The position numbers were made by a program, and so were the translations under genes. This document shows, one piece after another, positions 1-64,000 of a stretch of DNA of 64,000 bases. Below the pieces are notes generated by a model. It saw only the letters and a program-made list of their open reading frames with translations, was not told where the DNA came from and did no database searches. Source of the DNA: Saccharofermentans sp. GTDB lineage: Bacteria > Bacillota > Clostridia > Saccharofermentanales > Saccharofermentanaceae. Position 1 is the first letter of the stretch. The number at the start of each line of letters is the position of its first letter. Where the stretch lies: assembly GCA_016292215.1 (NCBI GenBank), contig JAEFBB010000002.1, forward strand, positions 53,327 through 117,326, given 5' to 3'.

Positions 1-2676
1 GAACCCTCTGCGGTTATAAAGTCCCGTAAGGAAATCCTGTTCGGACAAAAGCTCGCTCGCCTTGTTTTTAGTGATGAGCTTGCGGTTGTTATTGACTGCG
101 TTTACCGCAGCATTAACAAAGAGACTGAACTCTTCAAAACGCTGTTCTGACCTTAAAGATACGCGGTCGTATCCGTTGGCGACATAACCGAATATCTCTT
201 TGCGGGATCTTATCTGTCTGAACAGCAAAACGTTGATATTGCTGTCGGGATCAAGGATCAGATCGTAATCCGGGATCGGATACTTCATGCGGTAGAACTT
301 ATGGGCATTGGAATACTTGTTTCCTCTGCCGTGGAAGATGCTGTGACAGCACTCTTCTTCCTGAGTAATGCCGACGAAGTAATACTGGCTCTTCCACATC
401 CAGATCGAGTTCCTTAAGTTCGCTGCAGCGTCATCGAGATTGTCAGACGAAGTCATGCGCGAAACGAAGTGGCCCATCTCAAGCATATGCCTGAATGAAT
501 TCTGGCTTTCTTCCGTAAGCACTTCAACAGCATTTGACCACGGGAACTGCGAATCCATCCTGCAGCCGCAGGACTGCATAAACAGCGGCTTGTAAGGAAT
601 GGTGAAAGTGTCATTGCATTTATTCTTATACTCTTCCCAGCACTTGATCCTTAAGAGTATCTGCTCAGGTATCTTCTTATAATCGAGCTCGCAAGTCGTA
701 ACTACCGGAGCGTGGAACAATGCCTGCCAGATCCCGTCAAAGCCCGTAACCATTACGTCTTCAGGGACTTTAATGCCCCTCTTGCTTAACGAATCGCAAA
801 CTCCGATCGCCATTGAATCGTTGGCGCAGATGATAGCGTCAGGGATCTCATAACCGTTATCAAGGGCATCGTCTAAGACCTCACCAGCTCTCGCCTGCCA
901 GAAGTCACCGTAGAAGATCCTCGATGAAGAAGGATCTATTCCGCGCTCTTTAAGAACGTCCTTAAATACGTTAAGCCTTGCGTCAGAGAAACGGTTATCC
1001 TTAATGCCTGCCATCATGTCGAGGCGCTTTGCACCGTGGACATCGACAACGTGCTCGACGATCTGTCTGAAGCCGTTCTCATATTCAAAATCAGCGTTGA
1101 TACATCCGTCCAGAGAATGCTGGAACGTGATGACGGGAATGTCTTTTTCGTGCCCTATACTGACCAATCTTTCCAATACTTCAGAAGACTTTATCATCTC
1201 ACTGAAGATGATGATCGCCGCAAGCTCCATGCGCTTCAAAAGATCGGCAAACTCGACCTCCAATTCCGCCTGGAGAGTGCCCGTATTGCTGTCATTGAAA
1301 GTAAAACTCGTGATGACGTAATTCTTTTTAATCTCCTCCGACTGGAGCGATCTTAAGAAGAGACTGTAGTTATCTGAATCGTTCCAGACTCCGCAGACTG
1401 CAATAAGCTTGCGCCTGTTGGTGTTCACCGGTCTCCTCTTTAATGTGATATTCCTGATGTGGATCGAAGCCTTTGAAATGGCTTCGATAGCAAATACTAC
1501 AGATGCCTTGTCACAGTCTTCATCGATCTCGAAAAGCATCCTGTGCCTCTGCCAGTGGCTCTCAAGGCTTACCGTGTAAGGATCTATTATCAGCGTGCCG
1601 TCTTTATCAGATTCAAACTGGCATCTGATGGTACGCGCTTCATCTACTCTTCCGTCAAATGAGAACTCATATGTCTCACCTTTCCTGAAAGGGAATCCGC
1701 CCTGCAAAAGCCTCGTCTCGCCGGAAGTGCCTGATATGAAAGACGGCGTGATGATAAGCTCGTCTTCCATGAAAACGACATTGGCATTGAGGTCGCCTTC
1801 AACAACGTAGAAAGCATTGCTGTCACTGTTCTTTACACTGTCGTCAGTGTTGAGTGTCAGTATCCTTGCAGGTCTTACGACCTGTCTGTCATATCTCTCC
1901 TTCTGATAGACTCTGACATAATCTACGAGCAGTTCGGAATCTTCATCAAAGCTTGTCGGGACCGCCATTCCCGCGCCAAGCTTATTGCCGCCTACTGCAA
2001 CACCGATAACAAGATGGAATGGTTTATTAAACGGTGCGGGATAAGGCTCTTCGGTCTCTCCGCTTCTTTTAAACCAGAAGGAAGTCCTGTAATACTCCTT
2101 GCCGTCGCATGCGAAGATTATCTCATCCTGATCCCACTCGCAGGAGAATAGATGGAAATCACCGGAGAAGTCCGTATTGAGTCTTCTGTAGTTTCCGACA
2201 CGCTGGGTATAAGGATAACCGAATGCAACGCGCGAGACAGCTTCGTCAGCTCTTGCGCCTTCGATCTCGACCATGTCGATCTGACCGTGAAGCGGGAATT
2301 CTTTATACTCTCCGTTCTCTTCATCATAGCCTTCGTCAGGCATCAGTCTGATATAGCTTAAAAGACCCCTGGTCTTAGGGACCTTGATCCTTGCTACTAT
2401 TCTTCCGTATTTAAAATCCTGTCTGCCGAAAGTGCTGATCCTTGCAGAGTAATAACTGGTCGCGCCCGAACGGTCGGTCTCGATCTTAGGCCTTATGCAA
2501 AGACAGCTGTCTTTAAATTCTATGCATTTATCGCCGGAATATTCCTGTCTCTCGCCGTCAATCCATCCGGAAGCACGTGTCTCCGCGCTCCAGACAGAAT
2601 CATTGATATTATTGCTGTTAAAGTCATCGGACCAGGCAACATGATACCCGTCCGGGAGCGAGATCTTATTAATCAT
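1..2676 (-). CDS. Multidomain sensor (partial, runs off left edge): GH16-like domain, CBM-like segment, LacI/Peripla_BP_3-like sensor, GAF-like region, start of GGDEF
   Basis: Manual minus-strand translation from ATG at 2676 (MINKISLPDGYHVAWSDDFNSNNIND...) is open for 892 codons to base 1. GH16-like 'GQIDMVEIEG' and terminal 'YVRVYQ'; PBP-like 'DAIICANDSMAIGVCDSLSKRGIKVPEDVMVTGFDG' and 'SCGCR'; final residues 'SEQDFLTGLYNRRGF' match a GGDEF start. Absent from the ORF track because no stop lies in the window. Confidence 0.9.
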   Translation of the reverse strand, partial: MINKISLPDGYHVAWSDDFNSNNINDSVWSAETRASGWIDGERQEYSGDKCIEFKDSCLCIRPKIETDRSGATSYYSARISTFGRQDFKYGRIVARIKVPKTRGLLSYIRLMPDEGYDEENGEYKEFPLHGQIDMVEIEGARADEAVSRVAFGYPYTQRVGNYRRLNTDFSGDFHLFSCEWDQDEIIFACDGKEYYRTSFWFKRSGETEEPYPAPFNKPFHLVIGVAVGGNKLGAGMAVPTSFDEDSELLVDYVRVYQKERYDRQVVRPARILTLNTDDSVKNSDSNAFYVVEGDLNANVVFMEDELIITPSFISGTSGETRLLQGGFPFRKGETYEFSFDGRVDEARTIRCQFESDKDGTLIIDPYTVSLESHWQRHRMLFEIDEDCDKASVVFAIEAISKASIHIRNITLKRRPVNTNRRKLIAVCGVWNDSDNYSLFLRSLQSEEIKKNYVITSFTFNDSNTGTLQAELEVEFADLLKRMELAAIIIFSEMIKSSEVLERLVSIGHEKDIPVITFQHSLDGCINADFEYENGFRQIVEHVVDVHGAKRLDMMAGIKDNRFSDARLNVFKDVLKERGIDPSSSRIFYGDFWQARAGEVLDDALDNGYEIPDAIICANDSMAIGVCDSLSKRGIKVPEDVMVTGFDGIWQALFHAPVVTTCELDYKKIPEQILLRIKCWEEYKNKCNDTFTIPYKPLFMQSCGCRMDSQFPWSNAVEVLTEESQNSFRHMLEMGHFVSRMTSSDNLDDAAANLRNSIWMWKSQYYFVGITQEEECCHSIFHGRGNKYSNAHKFYRMKYPIPDYDLILDPDSNINVLLFRQIRSRKEIFGYVANGYDRVSLRSEQRFEEFSLFVNAAVNAVNNNRKLITKNKASELLSEQDFLTGLYNRRGF

Positions 2677-2710
2677 TCAGCTGATCTCCAAGGATCTACC
2701 TTGAAAAAAA

Positions 2711-3388
2711 TTACCTGTCCTCTTTGAATGCATCATCGTCGTTTTCACGGGCCATGATGTACTTGTAGCAGTCATCAGCGCTGACTTCAAATGCCTTGAA
2801 GATATCCTTAACGGAATCATAGATAGCCTTGCATCTGATGATATCTACAGTATCGTGAGCCTGTGAGAAAAGGCCGAAAATAAGCATGTCATACATCTTA
2901 TAGAAGTCGACCTTGAAAGCATCGAATTCATTGATCGCTCTGATGAACAGTTCCTTATTCTCAGGTACATAAGTACGCATAAGGTTAAGAAGATGCATCT
3001 CCTTCTTAACGCATCCGGAAATAGCATTAACGCTGGACTTGATTCCGGGGTTTACTGTTCTTGTGTTATAACGGACGATAGTCATGGAGAGCTCGTCGAC
3101 CATGTCAACGCACTCTTCGATGTGTCTGATCATCTGGAAGATATAGATCCTCTTCTCAGGATCCTGCACACATTCATGAAGCTTGTCTGCTGCAGCGTGG
3201 AAAATGATGTCGCCGTCATTCTCCAGCTTATTGATACGCCTTGAGATCGCTACTCGGTCTTCAATCTTCTCGAGCATGCCCAACAGCTCGATAGTCTCCT
3301 CGTTAAGTACGTCAGACAATTTCGCAGCCTGATCGAATAAGTATTCGCGATCTTCAATGGTCATTGGCCTATCCTCCTTAGAAAACAT
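2711..3388 (-). CDS. DUF47 family (PhoU-like) protein
   Basis: 225 aa helical protein, 'AAKLSDVLNEETIELLGMLEK...HIEECVDMVDELS'. Confidence 0.8.
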   Translation of the reverse strand: MFSKEDRPMTIEDREYLFDQAAKLSDVLNEETIELLGMLEKIEDRVAISRRINKLENDGDIIFHAAADKLHECVQDPEKRIYIFQMIRHIEECVDMVDELSMTIVRYNTRTVNPGIKSSVNAISGCVKKEMHLLNLMRTYVPENKELFIRAINEFDAFKVDFYKMYDMLIFGLFSQAHDTVDIIRCKAIYDSVKDIFKAFEVSADDCYKYIMARENDDDAFKEDR

Positions 3389-3466
3389 TAAGTCTTATTA
3401 TATAGTAACAAAGATATTTTATTCAAGCGGAAAGATAGTGTTTCCAAGGGGTTTGACAGGCAAAAG

Positions 3467-3500
3467 AAAAGAGCTGCTTCGTTAACGAAACAGCTCTTTT
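3467..3500 (-). terminator. Rho-independent terminator downstream of sepF
   Basis: AAAAGAGCTGCTTCG-TTAA-CGAAACAGCTCTTTT hairpin with T tracts. Confidence 0.8.
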
Positions 3501-3521
3501 AATCTTTGTTGTGATTTCTTA

Positions 3522-4001
3522 TCAGAGAGCGGAAACCTTTGTTCCAACCTGCTCGATATCCTGATTCTCTACTACGAGGTCAACAGACTTAGGTGTGCAG
3601 ACAAATGTTGTCTTAACAGGTGTAGGCTCAACTCTTCCGCCTAATGCATAAACACCGCCGCTGATGTAGTCAACTACACGCTGGTTCTTATCTGTGTTTG
3701 TGAGGTTGCAGATAACGATGTGGCCTTCACGGATGTGATCACAAACGATCTGGCTTGTTCTGATGTCATAAGGTGTGAGCATTATGACTGTAGCGTTCTT
3801 CTGCATTACAGGTGTTGTAACAGCGGGCTCCTGAACGAAGGTGCGAGGTTCTTCTACATAAGACTCCTCAGCGACAGGCTCTTGTTCGTAAGCCTCTTCT
3901 TCATAGTAGCCTTCTTCCTCACCGTAATAGTTCTCTTCTACGTCATCTTCTACAGGTGTGAACATGCTTCCGAAGAAATTCTTAACGTTAAAAGTGCCCA
4001 T
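3522..4001 (-). CDS. sepF: Cell division protein SepF
   Basis: N-terminal amphipathic 'MGTFNVKNFFGSMF', acidic linker, C-terminal 'TPYDIRTSQIVCDHIREGHIVICNLTNTDKNQRVVDYISGGVYALGG'. Confidence 0.93.
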   Translation of the reverse strand: MGTFNVKNFFGSMFTPVEDDVEENYYGEEEGYYEEEAYEQEPVAEESYVEEPRTFVQEPAVTTPVMQKNATVIMLTPYDIRTSQIVCDHIREGHIVICNLTNTDKNQRVVDYISGGVYALGGRVEPTPVKTTFVCTPKSVDLVVENQDIEQVGTKVSAL

Positions 4002-4178
4002 TTATTTTTCCTCCTTAAATATTCGCCCGACCAAGGACATTCGTATAAGATACTTCGGATATTAACGAACTTTGATTTTCGCTTCAATATAATTGGTCAA
4101 TATGACACAAGAAGGTAACTTAAAACGGGGTTATATTACAAAATGTAACAAAAATCAGTAATTTTTTACTGAACAATG

Positions 4179-4916
4179 TTACAAAGGCTTATATTGCGAG
4201 CGGTCGCCGAATATGGCGGTACCGATCCTGATATGCGTTGAGCCTTCGTAAATAGCGCTCTTATAATCCTGGCTCATACCCATCGACAAGACGTTCCATG
4301 AGTCAAGTCCGGTATAGCTCTTAAGGTCTTCGAATATTACTCTTGTCTTCGCGAAAACTTCCCTCGCCTCACCCTCGTAAGTCTCAATGGGAGCCATAGT
4401 CATAAGGCCGCACACGGTAATATTCGGAAGTGCCATGATCTTATCTATTGCAGGTTTTAATTCATGCGGAGCAAAGCCGTGCTTGCTCTCTTCACCGGAA
4501 ACATTGGCCTGCAGCAAAATGTTCGTAGTAACATTGTTACTTTCCGACCTCTTGGATATCTCCTCGGCAAGTTCCACGCTGTTGACCGAATGGATAAGGC
4601 TCGTCTTACCGATAATATATTTCACCTTATTCTTCTGAAGCGTTCCGATAAGATGCCAGTTGACATCGATGCCGAGAGAAGAGAATCTCTCGACCTTAGG
4701 CACAAGTTCCTGCACGCGGTTTTCGCCGAGATCTTTAAGACCGCTCACAGCAGCAGCTTCGGCATACTCCACCGGGAATACCTTCGTGACACCTATGAGT
4801 GTCACGCTTCCCTTCTCCCTGCCCGAAGCGGCTGTAGCTTCGTCTATTGATGCTAAAACGGATTGTATATTATCTGAGATCCTGTTCTTAAGATCTTCTC
4901 TGTAATCAAATTCCAT
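4179..4916 (-). CDS. YggS/PLPBP family pyridoxal phosphate-binding protein
   Basis: 'LIGVTKVFPVEYAEAAAVSGLKDLGENRVQEL...WHLIGTLQKNKVKYI...LSMGMSQDYKSAIYEGSTHIRIGTAIFG'. Confidence 0.95.
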   Translation of the reverse strand: MEFDYREDLKNRISDNIQSVLASIDEATAASGREKGSVTLIGVTKVFPVEYAEAAAVSGLKDLGENRVQELVPKVERFSSLGIDVNWHLIGTLQKNKVKYIIGKTSLIHSVNSVELAEEISKRSESNNVTTNILLQANVSGEESKHGFAPHELKPAIDKIMALPNITVCGLMTMAPIETYEGEAREVFAKTRVIFEDLKSYTGLDSWNVLSMGMSQDYKSAIYEGSTHIRIGTAIFGDRSQYKPL

Positions 4917-4917
4917 A

Positions 4918-7011
4918 TCAGTCGACCTTATCTCCCGGCTTTACAGTCTTAGGGTTAGTAATGATAACCGTATCAAGGTTAGGAACAACAGATCTGCCGA
5001 CCTGGTCAATGATCGCGAACTCTCTGTCGTTATCCAGAACGATTACTCTTATCTCTTCTACAAAGCCCTGGTTGTTCTGATATACGGAAGCCATTCCGGA
5101 ATAATCGGATACGGTGATCTTATCGCAGTTCATTCCGAGAGCTGTCGAGACATTTACAAAGGAAGCCTTGTAACCGTTTGTATAAACTCTGTCGAGCTTC
5201 TTAAGAGCGGAGAAGTCATTAGCCGTAGAGAACGCAACGACTGTACCGATACCGTCAACGATCTCGGCATGAACGACCGTACAGCTCACTACAGCCGTGC
5301 CGGCCGGCGGCTCGTCACTATTACTGTCATCGCCTTCACCTGCAGGTGCTGCGACAGGAACGATATTGATGTTGAATACCGCGCCTTCAGTGAAAGATTC
5401 CAAGTTAATAACTGTATCCGGTCCGAAGAAAACGCAGAAGCAAGGATTGCCCTTAGGAGCATAATCGGCATTTACAAGGCTCGATACGGATACTCTCATA
5501 CCGTCAGTCTCCGTAATAACGATCTCGATATCCACCGTTCTTAAGTCGAGAAGATCCTCTACATATCTGGAAGTCTCGAAAGTAATGAGCATGCCCGAAT
5601 TGTCTTTTTCGCAGCGTACTACCTTGCAGTTATCGATGGAGATACCTTCCGTACGGACATTGATGTCATGGAGCGTTCCCAAAGCGAAGTCGGAAGCGGC
5701 AGCATCGTTGGAAGAAAGATATACCGTAAGGTACTGGCTCTCGTTCTGCGCGATCCTGCAGACAGCGCTGTCGGCTTCAACACTCAGGTCTGAAGAGATA
5801 GCTCCTACAGAACTGTTTATATATGACTTGATCTCAGATGCAGGTATCTGAAGGAAGTTCTGGTAATTCAGGAGTTCTTCTTTTCCGTCAAGTCTGAAAG
5901 ATACGATTCCGGGACGGTGTGCGTTGATCCTCGATGCATACTTCTCCAACTGTGCCTCATAGACCTTCTCGTCTGATCTGAGCACGGTGATCCTCTCGTC
6001 ATCGAAGTCGATACGGCTCATCTCATCTTCACGTTCGTCGAGGATAACGTTGACCGATGAACCGTAGGAAGACATATTGTTGAGATTGCCGCTCATGGCG
6101 TCAAATCTGACCGAATCAAGAATAACCGACAGATTCTTGTTGTAGTTCCTGTAAATGACGTCAGCTTCAGCTACGTTACCTGCAAGGATAAGCTCCTGCT
6201 GCACGTCTGATATCTGTGACTGGACATTTCGCAAGTCTGTTACCGTGGTCTTCATCTCTTCAGGAACGACAATTGCAAGCTCCTGACCCTTGGCAACTCT
6301 CGAGCCTTCCGTGATCTGCGTAACGAGTTCGCCCCCTGATGAAGCAACGATAATATCCTCATCTCTTACGATGAGAGCCTTTGCACCGATCGTATGCTCT
6401 ACGGCGCCCGTAGTTACGAAAGAGAAGTTAGGCTTCTCTGCAATATAGTCGTATAAGTGATGCACGATGAACGCGAGCACGAGGAGTGCTGCAGCAACTG
6501 CTATTGCGCCCAGAACACCATTTCTGATAGCGCGGCTCTCGGCACTCTTCTGGGAGGGATTCTTATGCTTGAATTCGCTCTTCTCGATCTTGGCCTGCTC
6601 TTTAAGCTTAGCTTCTTCCTTGCGCTTTGCCTGCGCCATGATCTTCTTCTGCTCTTTTGCAGTAGCGATCTCTTTTGCAGACATCTTTCTTCTGGGAGCT
6701 TTATTCGCAGAAGACTTAACGGCAGTTTCTTTAGCGGCATCTTCCTTGCCCGGGATGATGCTCTTTTGCGCGGGCTTTACAGGTCCCTTGCCTGCGGTAT
6801 TTACGGGTTTATTGCCGGAAGGCTTAACGATCTTCCTGCCTGAAGGTGCATGAGCGCCTGCCACTGGTTTTCCGGCAGGTTTTGCTGCCGGTTTTGCTGC
6901 GGGCTTGCTCTGGGCCTTCTTAACGGGACCTGCGGGTTGTCCTGCAGGCTTTTTGCCGGCACCGCTGTCCTGCGGATTGTTATACCACTGTTTACCGTCT
7001 GCCATTTGCAT
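4918..7011 (-). CDS. HlyD-like membrane protein with long Ala/Lys/Pro-rich cytoplasmic N-terminus
   Basis: 697 aa; basic low-complexity N-terminus, one TM segment (NGVLGAIAVAAALLVLAFIVHHLYDYI), then 'GAKALIVRDEDIIVASSGGELVTQITEGSRVAKGQELAIVV'. Confidence 0.7.
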   Translation of the reverse strand: MQMADGKQWYNNPQDSGAGKKPAGQPAGPVKKAQSKPAAKPAAKPAGKPVAGAHAPSGRKIVKPSGNKPVNTAGKGPVKPAQKSIIPGKEDAAKETAVKSSANKAPRRKMSAKEIATAKEQKKIMAQAKRKEEAKLKEQAKIEKSEFKHKNPSQKSAESRAIRNGVLGAIAVAAALLVLAFIVHHLYDYIAEKPNFSFVTTGAVEHTIGAKALIVRDEDIIVASSGGELVTQITEGSRVAKGQELAIVVPEEMKTTVTDLRNVQSQISDVQQELILAGNVAEADVIYRNYNKNLSVILDSVRFDAMSGNLNNMSSYGSSVNVILDEREDEMSRIDFDDERITVLRSDEKVYEAQLEKYASRINAHRPGIVSFRLDGKEELLNYQNFLQIPASEIKSYINSSVGAISSDLSVEADSAVCRIAQNESQYLTVYLSSNDAAASDFALGTLHDINVRTEGISIDNCKVVRCEKDNSGMLITFETSRYVEDLLDLRTVDIEIVITETDGMRVSVSSLVNADYAPKGNPCFCVFFGPDTVINLESFTEGAVFNINIVPVAAPAGEGDDSNSDEPPAGTAVVSCTVVHAEIVDGIGTVVAFSTANDFSALKKLDRVYTNGYKASFVNVSTALGMNCDKITVSDYSGMASVYQNNQGFVEEIRVIVLDNDREFAIIDQVGRSVVPNLDTVIITNPKTVKPGDKVD

Positions 7012-8273
7012 TAACCCCCGACAGCAAGCATGCAGGCGAGCTTAGCCTGCTCTTTTGCAAGGCTTCCCTGCATATATGCTATGTAAGGCGGCTTGATGGG
7101 ACCGTCACAAGAGAGCTCGGTCGTAGCGCCCTGGACAAAGGCGCCTGCCGCCATAATTACCTGATCATCATAACCCGGCATATCCCACGGCACGGGTGTT
7201 ACAAAAGAATCCACGGGCGAGCATGACTGGATGGCAGCGCAGAACTTGCTCATCTTGTCGGGATCGCCGAATTCTATAGTCTGGACGATATCTCCTCTTG
7301 CTTCTGTCGAAGCAGGGCTCGTCTTATATCCTTCTGCGCCTAATATCTCAGCTGCGAAAACAGCGCCTTTAAGGCACTCACCGACGCATGCGGGAGCAGT
7401 AAACAGGCCTCTGGCTATCATGGGATTCGCGCCCAATGTAGGGCCTACCTCGCTGCCTAAGCCCGGCGTAGTAAGATGTCTTGCGGCATTCTCCACAAGG
7501 TCTGCCCTGCCGGCGATATAACCGCCCGTTCTGGCGATTCCGCCGCCCGGATTCTTGATAAGAGATCCGGCAATGACATCAGCACCGACTTCGGTCGGTT
7601 CTTTCTTCTCGGTAAATTCACCGTAACAGTTATCGACTGCAACGATGATGTCTTCTCTTATGGAATGGGCAAGATCAGCGATCTTCTCAATGTCATCGCA
7701 AAGGAGCGCTCTTCTGCCAGTATAACCTCTGGATTTCTGGATAAATACCATCTTCGTCTCAGGCTTGATCGCTGCCCTGATGGCTTCAAGATCAGGAGAC
7801 CCGTCCTCTTTGAGGCCGACTTCCTCGTAGCCAATGCCATATGACATAAGCGACATGGCATTATCCCCTGATGAAAGACCGATCGTAGCCATAAGCGTAT
7901 CGTAAGGCCTGCCTGTAACAGAGAGCATGATATCGCCCGGTCTCAATGCTCCGTAGAGCATAGCGGAAATTGCCTGCGAGCCCGTGCTGATCTGCCATCT
8001 TACATAAGCCTTTTCAGCCCCGAACACCTTAGCGAAAATATTCTCTATCTTTTCTCTTCCGACGTCATCATAGCCGTAGCCTGAAGTCGAACCCATATGT
8101 GTATCGGAGAATTTCTCGCTTCTGAAAGCATCGAGCACCTTAAGCTCGTTATATGTAACGATATCGTCTATACGGGCATACACATCAGCAAGCGCCTCTT
8201 CAGCCCTTACTGCTGCCTCAAGCGCTTTGTCACTTACACCGTATTTCCTGTAATTTTCGATAGTGGCCTTCAT
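7011..8273 (-). CDS. Methionine gamma-lyase family / aluminum-resistance-like PLP enzyme
   Basis: 420 aa; 'HMGSTSGYGYDDVGREKIENIFAKVFGAEKAYVRWQISTGSQAIS' and 'SLIKNPGGGIARTGGYIAG'. Confidence 0.9.
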   Translation of the reverse strand: MKATIENYRKYGVSDKALEAAVRAEEALADVYARIDDIVTYNELKVLDAFRSEKFSDTHMGSTSGYGYDDVGREKIENIFAKVFGAEKAYVRWQISTGSQAISAMLYGALRPGDIMLSVTGRPYDTLMATIGLSSGDNAMSLMSYGIGYEEVGLKEDGSPDLEAIRAAIKPETKMVFIQKSRGYTGRRALLCDDIEKIADLAHSIREDIIVAVDNCYGEFTEKKEPTEVGADVIAGSLIKNPGGGIARTGGYIAGRADLVENAARHLTTPGLGSEVGPTLGANPMIARGLFTAPACVGECLKGAVFAAEILGAEGYKTSPASTEARGDIVQTIEFGDPDKMSKFCAAIQSCSPVDSFVTPVPWDMPGYDDQVIMAAGAFVQGATTELSCDGPIKPPYIAYMQGSLAKEQAKLACMLAVGG

Positions 8274-8343
8274 AACTCTTGATTATACCAATAAAATAAA
8301 AAAAGAATTATGTCAGTTTGAATGAAAACTGAGAGCGAAGTGC

Positions 8344-9315
8344 TCAGTTCTTATAGAAAGCCAGCTTCAAAGATCCCGGCACGCAGTCGAATTCGACCTT
8401 GTAACCTGAGAAATCCTCGCCGTCGTAATTGCCGTTCAGAGCTCTGGAGCCTGTGGCTTCCACCGTAACAGCTCTTGTTACGAATGTATCCATCTCTTTG
8501 TAGCCTTCGTGATTGCCGGCTTTGTATTTCGTAAGGAGATAAAGCGCTCTCGGAAGATGTACGGCGTCAATGGCACAGCAGTTGATAAGCCCGTCATCTA
8601 TTTTCGCTGTGGGCGCGGGGCAGAAGCCGTCGCCGTAATATGATGCATTGCAGACTGCAATGAGCGTAAAACGGGATTTCTCCGACTCATTCGGCTTGCC
8701 GTCAGCGCGAAGCGCCCTGTACTTAAAATCGAAATTCCTGTTGCCGAAGATGCAGCCCAAAGCGGATGTAAGGTATGCGGTACTTCTGACAAGTCCTGAA
8801 TTAGGATGCGCGAGCACCTTTCCCTTAGCCCTTAGCTGTACTTCCGTATCAAGACCGATTGATGCAACGTTAAGGCACCACGCCGAGCTCGCGTCGATCC
8901 TGGCTCCTGCGCGGTCATAGGAAGTGACCTTGATAAGGTCGATATCCTTCATTTGGTAACTGTCGCTGAATATCTCACGGACACAGACCTCACAGTTGCT
9001 CCTGTGGTTTTCGTCCATTATGGATCTTGTAAAATCATTGCCTGTTCCGAGAGGAATGATTGCCAAAGGCGTTTGGGATTCCGCCAGGGCATTTCCCACT
9101 TCATGGATGGTACCGTCACCACCGCATGCGATAACGAGAAGGTCCTCTTCATCTATGGCTTTTGCAGCCACTTCACCTGCATGACCGGCAAACTCCGTAT
9201 AGACCACGCGGGACTCACCCGGGTGTTCTTCGGCGCATTTTGAATAAGCTTCTTTGAATCTTGCGAGGACTTTAGGCTCGGCTCTGCTGTTTACGATAAA
9301 TAGTTTCTTCATCAA
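8344..9315 (-). CDS. Diacylglycerol/lipid kinase family protein (DgkB/YegS-like)
   Basis: 'IACGGDGTIHEVGNAL...LAIIPLGTGNDFTRS'. Confidence 0.93.
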   Translation of the reverse strand: MMKKLFIVNSRAEPKVLARFKEAYSKCAEEHPGESRVVYTEFAGHAGEVAAKAIDEEDLLVIACGGDGTIHEVGNALAESQTPLAIIPLGTGNDFTRSIMDENHRSNCEVCVREIFSDSYQMKDIDLIKVTSYDRAGARIDASSAWCLNVASIGLDTEVQLRAKGKVLAHPNSGLVRSTAYLTSALGCIFGNRNFDFKYRALRADGKPNESEKSRFTLIAVCNASYYGDGFCPAPTAKIDDGLINCCAIDAVHLPRALYLLTKYKAGNHEGYKEMDTFVTRAVTVEATGSRALNGNYDGEDFSGYKVEFDCVPGSLKLAFYKN

Positions 9316-9332
9316 GTACCGTCAAACAGCGA

Positions 9333-9590
9333 TTATTTCTTGAGCTTCATTATTACGTCCACAATGTCGCTTACGGTCTTTACCTGATCGAGGACCTCAT
9401 CCGGAAGACGGATATTGTATCTCTCCTCGACATCGATTACGAACTCATAAAGCTGAAGTGAATCGAAAGGAAGATCGGAATTGAAGTTAAGATCTGCAGT
9501 GATCTCCTCGGGAGATATCTCCAGCGTCTCAGCCATGATCCTAATAACGTCTGCGAAAACCTGTTCTCTGTCGGTGTTATAATCGCCCAT
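9333..9590 (-). CDS. Acyl carrier protein
   Basis: 'NSDLPFDSLQLYEFVIDVEERYNIRLPDE' with DSL 4'-phosphopantetheine site; MGDYNTD start at 9590 preferred over the track's longer ORF. Confidence 0.93.
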   Translation of the reverse strand: MGDYNTDREQVFADVIRIMAETLEISPEEITADLNFNSDLPFDSLQLYEFVIDVEERYNIRLPDEVLDQVKTVSDIVDVIMKLKK

Positions 9591-9591
9591 G

Positions 9592-10107
9592 TTATTTAGT
9601 CTCCTTTGTGGTATCCTTCGCAACTTGCCTTGCGGTAGCTCTTACGTTCTCACTGCTGTCATAACGTCTTAACTGCTGGGCGAGATACTCGTCCACTTCG
9701 GCTACAAGATCGAGCAGATGCTTTCTGTCTTTCTCGTCATAGCCTGCAAGAATATGCTTTGCCAAAACTCTGTGGAACTTATTATTCATACGGCATGCGA
9801 GCTTGCCGTTGTGCGTAAGGCTGATCCTTACGATGCGCTTGTCGCGCTTATCACGTTCTCTGTGAACATAACCCTTCTTAACAAGACGGTCGATGGCGAC
9901 TGTCAGGGTACCTGTAGTAATGCCCAGATCCTCTGCAGTATTAGTCATAGTGCGGGCATCATAAGGTCCGATAGCTGTAAGGGTATGCATCTCAGCAATA
10001 GACAGGTCATTAAAGTAGCCTGCCTGAAGAGACTTCTCTTCTGTTAAAACGACATTTTCAAAGATCCTTACGAGGGCCTCTGACATCTGTTCTTCTTCGC
10101 TCTGCAA
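9592..10107 (-). CDS. MarR family transcriptional regulator
   Basis: wHTH 'NTAEDLGITTGTLTVAIDRLVKKGYVHRERDKRDKRIVRISLT'. Confidence 0.93.
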   Translation of the reverse strand: MQSEEEQMSEALVRIFENVVLTEEKSLQAGYFNDLSIAEMHTLTAIGPYDARTMTNTAEDLGITTGTLTVAIDRLVKKGYVHRERDKRDKRIVRISLTHNGKLACRMNNKFHRVLAKHILAGYDEKDRKHLLDLVAEVDEYLAQQLRRYDSSENVRATARQVAKDTTKETK

Positions 10108-10180
10108 AATGAACTCTCCCGTATGAATTGATCTTTAGGTTAAGTATATCAAAAAAACTTTCAACTTAGAACAGACAGTA

Positions 10181-11164
10181 TCAGGCTTCCAAAGCCTGGC
10201 TCTCAGCCTTCTTGTCGTTGTTTACGAGAACGATGACAAATACCAGCAAGAACAAAGCGAAGCCGCCTAATATGAGCGTAAAGCCGTCATTGTCCATGAT
10301 GCCGAGTTCTTCGAGTCCGATCTCGCCGAACGTGCCCGCGATATTAAACAGGATATGCGTTGTGATAGTGATTATTACCGAGCGGTACTTATATCTGAGG
10401 AAACCGAGCAGGAGTCCTAAGACCGCAGCATATACGCCCTGAACAAGATTCATATGCATAATGCCGAAAAGGACCGCCGATATAGCGATAACGAATCCCG
10501 GCTTAAGATTTGCCTTCTTGAGAATTCCGTAAGTTACACCGCGGAAGCAGAGCTCCTCCAGGATAGGACCAAGGATAATCGCATAGATTATCATGGCGAT
10601 GCTGTCGACACCGATTCCGGCATCCTCCATAAGCTGGTTATAGTCTTCGATTACCTTCGGAGCGATCTGGTAAACAATTACGAATGCCGCATTGAGAAAC
10701 AGAACAAGTCCGACCACTGTGCCTACAACAGCAAGGACCGATCTTAGTCCGAATATCTGTCCGAGTTTTACCTTGGGGGACTTCTTAACAAAGCCCTTGT
10801 AATACCAGATGATGAAAACAATAAGACCTATGACAGAATAAATGAGATATGCGTACTCGGCATAATTCTCCATAAAGTCTTGGGTAATAAATATGCCAAG
10901 CTCATATGCATCGGTAAGATCGATCGGTATGCCTTCGTTGTAGACCTTGAGCACAGACATGATCATGAACGGGATCTGGGCCATGGTCTGGATAGCTATG
11001 AGCACGACCATAGGAACGATCGCAAGGAAAATAAAACCTACGCGTACCTTCTTAGGGCCGGCGGCCGGCGCTGCCTGAGGATTTTCAGCGGCAGGCTGGA
11101 CAACAGGCTGGCCTGTTACAGGGTCATATGTTTGTATTGAATTGTTCTCTGACATAACGTTCAC
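10181..11164 (-). CDS. CPBP family intramembrane metalloprotease
   Basis: Multiple TM segments; 'EELCFRGVTYGIL' and 'LFGIMHMN' motifs. Confidence 0.92.
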   Translation of the reverse strand: MNVMSENNSIQTYDPVTGQPVVQPAAENPQAAPAAGPKKVRVGFIFLAIVPMVVLIAIQTMAQIPFMIMSVLKVYNEGIPIDLTDAYELGIFITQDFMENYAEYAYLIYSVIGLIVFIIWYYKGFVKKSPKVKLGQIFGLRSVLAVVGTVVGLVLFLNAAFVIVYQIAPKVIEDYNQLMEDAGIGVDSIAMIIYAIILGPILEELCFRGVTYGILKKANLKPGFVIAISAVLFGIMHMNLVQGVYAAVLGLLLGFLRYKYRSVIITITTHILFNIAGTFGEIGLEELGIMDNDGFTLILGGFALFLLVFVIVLVNNDKKAESQALEA

Positions 11165-11172
11165 CCCTCTTG

Positions 11173-13665
11173 TTATCTGAACTTAACGATTGTAACTCCG
11201 CTGTCTCCTTCGCCCTGTGTTCCGGAGCGGTAGGATTCTACCCTGTCATCTTTTATGAGAATGTCCTGCACGCAGGATCTCAAAGCACCTGTTCCCTTAC
11301 CGTGAACTATCCTTGCTTCCTTGATCCCTGCAAGAACACAATCTTCCAAATACTTCATAAGACCCGATTCGGCTTCCGCAGTCGTCATGCCGATCAGCAT
11401 GATCTCTGACTTAACGGAAGATGCGGCATTGAATATCGCCTTGCTCATCTCGCCGGAACCGCTCTTGTTCTTCTCTTTACCTTTTCCGCTGATCTTGCCG
11501 TTTCTGGATCTGGCAAACTCATCACGCTGCGCTTTAGTCGGCATCATGAGCTGGCTCTTCTTAACGGCAATCTTCATGCTTCCACATAATATATTAACAC
11601 ATCCGCTCTTAGAAAGGCCTGATTCGGCAACACCGATCTGGCCAAGCGAAGGTACATAATAGCATTCGCCTTCGACGACTTCCTTGACGGGCTCGCCGCT
11701 CAGGGCAACGGATTCTACTGCTTCTTCATCCTCTTCAGTCAGATCCTCCATGCCGGCTCTGAGCTTTCTTCTGAGCTTATCCATCTCCTGCTCGCGGTGT
11801 CTGGCATCCATATCTCTGGATCTCTTTCTCAGCGCGCGGAGTTCTTCTGTAAGCTCCTGCTCTTTCTCCTGCAGGAGCTTCTTCTGCTCTGCCCTCAAGT
11901 CATTCAATATCTTGGTCTTAGACTGCTTGAGCTTGGCATTCTCTTCTTCGAGACGCGCCTTCTCAGACTTAAGCTCGATATTCAGCCTGTCATTCTCGGC
12001 AGCTAAGCTCTGCGCCTTCTTCGTCTGCTCTTCAGCCTTCGCAAGAAGCTCTTCATACTTCAGTTCATCAGAAGACATTCTCGACTTCGCATTGTCTATG
12101 ATGTGCCTTGCAAGACCGAGTTTGCTCGAGATGACAAAAGCATTCGAAGAACCGGGCCTTCCCGTTATGAGCTTATATGTAGGAGCCAGTGTCTCAGTAT
12201 CGAACTCGCATGAAGCATTCATGACGCCGTCCGTGGTCTCTGCATAGCCCTTGAGCTCTCTGTAGTGCGTCGTAGACATTACGATGCAGTTCTTCTTCCG
12301 GAGTTCTTCAATGATCGATATGGCGAGCGCAGCGCCCTCTGTGGGATCCGTGCCCGAGCCGAGCTCGTCTAAGAGCACCAGGGATCTGCCCCTGATGTTC
12401 TTCAGGATAAATACGATATTCGACATGTGCGACGAGAACGTGGAAAGGCTCTCTTCGATGCTCTGCTCATCTCCGATATCCGCAAGTACCCTGTCGAAAA
12501 CACAGACTTCAGATCCGCTGTCAGTCGGGATCGCAAGACCTGCCATCGTCATGAGGACAAGAAGTCCGCACGTCTTGAGAGATACGGTCTTACCGCCCGT
12601 ATTAGGGCCTGTAACGATCAGGGCATCGTAGCCGTCGCCGACACTTATGTCGACCGGTACGACGCTGTCCTTGGGGATCAGGGGGTGTCTTGCGCCCTTC
12701 AAAGCTACTCTGCCGTCCGTGTTAAGATCTGCGCAGAATGAATTGTTCTCAACGCCGTATTCGCCTTTAGCGAAAACATAGTCCAGGCGCGATGCCAGGC
12801 CCATATTGTTTTCGAGAAGGCTTGAGATAGATACCACTTCATTCGAGAACACCTTAAGGATCCTCTGAATCTCAGCCTGCTCTGCGAAATTAAGTTCAGC
12901 GATCTTGTTGTTCGCCTCGACAACGCTCATAGGCTCGATAAAAAGCGTCTGCCCCGAAGACGAAGCGCCGTGCACGATGCCTTCGATCCTGCCGTTAAAG
13001 TCAGCCTTGACGGGAATGCAGTATCTTCCCTCCCTGAGCGTAACGATGCTTTCCTGGAGCATATCAGCGTGGTTATTGATAACGCGGTCAAGAAGCGACC
13101 TGATGCCGCTGGCGATATTCTTGCGTTCGCGCCTGATAGATGACAGTTCCTTGCTGGCTCTGTCAGATACTTCATCCTGGCCTAAGATCGAGCTCTGTAT
13201 CTTCTCTAAGAGCTTCTCGCACGTCTCGATCTTATCGGCATAAGAACAGATGTCAGGCTCTACTTCATCGACCATCGGAGATCCTGCAGATCTCGCCTTG
13301 GCGATTGCTTTCTTGATCTCATCTGAAGCTCTGAGGAAAGATGCGACTTCCAATAACTGTCCGCATGTCAGCGTGCCATCCGCCTTGGCATAAGTAAGAG
13401 CCTCTCTCAAGTCTCTCATCCCGCCCAGAGGGAGCATGCCGAATCTCAAAATGTGCTCCATCGCCTGCTTTGTGCATGACAATTCAGAAGCCACATAATC
13501 GACATCGCAGCACGGAGCCATGTCTTCCAAAAGCTCACGTCCGTAAGACGTTCTGGCCTTGGAGGCCACAGCGTCCCTGATCTTTGTAAATTCAAGCGTA
13601 TTCAAGACGCGCCCGCGGATCTTCTTCCGCTCAAGGCTCTCTTCAAAGCTTAAAAACTCATACAT
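11173..13665 (-). CDS. mutS2: MutS2 (endonuclease MutS2)
   Basis: 830 aa; 'VTGPNTGGKTVSLKTCGLL', 'LLDELGSGTDPTEGAALA', C-terminal Smr 'ARIVHGKGTGALR'. Confidence 0.96.
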   Translation of the reverse strand: MYEFLSFEESLERKKIRGRVLNTLEFTKIRDAVASKARTSYGRELLEDMAPCCDVDYVASELSCTKQAMEHILRFGMLPLGGMRDLREALTYAKADGTLTCGQLLEVASFLRASDEIKKAIAKARSAGSPMVDEVEPDICSYADKIETCEKLLEKIQSSILGQDEVSDRASKELSSIRRERKNIASGIRSLLDRVINNHADMLQESIVTLREGRYCIPVKADFNGRIEGIVHGASSSGQTLFIEPMSVVEANNKIAELNFAEQAEIQRILKVFSNEVVSISSLLENNMGLASRLDYVFAKGEYGVENNSFCADLNTDGRVALKGARHPLIPKDSVVPVDISVGDGYDALIVTGPNTGGKTVSLKTCGLLVLMTMAGLAIPTDSGSEVCVFDRVLADIGDEQSIEESLSTFSSHMSNIVFILKNIRGRSLVLLDELGSGTDPTEGAALAISIIEELRKKNCIVMSTTHYRELKGYAETTDGVMNASCEFDTETLAPTYKLITGRPGSSNAFVISSKLGLARHIIDNAKSRMSSDELKYEELLAKAEEQTKKAQSLAAENDRLNIELKSEKARLEEENAKLKQSKTKILNDLRAEQKKLLQEKEQELTEELRALRKRSRDMDARHREQEMDKLRRKLRAGMEDLTEEDEEAVESVALSGEPVKEVVEGECYYVPSLGQIGVAESGLSKSGCVNILCGSMKIAVKKSQLMMPTKAQRDEFARSRNGKISGKGKEKNKSGSGEMSKAIFNAASSVKSEIMLIGMTTAEAESGLMKYLEDCVLAGIKEARIVHGKGTGALRSCVQDILIKDDRVESYRSGTQGEGDSGVTIVKFR

Positions 13666-13693
13666 AGCCGGCTATCCCTACTGACCTTTTGTA

Positions 13694-14749
13694 TCAGCCA
13701 AGCCTCTTGATATTCTCGATGATGTCGGGTGTTATGGTCTTAGTCATTGCAAGACCTTCTTCGATATCAACATCGGAGATCTCACCGTGCTGCTGAACAA
13801 CAAGTCTGTTAAATCTCTTTTCAACGAGGCAGTCGATAGCCCTGATGCCCATAAGGCTGGCCATTGTCCTGTCTCTCAATGTCGGCGAACCGCCTCTCTG
13901 CAGATGTCCCAGGATCGTAGGACGTGCCTCGATGCCTGTAGCCTCTTCGATCTGCCTGGCGATATCTTCAGCATGACCGACGCCCTCTGCAACGATAACG
14001 ATGTAGTGCTTCTTGCCTGTATTACGGCCGTCAAGGATAACTCTCAGTACATCCTTGTTGAAGTCATAAGGAACCTCGGGGATGAGGATGCTCTCTGCGC
14101 CTGTAGCGATGCCTACGTTGAGCGCGATCCATCCTGCATGTCTTCCCATTACTTCGATAACACTGCAGCGTTCATGCGAAGAAGCAGTATCTCTTAATTT
14201 ATCGATGCACTGCATCGCAGTATTCATTGCCGTGTCATAACCGATCGTATATTCGGTGGAAGCGATATCGTTGTCGATCGTGCCCGGCATGCCTACTACG
14301 GGGATTCCGATCCTTGCCAGAGCTCTAGCGCCCTTGTAGGATCCGTCACCGCCAATGACGATCAAAGCATCAAGATCGTAAGCTTCCATCATCTTGGCAC
14401 CCTTAAGAACGCCCTGGTCAGTCATGAAAGACTGTGATCTTGCGGTCATAAGGAACGTACCGCCGCGCTGCAGCGTCTCAGATACGCTTCTGCCGTCAAG
14501 CGGCTTGATCTCGCCCTTCCAGAGGCCGTGATAACCTCTTGTAACGCCATACATCTCAAATCCTGCATTTATGCCGGCTCTTACAACGGCTCTGATAGCC
14601 GCGTTCATGCCGGGAGCGTCACCGCCGCTCGTAAGAACGCCAACGCGCTTAACCGGTTCTACCGTATTCTTATCTACTTCATCGTAGTTTAAAGCCTTAA
14701 GGCTGTTGATCTCGGGAAGGTTACTCTCATCGTAAAGAAGTCTGCCCAT
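13694..14749 (-). CDS. pfkA: ATP-dependent 6-phosphofructokinase
   Basis: 'RVGVLTSGGDAPGMNAAIRAVVRAG', 'GIPVVGMPGTIDNDI', 'GHLQRGGSPT'. Confidence 0.96.
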   Translation of the reverse strand: MGRLLYDESNLPEINSLKALNYDEVDKNTVEPVKRVGVLTSGGDAPGMNAAIRAVVRAGINAGFEMYGVTRGYHGLWKGEIKPLDGRSVSETLQRGGTFLMTARSQSFMTDQGVLKGAKMMEAYDLDALIVIGGDGSYKGARALARIGIPVVGMPGTIDNDIASTEYTIGYDTAMNTAMQCIDKLRDTASSHERCSVIEVMGRHAGWIALNVGIATGAESILIPEVPYDFNKDVLRVILDGRNTGKKHYIVIVAEGVGHAEDIARQIEEATGIEARPTILGHLQRGGSPTLRDRTMASLMGIRAIDCLVEKRFNRLVVQQHGEISDVDIEEGLAMTKTITPDIIENIKRLG

Positions 14750-14857
14750 AATAATGCCTCCGAAACATCGAAAAGATTTTCAAGGCCATTATACACTAAA
14801 TAATAAAAGGAGTTTAGGATTTGGCAGGCCTGTTAAGGCAGCCCGGGCGAAAAACCG

Positions 14858-16528
14858 TTACTTAAACGTCTCAGGCGTGATCGTATACACAGTATTCCTG
14901 TCGCAGTCACAGTAGATATAGAGCACGAAATTATCAAGATCGTATGCGCATGACCATTCCGTCTGGATATAGTCAGACTGCTGTGAACCCGCATATAAAA
15001 GGTCCAGCGCTTCGTCTACCGACAATACTCCGTCAGATTCAGTGAGCTTATCCTTAAATGTGACAAATCTGCTCTCGTCATCTCTCTGGTGTGTAGCGAT
15101 CGTATAATTGGTAACGTAATCGATCTCGCTAACCGTTAATACGCTGTCTATCCACTCGGCGACCACGCTCTTTCCTGACTTATCCGTGATAAACAGGTGG
15201 AAATCCTTGTCGAACATAGAGTGCACGTCGTAAGAAGACAGGAACACTACTGCTTCATCAACATTGGCGCATTTATCCAGTATAGCTCTTATGGCGATAA
15301 GGTCTAATGTATCAGGCTTATCGGTATCTGTTCTTTCTTCAGGATAACTGAGGCTCAATATCGAGATGCCGAGCCCCTGGTCATTAAAACCGTCAACGCT
15401 CATGATCGCGCAGCTTCCCCTGAGTACCAGCCTTCCGAAAAACGAATCCGGTTCTGTTACTGCCCCTTCTCCCGCCATGTTGACCCAATGCAGATCACAT
15501 ACGGCAATAGAAGCATACGAGCCTTCCCGGGCCGAATAGAGCACCATTCCGTTTGTCTCAGTATAATCGTAGTTGCGGCAGAACAGATGGTCTCCGTCTT
15601 TGGTAACACAGGAAAACGAAGAGCATCCGTAATGGTGTGCCTCAACAGAAACAGGGAATCCGCCCAAAAGCTTTTCGCTCGCTTCTTCGACCAGATCATC
15701 TGTGCTTCTGATGTCTGAAGCCAAAAGTTCGTCCAGTTTGTAATTGTTAGTCACGTTACAGAGGTATAAGTCAGGAGCATATTGCCTGATTGAAGCCATC
15801 GTGGCTATTTCTTTCCGGAGCGCGAATGCGCCAATGGCTATAGCGAGCAGCAGGAACGCGAGACTGCCTATGGAAAGCTTTTTGCCGCTTAACCATATTC
15901 CAAGAACAGCGTAAAGCAAGATAATTCCAAACAGCACTGCCACGGCACCGGAGATATATCCCGTCAAAGCATAGTTCGGTGCACGCTCGGCTATAAGAGT
16001 AAAGGAAGTAACACTTGCCTTATCCTTTTCGTAGGTCTCGTCTGAGACCAGATCCGTCATCATGGCAATAAATTCATCGAGCTTTTCCGGAGTAGTATTA
16101 GAGCCTTCGGGAAGACCGTTCTCTTTAAGAGCGAGGAGCTTATCCAAAGAACTCTGGAAATAATCCCTGTACGCCTGGGCGACTCTGTCTGCCATACCGG
16201 TATCATTTGCCTGGACCGTGGCATAGAAAAACGTCCTGTTCTCGAGATTGCTCTTGGCTATTATGGGCACAGTTACATACCTGTCTTCATCTTCGGGATA
16301 CGTATATGTCCAAGTCCACAGATCATCAGCGACATTGAACACATAATCAGTATCGACCTTGAGATACAAGACATCGCCATCAGAAGGAGTATTACTGATC
16401 AAAGCATCCACTGCGTCAACAGGCTTGGAAATGCTTTCAGCCTTTACTTTGCAATATATTGAAACAGCTGCAGCGCCTGCCGTAAGCACCGCAGCAATTC
16501 CGATGACTATCTTCCTTATCTTCCCCAT
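14858..16528 (-). CDS. Membrane-tethered choloylglycine hydrolase/NAAA-like (linear amide C-N hydrolase) protein
   Basis: N-terminal TM, internal TM pair at about aa 190-237, then 'GCSSFSCVTKDGDHLFCRNYDYTE', 'DQGLGISILSLSYP', 'HLFITDKSGKSVVAEW', 'VTNYTIATHQRDDESRF'. Confidence 0.75.
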   Translation of the reverse strand: MGKIRKIVIGIAAVLTAGAAAVSIYCKVKAESISKPVDAVDALISNTPSDGDVLYLKVDTDYVFNVADDLWTWTYTYPEDEDRYVTVPIIAKSNLENRTFFYATVQANDTGMADRVAQAYRDYFQSSLDKLLALKENGLPEGSNTTPEKLDEFIAMMTDLVSDETYEKDKASVTSFTLIAERAPNYALTGYISGAVAVLFGIILLYAVLGIWLSGKKLSIGSLAFLLLAIAIGAFALRKEIATMASIRQYAPDLYLCNVTNNYKLDELLASDIRSTDDLVEEASEKLLGGFPVSVEAHHYGCSSFSCVTKDGDHLFCRNYDYTETNGMVLYSAREGSYASIAVCDLHWVNMAGEGAVTEPDSFFGRLVLRGSCAIMSVDGFNDQGLGISILSLSYPEERTDTDKPDTLDLIAIRAILDKCANVDEAVVFLSSYDVHSMFDKDFHLFITDKSGKSVVAEWIDSVLTVSEIDYVTNYTIATHQRDDESRFVTFKDKLTESDGVLSVDEALDLLYAGSQQSDYIQTEWSCAYDLDNFVLYIYCDCDRNTVYTITPETFK

Positions 16529-16537
16529 TTCCTATAC

Positions 16538-17287
16538 TTATTCTTCCAAATTTATAGAATCCAGAACCTCCGTGATATTGTCGTGGAATACGAGATGCGC
16601 ATTCCTGTCAGCGAACGTCTTATCCCTGTTGATTATAACCAGATACTTGCCGCTGAAATCATAAGCCAGAGAAGCCGCAGGCTGTACAGCAAGAGACGTG
16701 CCTCCGATGATAAGACAGTCTGCCCTGAATACGAGCCTCTTTGACTCGATCCATGCCGTTTGCGGGAGCCCTTCGCCATATAACGTTACGTCAGGTCTTA
16801 CCATGCCGCCGCACTTAGGGCACTTCGGGATAGGACCTTCTGACTTGAAGATAAAGTCATACGGATATTTCTCGTGGCACTTCATGCAGTAATTGCGGAA
16901 TGTCGTACCGTGTACTTCCTGGACATTCTTGCTGCCTGCTCTCTGATGAAGGCCGTCGATATTCTGAGTGATTATTCCGTCGAGCTTTCCTGCTTTTTCC
17001 ATCTCTGCGAGCTTATAGTGCGCCCTGTTGGGCTCGATGCCTGCAGTATTAAGCTTCTGTCTGTAGAACTCATAGAAAACGTCAGGATGCTCGATAAGAC
17101 AGTCAATGCTCAAGAGGTATTCCGGGCTGTACCTGTCGAACTTTACATCGTGCTGGTTATAAAGACCGTCTTTGCTTCTGAAGTCAGGGATACCGCTCTC
17201 GGTCGAGACACCTGCACCTCCGAAGAAGACAATATGCTTGCATTCCTTCACTATGCGGTTAAGTTCAGCTACGTCTTTCTCGTTCAT
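16538..17287 (-). CDS. NAD-dependent protein deacylase, Sir2 family
   Basis: 'FFGGAGVSTESGIPDFRSKDGLY', 'TQNIDGLHQRAGS', Zn motif CMKC...CPKC. Confidence 0.96.
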   Translation of the reverse strand: MNEKDVAELNRIVKECKHIVFFGGAGVSTESGIPDFRSKDGLYNQHDVKFDRYSPEYLLSIDCLIEHPDVFYEFYRQKLNTAGIEPNRAHYKLAEMEKAGKLDGIITQNIDGLHQRAGSKNVQEVHGTTFRNYCMKCHEKYPYDFIFKSEGPIPKCPKCGGMVRPDVTLYGEGLPQTAWIESKRLVFRADCLIIGGTSLAVQPAASLAYDFSGKYLVIINRDKTFADRNAHLVFHDNITEVLDSINLEE

Positions 17288-17299
17288 GGTAATACCTCC

Positions 17300-20200
17300 T
17301 TATATCATTTCGATATTGTCTTCGCCCACAAGATCTGCGAGCTTCCTTAAGACCGCTTCATCAGGCTGTATCTTACAGATGTCATCCAGCCTTATTATGC
17401 TCTTATCGGACTCGAAAAGGACTTCAACGGGCACGTTGCCGTGGAAATATGCAAGGAAATTCAAAAGTCTAGAAAAACCCTTCGAATCAGGCCTTCCTGA
17501 ATAGTGAATGCGCATGATATGTTCACCGCTCTCATTTTGAGGCGCTGCAGGAGCAGCAGGAGCTTGAGAGACAGCCGGAGCTGAAGCCTGTACAGGAGCC
17601 GGTGCCGGTCTTGCCGCCTGTCCACCGTCTCTTTCCCTTAACGCGGTCTGGTAAGCCCTGTCACTTCGTATCATGCTCAAAAGGCCGGGGGCATCAGATA
17701 ATTCATAGCAGCTGTCTACGAACAAAGACAGCTCGCCGCCTTCTCTCATCTGTCTTCTGCCGATAAAGATATAGGGCTTATTCTTCTCTACGACCCTGTT
17801 ATACTCATCAAATTTCTTGCCGAATAGAAGCACTTCAAATGTGCCGCTTAAGTCTTCACATCCGATGGTGCTCATCATGGTCTTTTTCTTCGTATAACCT
17901 GTCTTCTTATCAGTTACCATGCCGCACATCGCGACCTGCTTGTTATCGTCTAAGGCATCGCTTCCCGAAAGCGCGAGAATATCTGATGCTTCGGACATAT
18001 CAAATGTCGCGACTTCTGCCATGAGCTTGGTATAAGAAGCCAGCGGATTTCCTGACAGATAGATGCCTACCATCTCTTTCTCATAACCGAGCTTCTGGGC
18101 ATCGGAATATTCAGGTATATCAGGAATAAAGATCGAAGCTCCGGTGTCAGAAGAATCTCCGAAATCAAAGAGTGATAACTGGCCTTCGATATTCCTGCTC
18201 TCCTCATGCGCGAGCTTCTCTAATTCCGTCTGCACGCAGGCGGTCATCTGGGCTCTGGTAAGCCCGAACGAATCCATGCACGATGCGAGTATCAGAGACT
18301 CTGCCACGGGCTTCTTAACGCCGATCTTGGCAGCTCTGACAACGAAGTCTTCAAAAGACTTATAAATGCCGTTCTTATCGCGGTCACTTAAGATATCGAG
18401 CACTGCTCCTTCGCCGACATTCTTGATCACGGAAAGACCGATCCTGATCTTGCGGTCACCTTCTGTCGTGAAGCGCTCGCGGCTCCTGTTGATATCAGGC
18501 GGAAGCACTTCTATTCCCATCGCAGAACAGCATGAGATATAGTACGACGCTTTTCCAAGATCGTTCCTGAAAGAGTTAAGCGTGGCAGCCATAAACTCTG
18601 TAGGATAGTAATACTTGAAGTAAGCAGTCCAATAACCTACGACCGCATAGCAAGCGGCATGCGATTTGTTAAAAGCGTATCCCGCAAATCCTGCTACGTC
18701 ATCGAAGATCTTGGCTGCGATATTCTCAGGTACGCCGCGCTTTATACAGCCGTCGATCTGGCGTCCTTTGTCATCGGTGCCGCCGTACATGAAGAGATTT
18801 CTGTAGTTCTCCATTATCGACTTTTTCTTCTTGCTCATGGCGCGTCTGATGTTATCGGACTGGCCCATTGAGAAGCCTGCCAGATCTCTTACTATCTGCA
18901 TTACCTGTTCCTGATAGATAGCGCATCCGTAAGTTACGTTAAGGATGGGCTCTAACAGAGGATGGTCATAAGTAATGTGTGAAGGATTCTTCTTGCAGTC
19001 AACATATTTCGGGATCTGGTCCATAGGGCCCGGTCTGTAAAGTGAGATTCCCGCGATGATATCTTCAAGGCTTCCGGGCTCAAGCTGCTTCATGAACGAA
19101 GTCATTCCGCGGCTCTCAAGCTGGAATATGCCGACCGTCTCACCTCTGCCGATCATCTTAAAGATCTCGGGGTCATCCAGAGGGATCCTGTCTAAGTCTA
19201 TCGTCTTGCCGTAGTTATTCTTTACGAGCTCTACGCAGTCCTGAAGAACAGTAAGAGTACGAAGGCCCAGGAAGTCGAATTTAAGAAGTCCGATGCTCTC
19301 TACATCAGCTTTAGCAAACTGTACTGCTACAGTATCGTCATTGACCGCAAGCGGCGCGATATCCGTAATGTCCTTGCCCGAAATGATTATTCCCGCGGCA
19401 TGCGTTCCGGCGTTCCTCGGCAGGCCTTCAACGCGCATAGCCATATCGATTACTTTGCGCGCTTCGGGATCGGTGTCATATGCTTCTTTGAATTCGGTGC
19501 TGATCTCCAATGCCTGCTTCAGGTTCATGCCGATGGAGAACGGGATCATCTTAGTGAGCTTATTGCTCTGCGCGATAGACATGTTAAGAACTCTTGCGAC
19601 GTCCTTTACAGCCTGCCTTGCGGCAAGCGTACCGAAAGTGATTACGTGGGCGACTCTGGTCTTGCCGTATTTCGCGGTGACATAATCGATTGCGATCTGT
19701 CTTCTCTCATCGTTGAAGTCGACGTCGAAGTCTGGCATCGATACACGTTCTGAATTGAGGAACCTCTCGAAAACAAGTCCGTATCTTATCGGATCGATAT
19801 CGGTGATGCCGACAGCATAAGCGACAAGCGAGCCTGCGCCCGAGCCTCTTCCGGGACCTACCGTGACATCGTGTGTCTTCGCGTAATTAATGAAGTCCCA
19901 GACGATGAGATAGTAATCGGTATATCCCATGCTGTTGATAACGGAGAGCTCATACTCTGCGCGCTTCATGTAGTCATCGACGCTTCCTGTGGGAGGCGTG
20001 ATCTCAAATCTCTTTTTAAGCCCCTTAAACGTCAGATCGGATAAGTAGTCTGCATGGCTTGCGTAGCCTTCAGGGACGTCATAAACAGGAAGATGGATTG
20101 TCTCAAAATCGTATTCGGCATTGCACATCTCCGCGATCTTTCCCGTGTTCTCGATAGCCTCCGGCAACTCAGGGAAGAAACGCCTCATCTCTGTCTCGGA

Positions 20201-20947
20201 CTTGACGTAAAATTCATTGCATGACATGCGCATCCTGTTCTCGTCATCGATGCGCGCAGCCGTGGAAATACACAAGAGGATATCCTGTGCCTCGTAGTCA
20301 TCCTTCAAAAGATAATGGCAGTCATTTGTCGCAACTAGCGGAATGCCTGTCTCATTGGAAAGCTTAACGAGCGCAGCGTTTACCTTGGCCTGCTCAGGCG
20401 TAGTGTTGGCCTGGATCTCAAGGTAGTAATTGCCCCTGCCGAAAAGCTTGTCATACCAGAGGGCAGTCTGTACCGCCTTCTCCGTCTCGCCCGATAAGAT
20501 GAGTGTCGGCACTTTGCCTGCAACGCAGGCGGAAAGACAGATCAGTCCTTCGTGCCACTTCTCAAGGAGTTCCTCATCGATCCTCGGGCGTCTGTAAAAG
20601 CCCTCCATAAAACCTGCCGATACGAGCTTATTCAGGTTGGCAAGGCCCTGGTTGTTTTTGGCAAGAAGGATCAGGTGATTATAGTATTTGTCTTCTCTTC
20701 CGGGGACAGGTGTCTTGTCGAATCTCGAGCCCGGAGCTACATAGACCTCACAGCCGATAACGGGATGTATGCCGTTAGCCTTCATCTCGCGATAGAAAGA
20801 GACCGCGCCGTACATTACTCCGTGATCGGTTATGGCACAGGCAGTCATACCCATATCCTTGAGTCTCTGGGCGAGATCCTTGATCTTTATGGCTCCGTCC
20901 AGAAGGCTGTACTCGGTATGAAGATGTAAGTGACAAAAGCCGCCCAT
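17300..20947 (-). CDS. dnaE: DNA polymerase III subunit alpha (DnaE)
   Basis: 1215 aa; PHP '[16 protein letters not shown]', '[24 protein letters not shown]', '[10 protein letters not shown]'. Confidence 0.97.
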   Translation of the reverse strand: [1215 protein letters not shown]

Positions 20948-22962
20948 TATTTCTTCCCCTTAAGCTCGATGATTATGTCTCTTATCTCAGCCGCCCTCTC
21001 GAAATCAAGATCCTTGGCAGCCTTGGTCATCTCTATCGTAAGCTTATCGATAAGCTTGTTGTTCTCTTCTTCCGTTCCGCCGGATACGCCTTCGTTAATG
21101 AGCCTTGCAGCATCTATGCCTCCCTTGGAGGACTTGCCTCTGCCCTTGCCCGAAGAATCCCTGCTGTTCTCGGCAACGATGTCGAAGACGTCTCTTACCG
21201 CCTTCTTGACGGTCTTAGGCGTAATACCGTTAGCCTTATTGTACTCTTCCTGGATCTTTCTTCTGCGGTTAGTCTCAGAGACGGCGTTCATCATGGAATC
21301 AGTGACTTCATCAGCATAGAGGACTACCCTGCCGTGATCATTACGGGCACATCGTCCGATTATCTGGATGAGCGATCTCTCGGATCTCAAGAAGCCTTCC
21401 TTATCGGCATCGAGGATCATAAGGAGCGATACTTCAGGAAGATCGATACCTTCCCTTAAGAGATTGATGCCGACGATGACGTCGATCTCATCATTTCTGA
21501 GCTGATTCAGTATCTGCATACGCTCCACGGCCTTGATGTCCGAGTGCAGATAAGTGACCCTGATATTCTCTTTCTTAAGGAAGTCTGTCAGGTCTTCTGC
21601 CATTCTCTTTGTGAGCGTCATGATAAGGCTCTTATCGCCTGTCTTCTTCTGCTCCTTAAGCATGGCCAAAATATCTTCGATCTGTCCTTCGACAGGGCGG
21701 ATGAAGATCTCAGGCTCAAGAAGGCCCGTAGGTCTTATCATCTGCTCTACTATCTGTTCGCTGTGTTCCTTCTCATAGTCTGCAGGAGTAGCGCTTACAA
21801 AAACAGTCTGGCCCATGCGCTGCTCAAACTCGGCAAACTTCAACGGCCTGTTATCGAATGCCGAAGGAAGCCTGAAGCCGTACTGGACGAGCATCTCTTT
21901 ACGGGATCTGTCGCCGTTATACATGGCGCCGACCTGAGGGATCGTCTGGTGGGACTCATCGATGAACAGAAGGAAATCATCCGGGAAGAAGTCCATCAAT
22001 GTGCATGGAGGTTCTCCCTCTTCTCTTCCCGCAATGTGCCTGGAGTAGTTCTCGATGCCCTTGCAGAAGCCCGTCTCCCTTAACATATCCATATCGTAGC
22101 GGGTGCGCTGCTCAAGGCGGTACGCGGCGATCATGTCGCCTGCCTCCCTTAACTCCTTAAGCCTTACCTCGAGCTCTGCTTCGATCCTGTCTATGGCCTT
22201 GTTGAGCTTGGCCCTGCCTGTCGCATAGTGGGAGGCAGGAAAGAGCTCAATGTAGTCTTTGGTATACTCCGTCTTGCCGGTGATCGCATCGACGTAGCTT
22301 ATCTTATCTATCTCGTCACCGAAAAAGCTTATTCTAGTAAGCGTATGTTCGGAATCAGGTGTCCAGATATCGATAACATCGCCCTTGCGCCTGAAGGTGC
22401 CTCTCTGCAGATCGAAGTCATTACGCGAATACTGCATGTTGATGAGCTGAGCCATAACGACATCCATGGGTACCTCAAGGCCTGTCTCGAGCATGAGTGC
22501 GAGAGCAAGATAATCATCCTTCTCACCGATGCCGTAGATGCAGGAAACGGAAGCTACGATGATGACATCGTCTCTTGTAAGAAGGGACTTGGTAGCTTCG
22601 TGGCGCATACGGTCGATCTCGTCGTTTATAGACGAGTCCTTCTCGATATAAGTATCCGTAGCGGCGATATATGCTTCAGGCTGGTAGTAATCGTAGTATG
22701 AGATAAAGTACTCTACGGCATTCTCAGGGAACAGCTCCTTGAACTCGGCATAGAGCTGGCCTGCCAAGGTCTTATTGTGCGCGAGAACAAGAGTCGGCCT
22801 TTGCACCTTCTCTATGATGTTGGCCATGGTGAAGGTCTTGCCCGAGCCCGTGACACCGAGAAGGGTCTGAGCCTTCATCCCGTCCTTGATGCCCTGTACG
22901 AGGGTGTTTATCGCTTCAGGCTGGTCGCCTGACGGCTTAAAATCTGAAACCAGTTTAAACAT
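20947..22962 (-). CDS. uvrB: Excinuclease ABC subunit B
   Basis: 'LLGVTGSGKTFTMAN', 'YYDYYQPEAYIAATDTYIEKD', 'GINLLREGIDLPEVSL', C-terminal UVR motif. Confidence 0.98.
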   Translation of the reverse strand: MFKLVSDFKPSGDQPEAINTLVQGIKDGMKAQTLLGVTGSGKTFTMANIIEKVQRPTLVLAHNKTLAGQLYAEFKELFPENAVEYFISYYDYYQPEAYIAATDTYIEKDSSINDEIDRMRHEATKSLLTRDDVIIVASVSCIYGIGEKDDYLALALMLETGLEVPMDVVMAQLINMQYSRNDFDLQRGTFRRKGDVIDIWTPDSEHTLTRISFFGDEIDKISYVDAITGKTEYTKDYIELFPASHYATGRAKLNKAIDRIEAELEVRLKELREAGDMIAAYRLEQRTRYDMDMLRETGFCKGIENYSRHIAGREEGEPPCTLMDFFPDDFLLFIDESHQTIPQVGAMYNGDRSRKEMLVQYGFRLPSAFDNRPLKFAEFEQRMGQTVFVSATPADYEKEHSEQIVEQMIRPTGLLEPEIFIRPVEGQIEDILAMLKEQKKTGDKSLIMTLTKRMAEDLTDFLKKENIRVTYLHSDIKAVERMQILNQLRNDEIDVIVGINLLREGIDLPEVSLLMILDADKEGFLRSERSLIQIIGRCARNDHGRVVLYADEVTDSMMNAVSETNRRRKIQEEYNKANGITPKTVKKAVRDVFDIVAENSRDSSGKGRGKSSKGGIDAARLINEGVSGGTEEENNKLIDKLTIEMTKAAKDLDFERAAEIRDIIIELKGKK

Positions 22963-23013
22963 AGATCGTGTATCCCGCTGCTTTCAAAAGGATTAGTCTT
23001 CTGAATCAATTAT

Positions 23014-23027
23014 AGAACGTTTGTTCT
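23014..23027. promoter_or_regulatory. LexA (SOS) box upstream of uvrB
   Basis: AGAACGTTTGTTCT fits the Gram-positive GAAC-N4-GTTC consensus; 52 bp upstream of the uvrB ATG. Confidence 0.75.
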
Positions 23028-23058
23028 TGTACTGCAATGACGCAGGGACAGGTTGTCC

Positions 23059-23973
23059 TCAAATCGGGAAACTGTCCAGCAATTCCGATACTCGTTCCTT
23101 GGAAGGCGGATTCGTTCCTTCCGTCTCTGCTTCGGCGCCCGCGAGAGCCATGCAGAGCCTGAATGTCTCTTCAGATGAAAGATCTTCTTCCGCAGCGTAT
23201 GCAAGGCCTGCTGTCATTGCGTCTCCGCAGCCTGTGGTGCAGTTGGCCTTAACGTCCAGAGCTCTGGAGTATACTGCTTCGTGATCCGAACTTGCGTATA
23301 CTGCTCCCACGCTTCCCATGGAGATGAGACAGCGCTTTACGCCGCGCAGAACGATCTCGCTTGCCTCACTCTTGGCGCTGTCGGAATCGTTATCGATCTC
23401 GAGCTCCTCGCATGTGGGCTTAACGGCATAGGGCTTTGCAAAAAGGCCCTCGATGAGATATCTGTCTGAAGCATCAAGGATCACCTTAACGCCCGGAACT
23501 TCACTGAAGCTCTTTATAAGATCCGCATAGATATCGGCAGGTGCTCCGAGAGGCGGCCTTCCCGAGATTACGACAGTATCACCGTCAGTAAGTCTCTCGC
23601 GGATGAGCGCGGTAAGATTTACGATCGTATCTCTGTCATAAAGAGGGCCTTCGCCGTTGATGTCTGTAGTAACGCCGTTCTCACCCGTGATCTTTACATT
23701 GATCCTGGTGTTGCCGGAAGGATATCTGACACTGATCACTTCGGCACCGATATGATCGAGCATCCTAAGGAGCCTGTCTCCGTCATCGCCGCATACACCG
23801 ATGCAGATAACGGATTTCTTTCCCAATACCTTAAGTGTCTTGGACACATTGATGCCCTTGCCGCCGGGATCGGTCCTGACGCCATATGACTTGTTGATGC
23901 TTCCGGGCATAAGTCCGTCTTTTACATGAAGACTTACATCGACTGCGGGATTAAGTGTAACTGTGTAGATCAT
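23059..23973 (-). CDS. PfkB family hexose kinase (1-phosphofructokinase-like)
   Basis: 'MIYTVTLNPAVDVSL', 'DPGGKGINVSKTLKVLG', 'NCTTGCGDAMTAGLAYA'. Confidence 0.92.
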   Translation of the reverse strand: MIYTVTLNPAVDVSLHVKDGLMPGSINKSYGVRTDPGGKGINVSKTLKVLGKKSVICIGVCGDDGDRLLRMLDHIGAEVISVRYPSGNTRINVKITGENGVTTDINGEGPLYDRDTIVNLTALIRERLTDGDTVVISGRPPLGAPADIYADLIKSFSEVPGVKVILDASDRYLIEGLFAKPYAVKPTCEELEIDNDSDSAKSEASEIVLRGVKRCLISMGSVGAVYASSDHEAVYSRALDVKANCTTGCGDAMTAGLAYAAEEDLSSEETFRLCMALAGAEAETEGTNPPSKERVSELLDSFPI

Positions 23974-23977
23974 GGCT

Positions 23978-24667
23978 TCATGCCTTTCTTCTCAACGTCT
24001 TGAGATATTCTTTCTGTTCGGGTGTTATGCGGTAGCTCTCTACTGCTTTTTGAATCGACTTGTTGTGTGTCCATTTATCCAGTTTTTGTTCTTCGATAAA
24101 CGGCAGTGTCCGTTCGTACTGCTTTGCGAGCGCTGTCGCAAAATACCAGGCGATCATCATGTTGACATAGTATTCGTCAGAACGGATTTTCGCGACCTTG
24201 GAAAGATACGAAGGCTTAAAATCCTCATCTAAGAAATGCTCCATGAGCATGCCGATCGCAAAGCGCTTGACGTAAGTCTTGTCAGACTTTATCCATGTGT
24301 TGACATATTCGAGCAAAAGCTTCTTATTCTTCTTAAAGACCTTCGGCGACATCTGGTCGCAAGTAGCCCAGTTATCAACATAAGGAAGGAATTTATCAAC
24401 GAGCCTGATGCATTCTTCTGCATCCTTCATTCCTGACAGGATAAAAGCATGAAGCTGGTCTTCTTCGAAAAGCTTGTGAGGCAGATCTTCGAGGAACAGA
24501 GATATGTCTTCCCTCTTGGATAATTCTTTAGCCAGCGCGCGAAGCTGAGGCGTCCTTACACCAGTAATCCTGTCAGATGCGACCGAAGGGATCGTGGTTA
24601 TCTGGAGATCCCTGTATTTGAGGTCCTGGAGATTCGATAATTCTATACGGATATCGTCGGCAATCAT
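23978..24667 (-). CDS. DNA alkylation repair protein (AlkD-like HEAT-repeat)
   Basis: 'VRTPQLRALAKEL...YVDNWATCDQMSPKVFKKNKKLLLEYVNTWIKSDKTYVKRFAIGMLM'. Confidence 0.9.
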   Translation of the reverse strand: MIADDIRIELSNLQDLKYRDLQITTIPSVASDRITGVRTPQLRALAKELSKREDISLFLEDLPHKLFEEDQLHAFILSGMKDAEECIRLVDKFLPYVDNWATCDQMSPKVFKKNKKLLLEYVNTWIKSDKTYVKRFAIGMLMEHFLDEDFKPSYLSKVAKIRSDEYYVNMMIAWYFATALAKQYERTLPFIEEQKLDKWTHNKSIQKAVESYRITPEQKEYLKTLRRKA

Positions 24668-24671
24668 GGGA

Positions 24672-25136
24672 TTATCCGAAAATAAAATACATTCCGACAG
24701 CAGTGCAGACGCCTAAAACAAAGCCTGCGGCAACCTGCAGAGGAGTGTGGCCGAGGAGCTCTTTAAGCTTCTCTTCATTAGGGAGATCCTCACCGGTAAG
24801 CTTTTCAAATGTCTCTGCCATAACATTAAGAAGCGCAGCCTGCTTACCTGCCTGATATCTGACGTTCATGGCGTCGTGCATTACGATGATCGCAAGGATC
24901 GCGGCAACAGCAAAGAAAGCCGAATCAAAGCCTTCGTAAAGGCCTGTCGCGGTCGCAACGGAAACAACTGTCGCGGTATGACCGCTCGGCATACCTCCGT
25001 CGCCAAAAAGTCTCTCGATACTGAATTTCTTTGTCAGCATAAAATTACTGATCATCTTAAAGACCTGCGCCAAAAACCATGACACAATGCCTACGACCAG
25101 TATTCTGTTAGTAAAAATCTGCACAAAAAAATTCAT
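24672..25136 (-). CDS. Divergent PAP2 family protein
   Basis: 'GGMPSGHTATVVSVATATGLYEGFDSAFFAVA...VMHDAMNVRYQAGKQA'. Confidence 0.92.
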   Translation of the reverse strand: MNFFVQIFTNRILVVGIVSWFLAQVFKMISNFMLTKKFSIERLFGDGGMPSGHTATVVSVATATGLYEGFDSAFFAVAAILAIIVMHDAMNVRYQAGKQAALLNVMAETFEKLTGEDLPNEEKLKELLGHTPLQVAAGFVLGVCTAVGMYFIFG

Positions 25137-25219
25137 GATGTTCCCTTCACCTTCCTAAATCCCATATATTTTACTCTAAATAATAGAAAAAAACATCACT
25201 GCAAAAGCCCGCAAACAAA

Positions 25220-25247
25220 AAGATGCCGCAGGTTTTACTGCGGCATC
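25220..25247 (-). terminator. Terminator downstream of obg operon
   Basis: GATGCCGCAG-TAAAAC-CTGCGGCATC followed by TTTTTG on minus strand. Confidence 0.8.
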
Positions 25248-25375
25248 CTACAAACAAACTCAAAACTCACGCTATTGCGATGTCATCTTACAGTTAGAAT
25301 AATACACAACCATTAAGGCATCATAAGGGAACGTTTGTTAATAAATCGTGAATAAAACCGTTCAATTATGAAATG

Positions 25376-26653
25376 TCAGTCATAATAATCGAATTCCAGA
25401 TCACAGACCTTGACAGTGTCACCTTCCTTAACGCCCATCTTCTTGAGCTCCTCGAAAACACCTTCATTCTCAAGGGTTCTCTGGAAGAAGTTGGTCGATT
25501 CGGTATCTTCGAAGTTCGTTGAATTGAAGATCTTGTTGATCCACTTTCCGGTGACTTCAAAGTTGCCGTCCTCATTGATGATGATCTCGTACTTCTTGCC
25601 TTCGTCAAATGTGTAGACTCTCTCTCCGCCCTCTGCGATATCGTGAAGGATCGTGGGAGGAAGCTTGCTGACTGCTTCAGTGATCTTGTCAGCGAGTTCG
25701 CTGACACCGATCATGCCTGCTGCGGAGATGATGTATACATCCTCGTAACCCATTGACTTTACTGTGTCTACGAACTTCTGTGCGTCTTCTTCAGATACGC
25801 CGTCGCACTTGTTGCCGACAACGATCTGAGGTCTTTGTGCAAGCTCTAAGCTGAATTCTTCGAGCTCGTTATTTATCGTCTTAAAATCTTCTATCGGATC
25901 TCTTCCGTCTGATGCCGAAAGATCGACAACATGGACGAGAAGCCTTGTTCTCTCGATGTGTCTTAAGAAGTCGTGGCCTAAGCCCGCGCCTTCGTGGGCA
26001 TTCTCGATGATACCCGGGATATCCGCGATGACATATGAGAAATCATCCTTGGATACAACGCCAAGTACAGGCTCTAATGTCGTGAACGGATAGTCCGCGA
26101 TCTTCGGCTTTGCTCTTGTTAAGACAGAGAGCAGAGTGGATTTGCCCGCATTGGGGAATCCTACGAGGCCGCAGTCTGCGATGAGCTTTAACTCGATCGA
26201 GAGTTCTCTTTCTTCGCCGGGCGCACCGGGTGTAGCGAACTGCGGAGCCTGTCTTACGGAATTGGCATAATGCATGTTGCCGAGGCCGCCCTTGCCGCCT
26301 CTGGCAACGACGATCTTCTGACCGGGCTCCGTGAGATCGGCAATGATGTCACCTGTCATTGTATCTTTAACGACAGTTCCTACGGGAACACCGATAACAA
26401 GGTCTTCGCCGCGTCTTCCGTACATCTTCTTGCCCATGCCCTTGGCACCGTTCTCGGCAATGAACTTATGCTTGAATCTGAAGTTCTGAAGGCTCGTCAG
26501 ATTCGGCGCAGCCTGCAGGATGACGTTACCGCCGTCTCCGCCGTCACCGCCGTCCGGACCGCCGTTGGTAATATACTTCTCGGTATGGAAACTGAGCGCG
26601 CCATTACCGCCGTCACCGGCCTTAACATATATCTTAGAGTGATCTATAAACAT
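25376..26653 (-). CDS. obg: GTPase Obg/CgtA
   Basis: 'MFIDHSKIYVKAGDGGNGALSFHTEKYI', 'GLVGFPNAGKSTLLS', OCT domain C-terminus; start at MFIDHSK preferred. Confidence 0.97.
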   Translation of the reverse strand: MFIDHSKIYVKAGDGGNGALSFHTEKYITNGGPDGGDGGDGGNVILQAAPNLTSLQNFRFKHKFIAENGAKGMGKKMYGRRGEDLVIGVPVGTVVKDTMTGDIIADLTEPGQKIVVARGGKGGLGNMHYANSVRQAPQFATPGAPGEERELSIELKLIADCGLVGFPNAGKSTLLSVLTRAKPKIADYPFTTLEPVLGVVSKDDFSYVIADIPGIIENAHEGAGLGHDFLRHIERTRLLVHVVDLSASDGRDPIEDFKTINNELEEFSLELAQRPQIVVGNKCDGVSEEDAQKFVDTVKSMGYEDVYIISAAGMIGVSELADKITEAVSKLPPTILHDIAEGGERVYTFDEGKKYEIIINEDGNFEVTGKWINKIFNSTNFEDTESTNFFQRTLENEGVFEELKKMGVKEGDTVKVCDLEFDYYD

Positions 26654-26735
26654 CTGATTCTCCCTCAAAATCAAGAGCAGTCCACGCCTATATAGCGGAA
26701 GACTGCTCTGTTTGGTCTCTTCTTGTTACCTAAAA

Positions 26736-27017
26736 TCAGGCTACAGGATAAACGCTAACCTGCTTCTTATCCTTGCCCATACGCTCGTACTTGACCTTAC
26801 CGTCGATCAAAGCGAAAAGTGTATCGTCAGATCCGATACCGACGTTTGTGCCGGGATGGATCTTAGTACCGCGCTGTCTTACAAGAATATTGCCGGCCAG
26901 AACTGACTGTCCGTCACCTTTCTTCGCGCCTAATCTCTTGGACTGGGACTCACGGCCGTTCTTGGTGGAACCCATTCCCTTCTTATGTGCGAAGAGCTGT
27001 AAATTAAACTTAATCAT
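26736..27017 (-). CDS. rpmA: 50S ribosomal protein L27 with cleavable N-terminal extension
   Basis: '[39 protein letters not shown]'. Confidence 0.98.
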
Positions 27018-27019
27018 AA

Positions 27020-27391
27020 TTACACCTCCGGTGTTCTTGAATTAATAATCTCTACGTACTTCTTTTTACTGTCGTTATAATCTCTTGCTATCCCGATAAG
27101 ACCTAATTCGCAAGTTCTCATAATTACCTGAGCCCTGTTCTTTGTCTCATCGTCTCCCGTATCGGGAACCGTTATCCTAAGATTGACATCCTCGGTACCT
27201 TCACCGCTGATCCGGAAGAAAGATTCACTGTCGTAACCGCAAATATCTTCCAGAGCACTCGCTGCAGTAAAAAGTAATGTTGATACTCCGCTGCAGATGA
27301 TGTCTCTTCCGGGTTCGTCGTAACCTGCGTGTCCGTTCGCATATATCGCACGGATCAGATTACCTTCCCTGTTGACGATAACGGAAATCAT
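27020..27391 (-). CDS. prp: Ribosomal-processing cysteine protease Prp
   Basis: '[24 protein letters not shown]' His and Cys motifs; located between L21 and L27. Confidence 0.93.
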
Positions 27392-27409
27392 AAAGCTTTA
27401 CGCCCTGAC

Positions 27410-27718
27410 TTACGCGTTGATAGCCTTGATAAGTACACGTGTGTAAGGCTGTCTGTGGCCGTTCTTTCTTCTGTAGCCCTTCTTAGCCTTGTACTTAGAG
27501 ACGATAACCTTCTTGTTCTTGCCCTGCTTAACGATCTCGCCTGTAACGGTAGCCTTAACATCGCCTGCTACGATACCGTTGTCATCGGATACTGCAAGTA
27601 CATCCTCGAAAGTAACCTGGCTGCCAGCCTCACCTTCAAGCTTCTCGACGAAGATCTCATCGTCAACAGAAACCTTGTACTGCTTGCCGCCTGTCTTAAT
27701 TACTGCGTACATATTCAT
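27410..27718 (-). CDS. rplU: 50S ribosomal protein L21
   Basis: '[39 protein letters not shown]...[21 protein letters not shown]'. Confidence 0.98.
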
Positions 27719-27804
27719 TCCTCCTGTTCTTCCAGTCTCGCTGCTTTAACCCAAGGCAGCGCCAAAAATAAGCGCATTTAAAAAAGCCCGTTGCATGCGG
27801 TCAC
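27719..27804 (-). ncRNA. Putative L21 leader / 5'UTR regulatory element of rplU-prp-rpmA
   Basis: About 85-nt leader with GCTGC-CTTGGGTTAAA-GCAGC hairpin directly upstream of the rplU RBS; position matches the known L21 leader family. Confidence 0.45.
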
Positions 27805-27810
27805 CGACGT

Positions 27811-27840
27811 ATAATACCACCAGGGGTCCGAAAAAGTCAA
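27811..27840 (-). promoter_or_regulatory. Sigma-A-type promoter of rplU operon
   Basis: Minus strand TTGACT-N18-TATTAT. Confidence 0.75.
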
Positions 27841-27874
27841 TATAAATATATAGAGACTGTCAGTTTTCGATCTT

Positions 27875-29431
27875 TTATGCTCCGACAAACACGATAAGTG
27901 ATGCGACAAGACCGAAAACAAGTCCCGTTATCTCATAAAAATCCGAGATCCTCTTGATCGGCGTAGCGCAGATGAACGGCAGCGTTCCCAAAGCCAATCC
28001 CGTCAAAGAAGCCCATACCAGATCCGTTGCTCTGTTTATCAGGGCGATGATCAGTATTACGAGCGGAGGCAAAAGCGCCTCAAAAAAGTACATCGGGCTG
28101 GCAAAATAAGCTGCGGGGCCCTGGCCGGAGAATCTCGACTTCTTATCGGCAAGGATCAGGCCGACAGCTGCAAGGCTCATAACAACGAATACCGCAAGGG
28201 CTGCCACCAGATTGCCGGTGTCCTTAAAGGACTTTTCGACATTGGTAAGGTTCAAAGCCGCTGCAACGATCACCATTATCTCGGTGACTCCGGTAAGGAC
28301 GGATGCGGAGAAGATCGTGGGGCCGTTATCCTTGCGGTAGTAATTGATCTTCTTGTCGGATAAAAGCCTGATCTGGGCTATGGCCATAAGGCCGATTATG
28401 AGTACCGGGGCATATATTGCCACATACCTTGCAGCGAAATTTGCCTGCGGAATAAGTGTCATGATGCCGCCGCAGAGCGCTATCCAGCCGGAAATGCCCA
28501 GGAATATTATCGCTCCGAGGCTGTCTCTCCCTTTAAGCTCTCTCTGTCCTTTGTCGGGGACCGATACCGGGACCATGAACAGGAACAGCGCAAGAGCTGT
28601 AATTGAAAGGCATAATGCGAACGTGAGCATTACAAACCAGACGTTGACCCTCGAAGACGAATAGCCTCTTCCGAATGTCGTTCCGAGATACTGGGAAAGC
28701 TCGCTCTGGAATGAGGGCGAAGCCAGGAGCGCTCCTGTGCCGGACTTGGAAGATGACAGCGACAGATATCTCATCTGGTTGGGCGAGATATATACCTTCG
28801 AAGGCGAGATCTTGCCTCTCTGTGCCGCATGTCCGTACATCGTGTCGACGCCCGAGATCTTCTCGAAGATCATCTGGGAGCCGCTTAATTCGCTTGAAGT
28901 CTTGGCCTTGCTGTCAAGTCCGAAGATCGCGCACGGCAAAGCGGGATAATCGCTTGTGTAGCCTTCCAGTGCGGCATTTCCGGGATAATCGGGCGCTACC
29001 AGGACATAGCCTTCGATATTGCCCGCGCCCGAAGACAACAGGTCGTTCATGACCTTAAAAGCGTCAGCGCCGATCGCGCAGACGACAACATCGTCCTTGG
29101 CGCAGTCTTTGGGAAGCTCATATACAAAACCAGGCTTGGAGCTGTGCTTGTCCGGCTCTACTATGACATAGTCAAAACCTGCCGCTGCCATGCTGTTGCG
29201 GAACGATACGTCAGGTATAGTTGTACCGTCAGAATATATGACCAGAGTCTTGTCGGCATTCTTAGTGCCCTTGAAAGATGCTCCGTAAAGAACGAACAGG
29301 ACTACCGCCATGACGAGCGCCAAAAGGAGCGCAAACCACGCTGCTTTGGGTATCTTAAGAGGGCGCAGCTTGCGGAATCCGTATTGCGGCGCGATCTTCT
29401 GCTCTTCCTGTCTTCCGGAGTTCTTCTTCAT
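27875..29431 (-). CDS. Multi-pass membrane protein of unknown function, coupled to murC
   Basis: 518 aa: one N-terminal TM, extracytoplasmic domain (~aa 55-265), about 8 C-terminal TM segments; 1-nt overlap with murC. Confidence 0.75.
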   Translation of the reverse strand: MKKNSGRQEEQKIAPQYGFRKLRPLKIPKAAWFALLLALVMAVVLFVLYGASFKGTKNADKTLVIYSDGTTIPDVSFRNSMAAAGFDYVIVEPDKHSSKPGFVYELPKDCAKDDVVVCAIGADAFKVMNDLLSSGAGNIEGYVLVAPDYPGNAALEGYTSDYPALPCAIFGLDSKAKTSSELSGSQMIFEKISGVDTMYGHAAQRGKISPSKVYISPNQMRYLSLSSSKSGTGALLASPSFQSELSQYLGTTFGRGYSSSRVNVWFVMLTFALCLSITALALFLFMVPVSVPDKGQRELKGRDSLGAIIFLGISGWIALCGGIMTLIPQANFAARYVAIYAPVLIIGLMAIAQIRLLSDKKINYYRKDNGPTIFSASVLTGVTEIMVIVAAALNLTNVEKSFKDTGNLVAALAVFVVMSLAAVGLILADKKSRFSGQGPAAYFASPMYFFEALLPPLVILIIALINRATDLVWASLTGLALGTLPFICATPIKRISDFYEITGLVFGLVASLIVFVGA

Positions 29432-30885
29432 TACTTTTCAGGGCACAACTCGTCGCCTAAAGTCCTTATGTCTTCGGGACCCAGGATGAGGATGATGTCT
29501 CCGGGCTTAATGAGCTCGTCGATCCTCTTTTTGAGTTCCTCTCTGTCTTCGTAGAACTCAGAATCTCCGCCGCGCTTATTTATCTCATCGGAAATAAGCT
29601 TGCTGGACATACCGAGAGTATCACTTTCCCTGTCGGAAAAGATCTCTGAGAACAATATCTTCCTGCAGGGCAGAAGGCTTGTGACATAGTCTTCGAACAA
29701 AAGCTTGGTGCGGTTGAAGGTCAAAGGCTGGAACACTACGAGGATATCGTTGTGCGGCATGTTTGAAGCTGCCTCGATGGTAGCTCTTGCAGCCGTCGGA
29801 TGATGCGCGTAATCTACTACGACATCGCAGCCCTTGTACTTGCCCTTGACAGTATATCTTCCGTCAGCGCCCGCAAAGCTGTTAAGAGCGCTCTGAATAG
29901 CGTCAGGAGCTGCTCCGTTGAGGTATGCGGCAGCTGCCGCGTTGAGCGCATTTGCTATATTGTGGCGTCCGGGGATCCTGAGCTGAACGCTTATGGAAGT
30001 CTCACCCCTGATAACGATGTCGAACTTGGGAAGTCCGTTCTCGAAAGTAATGTTCTCTGCAATAAAATCAGCCTGCTTTCCTGTAGCTTCGCAGGGCTCG
30101 TTATCTGTTGCGCAAGTGACGATCTGCGGGAATCTTCTTCCCTGTTCTTTGAAGTATTCTTCAGCTTCTTTTATTGACTCTGCGACATTTTTGTCGTGAC
30201 CGGATACGACTACATATCCGTTGTCATCTACGAGCCTTATGAAGCGCGCGAAAACATCGATAACATCATGTAATGCCGGATAGCAGTCAACGTGATCGTG
30301 GTCGATATTTGTAATAACTGCCGTCGTTGATGAGAAGTTCAAAAACGATCTGTTAAACTCGCATGCTTCGGATACCAGAAGGTCGTGTGAACCTGTTCTG
30401 ATAGTGCCGTTGAAGATATCGAGATCGGCACCGAGATGAACGGTGGGATCAAGCCCCGCGTCTATCATCATGAGAGAGATCATAGAGGTGGTCGTAGTCT
30501 TTCCGTGAGTACCGGAAACGTTGATAACGTTCTTATATGTTCTTGTGAAAGCTCCGAGGAACTCGGCTCTGTCAAAGATCTGAAGATCAAGTTCTGTTGC
30601 CCTTTTTACCTCTTCATTGTGAGGAAGGATGGCAGCGGTCTTAACGAGATAGTCGGGCTTAAAATCATCGATGTTTGCAGCGATCTGGCTGTTATAGATC
30701 TTTATGCCCTGCTCTTCTAAGATCTCTGTTCTCTCCGAAGGATGGTTGTCCGAACCTCCGACAACGAATCCCGCATGCTTTGCAAGTCTTGCAAGACCGT
30801 TCATTGAGATCCCGCCGATACCGATAAAGTAGATGCGGGCGCCCTTTTGGATATCATTCAACGTAAAACTCTTAGGTTCCAACAT
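29431..30885 (-). CDS. murC: UDP-N-acetylmuramate--L-alanine ligase
   Basis: 'YFIGIGGISMNGLARLAKHAGFVVGGSD', 'NVSGTHGKTTTTSMIS', 'VDYAHHPTAARATIEAA'. Confidence 0.96.
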   Translation of the reverse strand: MLEPKSFTLNDIQKGARIYFIGIGGISMNGLARLAKHAGFVVGGSDNHPSERTEILEEQGIKIYNSQIAANIDDFKPDYLVKTAAILPHNEEVKRATELDLQIFDRAEFLGAFTRTYKNVINVSGTHGKTTTTSMISLMMIDAGLDPTVHLGADLDIFNGTIRTGSHDLLVSEACEFNRSFLNFSSTTAVITNIDHDHVDCYPALHDVIDVFARFIRLVDDNGYVVVSGHDKNVAESIKEAEEYFKEQGRRFPQIVTCATDNEPCEATGKQADFIAENITFENGLPKFDIVIRGETSISVQLRIPGRHNIANALNAAAAAYLNGAAPDAIQSALNSFAGADGRYTVKGKYKGCDVVVDYAHHPTAARATIEAASNMPHNDILVVFQPLTFNRTKLLFEDYVTSLLPCRKILFSEIFSDRESDTLGMSSKLISDEINKRGGDSEFYEDREELKKRIDELIKPGDIILILGPEDIRTLGDELCPEK

Positions 30886-30934
30886 GAGAATTCACTTCCT
30901 GTTTTTCGCGATTTTTCCTTGTAATTCTAACATT

Positions 30935-31420
30935 TTAAGCACGCACAGCAAAATCGCCGACTACGGCATTTGTAAAAGAAATCAGGTCTGAAGGCTTGAG
31001 TCTTAACTGCACTCCCCTCTGCCCTGCGCTGACACATATGCTGTCAACCAACTCTGCCATCTCATCGATGAAAGTCCTGTACTGCTTCTTCATTCCGATT
31101 GGAGAACATCCTCCCCTGATGTAGCCTGTTACGTTCAGAAGGTCTTTGACATGGATCATGTCGACTCTCTTAACGCCTGCGAGCTTTGCAGCCTTCTTAA
31201 GGTCGATCTCGTCATCGACGCAGATGCAGAACACGAGATACTCACCCTTATCTGATACGGCGGTCAGGGTCTTAAAAACTTCCTCGTAGGGCACGCCAAG
31301 GTATTCCGCGACGTGATGGCCGTCCAGGTCATTCTCGTCGTACTCATATTCCTGATATGTATAATCGATCCCCGCTTTGTCGAGGATCCTCATAGCATTT
31401 GTCTTTTTGAACTGAGCCAT
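30935..31420 (-). CDS. ybaK: Cys-tRNA(Pro) deacylase YbaK/EbsC
   Basis: 'TNAMRILDKAGIDYTYQEYEYDE...VFKTLTAVSDKGEYLVFCICVDDEIDLKKAAKLAGVKRV...GYIRGGCSPIGMKK'. Confidence 0.93.
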   Translation of the reverse strand: MAQFKKTNAMRILDKAGIDYTYQEYEYDENDLDGHHVAEYLGVPYEEVFKTLTAVSDKGEYLVFCICVDDEIDLKKAAKLAGVKRVDMIHVKDLLNVTGYIRGGCSPIGMKKQYRTFIDEMAELVDSICVSAGQRGVQLRLKPSDLISFTNAVVGDFAVRA

Positions 31421-31481
31421 TATCTTCTCCTTAAAGTCTTTACTGACAGTACAGTATTGTAGAACAACAGGGAGAATATAT

Positions 31482-31515
31482 CAAAAGGCTGTCCCTTAAA
31501 AAGAGACAGCCCTTT
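31482..31515 (-). terminator. Terminator of sigma/anti-sigma/DUF4097 operon
   Basis: GGCTGTCTC...GGGACAGCC hairpin with flanking T tract. Confidence 0.75.
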
Positions 31516-31541
31516 AAGATCTTTATTTCGAAAACCCGGGG

Positions 31542-32546
31542 TCAGATCACTTTGATATCGACATCACCGGAGGATACACGGATATCCATTGTGGAAGAAC
31601 CGTTTCCGCAGGTGTAAGTCTTTCCATCCTTTGAGAAAGGAAGCTGGGAATTAAATGATCCGCTGGAGATCTTAATGTTTGCAGTCATATCAGCTGTCTC
31701 GGGAACAAATAACTTGACATCGCCGGAGCTTGAGTCGATCTTTGACGTCTGCGGAATATTGCCGAGAGTGATATCAAGGTCGCCGCTGGAAGCTTTTGCA
31801 CTAAAGTCAGCTATATCATCAGCATTAACTGTAATATCGCCTGAGCTTACATCTACAGTGAGGCCCGATGCCTTCTCTACACTTGCGATTACTCCGCCGG
31901 AAGAAGACTTGATGCTGATCTGGTCATTGCTGCCGGTCTGGGTGTAATTCACTTTGCCCGAAGAAGACTTGATGCTGACAGAGCCGCCCATACCTTCCTG
32001 ATCAAGGACGATATCACCGGATGATACTTTGAGCTCAATATCGGATGCCTTGCATCTGATGCCGACGTCTCCTGAAGAAGAGTTCGCATTAAGCTTGCCT
32101 GTTGTTACACCGCTGCACTTAAGATCGCCGGAAGAGATCTTAACGTTAAGATTATCCAGCTCCTGCGCACCGGGAATATTGAGCTCGAGCTTTTTGTTGA
32201 TATTGTTAAAATTGATGCTCTTTGCAGATTCGCAGTATCTTACATAGAGAGTGCTGCCGTCGACCCAGGTGTGTACCTTGTGGGCGTCGTCGAGGTCCTT
32301 ATTTGAAGTCTCCTTAACAGTAACCTTATCAGTGTCGCTTCCGTTAAGCGTTACGTCACCTGATACATAATCGATGTCGATAGCAGTGATCTTATCGTCG
32401 ATCTCGCGGTCACCTGCAGTGTATTTTTCGCTGTTATCGTATGTGTATGTAAAGGTATTGAAAACGCCGAAGCTGCAGCCTGTAAGGCAAAGTGTTGAAG
32501 GTACGATGAGCGCCAGAGCGCCTGCGATAAGTTTATTTGTTCTCAT
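31542..32546 (-). CDS. DUF4097-like beta-repeat lipoprotein
   Basis: Lipobox 'LCLTGCSFG'; repeated 'SSGD(V/L/I)' motifs along the length. Confidence 0.85.
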   Translation of the reverse strand: MRTNKLIAGALALIVPSTLCLTGCSFGVFNTFTYTYDNSEKYTAGDREIDDKITAIDIDYVSGDVTLNGSDTDKVTVKETSNKDLDDAHKVHTWVDGSTLYVRYCESAKSINFNNINKKLELNIPGAQELDNLNVKISSGDLKCSGVTTGKLNANSSSGDVGIRCKASDIELKVSSGDIVLDQEGMGGSVSIKSSSGKVNYTQTGSNDQISIKSSSGGVIASVEKASGLTVDVSSGDITVNADDIADFSAKASSGDLDITLGNIPQTSKIDSSSGDVKLFVPETADMTANIKISSGSFNSQLPFSKDGKTYTCGNGSSTMDIRVSSGDVDIKVI

Positions 32547-33504
32547 TCTTTTTTCCTCTCTTGAAAATCATGATTAATGCTCCGATTCCTGCAAGAAGCA
32601 GGCCGACCGATCCGATCGAGAGCATGAGCGGCAGCCAGGGATCCGAATACATAACGACACCGTTTGTAGCTTCCTTAACTGTTGCCATAGCTGTCATGTG
32701 TGACAGAATGCCGGATAAAATGCCTACTGCCGTAATGCAGATGCCTGTCTTAAGGACTGCATTGACGCGGAGATATCTGATAGTTGCGAAGATAGCCCAT
32801 GCCATTGCCACGAGCGGCATAGCGATAGCGAATGCCATCGGGAAGAACATGCGCTCCTTAACGTGAAGACCGATGCAGAGCATCATGAGCGCGAATGTTG
32901 CAGTATATGCGCACATGATTGCAAGGCCTTTAGAGTTCTTTAAGTAGTTTTTGACAGGTCTTCTGAAGCAGATAAAAGGCGCGAAGAACATTGTCAGTCC
33001 GAAGAGTGTTGCTGAGGCTGCTACGAAGAACCATCTTCCCTGTGTGTAGATGTTTATAACACCGAACAATACCATAAGGCTTGCGGTAAATGCTCCCATC
33101 GTGGTCAGCATCTTATTCTCGGGGACCATGAGCGGCACAATGATCACTGACGCTGCGACAAGGATCGCCGCGAGTACGATAAAGAACCATGTAAGTCCTG
33201 CGCCTGTTGCCAGGTTAACGATAAGGCATACCAAGATCGGTATCGAGAAGATAAGTCCGATGATGCTGCCCGCAAAAGCGCTCTTACGCTTAAAGAACTT
33301 GGCCTGGGAATTGATTACCTCTTCTTTTTCCTTAACGATCTTTTCATCTATGGTAACGTCATTAAGACTGTTTAGGATCTTCTTGCAGTCAGGGCATTCG
33401 GCGAGATGTTCTTCGACTATCTTTCTGGATGCTTCGCTGCAGATGTCATCTTTATATAACGGAAGAAGATCTGAGATCAAATCGCAATTATATTTCATTT
33501 TCAT
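32533..33504 (-). CDS. Zinc-finger (zf-HC2) anti-sigma factor membrane protein
   Basis: 'CDLISDLLPLYKDDICSEASRKIVEEHLAECPDCKKIL' followed by TM segments; adjacent to ECF sigma. Confidence 0.88.
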   Translation of the reverse strand: MKMKYNCDLISDLLPLYKDDICSEASRKIVEEHLAECPDCKKILNSLNDVTIDEKIVKEKEEVINSQAKFFKRKSAFAGSIIGLIFSIPILVCLIVNLATGAGLTWFFIVLAAILVAASVIIVPLMVPENKMLTTMGAFTASLMVLFGVINIYTQGRWFFVAASATLFGLTMFFAPFICFRRPVKNYLKNSKGLAIMCAYTATFALMMLCIGLHVKERMFFPMAFAIAMPLVAMAWAIFATIRYLRVNAVLKTGICITAVGILSGILSHMTAMATVKEATNGVVMYSDPWLPLMLSIGSVGLLLAGIGALIMIFKRGKKNENK

Positions 33505-33982
33505 CCATCCTTTCCTTGATCTTTAGTCTGGCTCTGTGATACGTGACCCGGGCCCAGGTCTCGGTCTTTCCGAAGATAGAACCGATCTCCGCGAATGACA
33601 GTTCGCCGAATACCCTCAGCTGGAAAACTTCCTTGTACGGCTCCTCCAGCTGATGGAGTATTAAATGGATCTTCAGTGATGTGTCCCTTTCGGTGAGCTT
33701 CTCCTCTATCCCTTTATTTGTATCCGGAAGCTCTTCTGTAAGTTCCTCATCCTGTCTTGCGTAACGCCGCTTCTCATCTATAAAGATGTTCTTTGCGATA
33801 GCACAAAGCCACGTGAAGCTCTCGCTCTCTCCCTTGAAGGCCTTATCAGTTGATATCGCCCTGAAAAAGGTCTCCTGGGTTATCTCCTCGGCGTCATTCC
33901 GATCCTTGGCAAGCGTCATAACGTAAGAGAATACCTTCATATAAAAGGCTTCATATAGCTTTTCTGCGGTATTCTTATCCAC
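33488..33982 (-). CDS. ECF-type RNA polymerase sigma factor
   Basis: 'AEEITQETFFRAIS...WLCAIAKNIFIDEKRR...LSFAEIGSIFGKTETWARVTYHRARLKIKE'. Confidence 0.95.
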   Translation of the reverse strand: MDKNTAEKLYEAFYMKVFSYVMTLAKDRNDAEEITQETFFRAISTDKAFKGESESFTWLCAIAKNIFIDEKRRYARQDEELTEELPDTNKGIEEKLTERDTSLKIHLILHQLEEPYKEVFQLRVFGELSFAEIGSIFGKTETWARVTYHRARLKIKERMDENEI

Positions 33983-34168
33983 GTATCAACTAACCTTTCT
34001 TTTGTGATCTCACCTGTTAGACGGAGAAATCTGAGATTCGTTACAAAAAATATAGCATTTTTTGAAAAAATTTTTTCAGGGCTGTTTTCATTGAAAAAAC
34101 AGGGCTCTTCTGTCATTTTCTGATTCACTTTGTTATATTAAGACCATTATTTCTTAAGGGAGTAACCG

Positions 34169-35014
34169 ATGCTTAATAAAGAATATCCTTTACATGATAT
34201 GAATCTCGTTTTCGAGATGATCGAGAAGTCCATAGCAAAGGGCGGTACAGAGGAAAAGGCTTCAGATGAGATGAACCTTCTCATGCATCTTTACGCAGGA
34301 CTTCCCGCAGAAGCCGTTGAGCACGGCATGATGTTCATCCACGGAAGAGGCGCCGAGGTGCCCGCCACATCAGACATCAATCCCCTTCATGTAAGGCTTA
34401 TGAACCTTCTTGAGTACTTAGAGAAGGTCGAGTATCTGGCTGACATCCCTTCCACACTGACCAACGACGAGATCAAAAAGAGATCCGACTATGTAAATTC
34501 CCTTGCTGATCACGAGAAGGTATTCGGCACTCCGCTTTTGGGCTATCAGTTCAGTTCAGGCAGCGAAGCTCCTGCAAAAGCACCTGAAGAAGGCGAAGAA
34601 GAAGGCAGCGACAGACTTCTTCTCATGAACAGCCAGGCTGCGGTCTTCGCTTGCGAAGATATCTACAAGACAGCTCTTTTCTACGAGAACAAGCTCGGCT
34701 TCAAGGCCGCTCACTTAGACGACGAGGCTATGCCTCACATAAAGCTCTACAGGGATAACATCGCCATTGTACTTGTGCAGAGCGAAGGCGCCATAACTAA
34801 GCCCGCAAGAGAATTCGGCATCAAATACGACATGTACATATACTGCTCCGAGCCCTTCCTTCTTCATAACGAAGTCGCAGGCAACGGCATTAAGATCGTC
34901 GAAGACCTGCCTGAAGCAAAGGCCGCGCAGAGCCAGGGCACTAACCGCCAGTTCGTCTTCGAGGACGTCGACGGCCGCCACATCTGCGTCTCGCAGTATA
35001 TCGAGACTAATTGA
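34169..35014 (+). CDS. VOC/glyoxalase-like domain protein with unknown N-terminal domain
   Basis: 'SQAAVFACEDIYKTALFYENKLGFKAAHLDDEAMPHIKLYRDNIAIVL...FVFEDVDGRHICVSQY'. Confidence 0.75.
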   Translation: MLNKEYPLHDMNLVFEMIEKSIAKGGTEEKASDEMNLLMHLYAGLPAEAVEHGMMFIHGRGAEVPATSDINPLHVRLMNLLEYLEKVEYLADIPSTLTNDEIKKRSDYVNSLADHEKVFGTPLLGYQFSSGSEAPAKAPEEGEEEGSDRLLLMNSQAAVFACEDIYKTALFYENKLGFKAAHLDDEAMPHIKLYRDNIAIVLVQSEGAITKPAREFGIKYDMYIYCSEPFLLHNEVAGNGIKIVEDLPEAKAAQSQGTNRQFVFEDVDGRHICVSQYIETN

Positions 35015-35863
35015 TCACTTGATTCCTATGGTAACTCTGGGATTAGCTCCGTAATCCCTTATTGTCATGCAGTCATGAAGGCCGGCCTTCGCGAAAAACT
35101 CGCGAACAAGGTCTCCCTGCCCGAACCCATGCTCAACTATAAGCGCGCCACCGTCTTTAAGGAGCTTGATGGCGATATCTGCAAGGGGTGCATAGAAATC
35201 CATACCCTTATCGCCTGCCCTTAAAGCCAGATCAGGCTCGTGGTCTTTGACCTGCGGGTCTAACTCTTCCATCTCGCCATTAGTAATATAAGGCGGATTG
35301 GATAAGATAAGATCGAGTTTTCCAAGCTCAGGCACCGTGCCAAGCACGTCATGCTTAAGTATCTTAATATCTTCAGGCTTAAGTGCCTGTGATGTGACAT
35401 TCCCGGAAGCAACGGCGATCGCGGTATCGCTGATGTCTACAAGGCATCCAAAAGCCCTGCCTCCCCTTCTTGATATCTCGTTTGCAAGGGATATGCCGAT
35501 ACAGCCCGTGCCTGTGCAAAGGTCCGCAAATCTTATGTCTGACAGGTCTTTCCCGTATGAAGGGATCTTAAGAAGATCGCCTGTCGCCATCTCATTTATG
35601 CCGAGAAATTTCAGCGCGGATTCGACTACGATCTCAGTATCTGCTCTCGGGATGAGGACGCCCGGGCATACCTTATAGCATTCCTTATAGAAATGACGGT
35701 ATCCCAGAATATAAGCAAGAGGCTCGCCATTAGCGCGCCTCTTAACAGCTTTTTCTAATTCTTCGCCTTCGAATTCTTCCTTAAGGATCTTAAGGTCCAA
35801 CGAAGCTTCATCATCTCCCGAACGCTCGAGAAGACTTAAAAGTCCGTCATTACCAGATGTCAT
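35015..35863 (-). CDS. prmC: Release factor glutamine methyltransferase PrmC
   Basis: 'PLAYILGYRHFYKECYKVCPGVLIPRADTEIVVE', 'LSNPPYI', 'DLALRAGDKGMDFY'; start at MTSGNDG preferred. Confidence 0.95.
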   Translation of the reverse strand: MTSGNDGLLSLLERSGDDEASLDLKILKEEFEGEELEKAVKRRANGEPLAYILGYRHFYKECYKVCPGVLIPRADTEIVVESALKFLGINEMATGDLLKIPSYGKDLSDIRFADLCTGTGCIGISLANEISRRGGRAFGCLVDISDTAIAVASGNVTSQALKPEDIKILKHDVLGTVPELGKLDLILSNPPYITNGEMEELDPQVKDHEPDLALRAGDKGMDFYAPLADIAIKLLKDGGALIVEHGFGQGDLVREFFAKAGLHDCMTIRDYGANPRVTIGIK

Positions 35864-37019
35864 CTTCCTTGTTCTCCGGAATGACTGCCTGCATGGAAGC
35901 AATGGCAACCTCGACTATGGGAGCATCAGGCTCCTGGGTAGTGAACTTCTGGAGCCAGAGACCGGGCTTGGACAAGAATCTGCATAAAAAGTTCCTGTCG
36001 TGTCTTCCGACAAACTTCAGGACCTCGAAAGAGATACCGCAGATGATCGGGATGCAGCCTACTCTGATAAGGGCGTTGACCCACATGGGCTGGGCGCCCG
36101 TGAAGATACCGATAACCGTATAGATGATGATGGAGATCGCAAGCACATTGAACATGAAGGATGTTCCGCAGCGGGGATGGAAGCGTGTCTGCTTCAAAAC
36201 ATTCTCGACTGTAAGCGGGAGTCCTGCCTCATAGCAGGCGATCGTCTTATGCTCAGCTCCGTGATAACGCCATACTCTCTTGATGTCCTTGAGGCTGGAA
36301 GCAAATATCAGATAGAAGAGGAAGATGAGCAGTCTCAACAAGCCTTCTGCAACGTTAAGGGCAACCGTCATCCAGGTGAGCTCTTTGAGTTCTTCGGGGA
36401 TGAACTTAGCTCCGATATCAACGATAAGTCTGGGTGCGAGGATGAAAAGGCCTACGGAAAGAAGGATGCCGACAATGGCCGAGATGGTCATCATGACATT
36501 GAAGTGCCTCTCGGCAAACTCGTCAAGACGGGACTTCTTCTCGCCTTCCTTATGTTCTTCGGGCTTACCCTCTTCAGAGATATCAGCGGCCTTCATGAGC
36601 GCGCCGGTACCTGTAACGAGCATCTTATAGAATCTGATGCAGCCGCGTATAAAAGGGACCTTCTCAAAATAAGTGGTCTTTTCGCTCTGCTTTATCTCTT
36701 CAACATGGATCGTGCCGTCGCCTTTTCTTACTGCCATCGCAGTTCTCGAAGGGCCGACCATCATGACGCCCTCAATGAGCGCCTGACCGCCTATGGAAGT
36801 CTTCTTTACGGGCTCGCAGCACTTCTTTTTCTTCTTTTTCGCTGCCTTCGCAGGAGCCTTGGGCTGCATTTCGGGTACAAGATCAATATCCTGAGCCATC
36901 TGCTCGGGCGTGATCTCCCTGACCTGTTCTTCGGTCAATATCTTCATGTCACTGTTATTCTCTGACATATATTTCCCCTTGTCTAAGCATAATTGTGCAT
37001 TCTGATGTGAGTATAACAA
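35850..37019 (-). CDS. DUF1385 domain-containing membrane protein
   Basis: 'GGQALIEGVMMVGPSRTAMAVRKGDG', 'WRYHGAEHKTIACYEAGLPLTVENV', 'THPRCGTSF'-like 'RFHPRCGTSFMF'. Confidence 0.92.
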   Translation of the reverse strand: MLYSHQNAQLCLDKGKYMSENNSDMKILTEEQVREITPEQMAQDIDLVPEMQPKAPAKAAKKKKKKCCEPVKKTSIGGQALIEGVMMVGPSRTAMAVRKGDGTIHVEEIKQSEKTTYFEKVPFIRGCIRFYKMLVTGTGALMKAADISEEGKPEEHKEGEKKSRLDEFAERHFNVMMTISAIVGILLSVGLFILAPRLIVDIGAKFIPEELKELTWMTVALNVAEGLLRLLIFLFYLIFASSLKDIKRVWRYHGAEHKTIACYEAGLPLTVENVLKQTRFHPRCGTSFMFNVLAISIIIYTVIGIFTGAQPMWVNALIRVGCIPIICGISFEVLKFVGRHDRNFLCRFLSKPGLWLQKFTTQEPDAPIVEVAIASMQAVIPENKEDDIW

Positions 37020-37086
37020 ATAAAAAGAGCATTGGTGTTACAAACAAAAGGCAAAATAAGGGAATGTAACCCTTTTTGGCCAAAAC

Positions 37087-37118
37087 AAAAGAGGTTGCCG
37101 TATTTGGCAACCTCTTGT
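37087..37118 (-). terminator. Terminator of rpmE
   Basis: AAGAGGTTGCC-AAATAC-GGCAACCTCTT followed by TTGTTTTG on minus strand. Confidence 0.8.
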
Positions 37119-37138
37119 TAGCTTTAGTTGAACGAGAA

Positions 37139-37339
37139 TTAAGCCTTTTCCATTCTCTTCTTGAACTTATCAACACGTCCGCCTGTATCAACGAGCTTCT
37201 GCTTGCCTGTATAGAACGGATGGCAGTTAGAGCAGATATCAACTCTGAGATCACTCTTTGTGGAAAGAGTCTCGAATGTGTTGCCGCATGCGCACTTAAC
37301 TGTTACGACCTGCGTCTTAGGATGAATTCCTTCTTTCAT
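37139..37339 (-). CDS. rpmE: 50S ribosomal protein L31 (Cys/zinc-type)
   Basis: '[24 protein letters not shown]...[30 protein letters not shown]'. Confidence 0.97.
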
Positions 37340-37447
37340 GTCCTTTCACCTCTCAATCAAAGATATGACGCGTAATCCTAAACTCACGTATGTCATACCG
37401 GATTCTTCGTGTTAGCCTTGCTATATTACTTGAATCGTATGCGGTTG

Positions 37448-39457
37448 TCAATCGGTAGCAAAAGATTTCTTTACGGAAAGCACGAAGGACTTGTTGCTCG
37501 TCGTCTTCTCCATAAAGCTGATGACTGCGTTGGTAGCAGTGATCGTATCTGCCTCTGCGATCCTTCTTCTGATGAGCCATACCGCATCGAGCTCTTCGGG
37601 CGTAAGCAGGAGGTCTTCTCTTCTCGTACCGGACTTGTCGACTGCGATAGCCGGGAAAACTCTTCTGTCTGCGAGCTTTCTGTCGAGAGTAACTTCCATG
37701 TTGCCTGTTCCCTTGAATTCCTCGAAAATAACTTCGTCCATCCTTGAACCGGTCTCGATCAAAGCCGTTGCGAGGATCGTGAGGGATCCGCCGTGCTCGA
37801 TATTACGTGCGGCACCGAAGAATCTCTTAGGTCCGTAAAGTGATCCCGGATCAAGACCGCCTGACAGGGTTCTTCCTGTAGGGTTGATCGTAAGGTTGTA
37901 AGCTCTTGCAAGTCTTGTCATGGAGTCCAAAAGGATTACTACGTCCTTGCCGAGCTCAACAAGTCTCATAGCTCTCTCGAGCACGAGCTCAGTTACTCTT
38001 ACGTGATTCTCAGGTCGCTTGTCGAATGTGGAGTAAACGACCTCGCCGGAAATATTTCTCTGCATGTCCGTAACTTCCTCAGGACGCTCGTCGATGAGGA
38101 GAACGATAAGTACGCAGTCAGGATTGTTAGCTGTGATAGAGTTTGCGACCTTCTGGAGGAGGATCGTCTTACCTGCCTTCGGAGGAGAAACGATCATACC
38201 TCTCTGGCCCTTACCGATAGGCGAGAAAAGGTCGATGATCCTTGTGGAAATGTCTTCCTTCTCAGTCTCCAGATCAAGTCTCTCATCAGGATAGATAGCT
38301 GTGAGGCTCTCAAACTTGGGACGTCTTCTGATGTTCTCGTAATCATTCTCGATTACAGGGATGCCGTTTACTTCAGTAATGCGCTTCAAGGGAGCATATC
38401 TGTCCTTGCCGCGCTTCGGGATCGCGAAGCCCTTGATGTAGTCGCCTCTGCGAAGTCCCATTCTCTTTATCATCTGGCCCGGGACATAAGCGTCATCCTC
38501 ACCGGGCAGATAGTTATTTCTGTGAACGAATCCGCAGAAATCGTTCTTGTTGCCTTCGTTGTTGTTGATAGCGAGAACGCCCTCGATCTCGATCTCAACG
38601 GGAAGAACTACTTCAGGGATTTCTTCCTCTGTCTCAGCAGGAACTTCTTCGACAGTCTCTACTGTCTTTGTATCCTGGCCGGGACCGAAAGTGATCTTTC
38701 TTCTCCTTGATCTGCCGTGCTTGCCCTGAGCCTGAGCCTGCTGTTCAGGCTTCTTCTCATCTGCCTTGGCTTCAACAGCAGCTTCAGCTGCAGGTGTTGT
38801 TTCTGCAGGCGCAGCCTCTGCCTCAGCGGCAGCTGCCAGAGCCTCAACGGGAGTAGGCTCTTCAGCCTTAACTTCTTCAGCAGGAGTTTCTTCCTTTTTC
38901 TTTGAAGTTCTGGTCTTCTTAGTCTTAGCTGCAGTCTTCTTCTCAGCCTTTTTGGGCTCTTCTGCAGGTGCTTCTGCTGCAGGAGCATCAGCGGGCGCAG
39001 CTTCAGCGGGAGTTTCTTCAGCCTTGGCAGCTTTCTTGGAAGTACGCTTAGCGGGCTTCTTCTCAGCCTTCTTCTCTTCCTTAGGCTCTGCTGCAGCTTC
39101 TTCAGTTACTTTCTTAGCCACTTTTTTCTCCTTTTTCTCTGCCTTGATCATTGCATCAGCCAGTTCATTTGTCTCGAACCTTGCGGTCCTGCCGACATCA
39201 ACGATCAGCTCGTCCAGTGACTTCTGGTTTTCCGTGCTCTTCATGGGTTCCGGAATAGCTGCCGGCTTAACGGGTACAGGATCTTCGGAAAGATCTACGG
39301 GAGTGATGTCTCCGATGTCTTTCGCGCCTGTGATAGCCATGAGGAGTTCGTCTCTTGTCTTTGATTCCGCTTCTTCCGGTGTGAAGTCACCAAAAGCGAC
39401 AGCTATCTGTCTTAAGTCAGAATCCGTCTTAGAATTCAGGTTGTCAAAATCGTCCAT
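37448..39457 (-). CDS. rho: Transcription termination factor Rho with large Ala/Glu/Lys-rich insertion
   Basis: '[23 protein letters not shown]', '[19 protein letters not shown]', '[59 protein letters not shown]'. Confidence 0.97.
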
Positions 39458-39567
39458 AAACGCCTTTCGAAAATTAAAATAGTCGCAAAATTCCTATTAT
39501 GCGCAATACTGCTTAAAAAGAGATATCAAACTTCAAACTAGAAAAGGAAAATATCGAAATAAAACGA

Positions 39568-39597
39568 ATGCGCGCCGGGGACTTCACCCGACGCGCA
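39568..39597 (-). terminator. Terminator of mreB-like gene
   Basis: TGCGCGTCGGG-TGAAGT-CCCCGGCGCGCA hairpin followed by T-rich tract on minus strand. Confidence 0.65.
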
Positions 39598-39638
39598 TAA
39601 TATAACATTTGTTATTGTTTCAGTCAATCGAATAAGCT

Positions 39639-40649
39639 TTAGTTATCAGAAAGTGCCGCAAATTTATCCATCATATCGAGCGCCTTACCTGTACCGATAA
39701 CAACGCAGGATACAGGGTCCTGAGCGAGGTATACGTCGATACCGATCCTGTTGGAAAGCATGTGATCAAGACCGTAGAGCATAGCACCGCCGCCTGTCAT
39801 AACGATACCTCTCTGGGAGATATCTGCCATGAGTTCCGGAGGTGTTCTCTCGAGTACGTTATGAACTGCTTCAAAAATCTGTGTGATAGGCTCTTCCAAT
39901 GCTTCGAGCATCTCTGTGGAAGATACTGTAACCGTTGAAGGAAGACCTGTGATGATGTTTCTTCCCTGAACGTCCAAAGTAAGCTCTTCATCTCTCGGAT
40001 AAGCACAGCCGATCTCGATCTTGAGCTTCTCTGCTGTCTTCTCACCGATGAGGATGTTATGTCTCTTTCTGACGTGCTTGATGATAGCTTCGTCAAACTT
40101 GTCGCCTGCTACCTTTAAGGATGCATCAACAACAGGTTCGCAAAGTGAGATAACGGAGATATCTGTCGTACCGCCGCCGATGTCTACGACCATTGAACCG
40201 CAAGCCTTTGTGATATCAATACCTGCGCCGATGGCTGCAGCGATAGGCTCTCTGATGAGGAATACGTCCTTAGCGCCAGCGTGACGGCATGCGTTCTCTA
40301 CTGCCTGCTGCTCAACGGGTGTGATGACCGAAGGAACGCAGACTACGATAGTAGGCTTGAAATATGTGGCGCGGAGACCTGTGCAGACACGGCCGATAAA
40401 GGCCTTGAGCATAACTTCCGTAGCTCTGAAATCGGAAATAACGCCTTCACGCAAAGGTCTGATGGCTTCTACGATACCGGGAGTACGGCCGAGCATGAGC
40501 GAAGCGGATTCGCCTACAGCGAGGACCTTACCGGTCTTGCTGTTGACAGCAACAACAGAGGGTTCCTTAAGAACGATACCCTTACCTCTGATGTAAACAA
40601 GAACGCTGCTGGTGCCGAGATCGACACCGATTTCCATGCCTAAACCCAT
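39639..40649 (-). CDS. Rod shape-determining protein MreB/Mbl family
   Basis: 'IGVDLGTSSVLVYIRGKGIVLKEPSVVAV', 'MVVDIGGGTTDISVISL', 'GIVMTGGGAMLYGLD'. Confidence 0.95.
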   Translation of the reverse strand: MGLGMEIGVDLGTSSVLVYIRGKGIVLKEPSVVAVNSKTGKVLAVGESASLMLGRTPGIVEAIRPLREGVISDFRATEVMLKAFIGRVCTGLRATYFKPTIVVCVPSVITPVEQQAVENACRHAGAKDVFLIREPIAAAIGAGIDITKACGSMVVDIGGGTTDISVISLCEPVVDASLKVAGDKFDEAIIKHVRKRHNILIGEKTAEKLKIEIGCAYPRDEELTLDVQGRNIITGLPSTVTVSSTEMLEALEEPITQIFEAVHNVLERTPPELMADISQRGIVMTGGGAMLYGLDHMLSNRIGIDVYLAQDPVSCVVIGTGKALDMMDKFAALSDN

Positions 40650-40941
40650 AATTTTTTCACCTCATATATTCGAAAACGCCTTATTTGGCGCGTTAGTTCG
40701 CAAAAATTCAATTTATTATTACATCACGATTTATAAAAATCAATTACGCGATGCCCTATTTTAAGTGACAATCAGGTTTCATTTTGAGGCGATTTGTAGG
40801 CATTTGAGGACTGTACGTTCATCTGATAATTCCCTAAAATCGAACTACCGGTTCGAAATTAGACAAATTATCTCTATGTAATTTCCCAAAACATCGGAGT
40901 ATAATTAGTTGTTCAATTATAAGAATAAGGAGTCTTTTAAC

Positions 40942-43425
40942 ATGAGTTATTCAATTGAGACCGACAAGAAGTGGCAGGCAAAATGGGCGCAGACAGGCCT
41001 TTACAAGTTCAATCCGGATGCAGAGGGCGAGAAGCTATACTGCCTCGAGATGTTCTCTTATCCTTCCGGCGCTAACCTACACTTGGGTCACTGGTACAAC
41101 TACTCCTTGACAGACTCCTGGGCAAGGTTCAAGCACATGCAGGGTTATAACCTCTTCCACCCCATGGGATTCGACTCTTTCGGACTCCCTGCTGAGAACT
41201 ATGCCATCAAGACAGGTATTCATCCCCAGGATTCGACCCTCAAGAATATCGATACAATGGAAAAGCAGCTCCGGGCTATGGGCACGACAGTAGATTGGGA
41301 CTACGAGGTAAAGACCTGCATGCCCGATTACTACAGATGGAACCAGTGGTTCTTCATTGAGCTCTACAAGAGAGGCCTGGCTTACCGTAAGAACGCGCCG
41401 GTCAACTGGTGTCCTTCATGCAAGACCGTTCTTGCAAATGAGCAGGTCGTAGACGGCGCTTGCGAGAGATGCCATACGGAAGTAGTCAGAAAGAACATGA
41501 CCCAGTGGTTCTTCAAGATCACAGAGTATGCTCAGGAACTCTTAGATGATCTCCCGAAGCTCGACTGGCCCGAGAAGACAAAGAAGCTTCAGAAGAACTG
41601 GATCGGCAGATCCGAAGGTGCGCAGGTCGCACTCTATGTCGAAAAGAACGGCGAGCGTCTTACAGACGAAGACGGCTCTCCTATGAAGCTCGAAGTATTC
41701 ACTACAAGAGTCGATACGTTCATGGGTATCACATATGTCGTTATCGCACCTGAGTCAGAGCTTTGCGCAAAGCTTACTACCGACGAGTGCCGCGAGGCTG
41801 TCGAAGCTTACCGCCAGTCAACAGCCAAAGTCAGCGAGATCGACCGTATGTCCACAACACGTGAGAAGACGGGTGTATTCACAGGCGCTTACGCTATTCA
41901 TCCTTTGAACGGCAGAAGAGTTCCGATCTGGGCAGCAGATTATGTCGTCGCAGGATACGGTACAGGCGTCGTAATGGCAGTTCCTTCACACGATGAAAGA
42001 GACTTCGATTTTGCTCACAAGTACGGCCTTGATATCATCCGCGTTATCCAGCCCGAAAAGGGTGTCGATTCAGAGCTCCCTTACTGCGAGAAGAAGGGTT
42101 ACCTCACAAATTCAGACGAGTTCGACGGCATGGAGATGCACGATGCCCAGAAGGCTATCGTTGCAAAGCTCGCAGAGATCGGCATGGGCGAATGGAAGAT
42201 CAATTACAGACTGCGTGACTGGCTTATCTCACGTCAGAGATATTGGGGAACACCTATCCCGATGATCCACTGCCCTTCATGCGGCGTTGTACCTGTTCCG
42301 GAGAACGAACTTCCTGTTCTTCTTCCCTACGACGTTGAATTCACACCTGATGGTGAGAGCCCTCTTGCCAAGTGCGAATCGTTCATGAACTGCAAGTGCC
42401 CCAAGTGCGGCGGCGATGCAAGACGTGACCCCGATACAATGGATACTTTCGTTGACTCTTCCTGGTATCAGTTCAGATATCCTGATAACAAGAACGATAA
42501 GGAGATGTTCTCCAAGGATAAGATCAATAAGTTCTGCCCCGTTGACAAGTATGTCGGCGGTGCTGAGCACGCGTGCATGCACCTGCTCTACGCAAGATTC
42601 TTCACAAAGGCTATGCGTGACATGGGTATGCTCGACTTTGACGAGCCTTTCACAAGCCTCGTTCACCAGGGCACTATCTTGGGACCTGACGGCCAGAAGA
42701 TGAGTAAATCCAGAGGCAACACTGTTGCACCTGACGATTACATCAGCAAGTACGGTTCAGACGTATTCAGAACATACTTGGGATTCGGCTTTGCGTACAT
42801 CGAGGGCGGCCCTTGGGCAGATTCCGGACTCCAGGCTATCGTTAAGTTCTTCAGAAGGATCGAGACATGCGTAGCAGACTGCGCAGGCGCAGGTGCTTCC
42901 GCAGTTCCCGCTAAGGCAGACATGACAGCAGCAGATAAGGAACTCAACTACGCTGTCAACTACGCAATCAAGAGCTCTACGGCTGATATCGAGAAATTCC
43001 AGTTCAATACTCCTATCGCAAGAATGATGGAGCTCTTAAACGCTATCACGAAGTACAGCCAGGACGCATCTGCCAAGGCTGAGTTCAAGAGATACGCTAC
43101 AGAGAAGCTCGTTCTCCTGCTTGCACCCTTCGCACCTCACTTCACTGAAGAACTCTGGTGCGAGACACTTGGCAACGGCTATTCCGTATACGACCAGAAG
43201 TGGCCTGTATGCGATGAGTCCGCACTCGTTAAGGATGAGATCGAGATTGCAGTCCAGATCAACGGCAAGGTACAGTTCAAGGTCAACATCCCTGCTGAAG
43301 CTGACCAGGCTGCAGTCGAAGCAATCGTTAACGCTGACGACAGACTCGCAGGCGCTCTTGCAGGCAGATCGATCGTTAAGTTCATCTACGTTAAGGGCAG
43401 GATCGCAAACATCGTAGCGAAGTAA
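40942..43425 (+). CDS. leuS: Leucyl-tRNA synthetase
   Basis: '[27 protein letters not shown]', '[10 protein letters not shown]'; start MSYSIETD at 40942 preferred, after AAGGAG RBS. Confidence 0.98.
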
Positions 43426-43440
43426 GTTTTCGAAAAACAG

Positions 43441-43482
43441 CAAACGAAAAATGGACTGGGGATTCCAGTCCATTTTTATTTT
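43441..43482 (+). terminator. Terminator of leuS
   Basis: AAAAATGGACTGG-GGATT-CCAGTCCATTTTTATTTTT. Confidence 0.85.
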
Positions 43483-43581
43483 TGTAAGTCAACCTATATG
43501 CCTGTATTTAGGATATACGGATGATTTTTTCTCGAAAAAGTCATCCCTAAAACCGTTTTCGCGGCCTTTAGGATGAATGTA

Positions 43582-43623
43582 TCAGTTCTGCACTTTTGTT
43601 CCGCACTTGTTGCAGAATCTTTC
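43582..43623 (-). pseudogene. Zinc-ribbon C-terminal remnant
   Basis: Minus strand reads ERFCNKCGTKVQN*, resembling the C-terminus of the intact gene at 43987 (DTFCEKCGARVQ*); in-frame stop a short distance upstream. Confidence 0.6.
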
Positions 43624-43658
43624 ATGCAGAAAATTAATAGTGTGGTACTACTACACAA

Positions 43659-43874
43659 GTGATTGTTGAAGGTTACCCATCTGGGATTGATACATTCAAT
43701 GGAAACAAGTTATGGAAAGGCACTATGTCAGGAAGCACAGAACCATTGAAAATTGATGCTGACATAACCGGAATGCATTATGTCTGTTTGATGTTCCAAT
43801 GCGATTATTCAGTTGGAAGTGATACCGAAGCATATCACATGGCCTATTTGGCTGATGTATATGTTTGGAAATAA
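43659..43874 (+). pseudogene. Truncated NPCBM-like carbohydrate-binding fragment
   Basis: 'EGYPSGIDTFNGNKLWKGTMSGSTEPLKIDADITGMHYVCLMFQCDYSVGSDTEAYHMAYLADVYVWK*' resembles an NPCBM C-terminal half; in-frame stop just upstream and no full-length protein. Confidence 0.5.
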
Positions 43875-43986
43875 CGGATTGGCTTTTCGATTACAATTAG
43901 AGAATTTAGTTGTATTGTCTTATCTTCTCTCAAAGCGATAGAAAAGCCTAAACCGCTATGGAATCAAAATGAATCCCCGTTATTTA

Positions 43987-44928
43987 TTACTGCACTCTTG
44001 CGCCGCACTTCTCGCAGAAAGTATCTCCGGGATTTACGGAAGCGCCGCAATTTTGGCAGAATCCTACCTGGACATCCGCGCCGCACGAAGAGCAGAAACG
44101 GGCACCGGGAAGCAGTGAGCTTCCGCATTTCGGGCAGGGCCTGGCATTTACTGCAGCAGCGGGAAGCTGCGTAGGAACAGGCTGGGCTGCGACGGGGGCA
44201 GCAGCTACAGGGGCAACTGCAACAGCAGGAGTGTTAGCCGGAGCACCGGGCTGAGATGCCTTATCCTTAGAAGCACCCTTCTTGTCCTGGATCCTGTGAG
44301 ATGCCCACGCCATAACACAGAATGCAAAAGCAACAGTAATGATCGGCTCAAAGAAACCGGTCATGAAATAATTCAAATCGTAAATGCTATTTATATGTCG
44401 AAGATTAGAAAACGCATATCTGAACGATTCAAAATTGAAAAGGAGAGAATAACCGATAGAAAGACAAGCCATTATTCCGGGGATGAACCAGGTGTATTTA
44501 ATTGCCTCTTTTTTCAACTTGATAACTACCGCCATGCTGATCTGATAAGCGATAAGAAAAGCGTAAATAAACCACGAGGCCGTCGGCATAGATCCGCGGA
44601 ACGAAAGGAACCTGAAAGTAAATTCAATTCCGGTAACTATTGCTGACGCGATCTGGATATTTCCTATGGCATGATTAGAAGCTCTGGCAAATACAGTGAT
44701 CGTCAAAGCCAGAATGAGGGCAAGCTCAGCAAGTGACAGCATGTTTACAACATAACTTAAGAATGCGTACACACTCCAATCGCCCAGATAATTAAGCGAA
44801 TAGATGATACCCCGCAGATAAAACAGATTTGAAATCAAAAGCAGAACTGCTGTAATTACGGCAAAAGGATAGATAACGCCGTTATTGTTCCTGTAATCAG
44901 TGTTCCTGTAATTAGAATTGTATGACAT
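43987..44928 (-). CDS. Multi-TM membrane protein with C-terminal double zinc ribbon
   Basis: Several TM segments, Ala/Pro-rich linker, 'CPKCGSSLLPGARFCSSCGADVQVGFCQNCGASVNPGDTFCEKCGARVQ'. Confidence 0.9.
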   Translation of the reverse strand: MSYNSNYRNTDYRNNNGVIYPFAVITAVLLLISNLFYLRGIIYSLNYLGDWSVYAFLSYVVNMLSLAELALILALTITVFARASNHAIGNIQIASAIVTGIEFTFRFLSFRGSMPTASWFIYAFLIAYQISMAVVIKLKKEAIKYTWFIPGIMACLSIGYSLLFNFESFRYAFSNLRHINSIYDLNYFMTGFFEPIITVAFAFCVMAWASHRIQDKKGASKDKASQPGAPANTPAVAVAPVAAAPVAAQPVPTQLPAAAVNARPCPKCGSSLLPGARFCSSCGADVQVGFCQNCGASVNPGDTFCEKCGARVQ

Positions 44929-44980
44929 ATAAATACCCTCCCGATGTTTACTATCATATCACTTCATAATTGAAACAAAA

Positions 44981-46021
44981 CTATTTTATCTTGTACTCCG
45001 CACACGCGTAATTATTCACATCGCCGTCCTGACCGCCGATGAGGATGCGGTAATCGCCTTTGGGGAGCTTGTTGCCGTACAGCCAGAGGCCGAATTCCCT
45101 AGTGTCTTTCTCGCCCGGCTCAATGACTTCGCCATAACCGGGTATTGTGTAATAACTGTCACTAATGTCCGGATCGTGATAGACATAATAATGCTTTCCG
45201 TCCAGCGTCACATCGATATATGTGAAAATACTCTGATCACAGTAGTGCCATGCCTTGCCGCTGTTGTTAGTGATCTCAACAGTCACTACGGGATACCCAT
45301 GCTCACGGCGCACATCTGTAACCTTTGCTTCAATGCCTTCTACGATCTTGTCATCAGATACGAAAGAATCGCGCAGCAATTCAGGATGCCATTTTGAATA
45401 TGCCATTGCCAAAGGTCTGAAGGCTCTGATATCAGCGATGCTATTCATTTCTCCTTCCCTGACATCATCCTCGTCCACCATATCCATAAACGGAGTAAAA
45501 TCAGCATCGCATTTATATACTCCGCCCGAAGAAGTAAAGAGATAACCGTTTGACCAAACGACAGTCTCACCGAGTTCGTCATTCTCCCCCAAAAGACGCG
45601 GTTCTAACTGAAGCGAATATACCGGATAGGTTATTTTTTCAGGAGTCCAGTCAGATGCCTTCGCGCCTCTCAAAGAACAGAAATCGCGGACCAGCTTATC
45701 TGTCTTCCTGCCGCTTTCAATGGTAGATGAATAGTTGTAATAGACAGATAACTTTTTGCCGTCGTAGACGCACAGATATGTTATGGAATAATGCGCCTCC
45801 TTTATCTCAGTAAGTCTCTTAAGTTCAGGTATTCTCTGAAGCGCGACATTACGGTATATGAGCCATCCTCCGATACCAAGCGCAACGACGACGAACGCTG
45901 CAAAAACGCATGCGAATAACAGTTTTTTCTTCTGCCTGGAAATCTCTTTTTCTTCATTCATTTCTGGACACATATTCTTCTCTCCCCAATTGCGAAAATG
46001 CTTATCCGGAAACGCCACCAA
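44981..46021 (-). CDS. Membrane-anchored protein with C-terminal Ig-like fold domain, unknown function
   Basis: N-terminal TM 'LLFACVFAAFVVVALGIGGWLIY'; C-terminal 'VTVEITNNSGKAWHYCDQSIFTYIDVTLDGKHYYV...EPGEKDTREFGLWLYGNKLPKGDYRIL'. Confidence 0.65.
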   Translation of the reverse strand: MVAFPDKHFRNWGEKNMCPEMNEEKEISRQKKKLLFACVFAAFVVVALGIGGWLIYRNVALQRIPELKRLTEIKEAHYSITYLCVYDGKKLSVYYNYSSTIESGRKTDKLVRDFCSLRGAKASDWTPEKITYPVYSLQLEPRLLGENDELGETVVWSNGYLFTSSGGVYKCDADFTPFMDMVDEDDVREGEMNSIADIRAFRPLAMAYSKWHPELLRDSFVSDDKIVEGIEAKVTDVRREHGYPVVTVEITNNSGKAWHYCDQSIFTYIDVTLDGKHYYVYHDPDISDSYYTIPGYGEVIEPGEKDTREFGLWLYGNKLPKGDYRILIGGQDGDVNNYACAEYKIK

Positions 46022-46099
46022 CGACGGCTACTGCCGCTTCGTTGTTATGAGATTAACATGATGAAAACAAATGAAACAGAGGACAAACTCTGACAGTTT

Positions 46100-46720
46100 T
46101 TAATCTAAATCTTTAGTCTCTCCGATTATCTTAATTCCGATATCGCAGTTCACTTTATTTTTCATGGCAGTTTTCGCGCAGCCTAAGAAATGCCCGTACT
46201 TATATGTACCGATCGACACTGTAAGATCAGATACAACATAAAGATCGCCAAGTCCCGTGTCGCCGTTAAGACCGCTGTTGATATCTGCGCTGACTACATA
46301 TGCACCCGAAGAATTGATCTTCTCGATAGCACTTTTCGCAGGCTCTTTTACTTCGCCCTTAAAGCCCGTTCCGAAAATGCAGTCCAGGATGGTCTTATAT
46401 CTGCCGTAATCGCCGTCAGAGACCGTCGGTATGCCCTTCTCAACACACTTATCGTAAAAGTATCTTCCGTCCTCCGAGAACGCATCTTCAAAAAGGAGAA
46501 CCATCTCACAATCGATGCCGTGATCTTTAAGAAGCGATGCGACGACAAAGCCGTCACCGGCGTTATTACCTTTACCACAGATGATGCCTACAGGACCATT
46601 CCAGTCCACCTGATCGAATATGGCTTTGCCTGCCCTTGCCATCAGTTCTTTTGAAGGACAGATATTCTCAATAGTCCATCTGTCGCTCGCGCGCATTACT
46701 TCAGTTGATACACAGATCAT
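46100..46720 (-). CDS. nnrE: NAD(P)H-hydrate epimerase (YjeF N-terminal domain only)
   Basis: 'MRASDRWTIENICPSKELMARAGKAIFDQ...GIICGKGNNAGDGFVVASLL...VVSADINSGLNGDTG'. Confidence 0.9.
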   Translation of the reverse strand: MICVSTEVMRASDRWTIENICPSKELMARAGKAIFDQVDWNGPVGIICGKGNNAGDGFVVASLLKDHGIDCEMVLLFEDAFSEDGRYFYDKCVEKGIPTVSDGDYGRYKTILDCIFGTGFKGEVKEPAKSAIEKINSSGAYVVSADINSGLNGDTGLGDLYVVSDLTVSIGTYKYGHFLGCAKTAMKNKVNCDIGIKIIGETKDLD

Positions 46721-49240
46721 TTAAGTCGTAACCTCAATATTGTTTACGCTCTGATGCGACCAGTCGTTTGCAAGATCCATATTCTGCCAGTCAGACCTGT
46801 GACAGCTGAAACTGATAGTAAGTGTATCACCTTTTGCAAGAGAACCGCTGCTAACGGTAATCGTAAGACACGTATCCCTGTCAGTGCCGGAGCAAGAAGC
46901 AAATGTACCGCTCGTCTTATCAGTCAGCGCAGTGTATTGGCCCGAAGCCGAATTGACCGCGGCGTGATAGCAGTCAAAGACCATGCTGCCGCCGTCTTTT
47001 GTGAAGTAGTAGTTGATCTTAAGATCAGACAGATCGACCGTAGAACTTCCGTTGTTCGTTATCTCAAGCGTTCCCGCGATAGCGTTAGCGGTATTCGAAT
47101 TATCGTTGTAGGTCATCTTGATGCTTAAGTCGCCTGAAGATGCCTGTCCGCCGCCCGCTGAAGACTGCGTCTGGGAAGTGTTCTGGGAAGGTGTTGCGCC
47201 GCCTGCAGATTCGCCCGAACCGGTGCCTTCTTCATCAAGCAATACACCGAATACCAGTTCGTTATTCTCGAGAAGCACCGCACCCATATTGTATGAGAAG
47301 TCATTAGAGTCATCCCATGCGCCATTAGGGCTTGTCATCCTGATCTGGATCTCAGACTTGTACTGTGACTGACCCGCAGGTCTTAGCGCGCCGTCATCGA
47401 AAAGAACGGACAGATAGTAGATGTGGTTTTCCTCATTCCACACCTTGAGGCCGTCTACTCTTCCCGACTGCATGTAGTTGGTCGAGATCGAGACTCCCGA
47501 AGCGTCTCCGCCTGCCTGATAGATCTCTGAAAGATCTACGAAATATCTGAATTCGAGATTCGTAGCAGCTCTTGCAGGCCATGCGGTCTTGTTATAGATA
47601 AAAGCTTTGATCTCTGCGAAATCCGAGCCCTGGACGTTGAGCGAACATTCTGCGGAGTATTCATCATTTGGTACTTCTTCGACAGCACCGAAATCTATTA
47701 GTGTCTTGCCGTGATACTCGGAATACATCGCAGCGAGAAGGCCTGTAAAACCTGCGTTGTAATCGCAAGCGACCTCGTTCTTGGTGTAGTCGCTGACAGA
47801 GTCTGAATAACCGTCGGAAGCGTCAGGACCGCCTACCAGAGCGCCATATAGCGTATGCCTTGCGGTGCCCGGTTCGTTCATGTTGTCGCAATAAGAAGCC
47901 TGGCTTGTTCTGTGGTGCGGATGCTCGGGAGGATTCTCACCGAAGCCTACGACATAAGACCTGCCTGAAGAGCCCAAAGCGTAATTAGCCTGAGATACCG
48001 CAAAGTCCCAATATGTCGACACCTTATCTGAAGGACAGCCTTCCCATCTGCTGTACACCGTTGCTACAAAAGCGGTGGTCGTCGCATATCTTAAAGAGCC
48101 CCATTGGTCAAGCCACGCAAGACCCTTGGGAGTATATGTGATCCTCTGGCCGTCTGATGTGCCGCAGCTCCAAAAATCAAGGTGCTTCTGCACAGCGTCC
48201 ATATAGGTCTTCTCGCCTGTCAGTTTGGCGAGCATTACAGCTGCGCCGATGTGCACGTCATCCCAGCAAAGAGACCAGTTGTAATCCTGGCCGGCCTTAG
48301 GATAGTATTCCTTCGCTTTATCCAGATACTTGCTGTCGTCAGTTGCTAAATAAAGCCAGCACCCTGCCCAGGAAAGCTCGTCGTAAAAGCCGCTCCAGGA
48401 ATTATAAAAGCCATTCGCTGCAGTATAGCCGCTATCACTTTTCGTGGAATCCGCAAAAGCATAAAGGCTCTTGGCATGCTCTAAGCAAAGCTTTGAATAA
48501 TCGGGATCAGAATCCTTAAAAACGATAGATGCTATCGCAAGCTCAGCAGCTGCTTCTCCGACAACGCAGGAACCCGGATTATCTTTTGTTACCTTGTAAG
48601 AAGGCCTGTTCATGGACATGACTTCAGCAGGTCCCCACCACGAGTGATCCGCATTGCCGTCACCTACCTGATAGTAGAATACTTCATCTTCAGGATGACA
48701 CTTTATGAGATAGTCGCTGACCCACTTGATATCGCCCAGGATATATTCGAGCTGGCCGCTCTGCTCGTACGCCTCACGGTCTTCGTAGACAGACCATCCG
48801 AGCATAGCCGCTGAGTATGCCATCGGGAGATTAAACTTTACGTGATCGCCTGCATCGTACCAGCCGCCGGTAAGATCTAAGTTGTTGTCAGAGCCGTCAT
48901 TAAGCCCTGAATCTCCGCGCCAGTTGCATCTTGTCTGCTCGGGAAGATCTCCGCTTCGCTGTAGCTCAAAAAAGAGTATGGACTTCTGCAGAGCCTCGCC
49001 GTAGTTATAATCACCTGTGCCTTCAATGCCTTCATAACCTTTTCCGAACTCGGTAAGATCAGAAGTTATTACAGTCCCTGAAGGCTTGCTTTCCGAGGCG
49101 TCCGGCTCAGACTCGGTCATGGTCTCGGTGCCGCCTCCGCAGGTCATGTCCTCAGGGCCCGGTTCCTTGGCCTTATTACATGCAGTCAACAACAATGAAC
49201 CGATAAGAAATAAGACAACCGGTTTCTCAAATCTTTTCAT
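46721..49240 (-). CDS. Lipoprotein GH9 cellulase/endoglucanase with CBM3c and C-terminal CBM3
   Basis: Lipobox 'LLLTACNK'; GH9 '[24 protein letters not shown]', 'PHHRTSQAS', '[22 protein letters not shown]'; two CBM3-like modules separated by a Ser/Gly/Thr linker. Confidence 0.95.
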
Positions 49241-49280
49241 AAATTCCTCCGAAAACTGATAGCAGTATTATACGCCAAAT

Positions 49281-49313
49281 GAAAAAGCCCGTTTGTTGAT
49301 AAAACGGGCTTTA
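49281..49313 (-). terminator. Terminator of two-component operon
   Basis: AAAGCCCGTTTTATCAACAAACGGGCTTTTTC. Confidence 0.8.
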
Positions 49314-49335
49314 TGTCACAGAGATTGATGATAAA

Positions 49336-50013
49336 TTACTGCTTTCCGCTCTTCCAGACGTATCCTGTCTTGATCACGGTCTCGATATGATAGCCTGCGT
49401 TCCCGAGGGCTTTTCTGAGCTTCTTTATATGTGAGTCCACAGTCCTGTCATATCCTTCAAAATCAGAGCACCAGGCTATATCGAGGATCCGGTCACGTGT
49501 CAGGACAATATCCTTGTGGTCGATAAACATGAGCAGCAGGTCATATTCTTTTGGTGCCAGATTAACAGTCTTGCCGTCCACACTAACCATATGCCTTGCT
49601 GGGTCTATCGTTATCTCATCTATGACAAAACAGCCGTTCTTGGCAAGAAGTCCATGGTATCTGCTGATCAGGGCATTAACTTTCATCAGAAGCACCTTGG
49701 TGGAAAAAGGTTTGGTAACATACTCATCTGCACCGATCTCATAGCCTGAGATGATATCGCATTCATCGCCCAAGGCAGTAAGGAATATGATCGGTACGTC
49801 ATACTTGGACCGTATGTGGCGGCACACTTCCTTACCGTCCTTGCCGGGCATCATGATATCAAGGATGACTACGTCATACTTCTGCCTGTCCGCTAAGGAA
49901 CAGGCATCATTTCCGTTATCTGCCGCATCTATCTCAAATCCGTTTTTACGGAAAAAGACTTCAACGACTTCTCTTAATGTCACTTCATCTTCTGCAAGCA
50001 AAATCCGATACAT
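49336..50013 (-). CDS. OmpR-family response regulator
   Basis: 'RILLAEDEVTLREVVEVFF', phosphoacceptor 'VVILDIMMPGKDG', C-terminal wHTH. Confidence 0.95.
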   Translation of the reverse strand: MYRILLAEDEVTLREVVEVFFRKNGFEIDAADNGNDACSLADRQKYDVVILDIMMPGKDGKEVCRHIRSKYDVPIIFLTALGDECDIISGYEIGADEYVTKPFSTKVLLMKVNALISRYHGLLAKNGCFVIDEITIDPARHMVSVDGKTVNLAPKEYDLLLMFIDHKDIVLTRDRILDIAWCSDFEGYDRTVDSHIKKLRKALGNAGYHIETVIKTGYVWKSGKQ

Positions 50014-50036
50014 TCTTTACTTCCCTTTTGGTCCTG

Positions 50037-51326
50037 TCAGGCCGTTTCATGAGCGGGCATCGAGAACTTAAACTCCGTTCCGTTATCATCGCTCGTACAG
50101 CCGTAATCTGCCTTGTGTGCATCTAAGATACTCTTTACGACCGAAAGCCCGACTCCGCTGCTGCTCATCCTGTCAGTCCTTGCCTTATCTGTCGTATAGA
50201 AGATATCCCAGATCTTGTCTTGCTCCTTTTTTTCTATCTTAGCACCATCATTGATGATGCCAAACTCTATTTTACGGCCGTTCCTGTCAAGCCGGATCCT
50301 GATTATATGATCGCAATATTTTATTGCATTCGACATGAAGTTGCTTATAACCATATTCATCATGTCAGGATCGGCAAATACAGTATAAGGCTTCTCGTCA
50401 CGGGTAAAGGCGACGGTGATATTCCTTTCACGGATCAATTCGCTGTTCCTGCCGATTATATCCTCCGTCAGCATCTTCAGGTCAACGGCTTTCCGATTAA
50501 GCATACCACTGCCTTCTTTGATCTTAGATACATCGAGGAGCTTGCCCACCATGTCCGACATGTGATCGACTTCGTTTATGACCCTTTTCGAATAATCCTT
50601 ACGGCGGTCTTCATCAAAATAATCCCAGTTCTCAACGGTTGCTTTTGTAACAGCAAGAGGGGTCTTCAGCTCATGCGCGATGCCTCTTGTAAGCTTCTGG
50701 TTCCTGATCTCATAGTTCATCTGGTTTTTGTAGAGCATGACGAACGATACCACGATCAAAGTCTCAAGGATGATAAATCCCAAAAGCATGAATATATAAG
50801 TCAATGCATTGGTCTTAAGCACGCTTGCAAAGGGTTTTCCAGCGATGCAGTAAGAAACGTGCAGATCACCTTCTCCAGCCGTACAGATCAGCACCGAGGT
50901 TGAAGTAAATATGCCTTTTTTTACTTCGGCACCGAAATATTCTTTATAAGTCTTTTCCCCTTCAATGCCTGCCTTGCGCGCCAGATTATTAAGCTTTTCA
51001 ATTTCAGCATCGCCTTTGTGTATTCCCTGCTCAAAAGAATCCAGGATAACCTCTCCGCTGTTAACATCCGTTATCGAAGAATAAAAACCCGTGCAATCCG
51101 CATATTCATATGTGAGATAGCGATCCCATGATCTGATTACCTGGTGTTCCAACTGTCCGTCAGTGTTATCCGCATGATAATCGATGTTTGCTGTAATAAA
51201 TGGCCGATTGAACCGCAAATTATAATCAGCAATTTTATTCTTTGAATAAACAAAAAAAGTAATCGAGAACGCCAGCAACACCAGAATGGAGAATATTGTT
51301 CCGTATCTTATATATTGTTTCTTCAT
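50037..51326 (-). CDS. Sensor histidine kinase (canonical H-box)
   Basis: 'LTRGIAHELKTPLAVTK' with His218; N-box 'NFMSNAIKY'; 'SSGVGLSVVKSIL'. Confidence 0.95.
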   Translation of the reverse strand: MKKQYIRYGTIFSILVLLAFSITFFVYSKNKIADYNLRFNRPFITANIDYHADNTDGQLEHQVIRSWDRYLTYEYADCTGFYSSITDVNSGEVILDSFEQGIHKGDAEIEKLNNLARKAGIEGEKTYKEYFGAEVKKGIFTSTSVLICTAGEGDLHVSYCIAGKPFASVLKTNALTYIFMLLGFIILETLIVVSFVMLYKNQMNYEIRNQKLTRGIAHELKTPLAVTKATVENWDYFDEDRRKDYSKRVINEVDHMSDMVGKLLDVSKIKEGSGMLNRKAVDLKMLTEDIIGRNSELIRERNITVAFTRDEKPYTVFADPDMMNMVISNFMSNAIKYCDHIIRIRLDRNGRKIEFGIINDGAKIEKKEQDKIWDIFYTTDKARTDRMSSSGVGLSVVKSILDAHKADYGCTSDDNGTEFKFSMPAHETA

Positions 51327-52978
51327 TTTTCTTCCTCATATGCATCCATCGAGAACCAGAAATTCGTTCCTTTATAGCCGCTGTAACATGCGTATTTTGC
51401 TTTATGAGCATCAAGTATGCTCTTTACGACTGAAAGTCCCACGCCGCTGTTTCCTTCAGTTTCTTTTCTGCCTTTCCTGGTGTTGTAAAGAACATCCCAG
51501 ACTTTTTCCAGATCGGGTTTATCAATCTTAGCGCCGTCATTTGTGATGCTGAATTCTACTCTTTTTGCCGTCTTGCTCAGCCTGATCTTTATGGTGTGCT
51601 CGCAATACTTAATGGCGTTTGTCATGAAGTTATTTATAACGATGTACATCATCTCGAGATCTGCATATACAGGATATTCTTCCGCTTTGTCATCGCATTC
51701 GATCGTCAAATCAATATCCTTTTTCCTTATTGATTCCAAGTTTCTTTTCTTAATGTTTTTGGTAAGAAGCAGAAGATCGACATCTTCCCTGTTAAGCTTA
51801 ACGCTGCCTTCTTGAACTTTAGACAATTCAAGGAGTCTCGTGACCAGAGATGACATATGATCAACTTCAGATATAATCTTTTCTGAATACTCGGGGCGCT
51901 TGTCTTCATCTACGTTTTCCCAGTTATTAAGGTATTCCCTGGTTACAGCCAAAGGACCCTGAAGATCATATGCGATGCCTTTCGTAAGCTTTTCGCTCCT
52001 TAATTCAAACCTCTTCTGATTAAGGTAGAGTTTTCTTACAGCAAAGATTATGACTGCTTCTACCAAAACGAGTGCCAGGAATGACAGAATATAGATAATT
52101 AAGTGGTCCCTGATGACGAGCTGAAGCGGATTTATTACAAAACAATAAGTAACTATGTAATGACCTTTATCGAAAACATAGATTTCAGTACAAGTCGTAG
52201 TGAAAATGCCTTCCTTGACATCAACACCTGCAGGTGCATCTCCATTTAAGTGCTTGTCAACATACGCATCACTTATCTTATGAGCTTTTCTGTTTATCCC
52301 GGAATCTCCGCCAAAGCTATGGTATTCTATCTCATCAATCCTGACGATCCATTCTTCATAAGGAACGTTTTCAACTTTATTAACGACACCGGGCGTTGCG
52401 ATATTAAACGACTTAACCTCAGTATCATACGTATAAGACAGCAGGCCTCCGTATATGAATCTGTCATCGCATCTTGCTCCCTTTATCGAGACTTCATTAT
52501 TGACCGGGTTTCTGAGATCTGAAACTTCGTCCGGTGTAAGCGACAGCGGTTCTTCAAAAAATATATAACGTGAATCACCGGGAACCAGCTGAGTTGATTT
52601 TTCTTCATATCTTTCCGGAGAATCCTCTATAACCTCGATCTCTATCTCGCCATAATAACGGACTATAAAAAAGTCCTGAGATTCGAACAACACAGTGTCC
52701 TTATTGGTATCAACAATGGAAGAGTAAAAACCGACATCGTTATTCATGTAAGACAGGTATTCCCATGTTAATACCGTATTGCCTACAATAGGTTTCAGTT
52801 CTTTAAAACTTGAATTATCCGGATTCCCCATATATGTATAGGGCAAAAGCGAAATGTTACGCAATCCGTCATTTAATTCATCGATCTTTTTCTTGGAATA
52901 AAACGAGATTGCTGCCAGAAAAATAAGCAGCGCTGCAAGACAATAAATTATTCCGAAGCTTAAATAATTCTTTTTCAT
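51323..52978 (-). CDS. Histidine-kinase-like protein lacking the phosphoacceptor His (H to Y)
   Basis: Paralog of the 50037 gene; H-box reads 'LTKGIAYDLQGPLAVTR' (TAT codon at 51968-51970); ATPase N- and G2-box retained ('NNFMTNAIKY', 'NSGVGLSVVKSIL'). Confidence 0.93.
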   Translation of the reverse strand: MKKNYLSFGIIYCLAALLIFLAAISFYSKKKIDELNDGLRNISLLPYTYMGNPDNSSFKELKPIVGNTVLTWEYLSYMNNDVGFYSSIVDTNKDTVLFESQDFFIVRYYGEIEIEVIEDSPERYEEKSTQLVPGDSRYIFFEEPLSLTPDEVSDLRNPVNNEVSIKGARCDDRFIYGGLLSYTYDTEVKSFNIATPGVVNKVENVPYEEWIVRIDEIEYHSFGGDSGINRKAHKISDAYVDKHLNGDAPAGVDVKEGIFTTTCTEIYVFDKGHYIVTYCFVINPLQLVIRDHLIIYILSFLALVLVEAVIIFAVRKLYLNQKRFELRSEKLTKGIAYDLQGPLAVTREYLNNWENVDEDKRPEYSEKIISEVDHMSSLVTRLLELSKVQEGSVKLNREDVDLLLLTKNIKKRNLESIRKKDIDLTIECDDKAEEYPVYADLEMMYIVINNFMTNAIKYCEHTIKIRLSKTAKRVEFSITNDGAKIDKPDLEKVWDVLYNTRKGRKETEGNSGVGLSVVKSILDAHKAKYACYSGYKGTNFWFSMDAYEEEK

Positions 52979-53059
52979 CTTTTTTCTTCCTTTCTACGAC
53001 TTCCGTCTTTGTTCATCGTGAGTATAGGAAAAAGATGTGACCTCTTTATGACCATCAGA

Positions 53060-54115
53060 TCAGTGAAGGATACCGGATAATCTCTCATCTGTTGAAAGAA
53101 GAGCTTTTGCCAGTTCTCTGTATTTTTCTTCATGTAGATATGTGTGACGGTGGGGCTTGATCGAAGGAGCCATGTCTATAGCATTGCTGAAATCCGAAGC
53201 CTTGAGCTCAAGAGTCGCGCAGTAATCCCAGAAGCCCGTCTTTGTAAATATCTCATCTACTCTCTTCCATCTGTGGTCCAATATCTTGCACATGATGTAT
53301 GTCGCGATACCTACCTGTACGCCGTGAAGCTGGGGGCGCTCCAAAAGCTGGTCCAAAGCGTGTGAGATAAGGTGCTCGGAGCCGCTCGTCGGCGCGCTCG
53401 ATCCTGCGATCTCATTGGCTACGCCGCTCATTGCAAGTGAATCAAGGAGTTCTTTGAGGAAGAGGTCTTCGCTGACAGATTCAAAAGGCGTTCTGACGAA
53501 TGAATTGACGGCCTTCTTGGCTACCATAAAAGCGAAATCATTTACTTCGTCATAGCCCATATCCTCTTCGTGCTGCCAGTCGTATGTGGACTGGATCTTC
53601 GCGACCATATCGCCGATGCCCGAATAAAGGAATCTTACAGGCGCGCTCTTGATGACATCGGTATCAACGAGGATGCCTGATGCCATCTTGGCAGGCAGTG
53701 ACTTTCTGTGTCCGTCAACGATAAGAGACGCGGAAGAACTTGAGAAACCGTCTGAAGAAGAACTCGTCGGAACGCTGATAAAAGGGATCCTCAGGATGTA
53801 TCCGATATACTTCGCGGCATCGATTACCTTGCCGCCGCCCATGCCGATAATGGCCTGCATTTTGTTGGGCAGCTCAAATGCCAGATTCGTAATATCAACG
53901 AAATCAACGGTATCCATTTCCTGATGGTGCAACACCTTGACGCCGGCTTTCTCGAAGGACTCGAAAACAGTACTGCCAAACATGTCGGTAAGACCGTTAC
54001 CAAAAAGGATCGTTACCTGCTCAATGCCTGCGTCTTTCAGGTATTCGCCGATGTTAGCCGTAACGCCGCGCTCGATCTTAAGGATTACCGGAATCGATAT
54101 TTCGTCTTTAGGCAT
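53060..54115 (-). CDS. sn-glycerol-1-phosphate dehydrogenase (AraM/EgsA-like)
   Basis: 'IIGMGGGKVIDAAKYIGYILRIPFISVPTSSSSDGFSSSSASL', 'SGSEHLISHALDQL...LHGVQVGIATY'. Confidence 0.9.
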   Translation of the reverse strand: MPKDEISIPVILKIERGVTANIGEYLKDAGIEQVTILFGNGLTDMFGSTVFESFEKAGVKVLHHQEMDTVDFVDITNLAFELPNKMQAIIGMGGGKVIDAAKYIGYILRIPFISVPTSSSSDGFSSSSASLIVDGHRKSLPAKMASGILVDTDVIKSAPVRFLYSGIGDMVAKIQSTYDWQHEEDMGYDEVNDFAFMVAKKAVNSFVRTPFESVSEDLFLKELLDSLAMSGVANEIAGSSAPTSGSEHLISHALDQLLERPQLHGVQVGIATYIMCKILDHRWKRVDEIFTKTGFWDYCATLELKASDFSNAIDMAPSIKPHRHTYLHEEKYRELAKALLSTDERLSGILH

Positions 54116-54129
54116 AGTATTTATCTCCT

Positions 54130-54810
54130 TTATCCGATTACTTCAGGAACCACTTTTATAAGCTCTGCAAAACTGTCAATAACAGGCACTTCGGTATTGA
54201 TCGTGCCAAAGCCGTATCTTGCGTGAATGAACGGAAGACCTGCCTTGTGAGTAGCATCATAGTCGCTCTGTATGTCGCCTACATAGCACGCAGCCGTAAG
54301 GTTATTGCGCTCTGCCATAAGCCTGATGTTCTCATCCTTTTGCAGGAAATTGTTGCCATAGCACTCGATATCCTCAACGAGGTCTTCGGGATTGCCGTAA
54401 GGAATATTGTAGTAACCCAGGAACGACTCGATATAGCCTTCCTGGCAGTTGCTTACGATGTAGATGTGATAACCCATCTCTTTAAGCTTTCTCCAAGTCT
54501 CGATGATGCCTTCATAAAGGATGCCGCCGTTTTCTCTTAAGTACTGATTCTCATAATTTTCACACGCGAATCTGAGCGCGTCTCTCTCAGGACCCTTCTC
54601 GGTGTAAGGGAACAACGTATCAGCAATAACATCCATGGGCTTGCCCATGACGCTCTGGATATCTTCTCTTGTGACGGACTTATCAGGATAACCAGCTTCA
54701 TGGATCTTCTCGGTCCAGGACTTCGCTACGTTCTCCGAAGAATCCCAGACGGTGCCGTCCATATCAAAAATAATGCCTTTTTTCTCAGTCATGTTTTTAA
54801 CCTTATCCAA
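54130..54810 (-). CDS. HAD family hydrolase (phosphoglycolate-phosphatase-like)
   Basis: 'GIIFDMDGTVWDSSENVAKSW', 'IYIVSNCQEGYIE', 'YVGDIQSDYDATHKAGLPFIHARYGFG'. Confidence 0.92.
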   Translation of the reverse strand: MDKVKNMTEKKGIIFDMDGTVWDSSENVAKSWTEKIHEAGYPDKSVTREDIQSVMGKPMDVIADTLFPYTEKGPERDALRFACENYENQYLRENGGILYEGIIETWRKLKEMGYHIYIVSNCQEGYIESFLGYYNIPYGNPEDLVEDIECYGNNFLQKDENIRLMAERNNLTAACYVGDIQSDYDATHKAGLPFIHARYGFGTINTEVPVIDSFAELIKVVPEVIG

Positions 54811-54932
54811 TTGTTAATTAGCCTATTATACCCCCATTATTAAATTCTGTTGACTTTTATAATCGCATTAGGTGATAATGCAGGCATAGCAGGAACAGGC
54901 AAGCGCATTTACATATTTCGCGAGGTACCCAT

Positions 54933-55877
54933 ATGTATGTAGTATTTTTGTTCGTAGCCGCCCTATTATTTTTCATCGCTGACCGCAAGCTCCGCGCGGC
55001 ATTCATTCCCGGAATCTTAATAACGATCACAGCATGTTACGGATTCGTATACAGATGCATTTTGCTCTTTGTTAATCAGAACATGAGATTGGCCTTGTCT
55101 CCGAGATCGATCTTTGGAACTCCGTCAGGCCGCGCTATCGTTATAATCTGCTTAACTTTACTCGTCTCGGCATTATGTTGCTTCGCTTTGCTGTCTTTGG
55201 GCAAGCTTTTATCAGCAGCGATCTTCAAAGCATCAAAAGACGGAAAAGGATCCAGCATCTTAGCCCGCATCTTCTGCATCATCGGCGGAGCTCTTCTGCT
55301 CCCGTTCGGCGGATATTTCATGTATCTTAGAAATTTCGTAGCAAGACCCGCCGGCCGGGCAGCTATAAATCTCGTTCGTTTTCTCGGGGCACCGGGTTTT
55401 GCAAAATATAATTCAAACGTAATCTACGGATGTTTATTGATCGCGCTTGGCATAGTATTGATCATCCTGTTCTGCACACCTGTTTTCCGCGCCAAGCAGT
55501 TAAAGGCAGCGGATCCTTCCGCCCAGCCGTTAAAGCTTAGGACCGGTATGTCCACCACAGGAATCATCTTATCCTGCCTCGGAAATGCCGGCGTCCTCAT
55601 CACTGCGCTTGTAGGCCTCATCTCCTGGCATGAGGTGTTTTTCTTTAACGGATACGGATACACTAAGGTCCTCTGCATATTGTTCCTTTTACTTATGATC
55701 TTAGGACTTACCTTCATATCTATGGGACTTTATAAGATCGTTGTAAAAGGACAGCTCAAGAACCACAAGGGCCGCATGATCTTCTCCCTGATCCTGATAG
55801 GATTAACTTTTATAGATTGTTTCTGTCTGATATCAAACGCTCACAAATTCGCTGGGATAGCATTTGCTTTCAGATAA
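54933..55877 (+). CDS. Multi-pass membrane protein, unknown function (paralog of 56298-57395)
   Basis: 314 aa; 'MYVVFLFVAALLFFIADRKLRAAFIPGILITI...'. Confidence 0.75.
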   Translation: MYVVFLFVAALLFFIADRKLRAAFIPGILITITACYGFVYRCILLFVNQNMRLALSPRSIFGTPSGRAIVIICLTLLVSALCCFALLSLGKLLSAAIFKASKDGKGSSILARIFCIIGGALLLPFGGYFMYLRNFVARPAGRAAINLVRFLGAPGFAKYNSNVIYGCLLIALGIVLIILFCTPVFRAKQLKAADPSAQPLKLRTGMSTTGIILSCLGNAGVLITALVGLISWHEVFFFNGYGYTKVLCILFLLLMILGLTFISMGLYKIVVKGQLKNHKGRMIFSLILIGLTFIDCFCLISNAHKFAGIAFAFR

Positions 55878-55965
55878 ACTGACACGGAATTTCCGAAAAC
55901 ATCAAACGCCAGTCTTTTCGACAAGTGATATAATTCAGTTATAAATCTTAAACGGAGGTACCCAT

Positions 55966-56139
55966 ATGGATATTGACATCAACAAGGCAAAAGATGCTGC
56001 ACAGGATGCATTGGAGAAGGTCACAAAGGACGAGAAGAGCAAGAAAGCTGCTAACGACGTCATCGAGACCGTAGAGAAGAAGATCAATGTAGATCTTCCC
56101 GATGTTGATACTATTGCTGGTGCTTTAGGCAAGAAGTAA
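55966..56139 (+). CDS. Small 57-aa charged, predicted helical protein
   Basis: GGAGG RBS then ATG; MDIDINKAKDAAQDALEKVTKDEKSKKAANDVIETVEKKINVDLPDVDTIAGALGKK*; followed by a terminator hairpin. Below the track's length cutoff. Confidence 0.75.
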   Translation: MDIDINKAKDAAQDALEKVTKDEKSKKAANDVIETVEKKINVDLPDVDTIAGALGKK

Positions 56140-56158
56140 TCACTACTACAGCTTTTAG

Positions 56159-56195
56159 CTAAGGGGTTATCTCGTATGGGATAACCCTTTTTTAT
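56159..56195 (+). terminator. Terminator after 57-aa ORF
   Basis: AAGGGGTTATC-TCGTATG-GGATAACCCTTTTTTATTT. Confidence 0.85.
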
Positions 56196-56297
56196 TTGTT
56201 GAAAAACCGGGGCGTAATATAGCATTGACATTTAAAACAAAATAGAAGAGTATTATCTTGTAAGTATAGGAACACTTTTCATTCTTTTGGGGGAGGA

Positions 56298-57395
56298 ATG
56301 ATCATGGTCTATTGTATTCTCTTTGCTGCCGCTTTTATGTTTTTTATCCTTGACCGCAAGATCCGTTTTGCGGTTATACCAGGAACTGTCGTAACATTTT
56401 TAAGCTGGTTAGGGCTTATCAGATATGCCTATGGTATATCCAGAGAAAGGCCTATGGATTTTTACTTCAATTTTCCTAATCAGAAAATAATGACCTATGT
56501 CTCTTTCGTTTCTCCGGCAGTCTTGATCATATGTTTTGCGCTCATAAGCACGCTTGCTTTATCTGCCATGGGAAAGAACATCGGCAGGTACTTTTTTGAT
56601 CCTTCGAAAAACACAGACAAAACAGGAAAGACAGCAAAGCTTTGGTGCATTATTTCTTCTGCTGTTGTTACAGCAGCAAGCATACTTTATCTGGTATTAT
56701 ATTCACTCAAATCCAATCTGTCACATCCCGCATCAAACGCTGTTAAGCGTTTCTCTATGTTTTACGGAATACCACCCGTTCCCAAAGCAAAGATGGGTCT
56801 TTTTATTACGTTATTCGTCACCCTGCTGGTATTAAGCATCGCTTATATCATTCTGTTATGCATTAACCGCACAATGATCAGAGAGATCTCCGCAAACGGC
56901 GGTGCTACTAAGACAGAAACAGCCGGCTCACAGTTAAAAGCGGGAATCATTTTAGCTTGCGCGGGTAATGTTGTCATATGGACCGCAGCATTCATCAGTC
57001 TTAATTACGTGAGACACATAATCTTCTTTTGGGGCAAAGAACTTGGATATCTGAGTATCATAGGCCTTATCCTTTGCCTTGTGGGAGAGATACTTCTCAT
57101 CATAAGATTGAATAAAAAGTCTTCGAAGATACCGGTATCAAGCCTTGCAATATCTTCAGCACTTCTTGTTATTACTGTCACTGACCAGTACCTGGTCTCT
57201 ATACCTTTAGTCAGTTATCTGGTCTCATTTTTCAGAAGCTTATACTCATACCGGATAATTGATTATTACTGGCTCTACAGGATCGCCCCCGGTCTGATCA
57301 CAGGCATAGATACAGTATTATTAGCCCTTTTAACTGCCGGCACGGTAATCACGCTCAAGTTCCTGATTTCTTCATCTTCCAAAAAGAAGATCTGA
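56298..57395 (+). CDS. Multi-pass membrane protein, unknown function (paralog of 54933-55877)
   Basis: 365 aa; 'CILFAAAFMFFILDRKIRFAVIPGTVVTFL' aligns with the 54933 protein N-terminus. Confidence 0.75.
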   Translation: MIMVYCILFAAAFMFFILDRKIRFAVIPGTVVTFLSWLGLIRYAYGISRERPMDFYFNFPNQKIMTYVSFVSPAVLIICFALISTLALSAMGKNIGRYFFDPSKNTDKTGKTAKLWCIISSAVVTAASILYLVLYSLKSNLSHPASNAVKRFSMFYGIPPVPKAKMGLFITLFVTLLVLSIAYIILLCINRTMIREISANGGATKTETAGSQLKAGIILACAGNVVIWTAAFISLNYVRHIIFFWGKELGYLSIIGLILCLVGEILLIIRLNKKSSKIPVSSLAISSALLVITVTDQYLVSIPLVSYLVSFFRSLYSYRIIDYYWLYRIAPGLITGIDTVLLALLTAGTVITLKFLISSSSKKKI

Positions 57396-57415
57396 TCATG
57401 TTTTCAGAATAAAAG

Positions 57416-57456
57416 AAGTCCCGTTCACTTCTTGTGAGCGGGACTTTTTCTTTTCT
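57416..57456. terminator. Bidirectional terminator between convergent genes
   Basis: AAGTCCCGTTCACTTCTTGTGAGCGGGACTTTTTC, A-rich upstream. Confidence 0.75.
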
Positions 57457-58318
57457 TTATGTGATTGCCTACGATCTCCGAGACATCTGAGATCGTCATA
57501 AAAGCAGACACGTCCGCATCGTTAATAATCTTCTTTATCGCAGGCACTTCGACTCTTGTTATGACGCAATAAAGCACGGTCTTCTTGCCGTTGCTGACCA
57601 TTCCCTTACCTTCCATCTGCGTGCATGTGCGGCCGAGCTGCGAGTAGATCTTATCCGCAATATCCTTGCCATGATCAGTAATTATCATGACGGACTTGCC
57701 CTGCTCCATACCATTCTCGACGATGTCTATGATCTTCGATGTGATGAAGTATGTAAGGAGCGAATAGAGCGCTCTGTCAGGTCCGAAGAGGAAGCCTGCT
57801 ACCGTATAGATGATAATGTTGAAGAAGAGGACTATCTGTCCTACGGAGAATTCCGTGTGGTGCGACAACAGCATTGCAACGATCTCCGTGCCGTCCAGGC
57901 ATCCGCCGTATCTTAAGATGAGGCCTACGCCGATTCCAAGCAAAACTCCGCCAAATACGACTACGAGGATCTCCTGCTCCGTTACCGCCTTCATGTGCTC
58001 GAAAACACCAAGGAATGTCGAGAATATGACCATCGCGTAGATCGCCTTAACCAGGAACCTCATGCCCAAGCGCTTAAAGCCTATGATCATAAAAGGAATA
58101 TTCAAAACGATCGTAAGTATGCCCAGAGGGATCCCGGAGAGCTGGCTTATGATCATCGAGATACCGACCACGCCGCCGTCAAGTATCGTAAACGGCACGA
58201 GGAATTCCTCCAGCGCGAAAGCAGCGATGACAGCGCCCACAGTGATCATAAACAGCGGTGCTATCCACTGCTTAAAGACAATGTTAAACGTAACAGGCTG
58301 TGCTTTTCCGGTCGGCAT
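57425..58318 (-). CDS. YitT family membrane protein (with DUF2179)
   Basis: 'FALEEFLVPFTILDGGVVGISMIISQLSGIPLGILTIVLNIPF', C-terminal 'KSVMIITDHGKDIADKIYSQLGRTCTQMEGKGMVSN'; start MPTGKAQ at 58318. Confidence 0.93.
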   Translation of the reverse strand: MPTGKAQPVTFNIVFKQWIAPLFMITVGAVIAAFALEEFLVPFTILDGGVVGISMIISQLSGIPLGILTIVLNIPFMIIGFKRLGMRFLVKAIYAMVIFSTFLGVFEHMKAVTEQEILVVVFGGVLLGIGVGLILRYGGCLDGTEIVAMLLSHHTEFSVGQIVLFFNIIIYTVAGFLFGPDRALYSLLTYFITSKIIDIVENGMEQGKSVMIITDHGKDIADKIYSQLGRTCTQMEGKGMVSNGKKTVLYCVITRVEVPAIKKIINDADVSAFMTISDVSEIVGNHIKKRKSPAHKK

Positions 58319-58361
58319 ATGATCTGTAATAAGGGGCGCCTGATGACGCCCCGTTAATCTC

Positions 58362-60659
58362 TTATTTCTGGCGGTTGAAATTGATGAGGCATCCGTCAAG
58401 GATTATCTGGCGCTCACGGTCAGTGAGATCTCCCAAAGTCAGTGTGAACTCTGTTGTCTCATTGCCCTTGATCGCAATGGCCTTGATGGTGTCAGCCTTT
58501 GTCTCGACTGCGTTTCTGATGCCGGGCAGGAGAATGTAATCGAGGTTCTTAAAAGGCAGGTCACCCTTCTCGATGATGAAAGGCAGCATACCCCAGTTGA
58601 TAAGATTGGATCTGTAACGCTTTGTAGCATACTCGTTAGCGATGTTAGCCCATCCGCCAAGTACCTTCTGGCAGGAAGCAGCCTGCTCTCTTGCAGAACC
58701 GTCACCGGGCTTAACCGCGAAGATAACTGAACCGAATCCGATGATCTTAGTGTCAGCCTTTTCGAAAGGTACGATAGTCTTAACAACCTGCATAACATCG
58801 TGGAGGCCTTCTACTGCCTGGCAAGCGTGCTCGCCGTTAACCAGTGCCGTCTCAGCCTTCTGGATGTTCTTAGCTCTGCCTACATACTCAGGATCCTTAC
58901 GTGAGAGCGTGAACTCTGCAAGACCAAGAGGATTAGATCTGTAAGAAGATGTCTCGCCTGAAGGAATGAGCTCGTCTGTTGTAGTAACAGGATCGTGGAT
59001 CTCGGATACTACCTGGAGAACGAGGTTCTCAGGAAGTGCCTCCATCTTCGGCCAGTCCTTGATGTTAGGTCCGAACTGGATCTCTATATTAGGATCTGCA
59101 ACGCCCTTGGAATCGAAGACTCTGTTCTTATAGATCTTATCGTCGAATGTATAAGCGTAGTTATTGAGCTCGCCCGTGAACTCTGTAGCAGGTGTGAGAA
59201 CGCCCTTGTTTGCAGCTGTTGCGGCGATGGATCTTGCGTCCATGAGTGCAACGGAAGAGATCTGGCCGCTCTGAACCTTTGAGCCTTCTCTGTTCGGGAA
59301 GTTTCTTGTGGAGTGACGGATGGAGAAAGCGTTGTTCGCAGGTGTATCGCCTGCACCGAAGCAAGGTCCGCAGAATGCTGTCTTGAGGATAGCACCTGTC
59401 TCAAGGAGTGTTGCTGCAACGCCGTTTCTTACGAGCTCCATGTAGATAGGTGTTGAAGCAGGATAGATGGACATCGTGAACTTGTCTGCACCAATGTACT
59501 GTCCCTTCATGATGTCAGCTGCAGCGCAGATATTCTCGAATCCGCCGCCTGCGCATCCAGCGATGATACCCTGGTCTACCATGAGCTTGCCGCCCTGGAT
59601 CTTATCCTTAAGTGAATACTCGATCTTGTCGCCGAAAGAAACCTTTGCTCTCTCCTCTGTCTCAGCGATCATCTGCTCGAGATTTGCATTAACATACTCG
59701 ATCTCGTAAGCGATCGAAGGATGGAAAGGCATGGCGATCATAGGCTTGATCGTGGAGAGGTCAACAATAACTGCACCGTCATAGTATGTAACATCAGCAG
59801 GTGCGAGTTTCTTATAGTCGCCCTTTCTGCCGTGAATCTCAAAGAACTGCTCTGTCTTCTCATCTGTCTGCCAGATTGAAGAAAGGCATGTTGTCTCTGT
59901 TGTCATAACGTCGATGCCGATCCTGAAATCAGCCGAAAGGCTTGCAACACCGGGACCTACGAACTCCATTACCTTGTTCTTAACATAACCGGAATTAAAT
60001 ACCTTACCGATGATCGCAAGAGCAACGTCCTGAGGACCTACGCCCTTCATCGGCTCGCCTGTGAGGTAAATAGCGATTACGTCAGGCATCTTGATGTCAT
60101 ATGTCTGTGAGAGGAGCTGCTTAACGAGCTCAGGTCCGCCCTCACCCATAGCCATAGTACCGAGTGCACCATAACGTGTGTGTGAGTCAGAACCGAGGAT
60201 CATGCCGCCGCATGTAGCGAGCATCTCTCTTGCGTACTGGTGGATAACTGCCTGATGAGGAGGTACATAGATTCCGCCGTACTTCTTGGCAGCTGTAAGA
60301 CCGAACATGTGGTCATCTTCGTTGATCGTTCCGCCTACTGCGCAAAGTGAGTTGTGGCAGTTAGTGAGAACGTAAGGAATCGGGAACTTCTCAAGACCTG
60401 AAGCTCTTGCAGTCTGGATGATTCCTACATATGTGATGTCGTGTGAAGTCAGCTTATCGAACTTGATCTTAAGCTGATCCATGTTATCTGATGTGTTGTG
60501 ATCCTTAAGAATGCCGTAAGCGATCGTGCCATGCTTAGCCTGAACCTTGTCAGCTGCCTTACCTGACTTGGCAGCAACTGCCTCAGCAGCACCTGCCTGA
60601 TCTTCGATGAGTTCGACGCCATTAATGAGCCAAGCGCCGTTTTCGAGTGTGGAAATCAT
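58362..60659 (-). CDS. Aconitase-superfamily hydratase (YbhJ-like)
   Basis: '[29 protein letters not shown]', '[18 protein letters not shown]', '[15 protein letters not shown]'; start MISTLENG at 60659 preferred. Confidence 0.85.
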
Positions 60660-60749
60660 AGTAATTACCTCATTTATGCATAAATTACGCGGATAATTAT
60701 ACAAGTTAGAGGCTCTTTATTCAAATAATAAATAAGGCAAAAAGATGCC

Positions 60750-60862
60750 GTACGTAAATCGTACAGTAAAACACCCCTCTTCACTGTACGAATTAGGTAT
60801 TTTCACGCCAAAATACGTAAATCGTACAGTACAGGATGCAATTTACTGTATGATTTGCGTAC
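60750..60862. repeat. Four-copy alternating-orientation palindromic array (operator-like)
   Basis: GTACGTAAATCGTAC (60750-60764), GTACGAATTAGGTAT (60786-60800), ATACGTAAATCGTAC (60813-60827), GTATGATTTGCGTAC (60848-60862); each has a flanking CAGT(A) on alternating sides. Confidence 0.8.
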
Positions 60863-60877
60863 TTACTTCACGCGCTC

Positions 60878-60910
60878 AAAAAAAGCCGGAATCCGAAGTG
60901 GATCCCGGCC
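60878..60910 (-). terminator. Terminator of lipoprotein gene 60926-61681
   Basis: GCCGGGATCC-ACTTC-GGATTCCGGC followed by TTTTTTT on minus strand. Confidence 0.85.
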
Positions 60911-60925
60911 CCCTGAAAATGTGTA

Positions 60926-61681
60926 TTACTTCAGCGTCAGCGGTGATTCAAGACCGAGTTCATTGCAGAAGAAACCGATGCATCCGCCGTCCTCTTCAAC
61001 TTCACCGCTATTATTGATAAATATGACGGTATTGTTCTGGAGATATACGCCTGCGGTCATTTGTCTTTTCCCATTTCCCATATATCTGACTGAATATGTG
61101 TAACCGTCTTTTTCGCCGAAAACGACCTCATAATCGGAAGATGCTATGCACATTGCATTATACAGATCAAGGGCAGACTGATCGTCTGCGGCAGTAAACA
61201 TATAAATCTCGGTATAGGCGTTTCTGCCATCCGCACCTTCGCTTATCTTTTCAAAACCAAGAATACATTCATTAACCTGAATATCAGGGAAATTGCTGTT
61301 CTCTACAACCAGATAGCTGGCATAATACCACTTGTTTGCTTCTTCCGGATCATCCATAACATAATAGACGGAATGATAAGTAGCGTCGTCTCCAGTTATC
61401 ATCTGGACCCATTCGGAATAGTTTTCTGTTTCAGTCATTCCATACTTGTCAGCAGCATTAACGACCATCTCTGATGAAAAGATCACTTCATTCTTCACTT
61501 CTTCAGATTCTGTTGTGCTGCTTTCAGTCTCGTCAACTGAAGCCTCTGTTGTGATAGTTGTTGTTTCAACCTCAGTCTCGGTCTCAGTTACAGCTTCTGT
61601 TGCAGGAGTCTGTGTGCAGCTTGCGAGACATACTGCCGTCATGGCAACCGTGAGTGTCTTTAGTAAAATTTTGTTTTTCAT
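60926..61681 (-). CDS. Lipoprotein of unknown function (tandem paralog 3)
   Basis: Lipobox 'VCLASCTQ', Thr/Glu-rich linker, C-terminal 'GCIGFFCNELGLESPLTLK'. Confidence 0.8.
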   Translation of the reverse strand: MKNKILLKTLTVAMTAVCLASCTQTPATEAVTETETEVETTTITTEASVDETESSTTESEEVKNEVIFSSEMVVNAADKYGMTETENYSEWVQMITGDDATYHSVYYVMDDPEEANKWYYASYLVVENSNFPDIQVNECILGFEKISEGADGRNAYTEIYMFTAADDQSALDLYNAMCIASSDYEVVFGEKDGYTYSVRYMGNGKRQMTAGVYLQNNTVIFINNSGEVEEDGGCIGFFCNELGLESPLTLK

Positions 61682-61699
61682 ATTCCCTCCTATTAGCCC

Positions 61700-62416
61700 T
61701 TATTTCTTCAGTGACAACGGTGATTCAAATCCAAGTTCTTTACAGAAGAAACCAATGCAGGCATCTGCTGCGTCATAATCACCGATGCTTAGCATCCTTA
61801 TGACGACGTTGTCTTTTACGAATGTTCCTACTGCGACACAGCCGTTGGCGGATTCAAAATATCCGACAGTGTATGTGTAGCCGTTAGCCGTTCCTGAAGA
61901 ATACTCATACGAGTCTTTCTTTTGCGAAAACGCATCGTACAGTTCCTGCGCTGAAGCATTATCTGTGAGTGTGATCTTGTAGATCTCCGATGTCGTGGAT
62001 CTTCCGTCTCCTTCAGCCGCCTTTTTATCGATGCACATTACGAGTTCAGTCGCTTTGACATCGGGAAAAGACTTAGCATCCAGATTAAACAGCGAAGAAT
62101 ACATAAATGTTGCTTCATCACTGTCTTTCGCAATGTAATACACAGATGCAGAATCGAAGCCGCCCCAAAGATTGATTATTTCCTGCTGGTCGTTGACCTG
62201 AATCATGCCGTAAGCTTTTGCAGCATCAAGAATATCTTTTTCTGCCTGAGTCTCAGTTACAACAGCTGAACTTTCAGTCTCTGTAACTGAAAACTCCGTA
62301 GCGGTTGTATTCTCAATATCGGTGACTGATTCACCGGCAGGTGTTTTAGAGCACCCTGCAAGACATGCGGCCGTCATGGCGACTGCGAGTGTTTTTAGTA
62401 AAATACGTTTTTTCAT
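61700..62416 (-). CDS. Lipoprotein of unknown function (tandem paralog 2)
   Basis: Lipobox 'ACLAGCSK', C-terminal 'ACIGFFCKELGFESPLSLKK'; start MKKRILLK. Confidence 0.8.
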   Translation of the reverse strand: MKKRILLKTLAVAMTAACLAGCSKTPAGESVTDIENTTATEFSVTETESSAVVTETQAEKDILDAAKAYGMIQVNDQQEIINLWGGFDSASVYYIAKDSDEATFMYSSLFNLDAKSFPDVKATELVMCIDKKAAEGDGRSTTSEIYKITLTDNASAQELYDAFSQKKDSYEYSSGTANGYTYTVGYFESANGCVAVGTFVKDNVVIRMLSIGDYDAADACIGFFCKELGFESPLSLKK

Positions 62417-62418
62417 AA

Positions 62419-63051
62419 TTAACTCAGTGTATAAGGTGATACTAATCCGAGTGATTTGCAAAAGTTTTCAACGGTTTTGTTTTTAAGGGTGGCATAATAA
62501 TCACTGCGGATCCAGAAGATCTGATTGTCCCTTAAATATACGCCGCATGCAAGCTCAACAGTTGAACCGTCATTCTGTGAGTCTTTGGGACCCTGATAGC
62601 TGATGGTATAAGTTACGCCATTCTTCTTGCCTTCTTCCACTCCGAATCTGAGCGGTTTAACAGCTGATTCATAGATTTCCTCTGCAGTTTCACTGTCTTT
62701 GAAAGTCAGAAAATAGATTTGAGTTAAACATCTGCCGTGATCTTCAGTTTCTCCGATGCTCTCGATGGCCATAGTGCATTCTTTCACATCTTTTACAGAA
62801 ACATAATCCCTAAGCGAGCCACCCAGGAATTCAAACAATTTAATGTCCATATCGTAGTAGTATGCAATATGTTCACCCGGATCTGCCAGAATATTACTGA
62901 GTTCTGTGGTTTCCTCAATCTCTTTCATACCACTGCTCTTTGCTGCGCTTATGAAAGAACTTTTAGAAAAATCTCCGGAACCGGAACAACCGGTAAGACA
63001 TACCACAGTCATAACAACTGCCAGTGCAACAGATAAACACTTTCTTTTCAT
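62419..63051 (-). CDS. Lipoprotein of unknown function (tandem paralog 1)
   Basis: Lipobox 'VCLTGCSG', C-terminal 'TVENFCKSLGLVSPYTLS'. Confidence 0.8.
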   Translation of the reverse strand: MKRKCLSVALAVVMTVVCLTGCSGSGDFSKSSFISAAKSSGMKEIEETTELSNILADPGEHIAYYYDMDIKLFEFLGGSLRDYVSVKDVKECTMAIESIGETEDHGRCLTQIYFLTFKDSETAEEIYESAVKPLRFGVEEGKKNGVTYTISYQGPKDSQNDGSTVELACGVYLRDNQIFWIRSDYYATLKNKTVENFCKSLGLVSPYTLS

Positions 63052-63184
63052 AGATACCCCCTATTATTTGTGAGCACTCCACTCTATCCGGAGCACCTTA
63101 TTCCTGAACAATATTATGGAATTTATCAATAATCTTTGTCCATAAAATCCATATATACAGAATAAACAAATCGGAATATAAACA

Positions 63185-63221
63185 AAAACAGGGGCCGCAT
63201 TACGCGGACCCCCGTCTGTTC
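63185..63221 (-). terminator. Terminator of pgi
   Basis: CAGACGGGGGTCCGC-GTAAT-GCGGCCCCTGTTTTTG hairpin with T tract. Confidence 0.75.
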
Positions 63222-63242
63222 AAAGCAATTGCTTGCCTTTAA

Positions 63243-64000
63243 TTATTTGTTGAGTCTTGCCTCGAGAGCAGCCTTCTGGTCTTCGTAGCCGGGCTTGCCA
63301 AGAAGAGCGAACATGTTCTTCTTGTATGCCTCAACACCGGGCTGGTTGAAAGGATTTACGGCGAGGAGATAGCCTGAGATGCCGCAAGCCTTTTCGAAGA
63401 AGTAGATGAGCTCACCCAGTGAGTAAGCTGTCTGGTCAGGCATGTGGATCAGGAGGTTCGGAACCTTACCGTCAACGTGAGCAAGGATTGTGCCCTGCAT
63501 TGCCTTTGCATTAACTTCGTTCATGTCCATGCCGGAGAGGAAGTTAAGGCCGTCGAGATTGGACTTGTCGTTAGGGATCTCAAAAGATCTTCTGGGCTGG
63601 TCGATCTGTACAACTGTCTCGTACATGATTCGCGCGCCGTCCTGGATGAACTGGCCCATGGAGTGGAGATCTGTTGTGTTGTCAACGCCTGCCGGGAAGA
63701 TACCTCTTCTGTCCTTACCCTCGGACTCACCGTAGAGCTGCTTCCACCACTCTGTCATGAAGTGGAAAGAAGGTTCGTAGTTGACCATGACCTCTGTGGA
63801 ATAGCCGGAACGGAGGAGGCAGTTACGTACTGCAGCGTACTGATAGCAAGGGTTTTCGGAAAGAGGAAGCTTCTTGTAAGCCTTGGAAGCGTCTCTTGCG
63901 CCCTTCATGAGTTCTCTGATGTCGATGCCTGCAACTGCGATAGGAAGAAGTCCTACTGCTGTAAGAACGGAGAATCTGCCGCCTACATCGTCAGGTACTA
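63243..64000 (-). CDS. pgi: Glucose-6-phosphate isomerase (partial, N-terminus beyond right edge)
   Basis: Open to base 64000 ('[37 protein letters not shown]...'), '[23 protein letters not shown]'. Confidence 0.95.

Follow-up and report, generated by a model that had tools for sequence, protein, structure and literature searches.

A gene of Saccharofermentans sp. was found to encode a degenerate GH16 fold, a CBM4/9-like domain, a LacI-type PBP domain without an HTH, a GAF-like domain, a signalling helix, and a GGDEF domain, in this order, in one polypeptide. We consider the product to be probably a cytosolic diguanylate cyclase, in which the input half consists of carbohydrate-recognition folds (a captured, dead GH16-CBM4/9 unit and the LacI-type PBP) and c-di-GMP synthesis would be set by a ligand.

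Reading frame and domain architecture

The fusion gene lies on the minus strand at positions 1–2676 of the window, which is the whole stretch of 64,000 nucleotides that was analyzed (G000:C36:53327-117326). Its last 146 codons and the stop codon lie past base 1 (contig G000:C36:52886-53326). We extended the gene on the contig, where it spans positions 52886-56002 and ends 441 bases past the window edge, and obtained 1038 aa with no stop and no frameshift. A sequence-only reading of the window had described a single unbroken minus-strand frame missing from the track of open reading frames. The frame, open from 2676 to 1 at the edge, stays open through 1038 aa, and its absence from the track is accounted for by the window edge, which cuts the gene. 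That reading had staked the fusion on a GH16 fold, an uninterrupted gene, and a GGDEF domain beyond the edge; a GH16 fold was found, no frameshift was present, and the extension past base 1 yielded an intact RYGGDEF motif. A frameshift or two separate genes were ruled out by the continuous 1038-aa frame and by the orthologs described below.

The translation start (2674–2689, minus strand) comprises GGAG at 2686–2689, located 10–13 nt 5′ of the ATG at 2674–2676, and an in-frame TGA at 2677–2679 that abuts the ATG. The TGA leaves no space for a missed signal peptide and thus rules out one hidden behind an earlier start. No TM segment was found in the fusion protein, in which the maximum 19-residue hydropathy was 1.33, compared with 2.49 for a nearby membrane GGDEF protein. 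With neither a signal peptide nor a TM segment, the protein is predicted to be most likely cytosolic; the TGA before the ATG and the hydropathy values uphold the earlier claim on this point.

The GH16 fold (1891–2655, minus strand; aa 8–262) was detected by Pfam at aa 74–233 (5.8e-12, above cut-off) and by a PDB sequence search, in which laminarinases aligned to aa 10–259 (E 5e-25). In the AlphaFold model (mean pLDDT 82), this part matched the fold of the Thermotoga maritima laminarinase 3azx with a TM score of 0.80, and the domain and structure check that had been proposed thereby confirmed the fold. The CBM4/9-like β-sandwich (1423–1809, minus strand; aa 290–418) consists of β strands in the model; the Pfam match to CBM_4_9 at aa 328–396 is weak in the window protein (0.017) and stronger in relatives (2.8e-9 in one of them). 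The LacI-type PBP domain (577–1416, minus strand; aa 421–700) matched Pfam Peripla_BP_3/1/4, with Peripla_BP_3 at aa 547–669 (3.3e-15, above cut-off), and its model matched the folds of LacI, CelR, and RbsR, including a complex of CelR with cellobiose. No HTH was matched in the fusion protein by Pfam. The protein thus combines Peripla_BP and GGDEF in one chain without an HTH, as PBP-GGDEF cyclases do. At the junction of the PBP and the following helix, an SCGC motif (562–573, minus strand; aa 702–705) was observed, in which S, C, and C are invariant and G is nearly so in 29 aligned fusions; both cysteines being invariant, a metal or redox site is possible.

The GAF-like domain and the long signalling helix (43–540, minus strand; aa 713–878, helix 841–878) were assigned from the model and Foldseek. 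The GAF-like segment had no Pfam match and, when modeled separately, gave PDB matches that were mostly GAF and marginal (best E 7.5e-4, TM about 0.5). The GGDEF domain starts at 1–42 of the minus strand (aa 879 onward) and was matched by Pfam at aa 880–1035 (2.8e-31, above cut-off). Its motif is intact (RYGGDEFAI, with GGDEF itself at aa 957–961, outside the window) and is kept in 46 of 46 fusions. The RxxD inhibitory I-site is common in diguanylate cyclases and not essential to them; the canonical site is absent here, with K and G at −9 and −6, and therefore classical product inhibition through the I-site is not expected. Of the domains listed in the sequence-only reading, GH16, CBM, LacI-type PBP, and GGDEF are supported by Pfam or fold matches, and the GAF-like one by the marginal fold matches.

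Relatives and gene neighborhood

We searched 115 family genomes with the N-terminal part, and 188 order and 292 class genomes with the full profile. The proposed search for the same domain order returned GH16 fusions on a PBP-GAF-GGDEF chassis in 49 of the 85 genomes of the window's genus, which belongs to the rumen Clostridia. These comprised 24 genomes with class A, 15 with class B, and 10 with GH16-only fusions, one class per genome. The class A orthologs examined have the same architecture as the window protein and are 63–93% identical to it across the N-terminal 427 aa; class B, also GH16 plus CBM, shows 33–38% identity. No GH16 fusion was found outside the genus among the family, order, and class genomes sampled, and the PBP-GGDEF chassis without GH16 is present in other Clostridia. 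When 85,462 species genomes were scanned with two peptide patterns, GH16 fusions appeared, among the matches listed, only in L093 (G073, Ruminococcaceae bacterium RUG12748), L094 (G014), and L095 (G030, from sheep reticulum). No second GH16 was found in the window's own genome (assembly 92% complete). The N-terminal GH16 recurs on the PBP-GAF-GGDEF chassis as a module that can be swapped, in one genus as far as sampled.

Directly upstream of the fusion gene lies a gene for a PhoU_div/DUF47-like protein of 225 aa (2711–3388, minus strand; E 0.001, below cut-off), found in 20 of 20 class A loci. Together with yggS and sepF, both assigned by sequence resemblance, the DUF47/PhoU-like gene is upstream in 19–20 of 20 class A loci. 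This shared neighborhood bears on the suspicion that GH16 and GGDEF genes were falsely joined during assembly or binning, or that the contig is a contaminant, in a genome of 73 contigs with an estimated contamination of 6.6%. The same unbroken architecture recurs in independent genomes, and the orthologs refute such an artifact, to which we attach almost no probability.

In 18 of the 21 class A loci, the fusion gene is followed after 10–226 bases by another PBP-GGDEF gene, whose product has about 767 aa (e.g., L034 and L093:9168-11471:+). This tandem partner is absent at the locus of the window and at that of its sister L033, and none was found in L052, where the stretch ends at the contig end. 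Among the GGDEF proteins of the window's genome, in which 13 GGDEF matches were counted, none closely resembled the partner. The membrane GGDEF protein mentioned above (389 aa; L002:5639-6808:+, contig G000:C36:50965-52134) is convergent with the fusion gene, with a PAP2 phosphatase gene between them. A glycan-use locus is not indicated by the neighbors of the window gene (yggS, sepF, DUF47-like, and PAP2), and the protein-family scan left several neighbors without any match. In the class B member L057, a GH5 cellulase gene is located two genes downstream. For RNA control, the window gave no Rfam match at the gathering threshold.

Degenerate active site and origin of the GH16 part

The catalytic residues of GH16 follow the consensus E-x-D-x-x-E. 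In an alignment with 3azx and relatives, the corresponding motif of the window protein is Q132-I-D134-M-V-E137 (2266–2283, minus strand), GEIDIME of the T. maritima laminarinase being aligned with GQIDMVE, and Gln replaces the nucleophile Glu. The string GQIDMVEIEG, previously cited for the GH16-like N-terminus, is an inactivated GH16 active site. With subsite roles taken over from SCLam and ZgLamA (PMC7961093, PMC4606783) by alignment and not from coordinates, R110 (2347–2349, minus strand) replaces the −1 subsite stacking Trp, which is present in 22 of 22 secreted relatives; A151 and K232 stand in place of the +1 His and Trp, respectively, G225 in place of a cleft Asn, and D40 in place of the −2 Asn. 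D134, E137, and R79 are retained, and the aromatic residue of the −2/−3 wall is retained as F127 (W to F). The Gln at the nucleophile position and the rewired cleft argue that the GH16 part is, judged from its residues, a pseudoenzyme and not a working glycosidase.

The nucleophile is Gln in 21 of 21 class A proteins, and the fusions that have lost it carry Q, S, R, D, T, or C there; the acid/base is also gone in two class A proteins and in most of class B. Structural biologists have exchanged the same nucleophile for Ser or Ala to trap glucans, as in SCLam E144S and ZgLamA E269S (PMC7961093, PMC4606783); the position used for those mutants is Gln in class A and Ser in most of class B. Among the 46 fusions examined, the catalytic E-D-E is intact in 0 of 21 class A, 0 of 15 class B, and 5 of 10 GH16-only proteins, and is thus absent from all 36 fusions with both GH16 and CBM. 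E-D-E plus five further cleft residues are kept in 1 of 46 fusions versus 22 of 22 secreted relatives (Fisher p 6e-17, a descriptive value since relatedness is ignored). A rule that every fusion is dead was ruled out by the five GH16-only fusions that retain E-D-E and by L068, which retains the full cleft. The latter (L068:5114-7774:-, G030:C22) is a GH16-PBP-GGDEF protein with E-D-E, all cleft residues checked, and no evident signal peptide, and could possibly be an active cytosolic GH16 on a cyclase.

These residues also bear on an alternative in which the GH16 part still cleaves a glycan inside the cell by an altered mechanism and this reaction is coupled to the c-di-GMP output. The retention of D134 and E137 in the window protein, of E-D-E in the five GH16-only relatives, and of the checked cleft in L068 would be in line with it. 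The double-displacement mechanism of GH16, however, depends on the nucleophile and is abolished by its loss, which applies to all of class A, and the acid/base is missing as well from the proteins named above. We regard this alternative as very improbable.

All fused GH16 domains group in a single clade (bootstrap 97, SH-aLRT 87) inside the secreted GH16 proteins of the lineage, and the GH16-CBM4/9 order is found in many of the latter as well. The secreted relatives (n = 22) start with a lipoprotein-type signal sequence and keep E-D-E and the cleft. A secreted glucanase thus appears to have been captured, shorn of its export signal and catalytic residues, and fused to a c-di-GMP enzyme. Purifying selection acts on the dead GH16 domain: dN was 0.035 and dS 0.471 (dN/dS about 0.07) when the window protein was compared with the ortholog nearest to it, and the other domains were alike.

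Other N-termini occur on the same chassis. L187:2466-4850:+ carries CBM4/9 as the sole N-terminal domain, and L188:2426-4747:-, L189, and L190 carry a β-rich domain of about 150 aa without a Pfam match. In eight genomes of the genus (L191-L198, e.g., L195:2414-4591:-), the N-terminal domain is barstar, the barnase inhibitor (two proteins scanned, with Pfam E values of 9e-15 and 8e-18); such a fusion could connect c-di-GMP with a barnase-like RNase. The CBM-only, β-domain, and barstar versions sit among the GH16 fusions in the chassis tree, which was built by a quick method with a distant, long-branched outgroup, and this placement suggests that the N-terminal module was replaced or lost.

The barstar siblings are relevant to the main rival explanation, in which the GH16-CBM unit has lost sugar binding and serves a structural or protein-docking role, in dimerization or in contact with the tandem PBP-GGDEF protein, while the PBP alone senses. 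Barstar is a protein-binding fold, the sugar subsites are rewired with positively charged residues, and the tandem gene accompanies most class A fusions. There is also a precedent in Rv0315 of Mycobacterium tuberculosis, a bacterial GH16 that, like the GH16 of the fusion, has lost activity, and that lacks key substrate-binding residues and no longer binds laminarin (PMC4606783). Rv0315 differs in that it has no signalling fusion and owes its inactivity to the missing substrate-binding residues, the catalytic Glu-176 being still present. On the other hand, the CBM4/9 domain is retained and a CBM-only version exists, and the partner is missing from this locus in the window species and its sister, where GH16 nonetheless remains under purifying selection. 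We judge a docking role to be rather unlikely.

Known systems and the proposed input of the cyclase

The PBP clan is prevalent among c-di-GMP proteins, and a review of c-di-GMP networks names only one studied PBP-clan input and no glycoside hydrolase, sugar control being described there as exerted via the PTS (PMC8846402). The fusion protein resembles PBP-GGDEF cyclases in having a LacI-type PBP followed by GGDEF, and differs from them in carrying an additional GH16-CBM unit with a dead active site at its N-terminus, and in its lack of a TM segment and cytosolic location. RsgI of Clostridium thermocellum likewise uses a carbohydrate-active GH/CBM module as regulator input (PMC6056542), and in reference 36 of that paper, glycoside hydrolases are regarded as putative carbohydrate biosensors. 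The RsgI sensors, however, are extracytoplasmic and membrane-spanning and control sigma-I, whereas the fusion protein appears wholly cytosolic with c-di-GMP as its output; no signal peptide, TM segment, or Pfam anti-sigma domain of the RsgI type was found in it. The invertebrate βGRP/GNBP3 proteins carry a glucanase-like domain without activity in a signalling receptor (PMC7915573), a likeness by sequence only. They are secreted animal immune proteins in which a separate N-terminal domain binds glucan, whereas here the protein is cytosolic and GH16 itself is N-terminal. The nearest kin of the fused GH16 are the secreted GH16-CBM4/9 lipoproteins of the family, which share its domain order and differ in having a signal peptide, an intact E-D-E and cleft (22 of 22), and no regulatory output.

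We propose that a ligand would bind the PBP and/or the pseudo-GH16/CBM unit, that binding would alter the dimer, and that the change, relayed via the GAF-like domain and the 38-residue helix (aa 841–878), would set c-di-GMP synthesis at the GGDEF dimer. Likely ligands would be imported oligosaccharides derived from plant or microbial glucans. In this mechanism the GH16 part probably serves as a sensing module. The rewired cleft (R110, A151, G225, and K232) means that its ligand may be something other than glucan oligosaccharides; binding of β-glucan by the fusion protein, as read from the residues, is plausible and is undermined by this rewiring. The receptor reading is favored by the CBM-only N-terminus on the same chassis and by the resemblance of the PBP to sugar-binding repressors. 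It is weakened by the rewired −1/+1 subsites together with the laminarin precedent of Rv0315, by the five GH16-only relatives that retain E-D-E, and by the neighbors of the window gene, which do not point to glycan use. Of the earlier proposal that a glycosidase fold serves as input to a cyclase, the fold on a diguanylate cyclase holds and its input role is the best reading; "glycan-sensing" is what we infer.

To our knowledge, the inputs of most PBP-GGDEF cyclases are unstudied. PBP-GGDEF proteins, GH/CBM sensors outside the membrane (RsgI), and an inactive glucanase-like receptor domain (βGRP/GNBP3) were already known. In the literature searched, with subscription journals and preprints outside the search, we found no paper describing GH16-GGDEF or barstar-GGDEF fusions or a glycoside hydrolase as input to c-di-GMP, and no mention of a cytosolic inactivated GH16 within a diguanylate cyclase. 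We advance tentatively, with somewhat less than even confidence, the broader account that one rumen genus recruited a glucanase, lost its catalysis, and used it as an intracellular glycan receptor over c-di-GMP, on a chassis that swaps it for CBM-only, β-domain, and barstar inputs. An ancestor of known chemistry, the secreted GH16, and catalytic sisters in the genus make this conversion of an enzyme to a signalling domain directly testable. If glycan sensing is true, products of fiber breakdown would be tied to c-di-GMP in rumen bacteria.

Follow-up and report, generated by a model that had tools for sequence, protein, structure and literature searches.

The first 2676 nucleotides of the window (the whole stretch of 64,000 nucleotides of Saccharofermentans sp. 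DNA analysed here) encode most of a protein in which a glycoside hydrolase family 16 (GH16) domain, with Gln in the place of the nucleophile Glu, is joined to a sugar-binding sensor domain and a GGDEF domain. It appears fairly probable that this GH16 domain descends from a captured laminarinase that was inactivated and repurposed as a regulatory domain of a diguanylate cyclase, with a change of ligand. The evidence lies at the sequence level and consists of lost catalytic and subsite residues, a missing signal peptide, purifying selection and an intact GGDEF signature; at that level, the inactivation of GH16 is judged to be both real and recurrent.

Domain architecture and cellular location

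The reading frame occupies positions 1–2676 of the window on the minus strand, as do all the features of this protein described below, and opens with an ATG at 2676–2674; 892 amino acids lie inside the window, and the full fusion gene on the same contig (L001:1060-4176:-) encodes 1038 amino acids. In this protein, from a gut-dwelling member of the Saccharofermentans group, the domain order is GH16, CBM4-like, LacI-type sugar-binding domain, linker and GGDEF. The GH16 domain (amino acids 10–260, positions 1897–2649), predicted to be catalytically dead, belongs to the family by both sequence and fold: it matches Pfam PF00722 with 46 bits against a cut-off of 22, and the top Foldseek match of its AF2 model (pLDDT 88) in the PDB is laminarinase 4dfs (E 1e-21, TM 0.76–0.80), with 3azx also among the best laminarinase matches. 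It is followed by a diverged CBM4-like beta-sandwich (amino acids 265–424, positions 1405–1884) in which, by residue comparison, the binding aromatics are replaced. The CBM_4_9 score of this domain is 16 bits, under the cut-off of 25.9, and that of the relative L026, from clade B as defined below, is 42 bits, over the cut-off; the only PDB entry matched by the window protein's domain is the CBM4 of Thermotoga maritima laminarinase 16A (1gui; E 0.03, and 0.002 for a near ortholog). Given the laminarinase matches of the GH16 model, the match of the middle domain to 1gui and the CBM_4_9 score of the relative, the GH16(-CBM4) unit is best traced to a laminarinase.

The next domain (amino acids 428–706, positions 559–1395) is a LacI-type periplasmic-binding-protein-like (PBP) domain without a DNA-binding HTH; it matches PF13377 with 57 bits and, in Foldseek, LacI-family sugar-binding domains including CelR-cellobiose (5ysz). 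No Pfam match to the N-terminal HTH of the LacI family was found in the window protein, the N-terminus of which is GH16. The alpha-beta linker that follows closes in a long helix (amino acids 707–880, positions 37–558, assigned from the secondary structure that AF2 gives for the near ortholog L095); it had no match in the Pfam search and is GAF-like by appearance only. Positions 1–39 hold the start of the GGDEF domain (amino acids 880–1038, the remainder lying beyond the window), which scores 109 bits against PF00990 and retains the RYGGDEF signature, intact also in all 49 fusions compared here; by this domain, the protein is a predicted diguanylate cyclase. The inhibitory RxxD site reads K-D-D-G. 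The architecture given in the preliminary description, a GH16 domain fused to sensor and GGDEF domains, is supported.

No signal peptide or transmembrane segment was found in any of the 49 fusions by a hydrophobicity scan, used in place of a dedicated predictor, and the N-termini of the standalone GH16 copies resemble lipoprotein signals. A stop codon lies immediately ahead of the ATG of the window protein, for which reason a longer frame that begins further upstream and includes a signal peptide was rejected. Because of this stop codon and the absence of a signal peptide, the window protein is very probably cytosolic.

Loss of the nucleophile and remodelling of the cleft

The catalytic motif of the GH16 domain is Q132-I-D-M-V-E137 (positions 2266–2283; the longer H-G-Q-I-D-M-V-E spans 2289–2266), and codon 132 (2283–2281) is CAG. 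In phmmer alignments the motif lies opposite E-I-D-I-M-E of 4dfs, 3azx and 7wwc and E-I-D-I-A-E of 3iln, so that the Gln codon noticed at the nucleophile position in the preliminary description indeed aligns with the laminarinase Glu. The conservation of this Gln, on which that description made its reading depend, extends to 24 of 24 orthologous fusions, among them the ones found in the isolates AB4001 and YAD3003, and none of the true orthologs carries Glu; the E-x-D-x(x)-E motif of an active GH16 beta-glucanase is accordingly missing from the whole clade. A sequencing error or a single-strain oddity at codon 132 is ruled out, Gln being common to 24 species-level genomes. Taken alone, the invariance of Q132 is unremarkable because this clade shows no variation in 82 of the 253 GH16 columns. 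Its other two motif residues are less constant (17 Q-D-E, five Q-N-E, one Q-D-G and one Q-D-N): the retention of the Asp and of the acid/base Glu, also claimed earlier, holds for the window protein but not throughout the orthologs, where Asn replaces D134 in five and Gly or Asn replaces E137 in two.

The replacements extend well beyond the nucleophile. The window's clade was compared with 80 homologs that have E-D-E at the catalytic motif, and roles from the literature were mapped to its numbering by sequence alignment. In the W-x-x-x-W segment of GH16, the two Trp form the -1 platform, and subsite -2 consists of Asn, Arg and Trp (PMC4606783); the active-site His bonds to the catalytic Asp (PMC5595797). 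The -1 platform Trp, present in 80 of 80 E-D-E homologs, is replaced by R110 (positions 2347–2349) in 24 of 24 orthologs, and the Trp of subsite -2/-3 by F127 (2296–2298), again in all 24 (PMC4606783, PMC5595797). A151 (2224–2226) stands in place of the active-site His, the partner of the catalytic Asp (PMC5595797), a position that is Ala or Val across the clade, and the Asn found in all 80 homologs has given way to G225 (2002–2004), Gly in 24 of 24 orthologs. The subsite Trp residues and the His of an active GH16 are thus lacking (W110R, W127F, H151A). The clade has also replaced P107, A108 and, mostly, N40, and retains E42, R79 and H175; E42, R79, D134 and E137 are all present in the window protein. 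In the CBM4 of the clade, Trp, Tyr, Gln, Arg and Asn residues shared by the lipoproteins and the other GH16-GGDEF fusions designated clade B below are gone, among them a Trp present in 1gui.

The 24-fold conservation of R110, Y108, F127 and G225 points to a new constraint. Because the canonical beta-glucan subsites of GH16 and CBM4 alike are replaced by a new conserved set, the ligand of the GH16-CBM4 part is probably no longer a laminarin-like polysaccharide, and a receptor role for the old GH16 substrate seems rather unlikely. Compared with beta-GRP-like pseudo-GH16 proteins, the domain is likewise GH16-derived and lacks catalytic residues, and its binding residues are largely replaced.

Fusions, recurrent losses and selection

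GH16 was found in 76 of the 85 genomes searched in the genus, and the comparison covered 49 fusions of GH16 with GGDEF and 32 standalone GH16 proteins sampled from the genus. The relatives that carry names are Saccharofermentans sp., Mageeibacillus sp. and two isolates, Ruminococcaceae bacterium AB4001 and YAD3003. All 32 standalone proteins, which are predicted secreted lipoproteins, have E-D-E, compared with five of the 49 fusions (Fisher p 1e-17, without correction for relatedness). The remaining fusions comprise the 24 members of the window's clade with Gln, one each with E-D-R (L080, sister of that clade), T-D-E (L031) and Q-D-C (L082), and 17 with other replacements, one of them E-D-N; ‘clade B' is used here as shorthand for these 17, which the trees do not unite into a single group. 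By parsimony, the nucleophile letter changed nine times in a GH16-domain tree computed without the motif columns and eight times in a tree of the region from PBP to GGDEF. This gives at least eight changes at this position, the exact count being soft, with some branches long and of unsure placement. On either tree, Gln arose independently in the window's clade and in L082. Since L080 keeps the nucleophile Glu but has Arg at the acid/base position, the window's lineage may already have been inactive before Gln arose.

Inactivation has not been accompanied by erosion. Simple Nei-Gojobori dN/dS of GH16 is 0.04–0.08 in close pairs (seven from the window's clade or clade B and one of E-D-E fusions), similar to that of the PBP domain, and the reading frames are uninterrupted in all 49 fusions. 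The low pairwise dN/dS indicates a domain that is maintained rather than decaying, and neutral decay is rejected on this ground. The loss of the nucleophile, the further losses in the cleft and purifying selection together support the earlier interpretation of the domain as a pseudo-glycosidase. Its corollary, that substrate binding is kept and the protein is hence a glycan receptor, finds no support, W110, W127, H151, N225 and the CBM4 aromatics all being replaced.

Among the 49 fusions, the entire cleft that was checked is retained only in L036 (2812-5433:-), a GH16-PBP-GGDEF protein without a signal peptide in which E-D-E, W110, W127, H151 and N225 are intact and which, to judge from these residues, is possibly an active cytosolic enzyme-sensor; W110 is gone from the other four E-D-E fusions. 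The fusion in L082 (1415-4030:-), with its independent Glu-to-Gln change, has no CBM4. GH16 has been dropped in L038, L039 and L040 (ORFs of 776–777 amino acids), which are nested among the GH16 fusions and keep, by eye, a beta-sandwich-like N-terminal stretch ahead of the PBP-GGDEF part. PBP-GGDEF paralogs without GH16 also exist, with open frames of ~726–776 amino acids. Gln at the nucleophile (Q-D-G) also occurs outside any GGDEF fusion, in a GH16 protein from Planctomycetota whose N-terminus resembles that of a lipoprotein (L150:5968-6714:+). Beyond the genus, the fusion was not seen in non-exhaustive scans of 188 genomes of the order, a sample of 391 genomes of the class, the best 78 loci of a collection of named genomes and viral contigs; nor was a GH16/laminarinase-GGDEF or pseudo-glycosidase-GGDEF fusion found in the open-licence literature.

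Locus and genome context

A weak PhoU_div/DUF47 protein is encoded 34 bases upstream of the fusion (window positions 2711–3388, minus strand); its gene precedes the fusion in 22 related loci and is probably co-transcribed with it. The locus is conserved, with PhoU-like, sepF and yggS-like neighbours in ~20 of the 22 named loci of the clade. In most of these (L095–L116), the next gene begins with a LacI-type sensor domain and reaches 769 amino acids in L102; in the window's genome, that gene is not adjacent to the fusion and a convergent PAP2-type gene (by eye) is found there. On the downstream side, the clade-B fusions L123, L125 and L126 adjoin genes that, by eye, are phospholipase-D/cardiolipin-synthase-like and GH5-like cellulase genes.

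Genome-wide, 13 GGDEF and four EAL matches were found; PilZ had no match in the genome, nor did the c-di-GMP-I riboswitch in a search run without a positive control. There is no second GH16 gene in this assembly, which is 92% complete, so the species may do without GH16-mediated beta-glucan degradation of its own; a second, standalone GH16 is present in most fusion-bearing relatives.

Proposed explanation and alternatives

Under the explanation that we favor, a laminarinase-type GH16(-CBM4) unit would have been joined, within one gut-bacterial genus, to a cytosolic diguanylate cyclase with a LacI-type sugar-binding domain, and the GH16 site would then have been inactivated in most of the fusions, the window's included. 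Most likely, the folded and selected module would pass a change induced by a ligand or partner via the linker helix to the GGDEF dimer, tuning the putative synthesis of c-di-GMP. The LacI-type domain, a likelier sugar sensor than the GH16 module, would probably be the direct sensor of a small imported sugar. More tentatively, the fusions may represent a series from enzyme to sensor within one genus, running from cytosolic capture through L036 with its full cleft (perhaps a hydrolase-coupled sensor) to several independent inactivations, a new pocket and ligand in the window's clade and deletion elsewhere.

Binding of beta-glucan in the old cleft of the pseudo-glycosidase, reported to GGDEF, appears unlikely, even though Glu-to-Gln is nearly shape-neutral, E42, R79, D134 and E137 persist in the window protein, clade-B relatives retain the binding aromatics of CBM4, and the insect beta-GRP/GNBP, catalytically dead GH16 relatives, act in glucan recognition (PMC2375007). 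The four cleft residues and the CBM4 aromatics lost in the window's clade weigh against such binding, as does Rv0315, which has similar subsite losses and did not bind laminarin by ITC (PMC4606783), and a cytosolic protein would meet oligosaccharides rather than the polysaccharide. It is rather improbable that GH16-CBM4 is merely a structural or dimerisation element, with all sensing left to the LacI-type domain: the paralogs without GH16 and its removal in three relatives are what one would then expect, but several of the replaced cleft residues are invariant 24-fold and dN/dS is as low as in the PBP domain.

The two remaining alternatives fare worse. That GH16 retains hydrolase activity, through a rearranged catalytic residue or on an altered substrate, is very improbable despite the intact fold, the presence of D134 and E137 and the E-D-E of five related fusions, given that the nucleophile carboxylate is absent from all 24 orthologs, D134 and E137 vary, and the -1 platform and His are lost. 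Hardly any credence is given to decay toward loss without a present function; deletion of GH16 in a nested lineage and drift at the acid/base and Asp positions would fit it, but low dN/dS in every close pair tested and the 49 uninterrupted frames would not.

Relation to known systems and significance

The repurposed laminarinase proposed here shares its fold, motif position and overall alignment with the GH16 laminarinases (3azx and 4dfs of Thermotoga, ZgLamA, ULam111), and a CBM4-like companion (1gui) with T. maritima laminarinase 16A. Unlike those enzymes, it has no nucleophile and no signal peptide, key subsites are replaced, and it is fused to PBP-GGDEF. The closest functional parallel would be the insect beta-GRP/GNBP (PMC2375007), which similarly descend from GH16 beta-1,3-glucanases, have lost the catalytic residues and are used in recognition; these, however, are animal immune receptors without GGDEF, in which glucan binding has been shown for the N-terminal domain. 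Rv0315 of Mycobacterium tuberculosis (PMC4606783) is likewise a bacterial GH16 protein without glucanase activity that has lost subsite residues, but it keeps both catalytic Glu and a signal peptide, lacks a signalling fusion and does not bind laminarin, and so warns against expecting glucan binding of every degenerate GH16. Within the genus, the LacI-type sensor domain-GGDEF proteins share the C-terminal ~615 amino acids (PBP-like domain, linker and GGDEF) but have no GH16-CBM4 module.

The use of dead GH16 glycosidases in recognition is known mainly from animals, and, to our knowledge, little is known of carbohydrate-derived inputs to c-di-GMP in gut bacteria. In this genus, intact, partly dead, fully dead and deleted GH16 occur on one signalling chassis, so that the conversion of an enzyme into a sensor can be put to a direct test, and the proposed role of the fusion would place c-di-GMP under the influence of a cue derived from carbohydrate in these gut bacteria.
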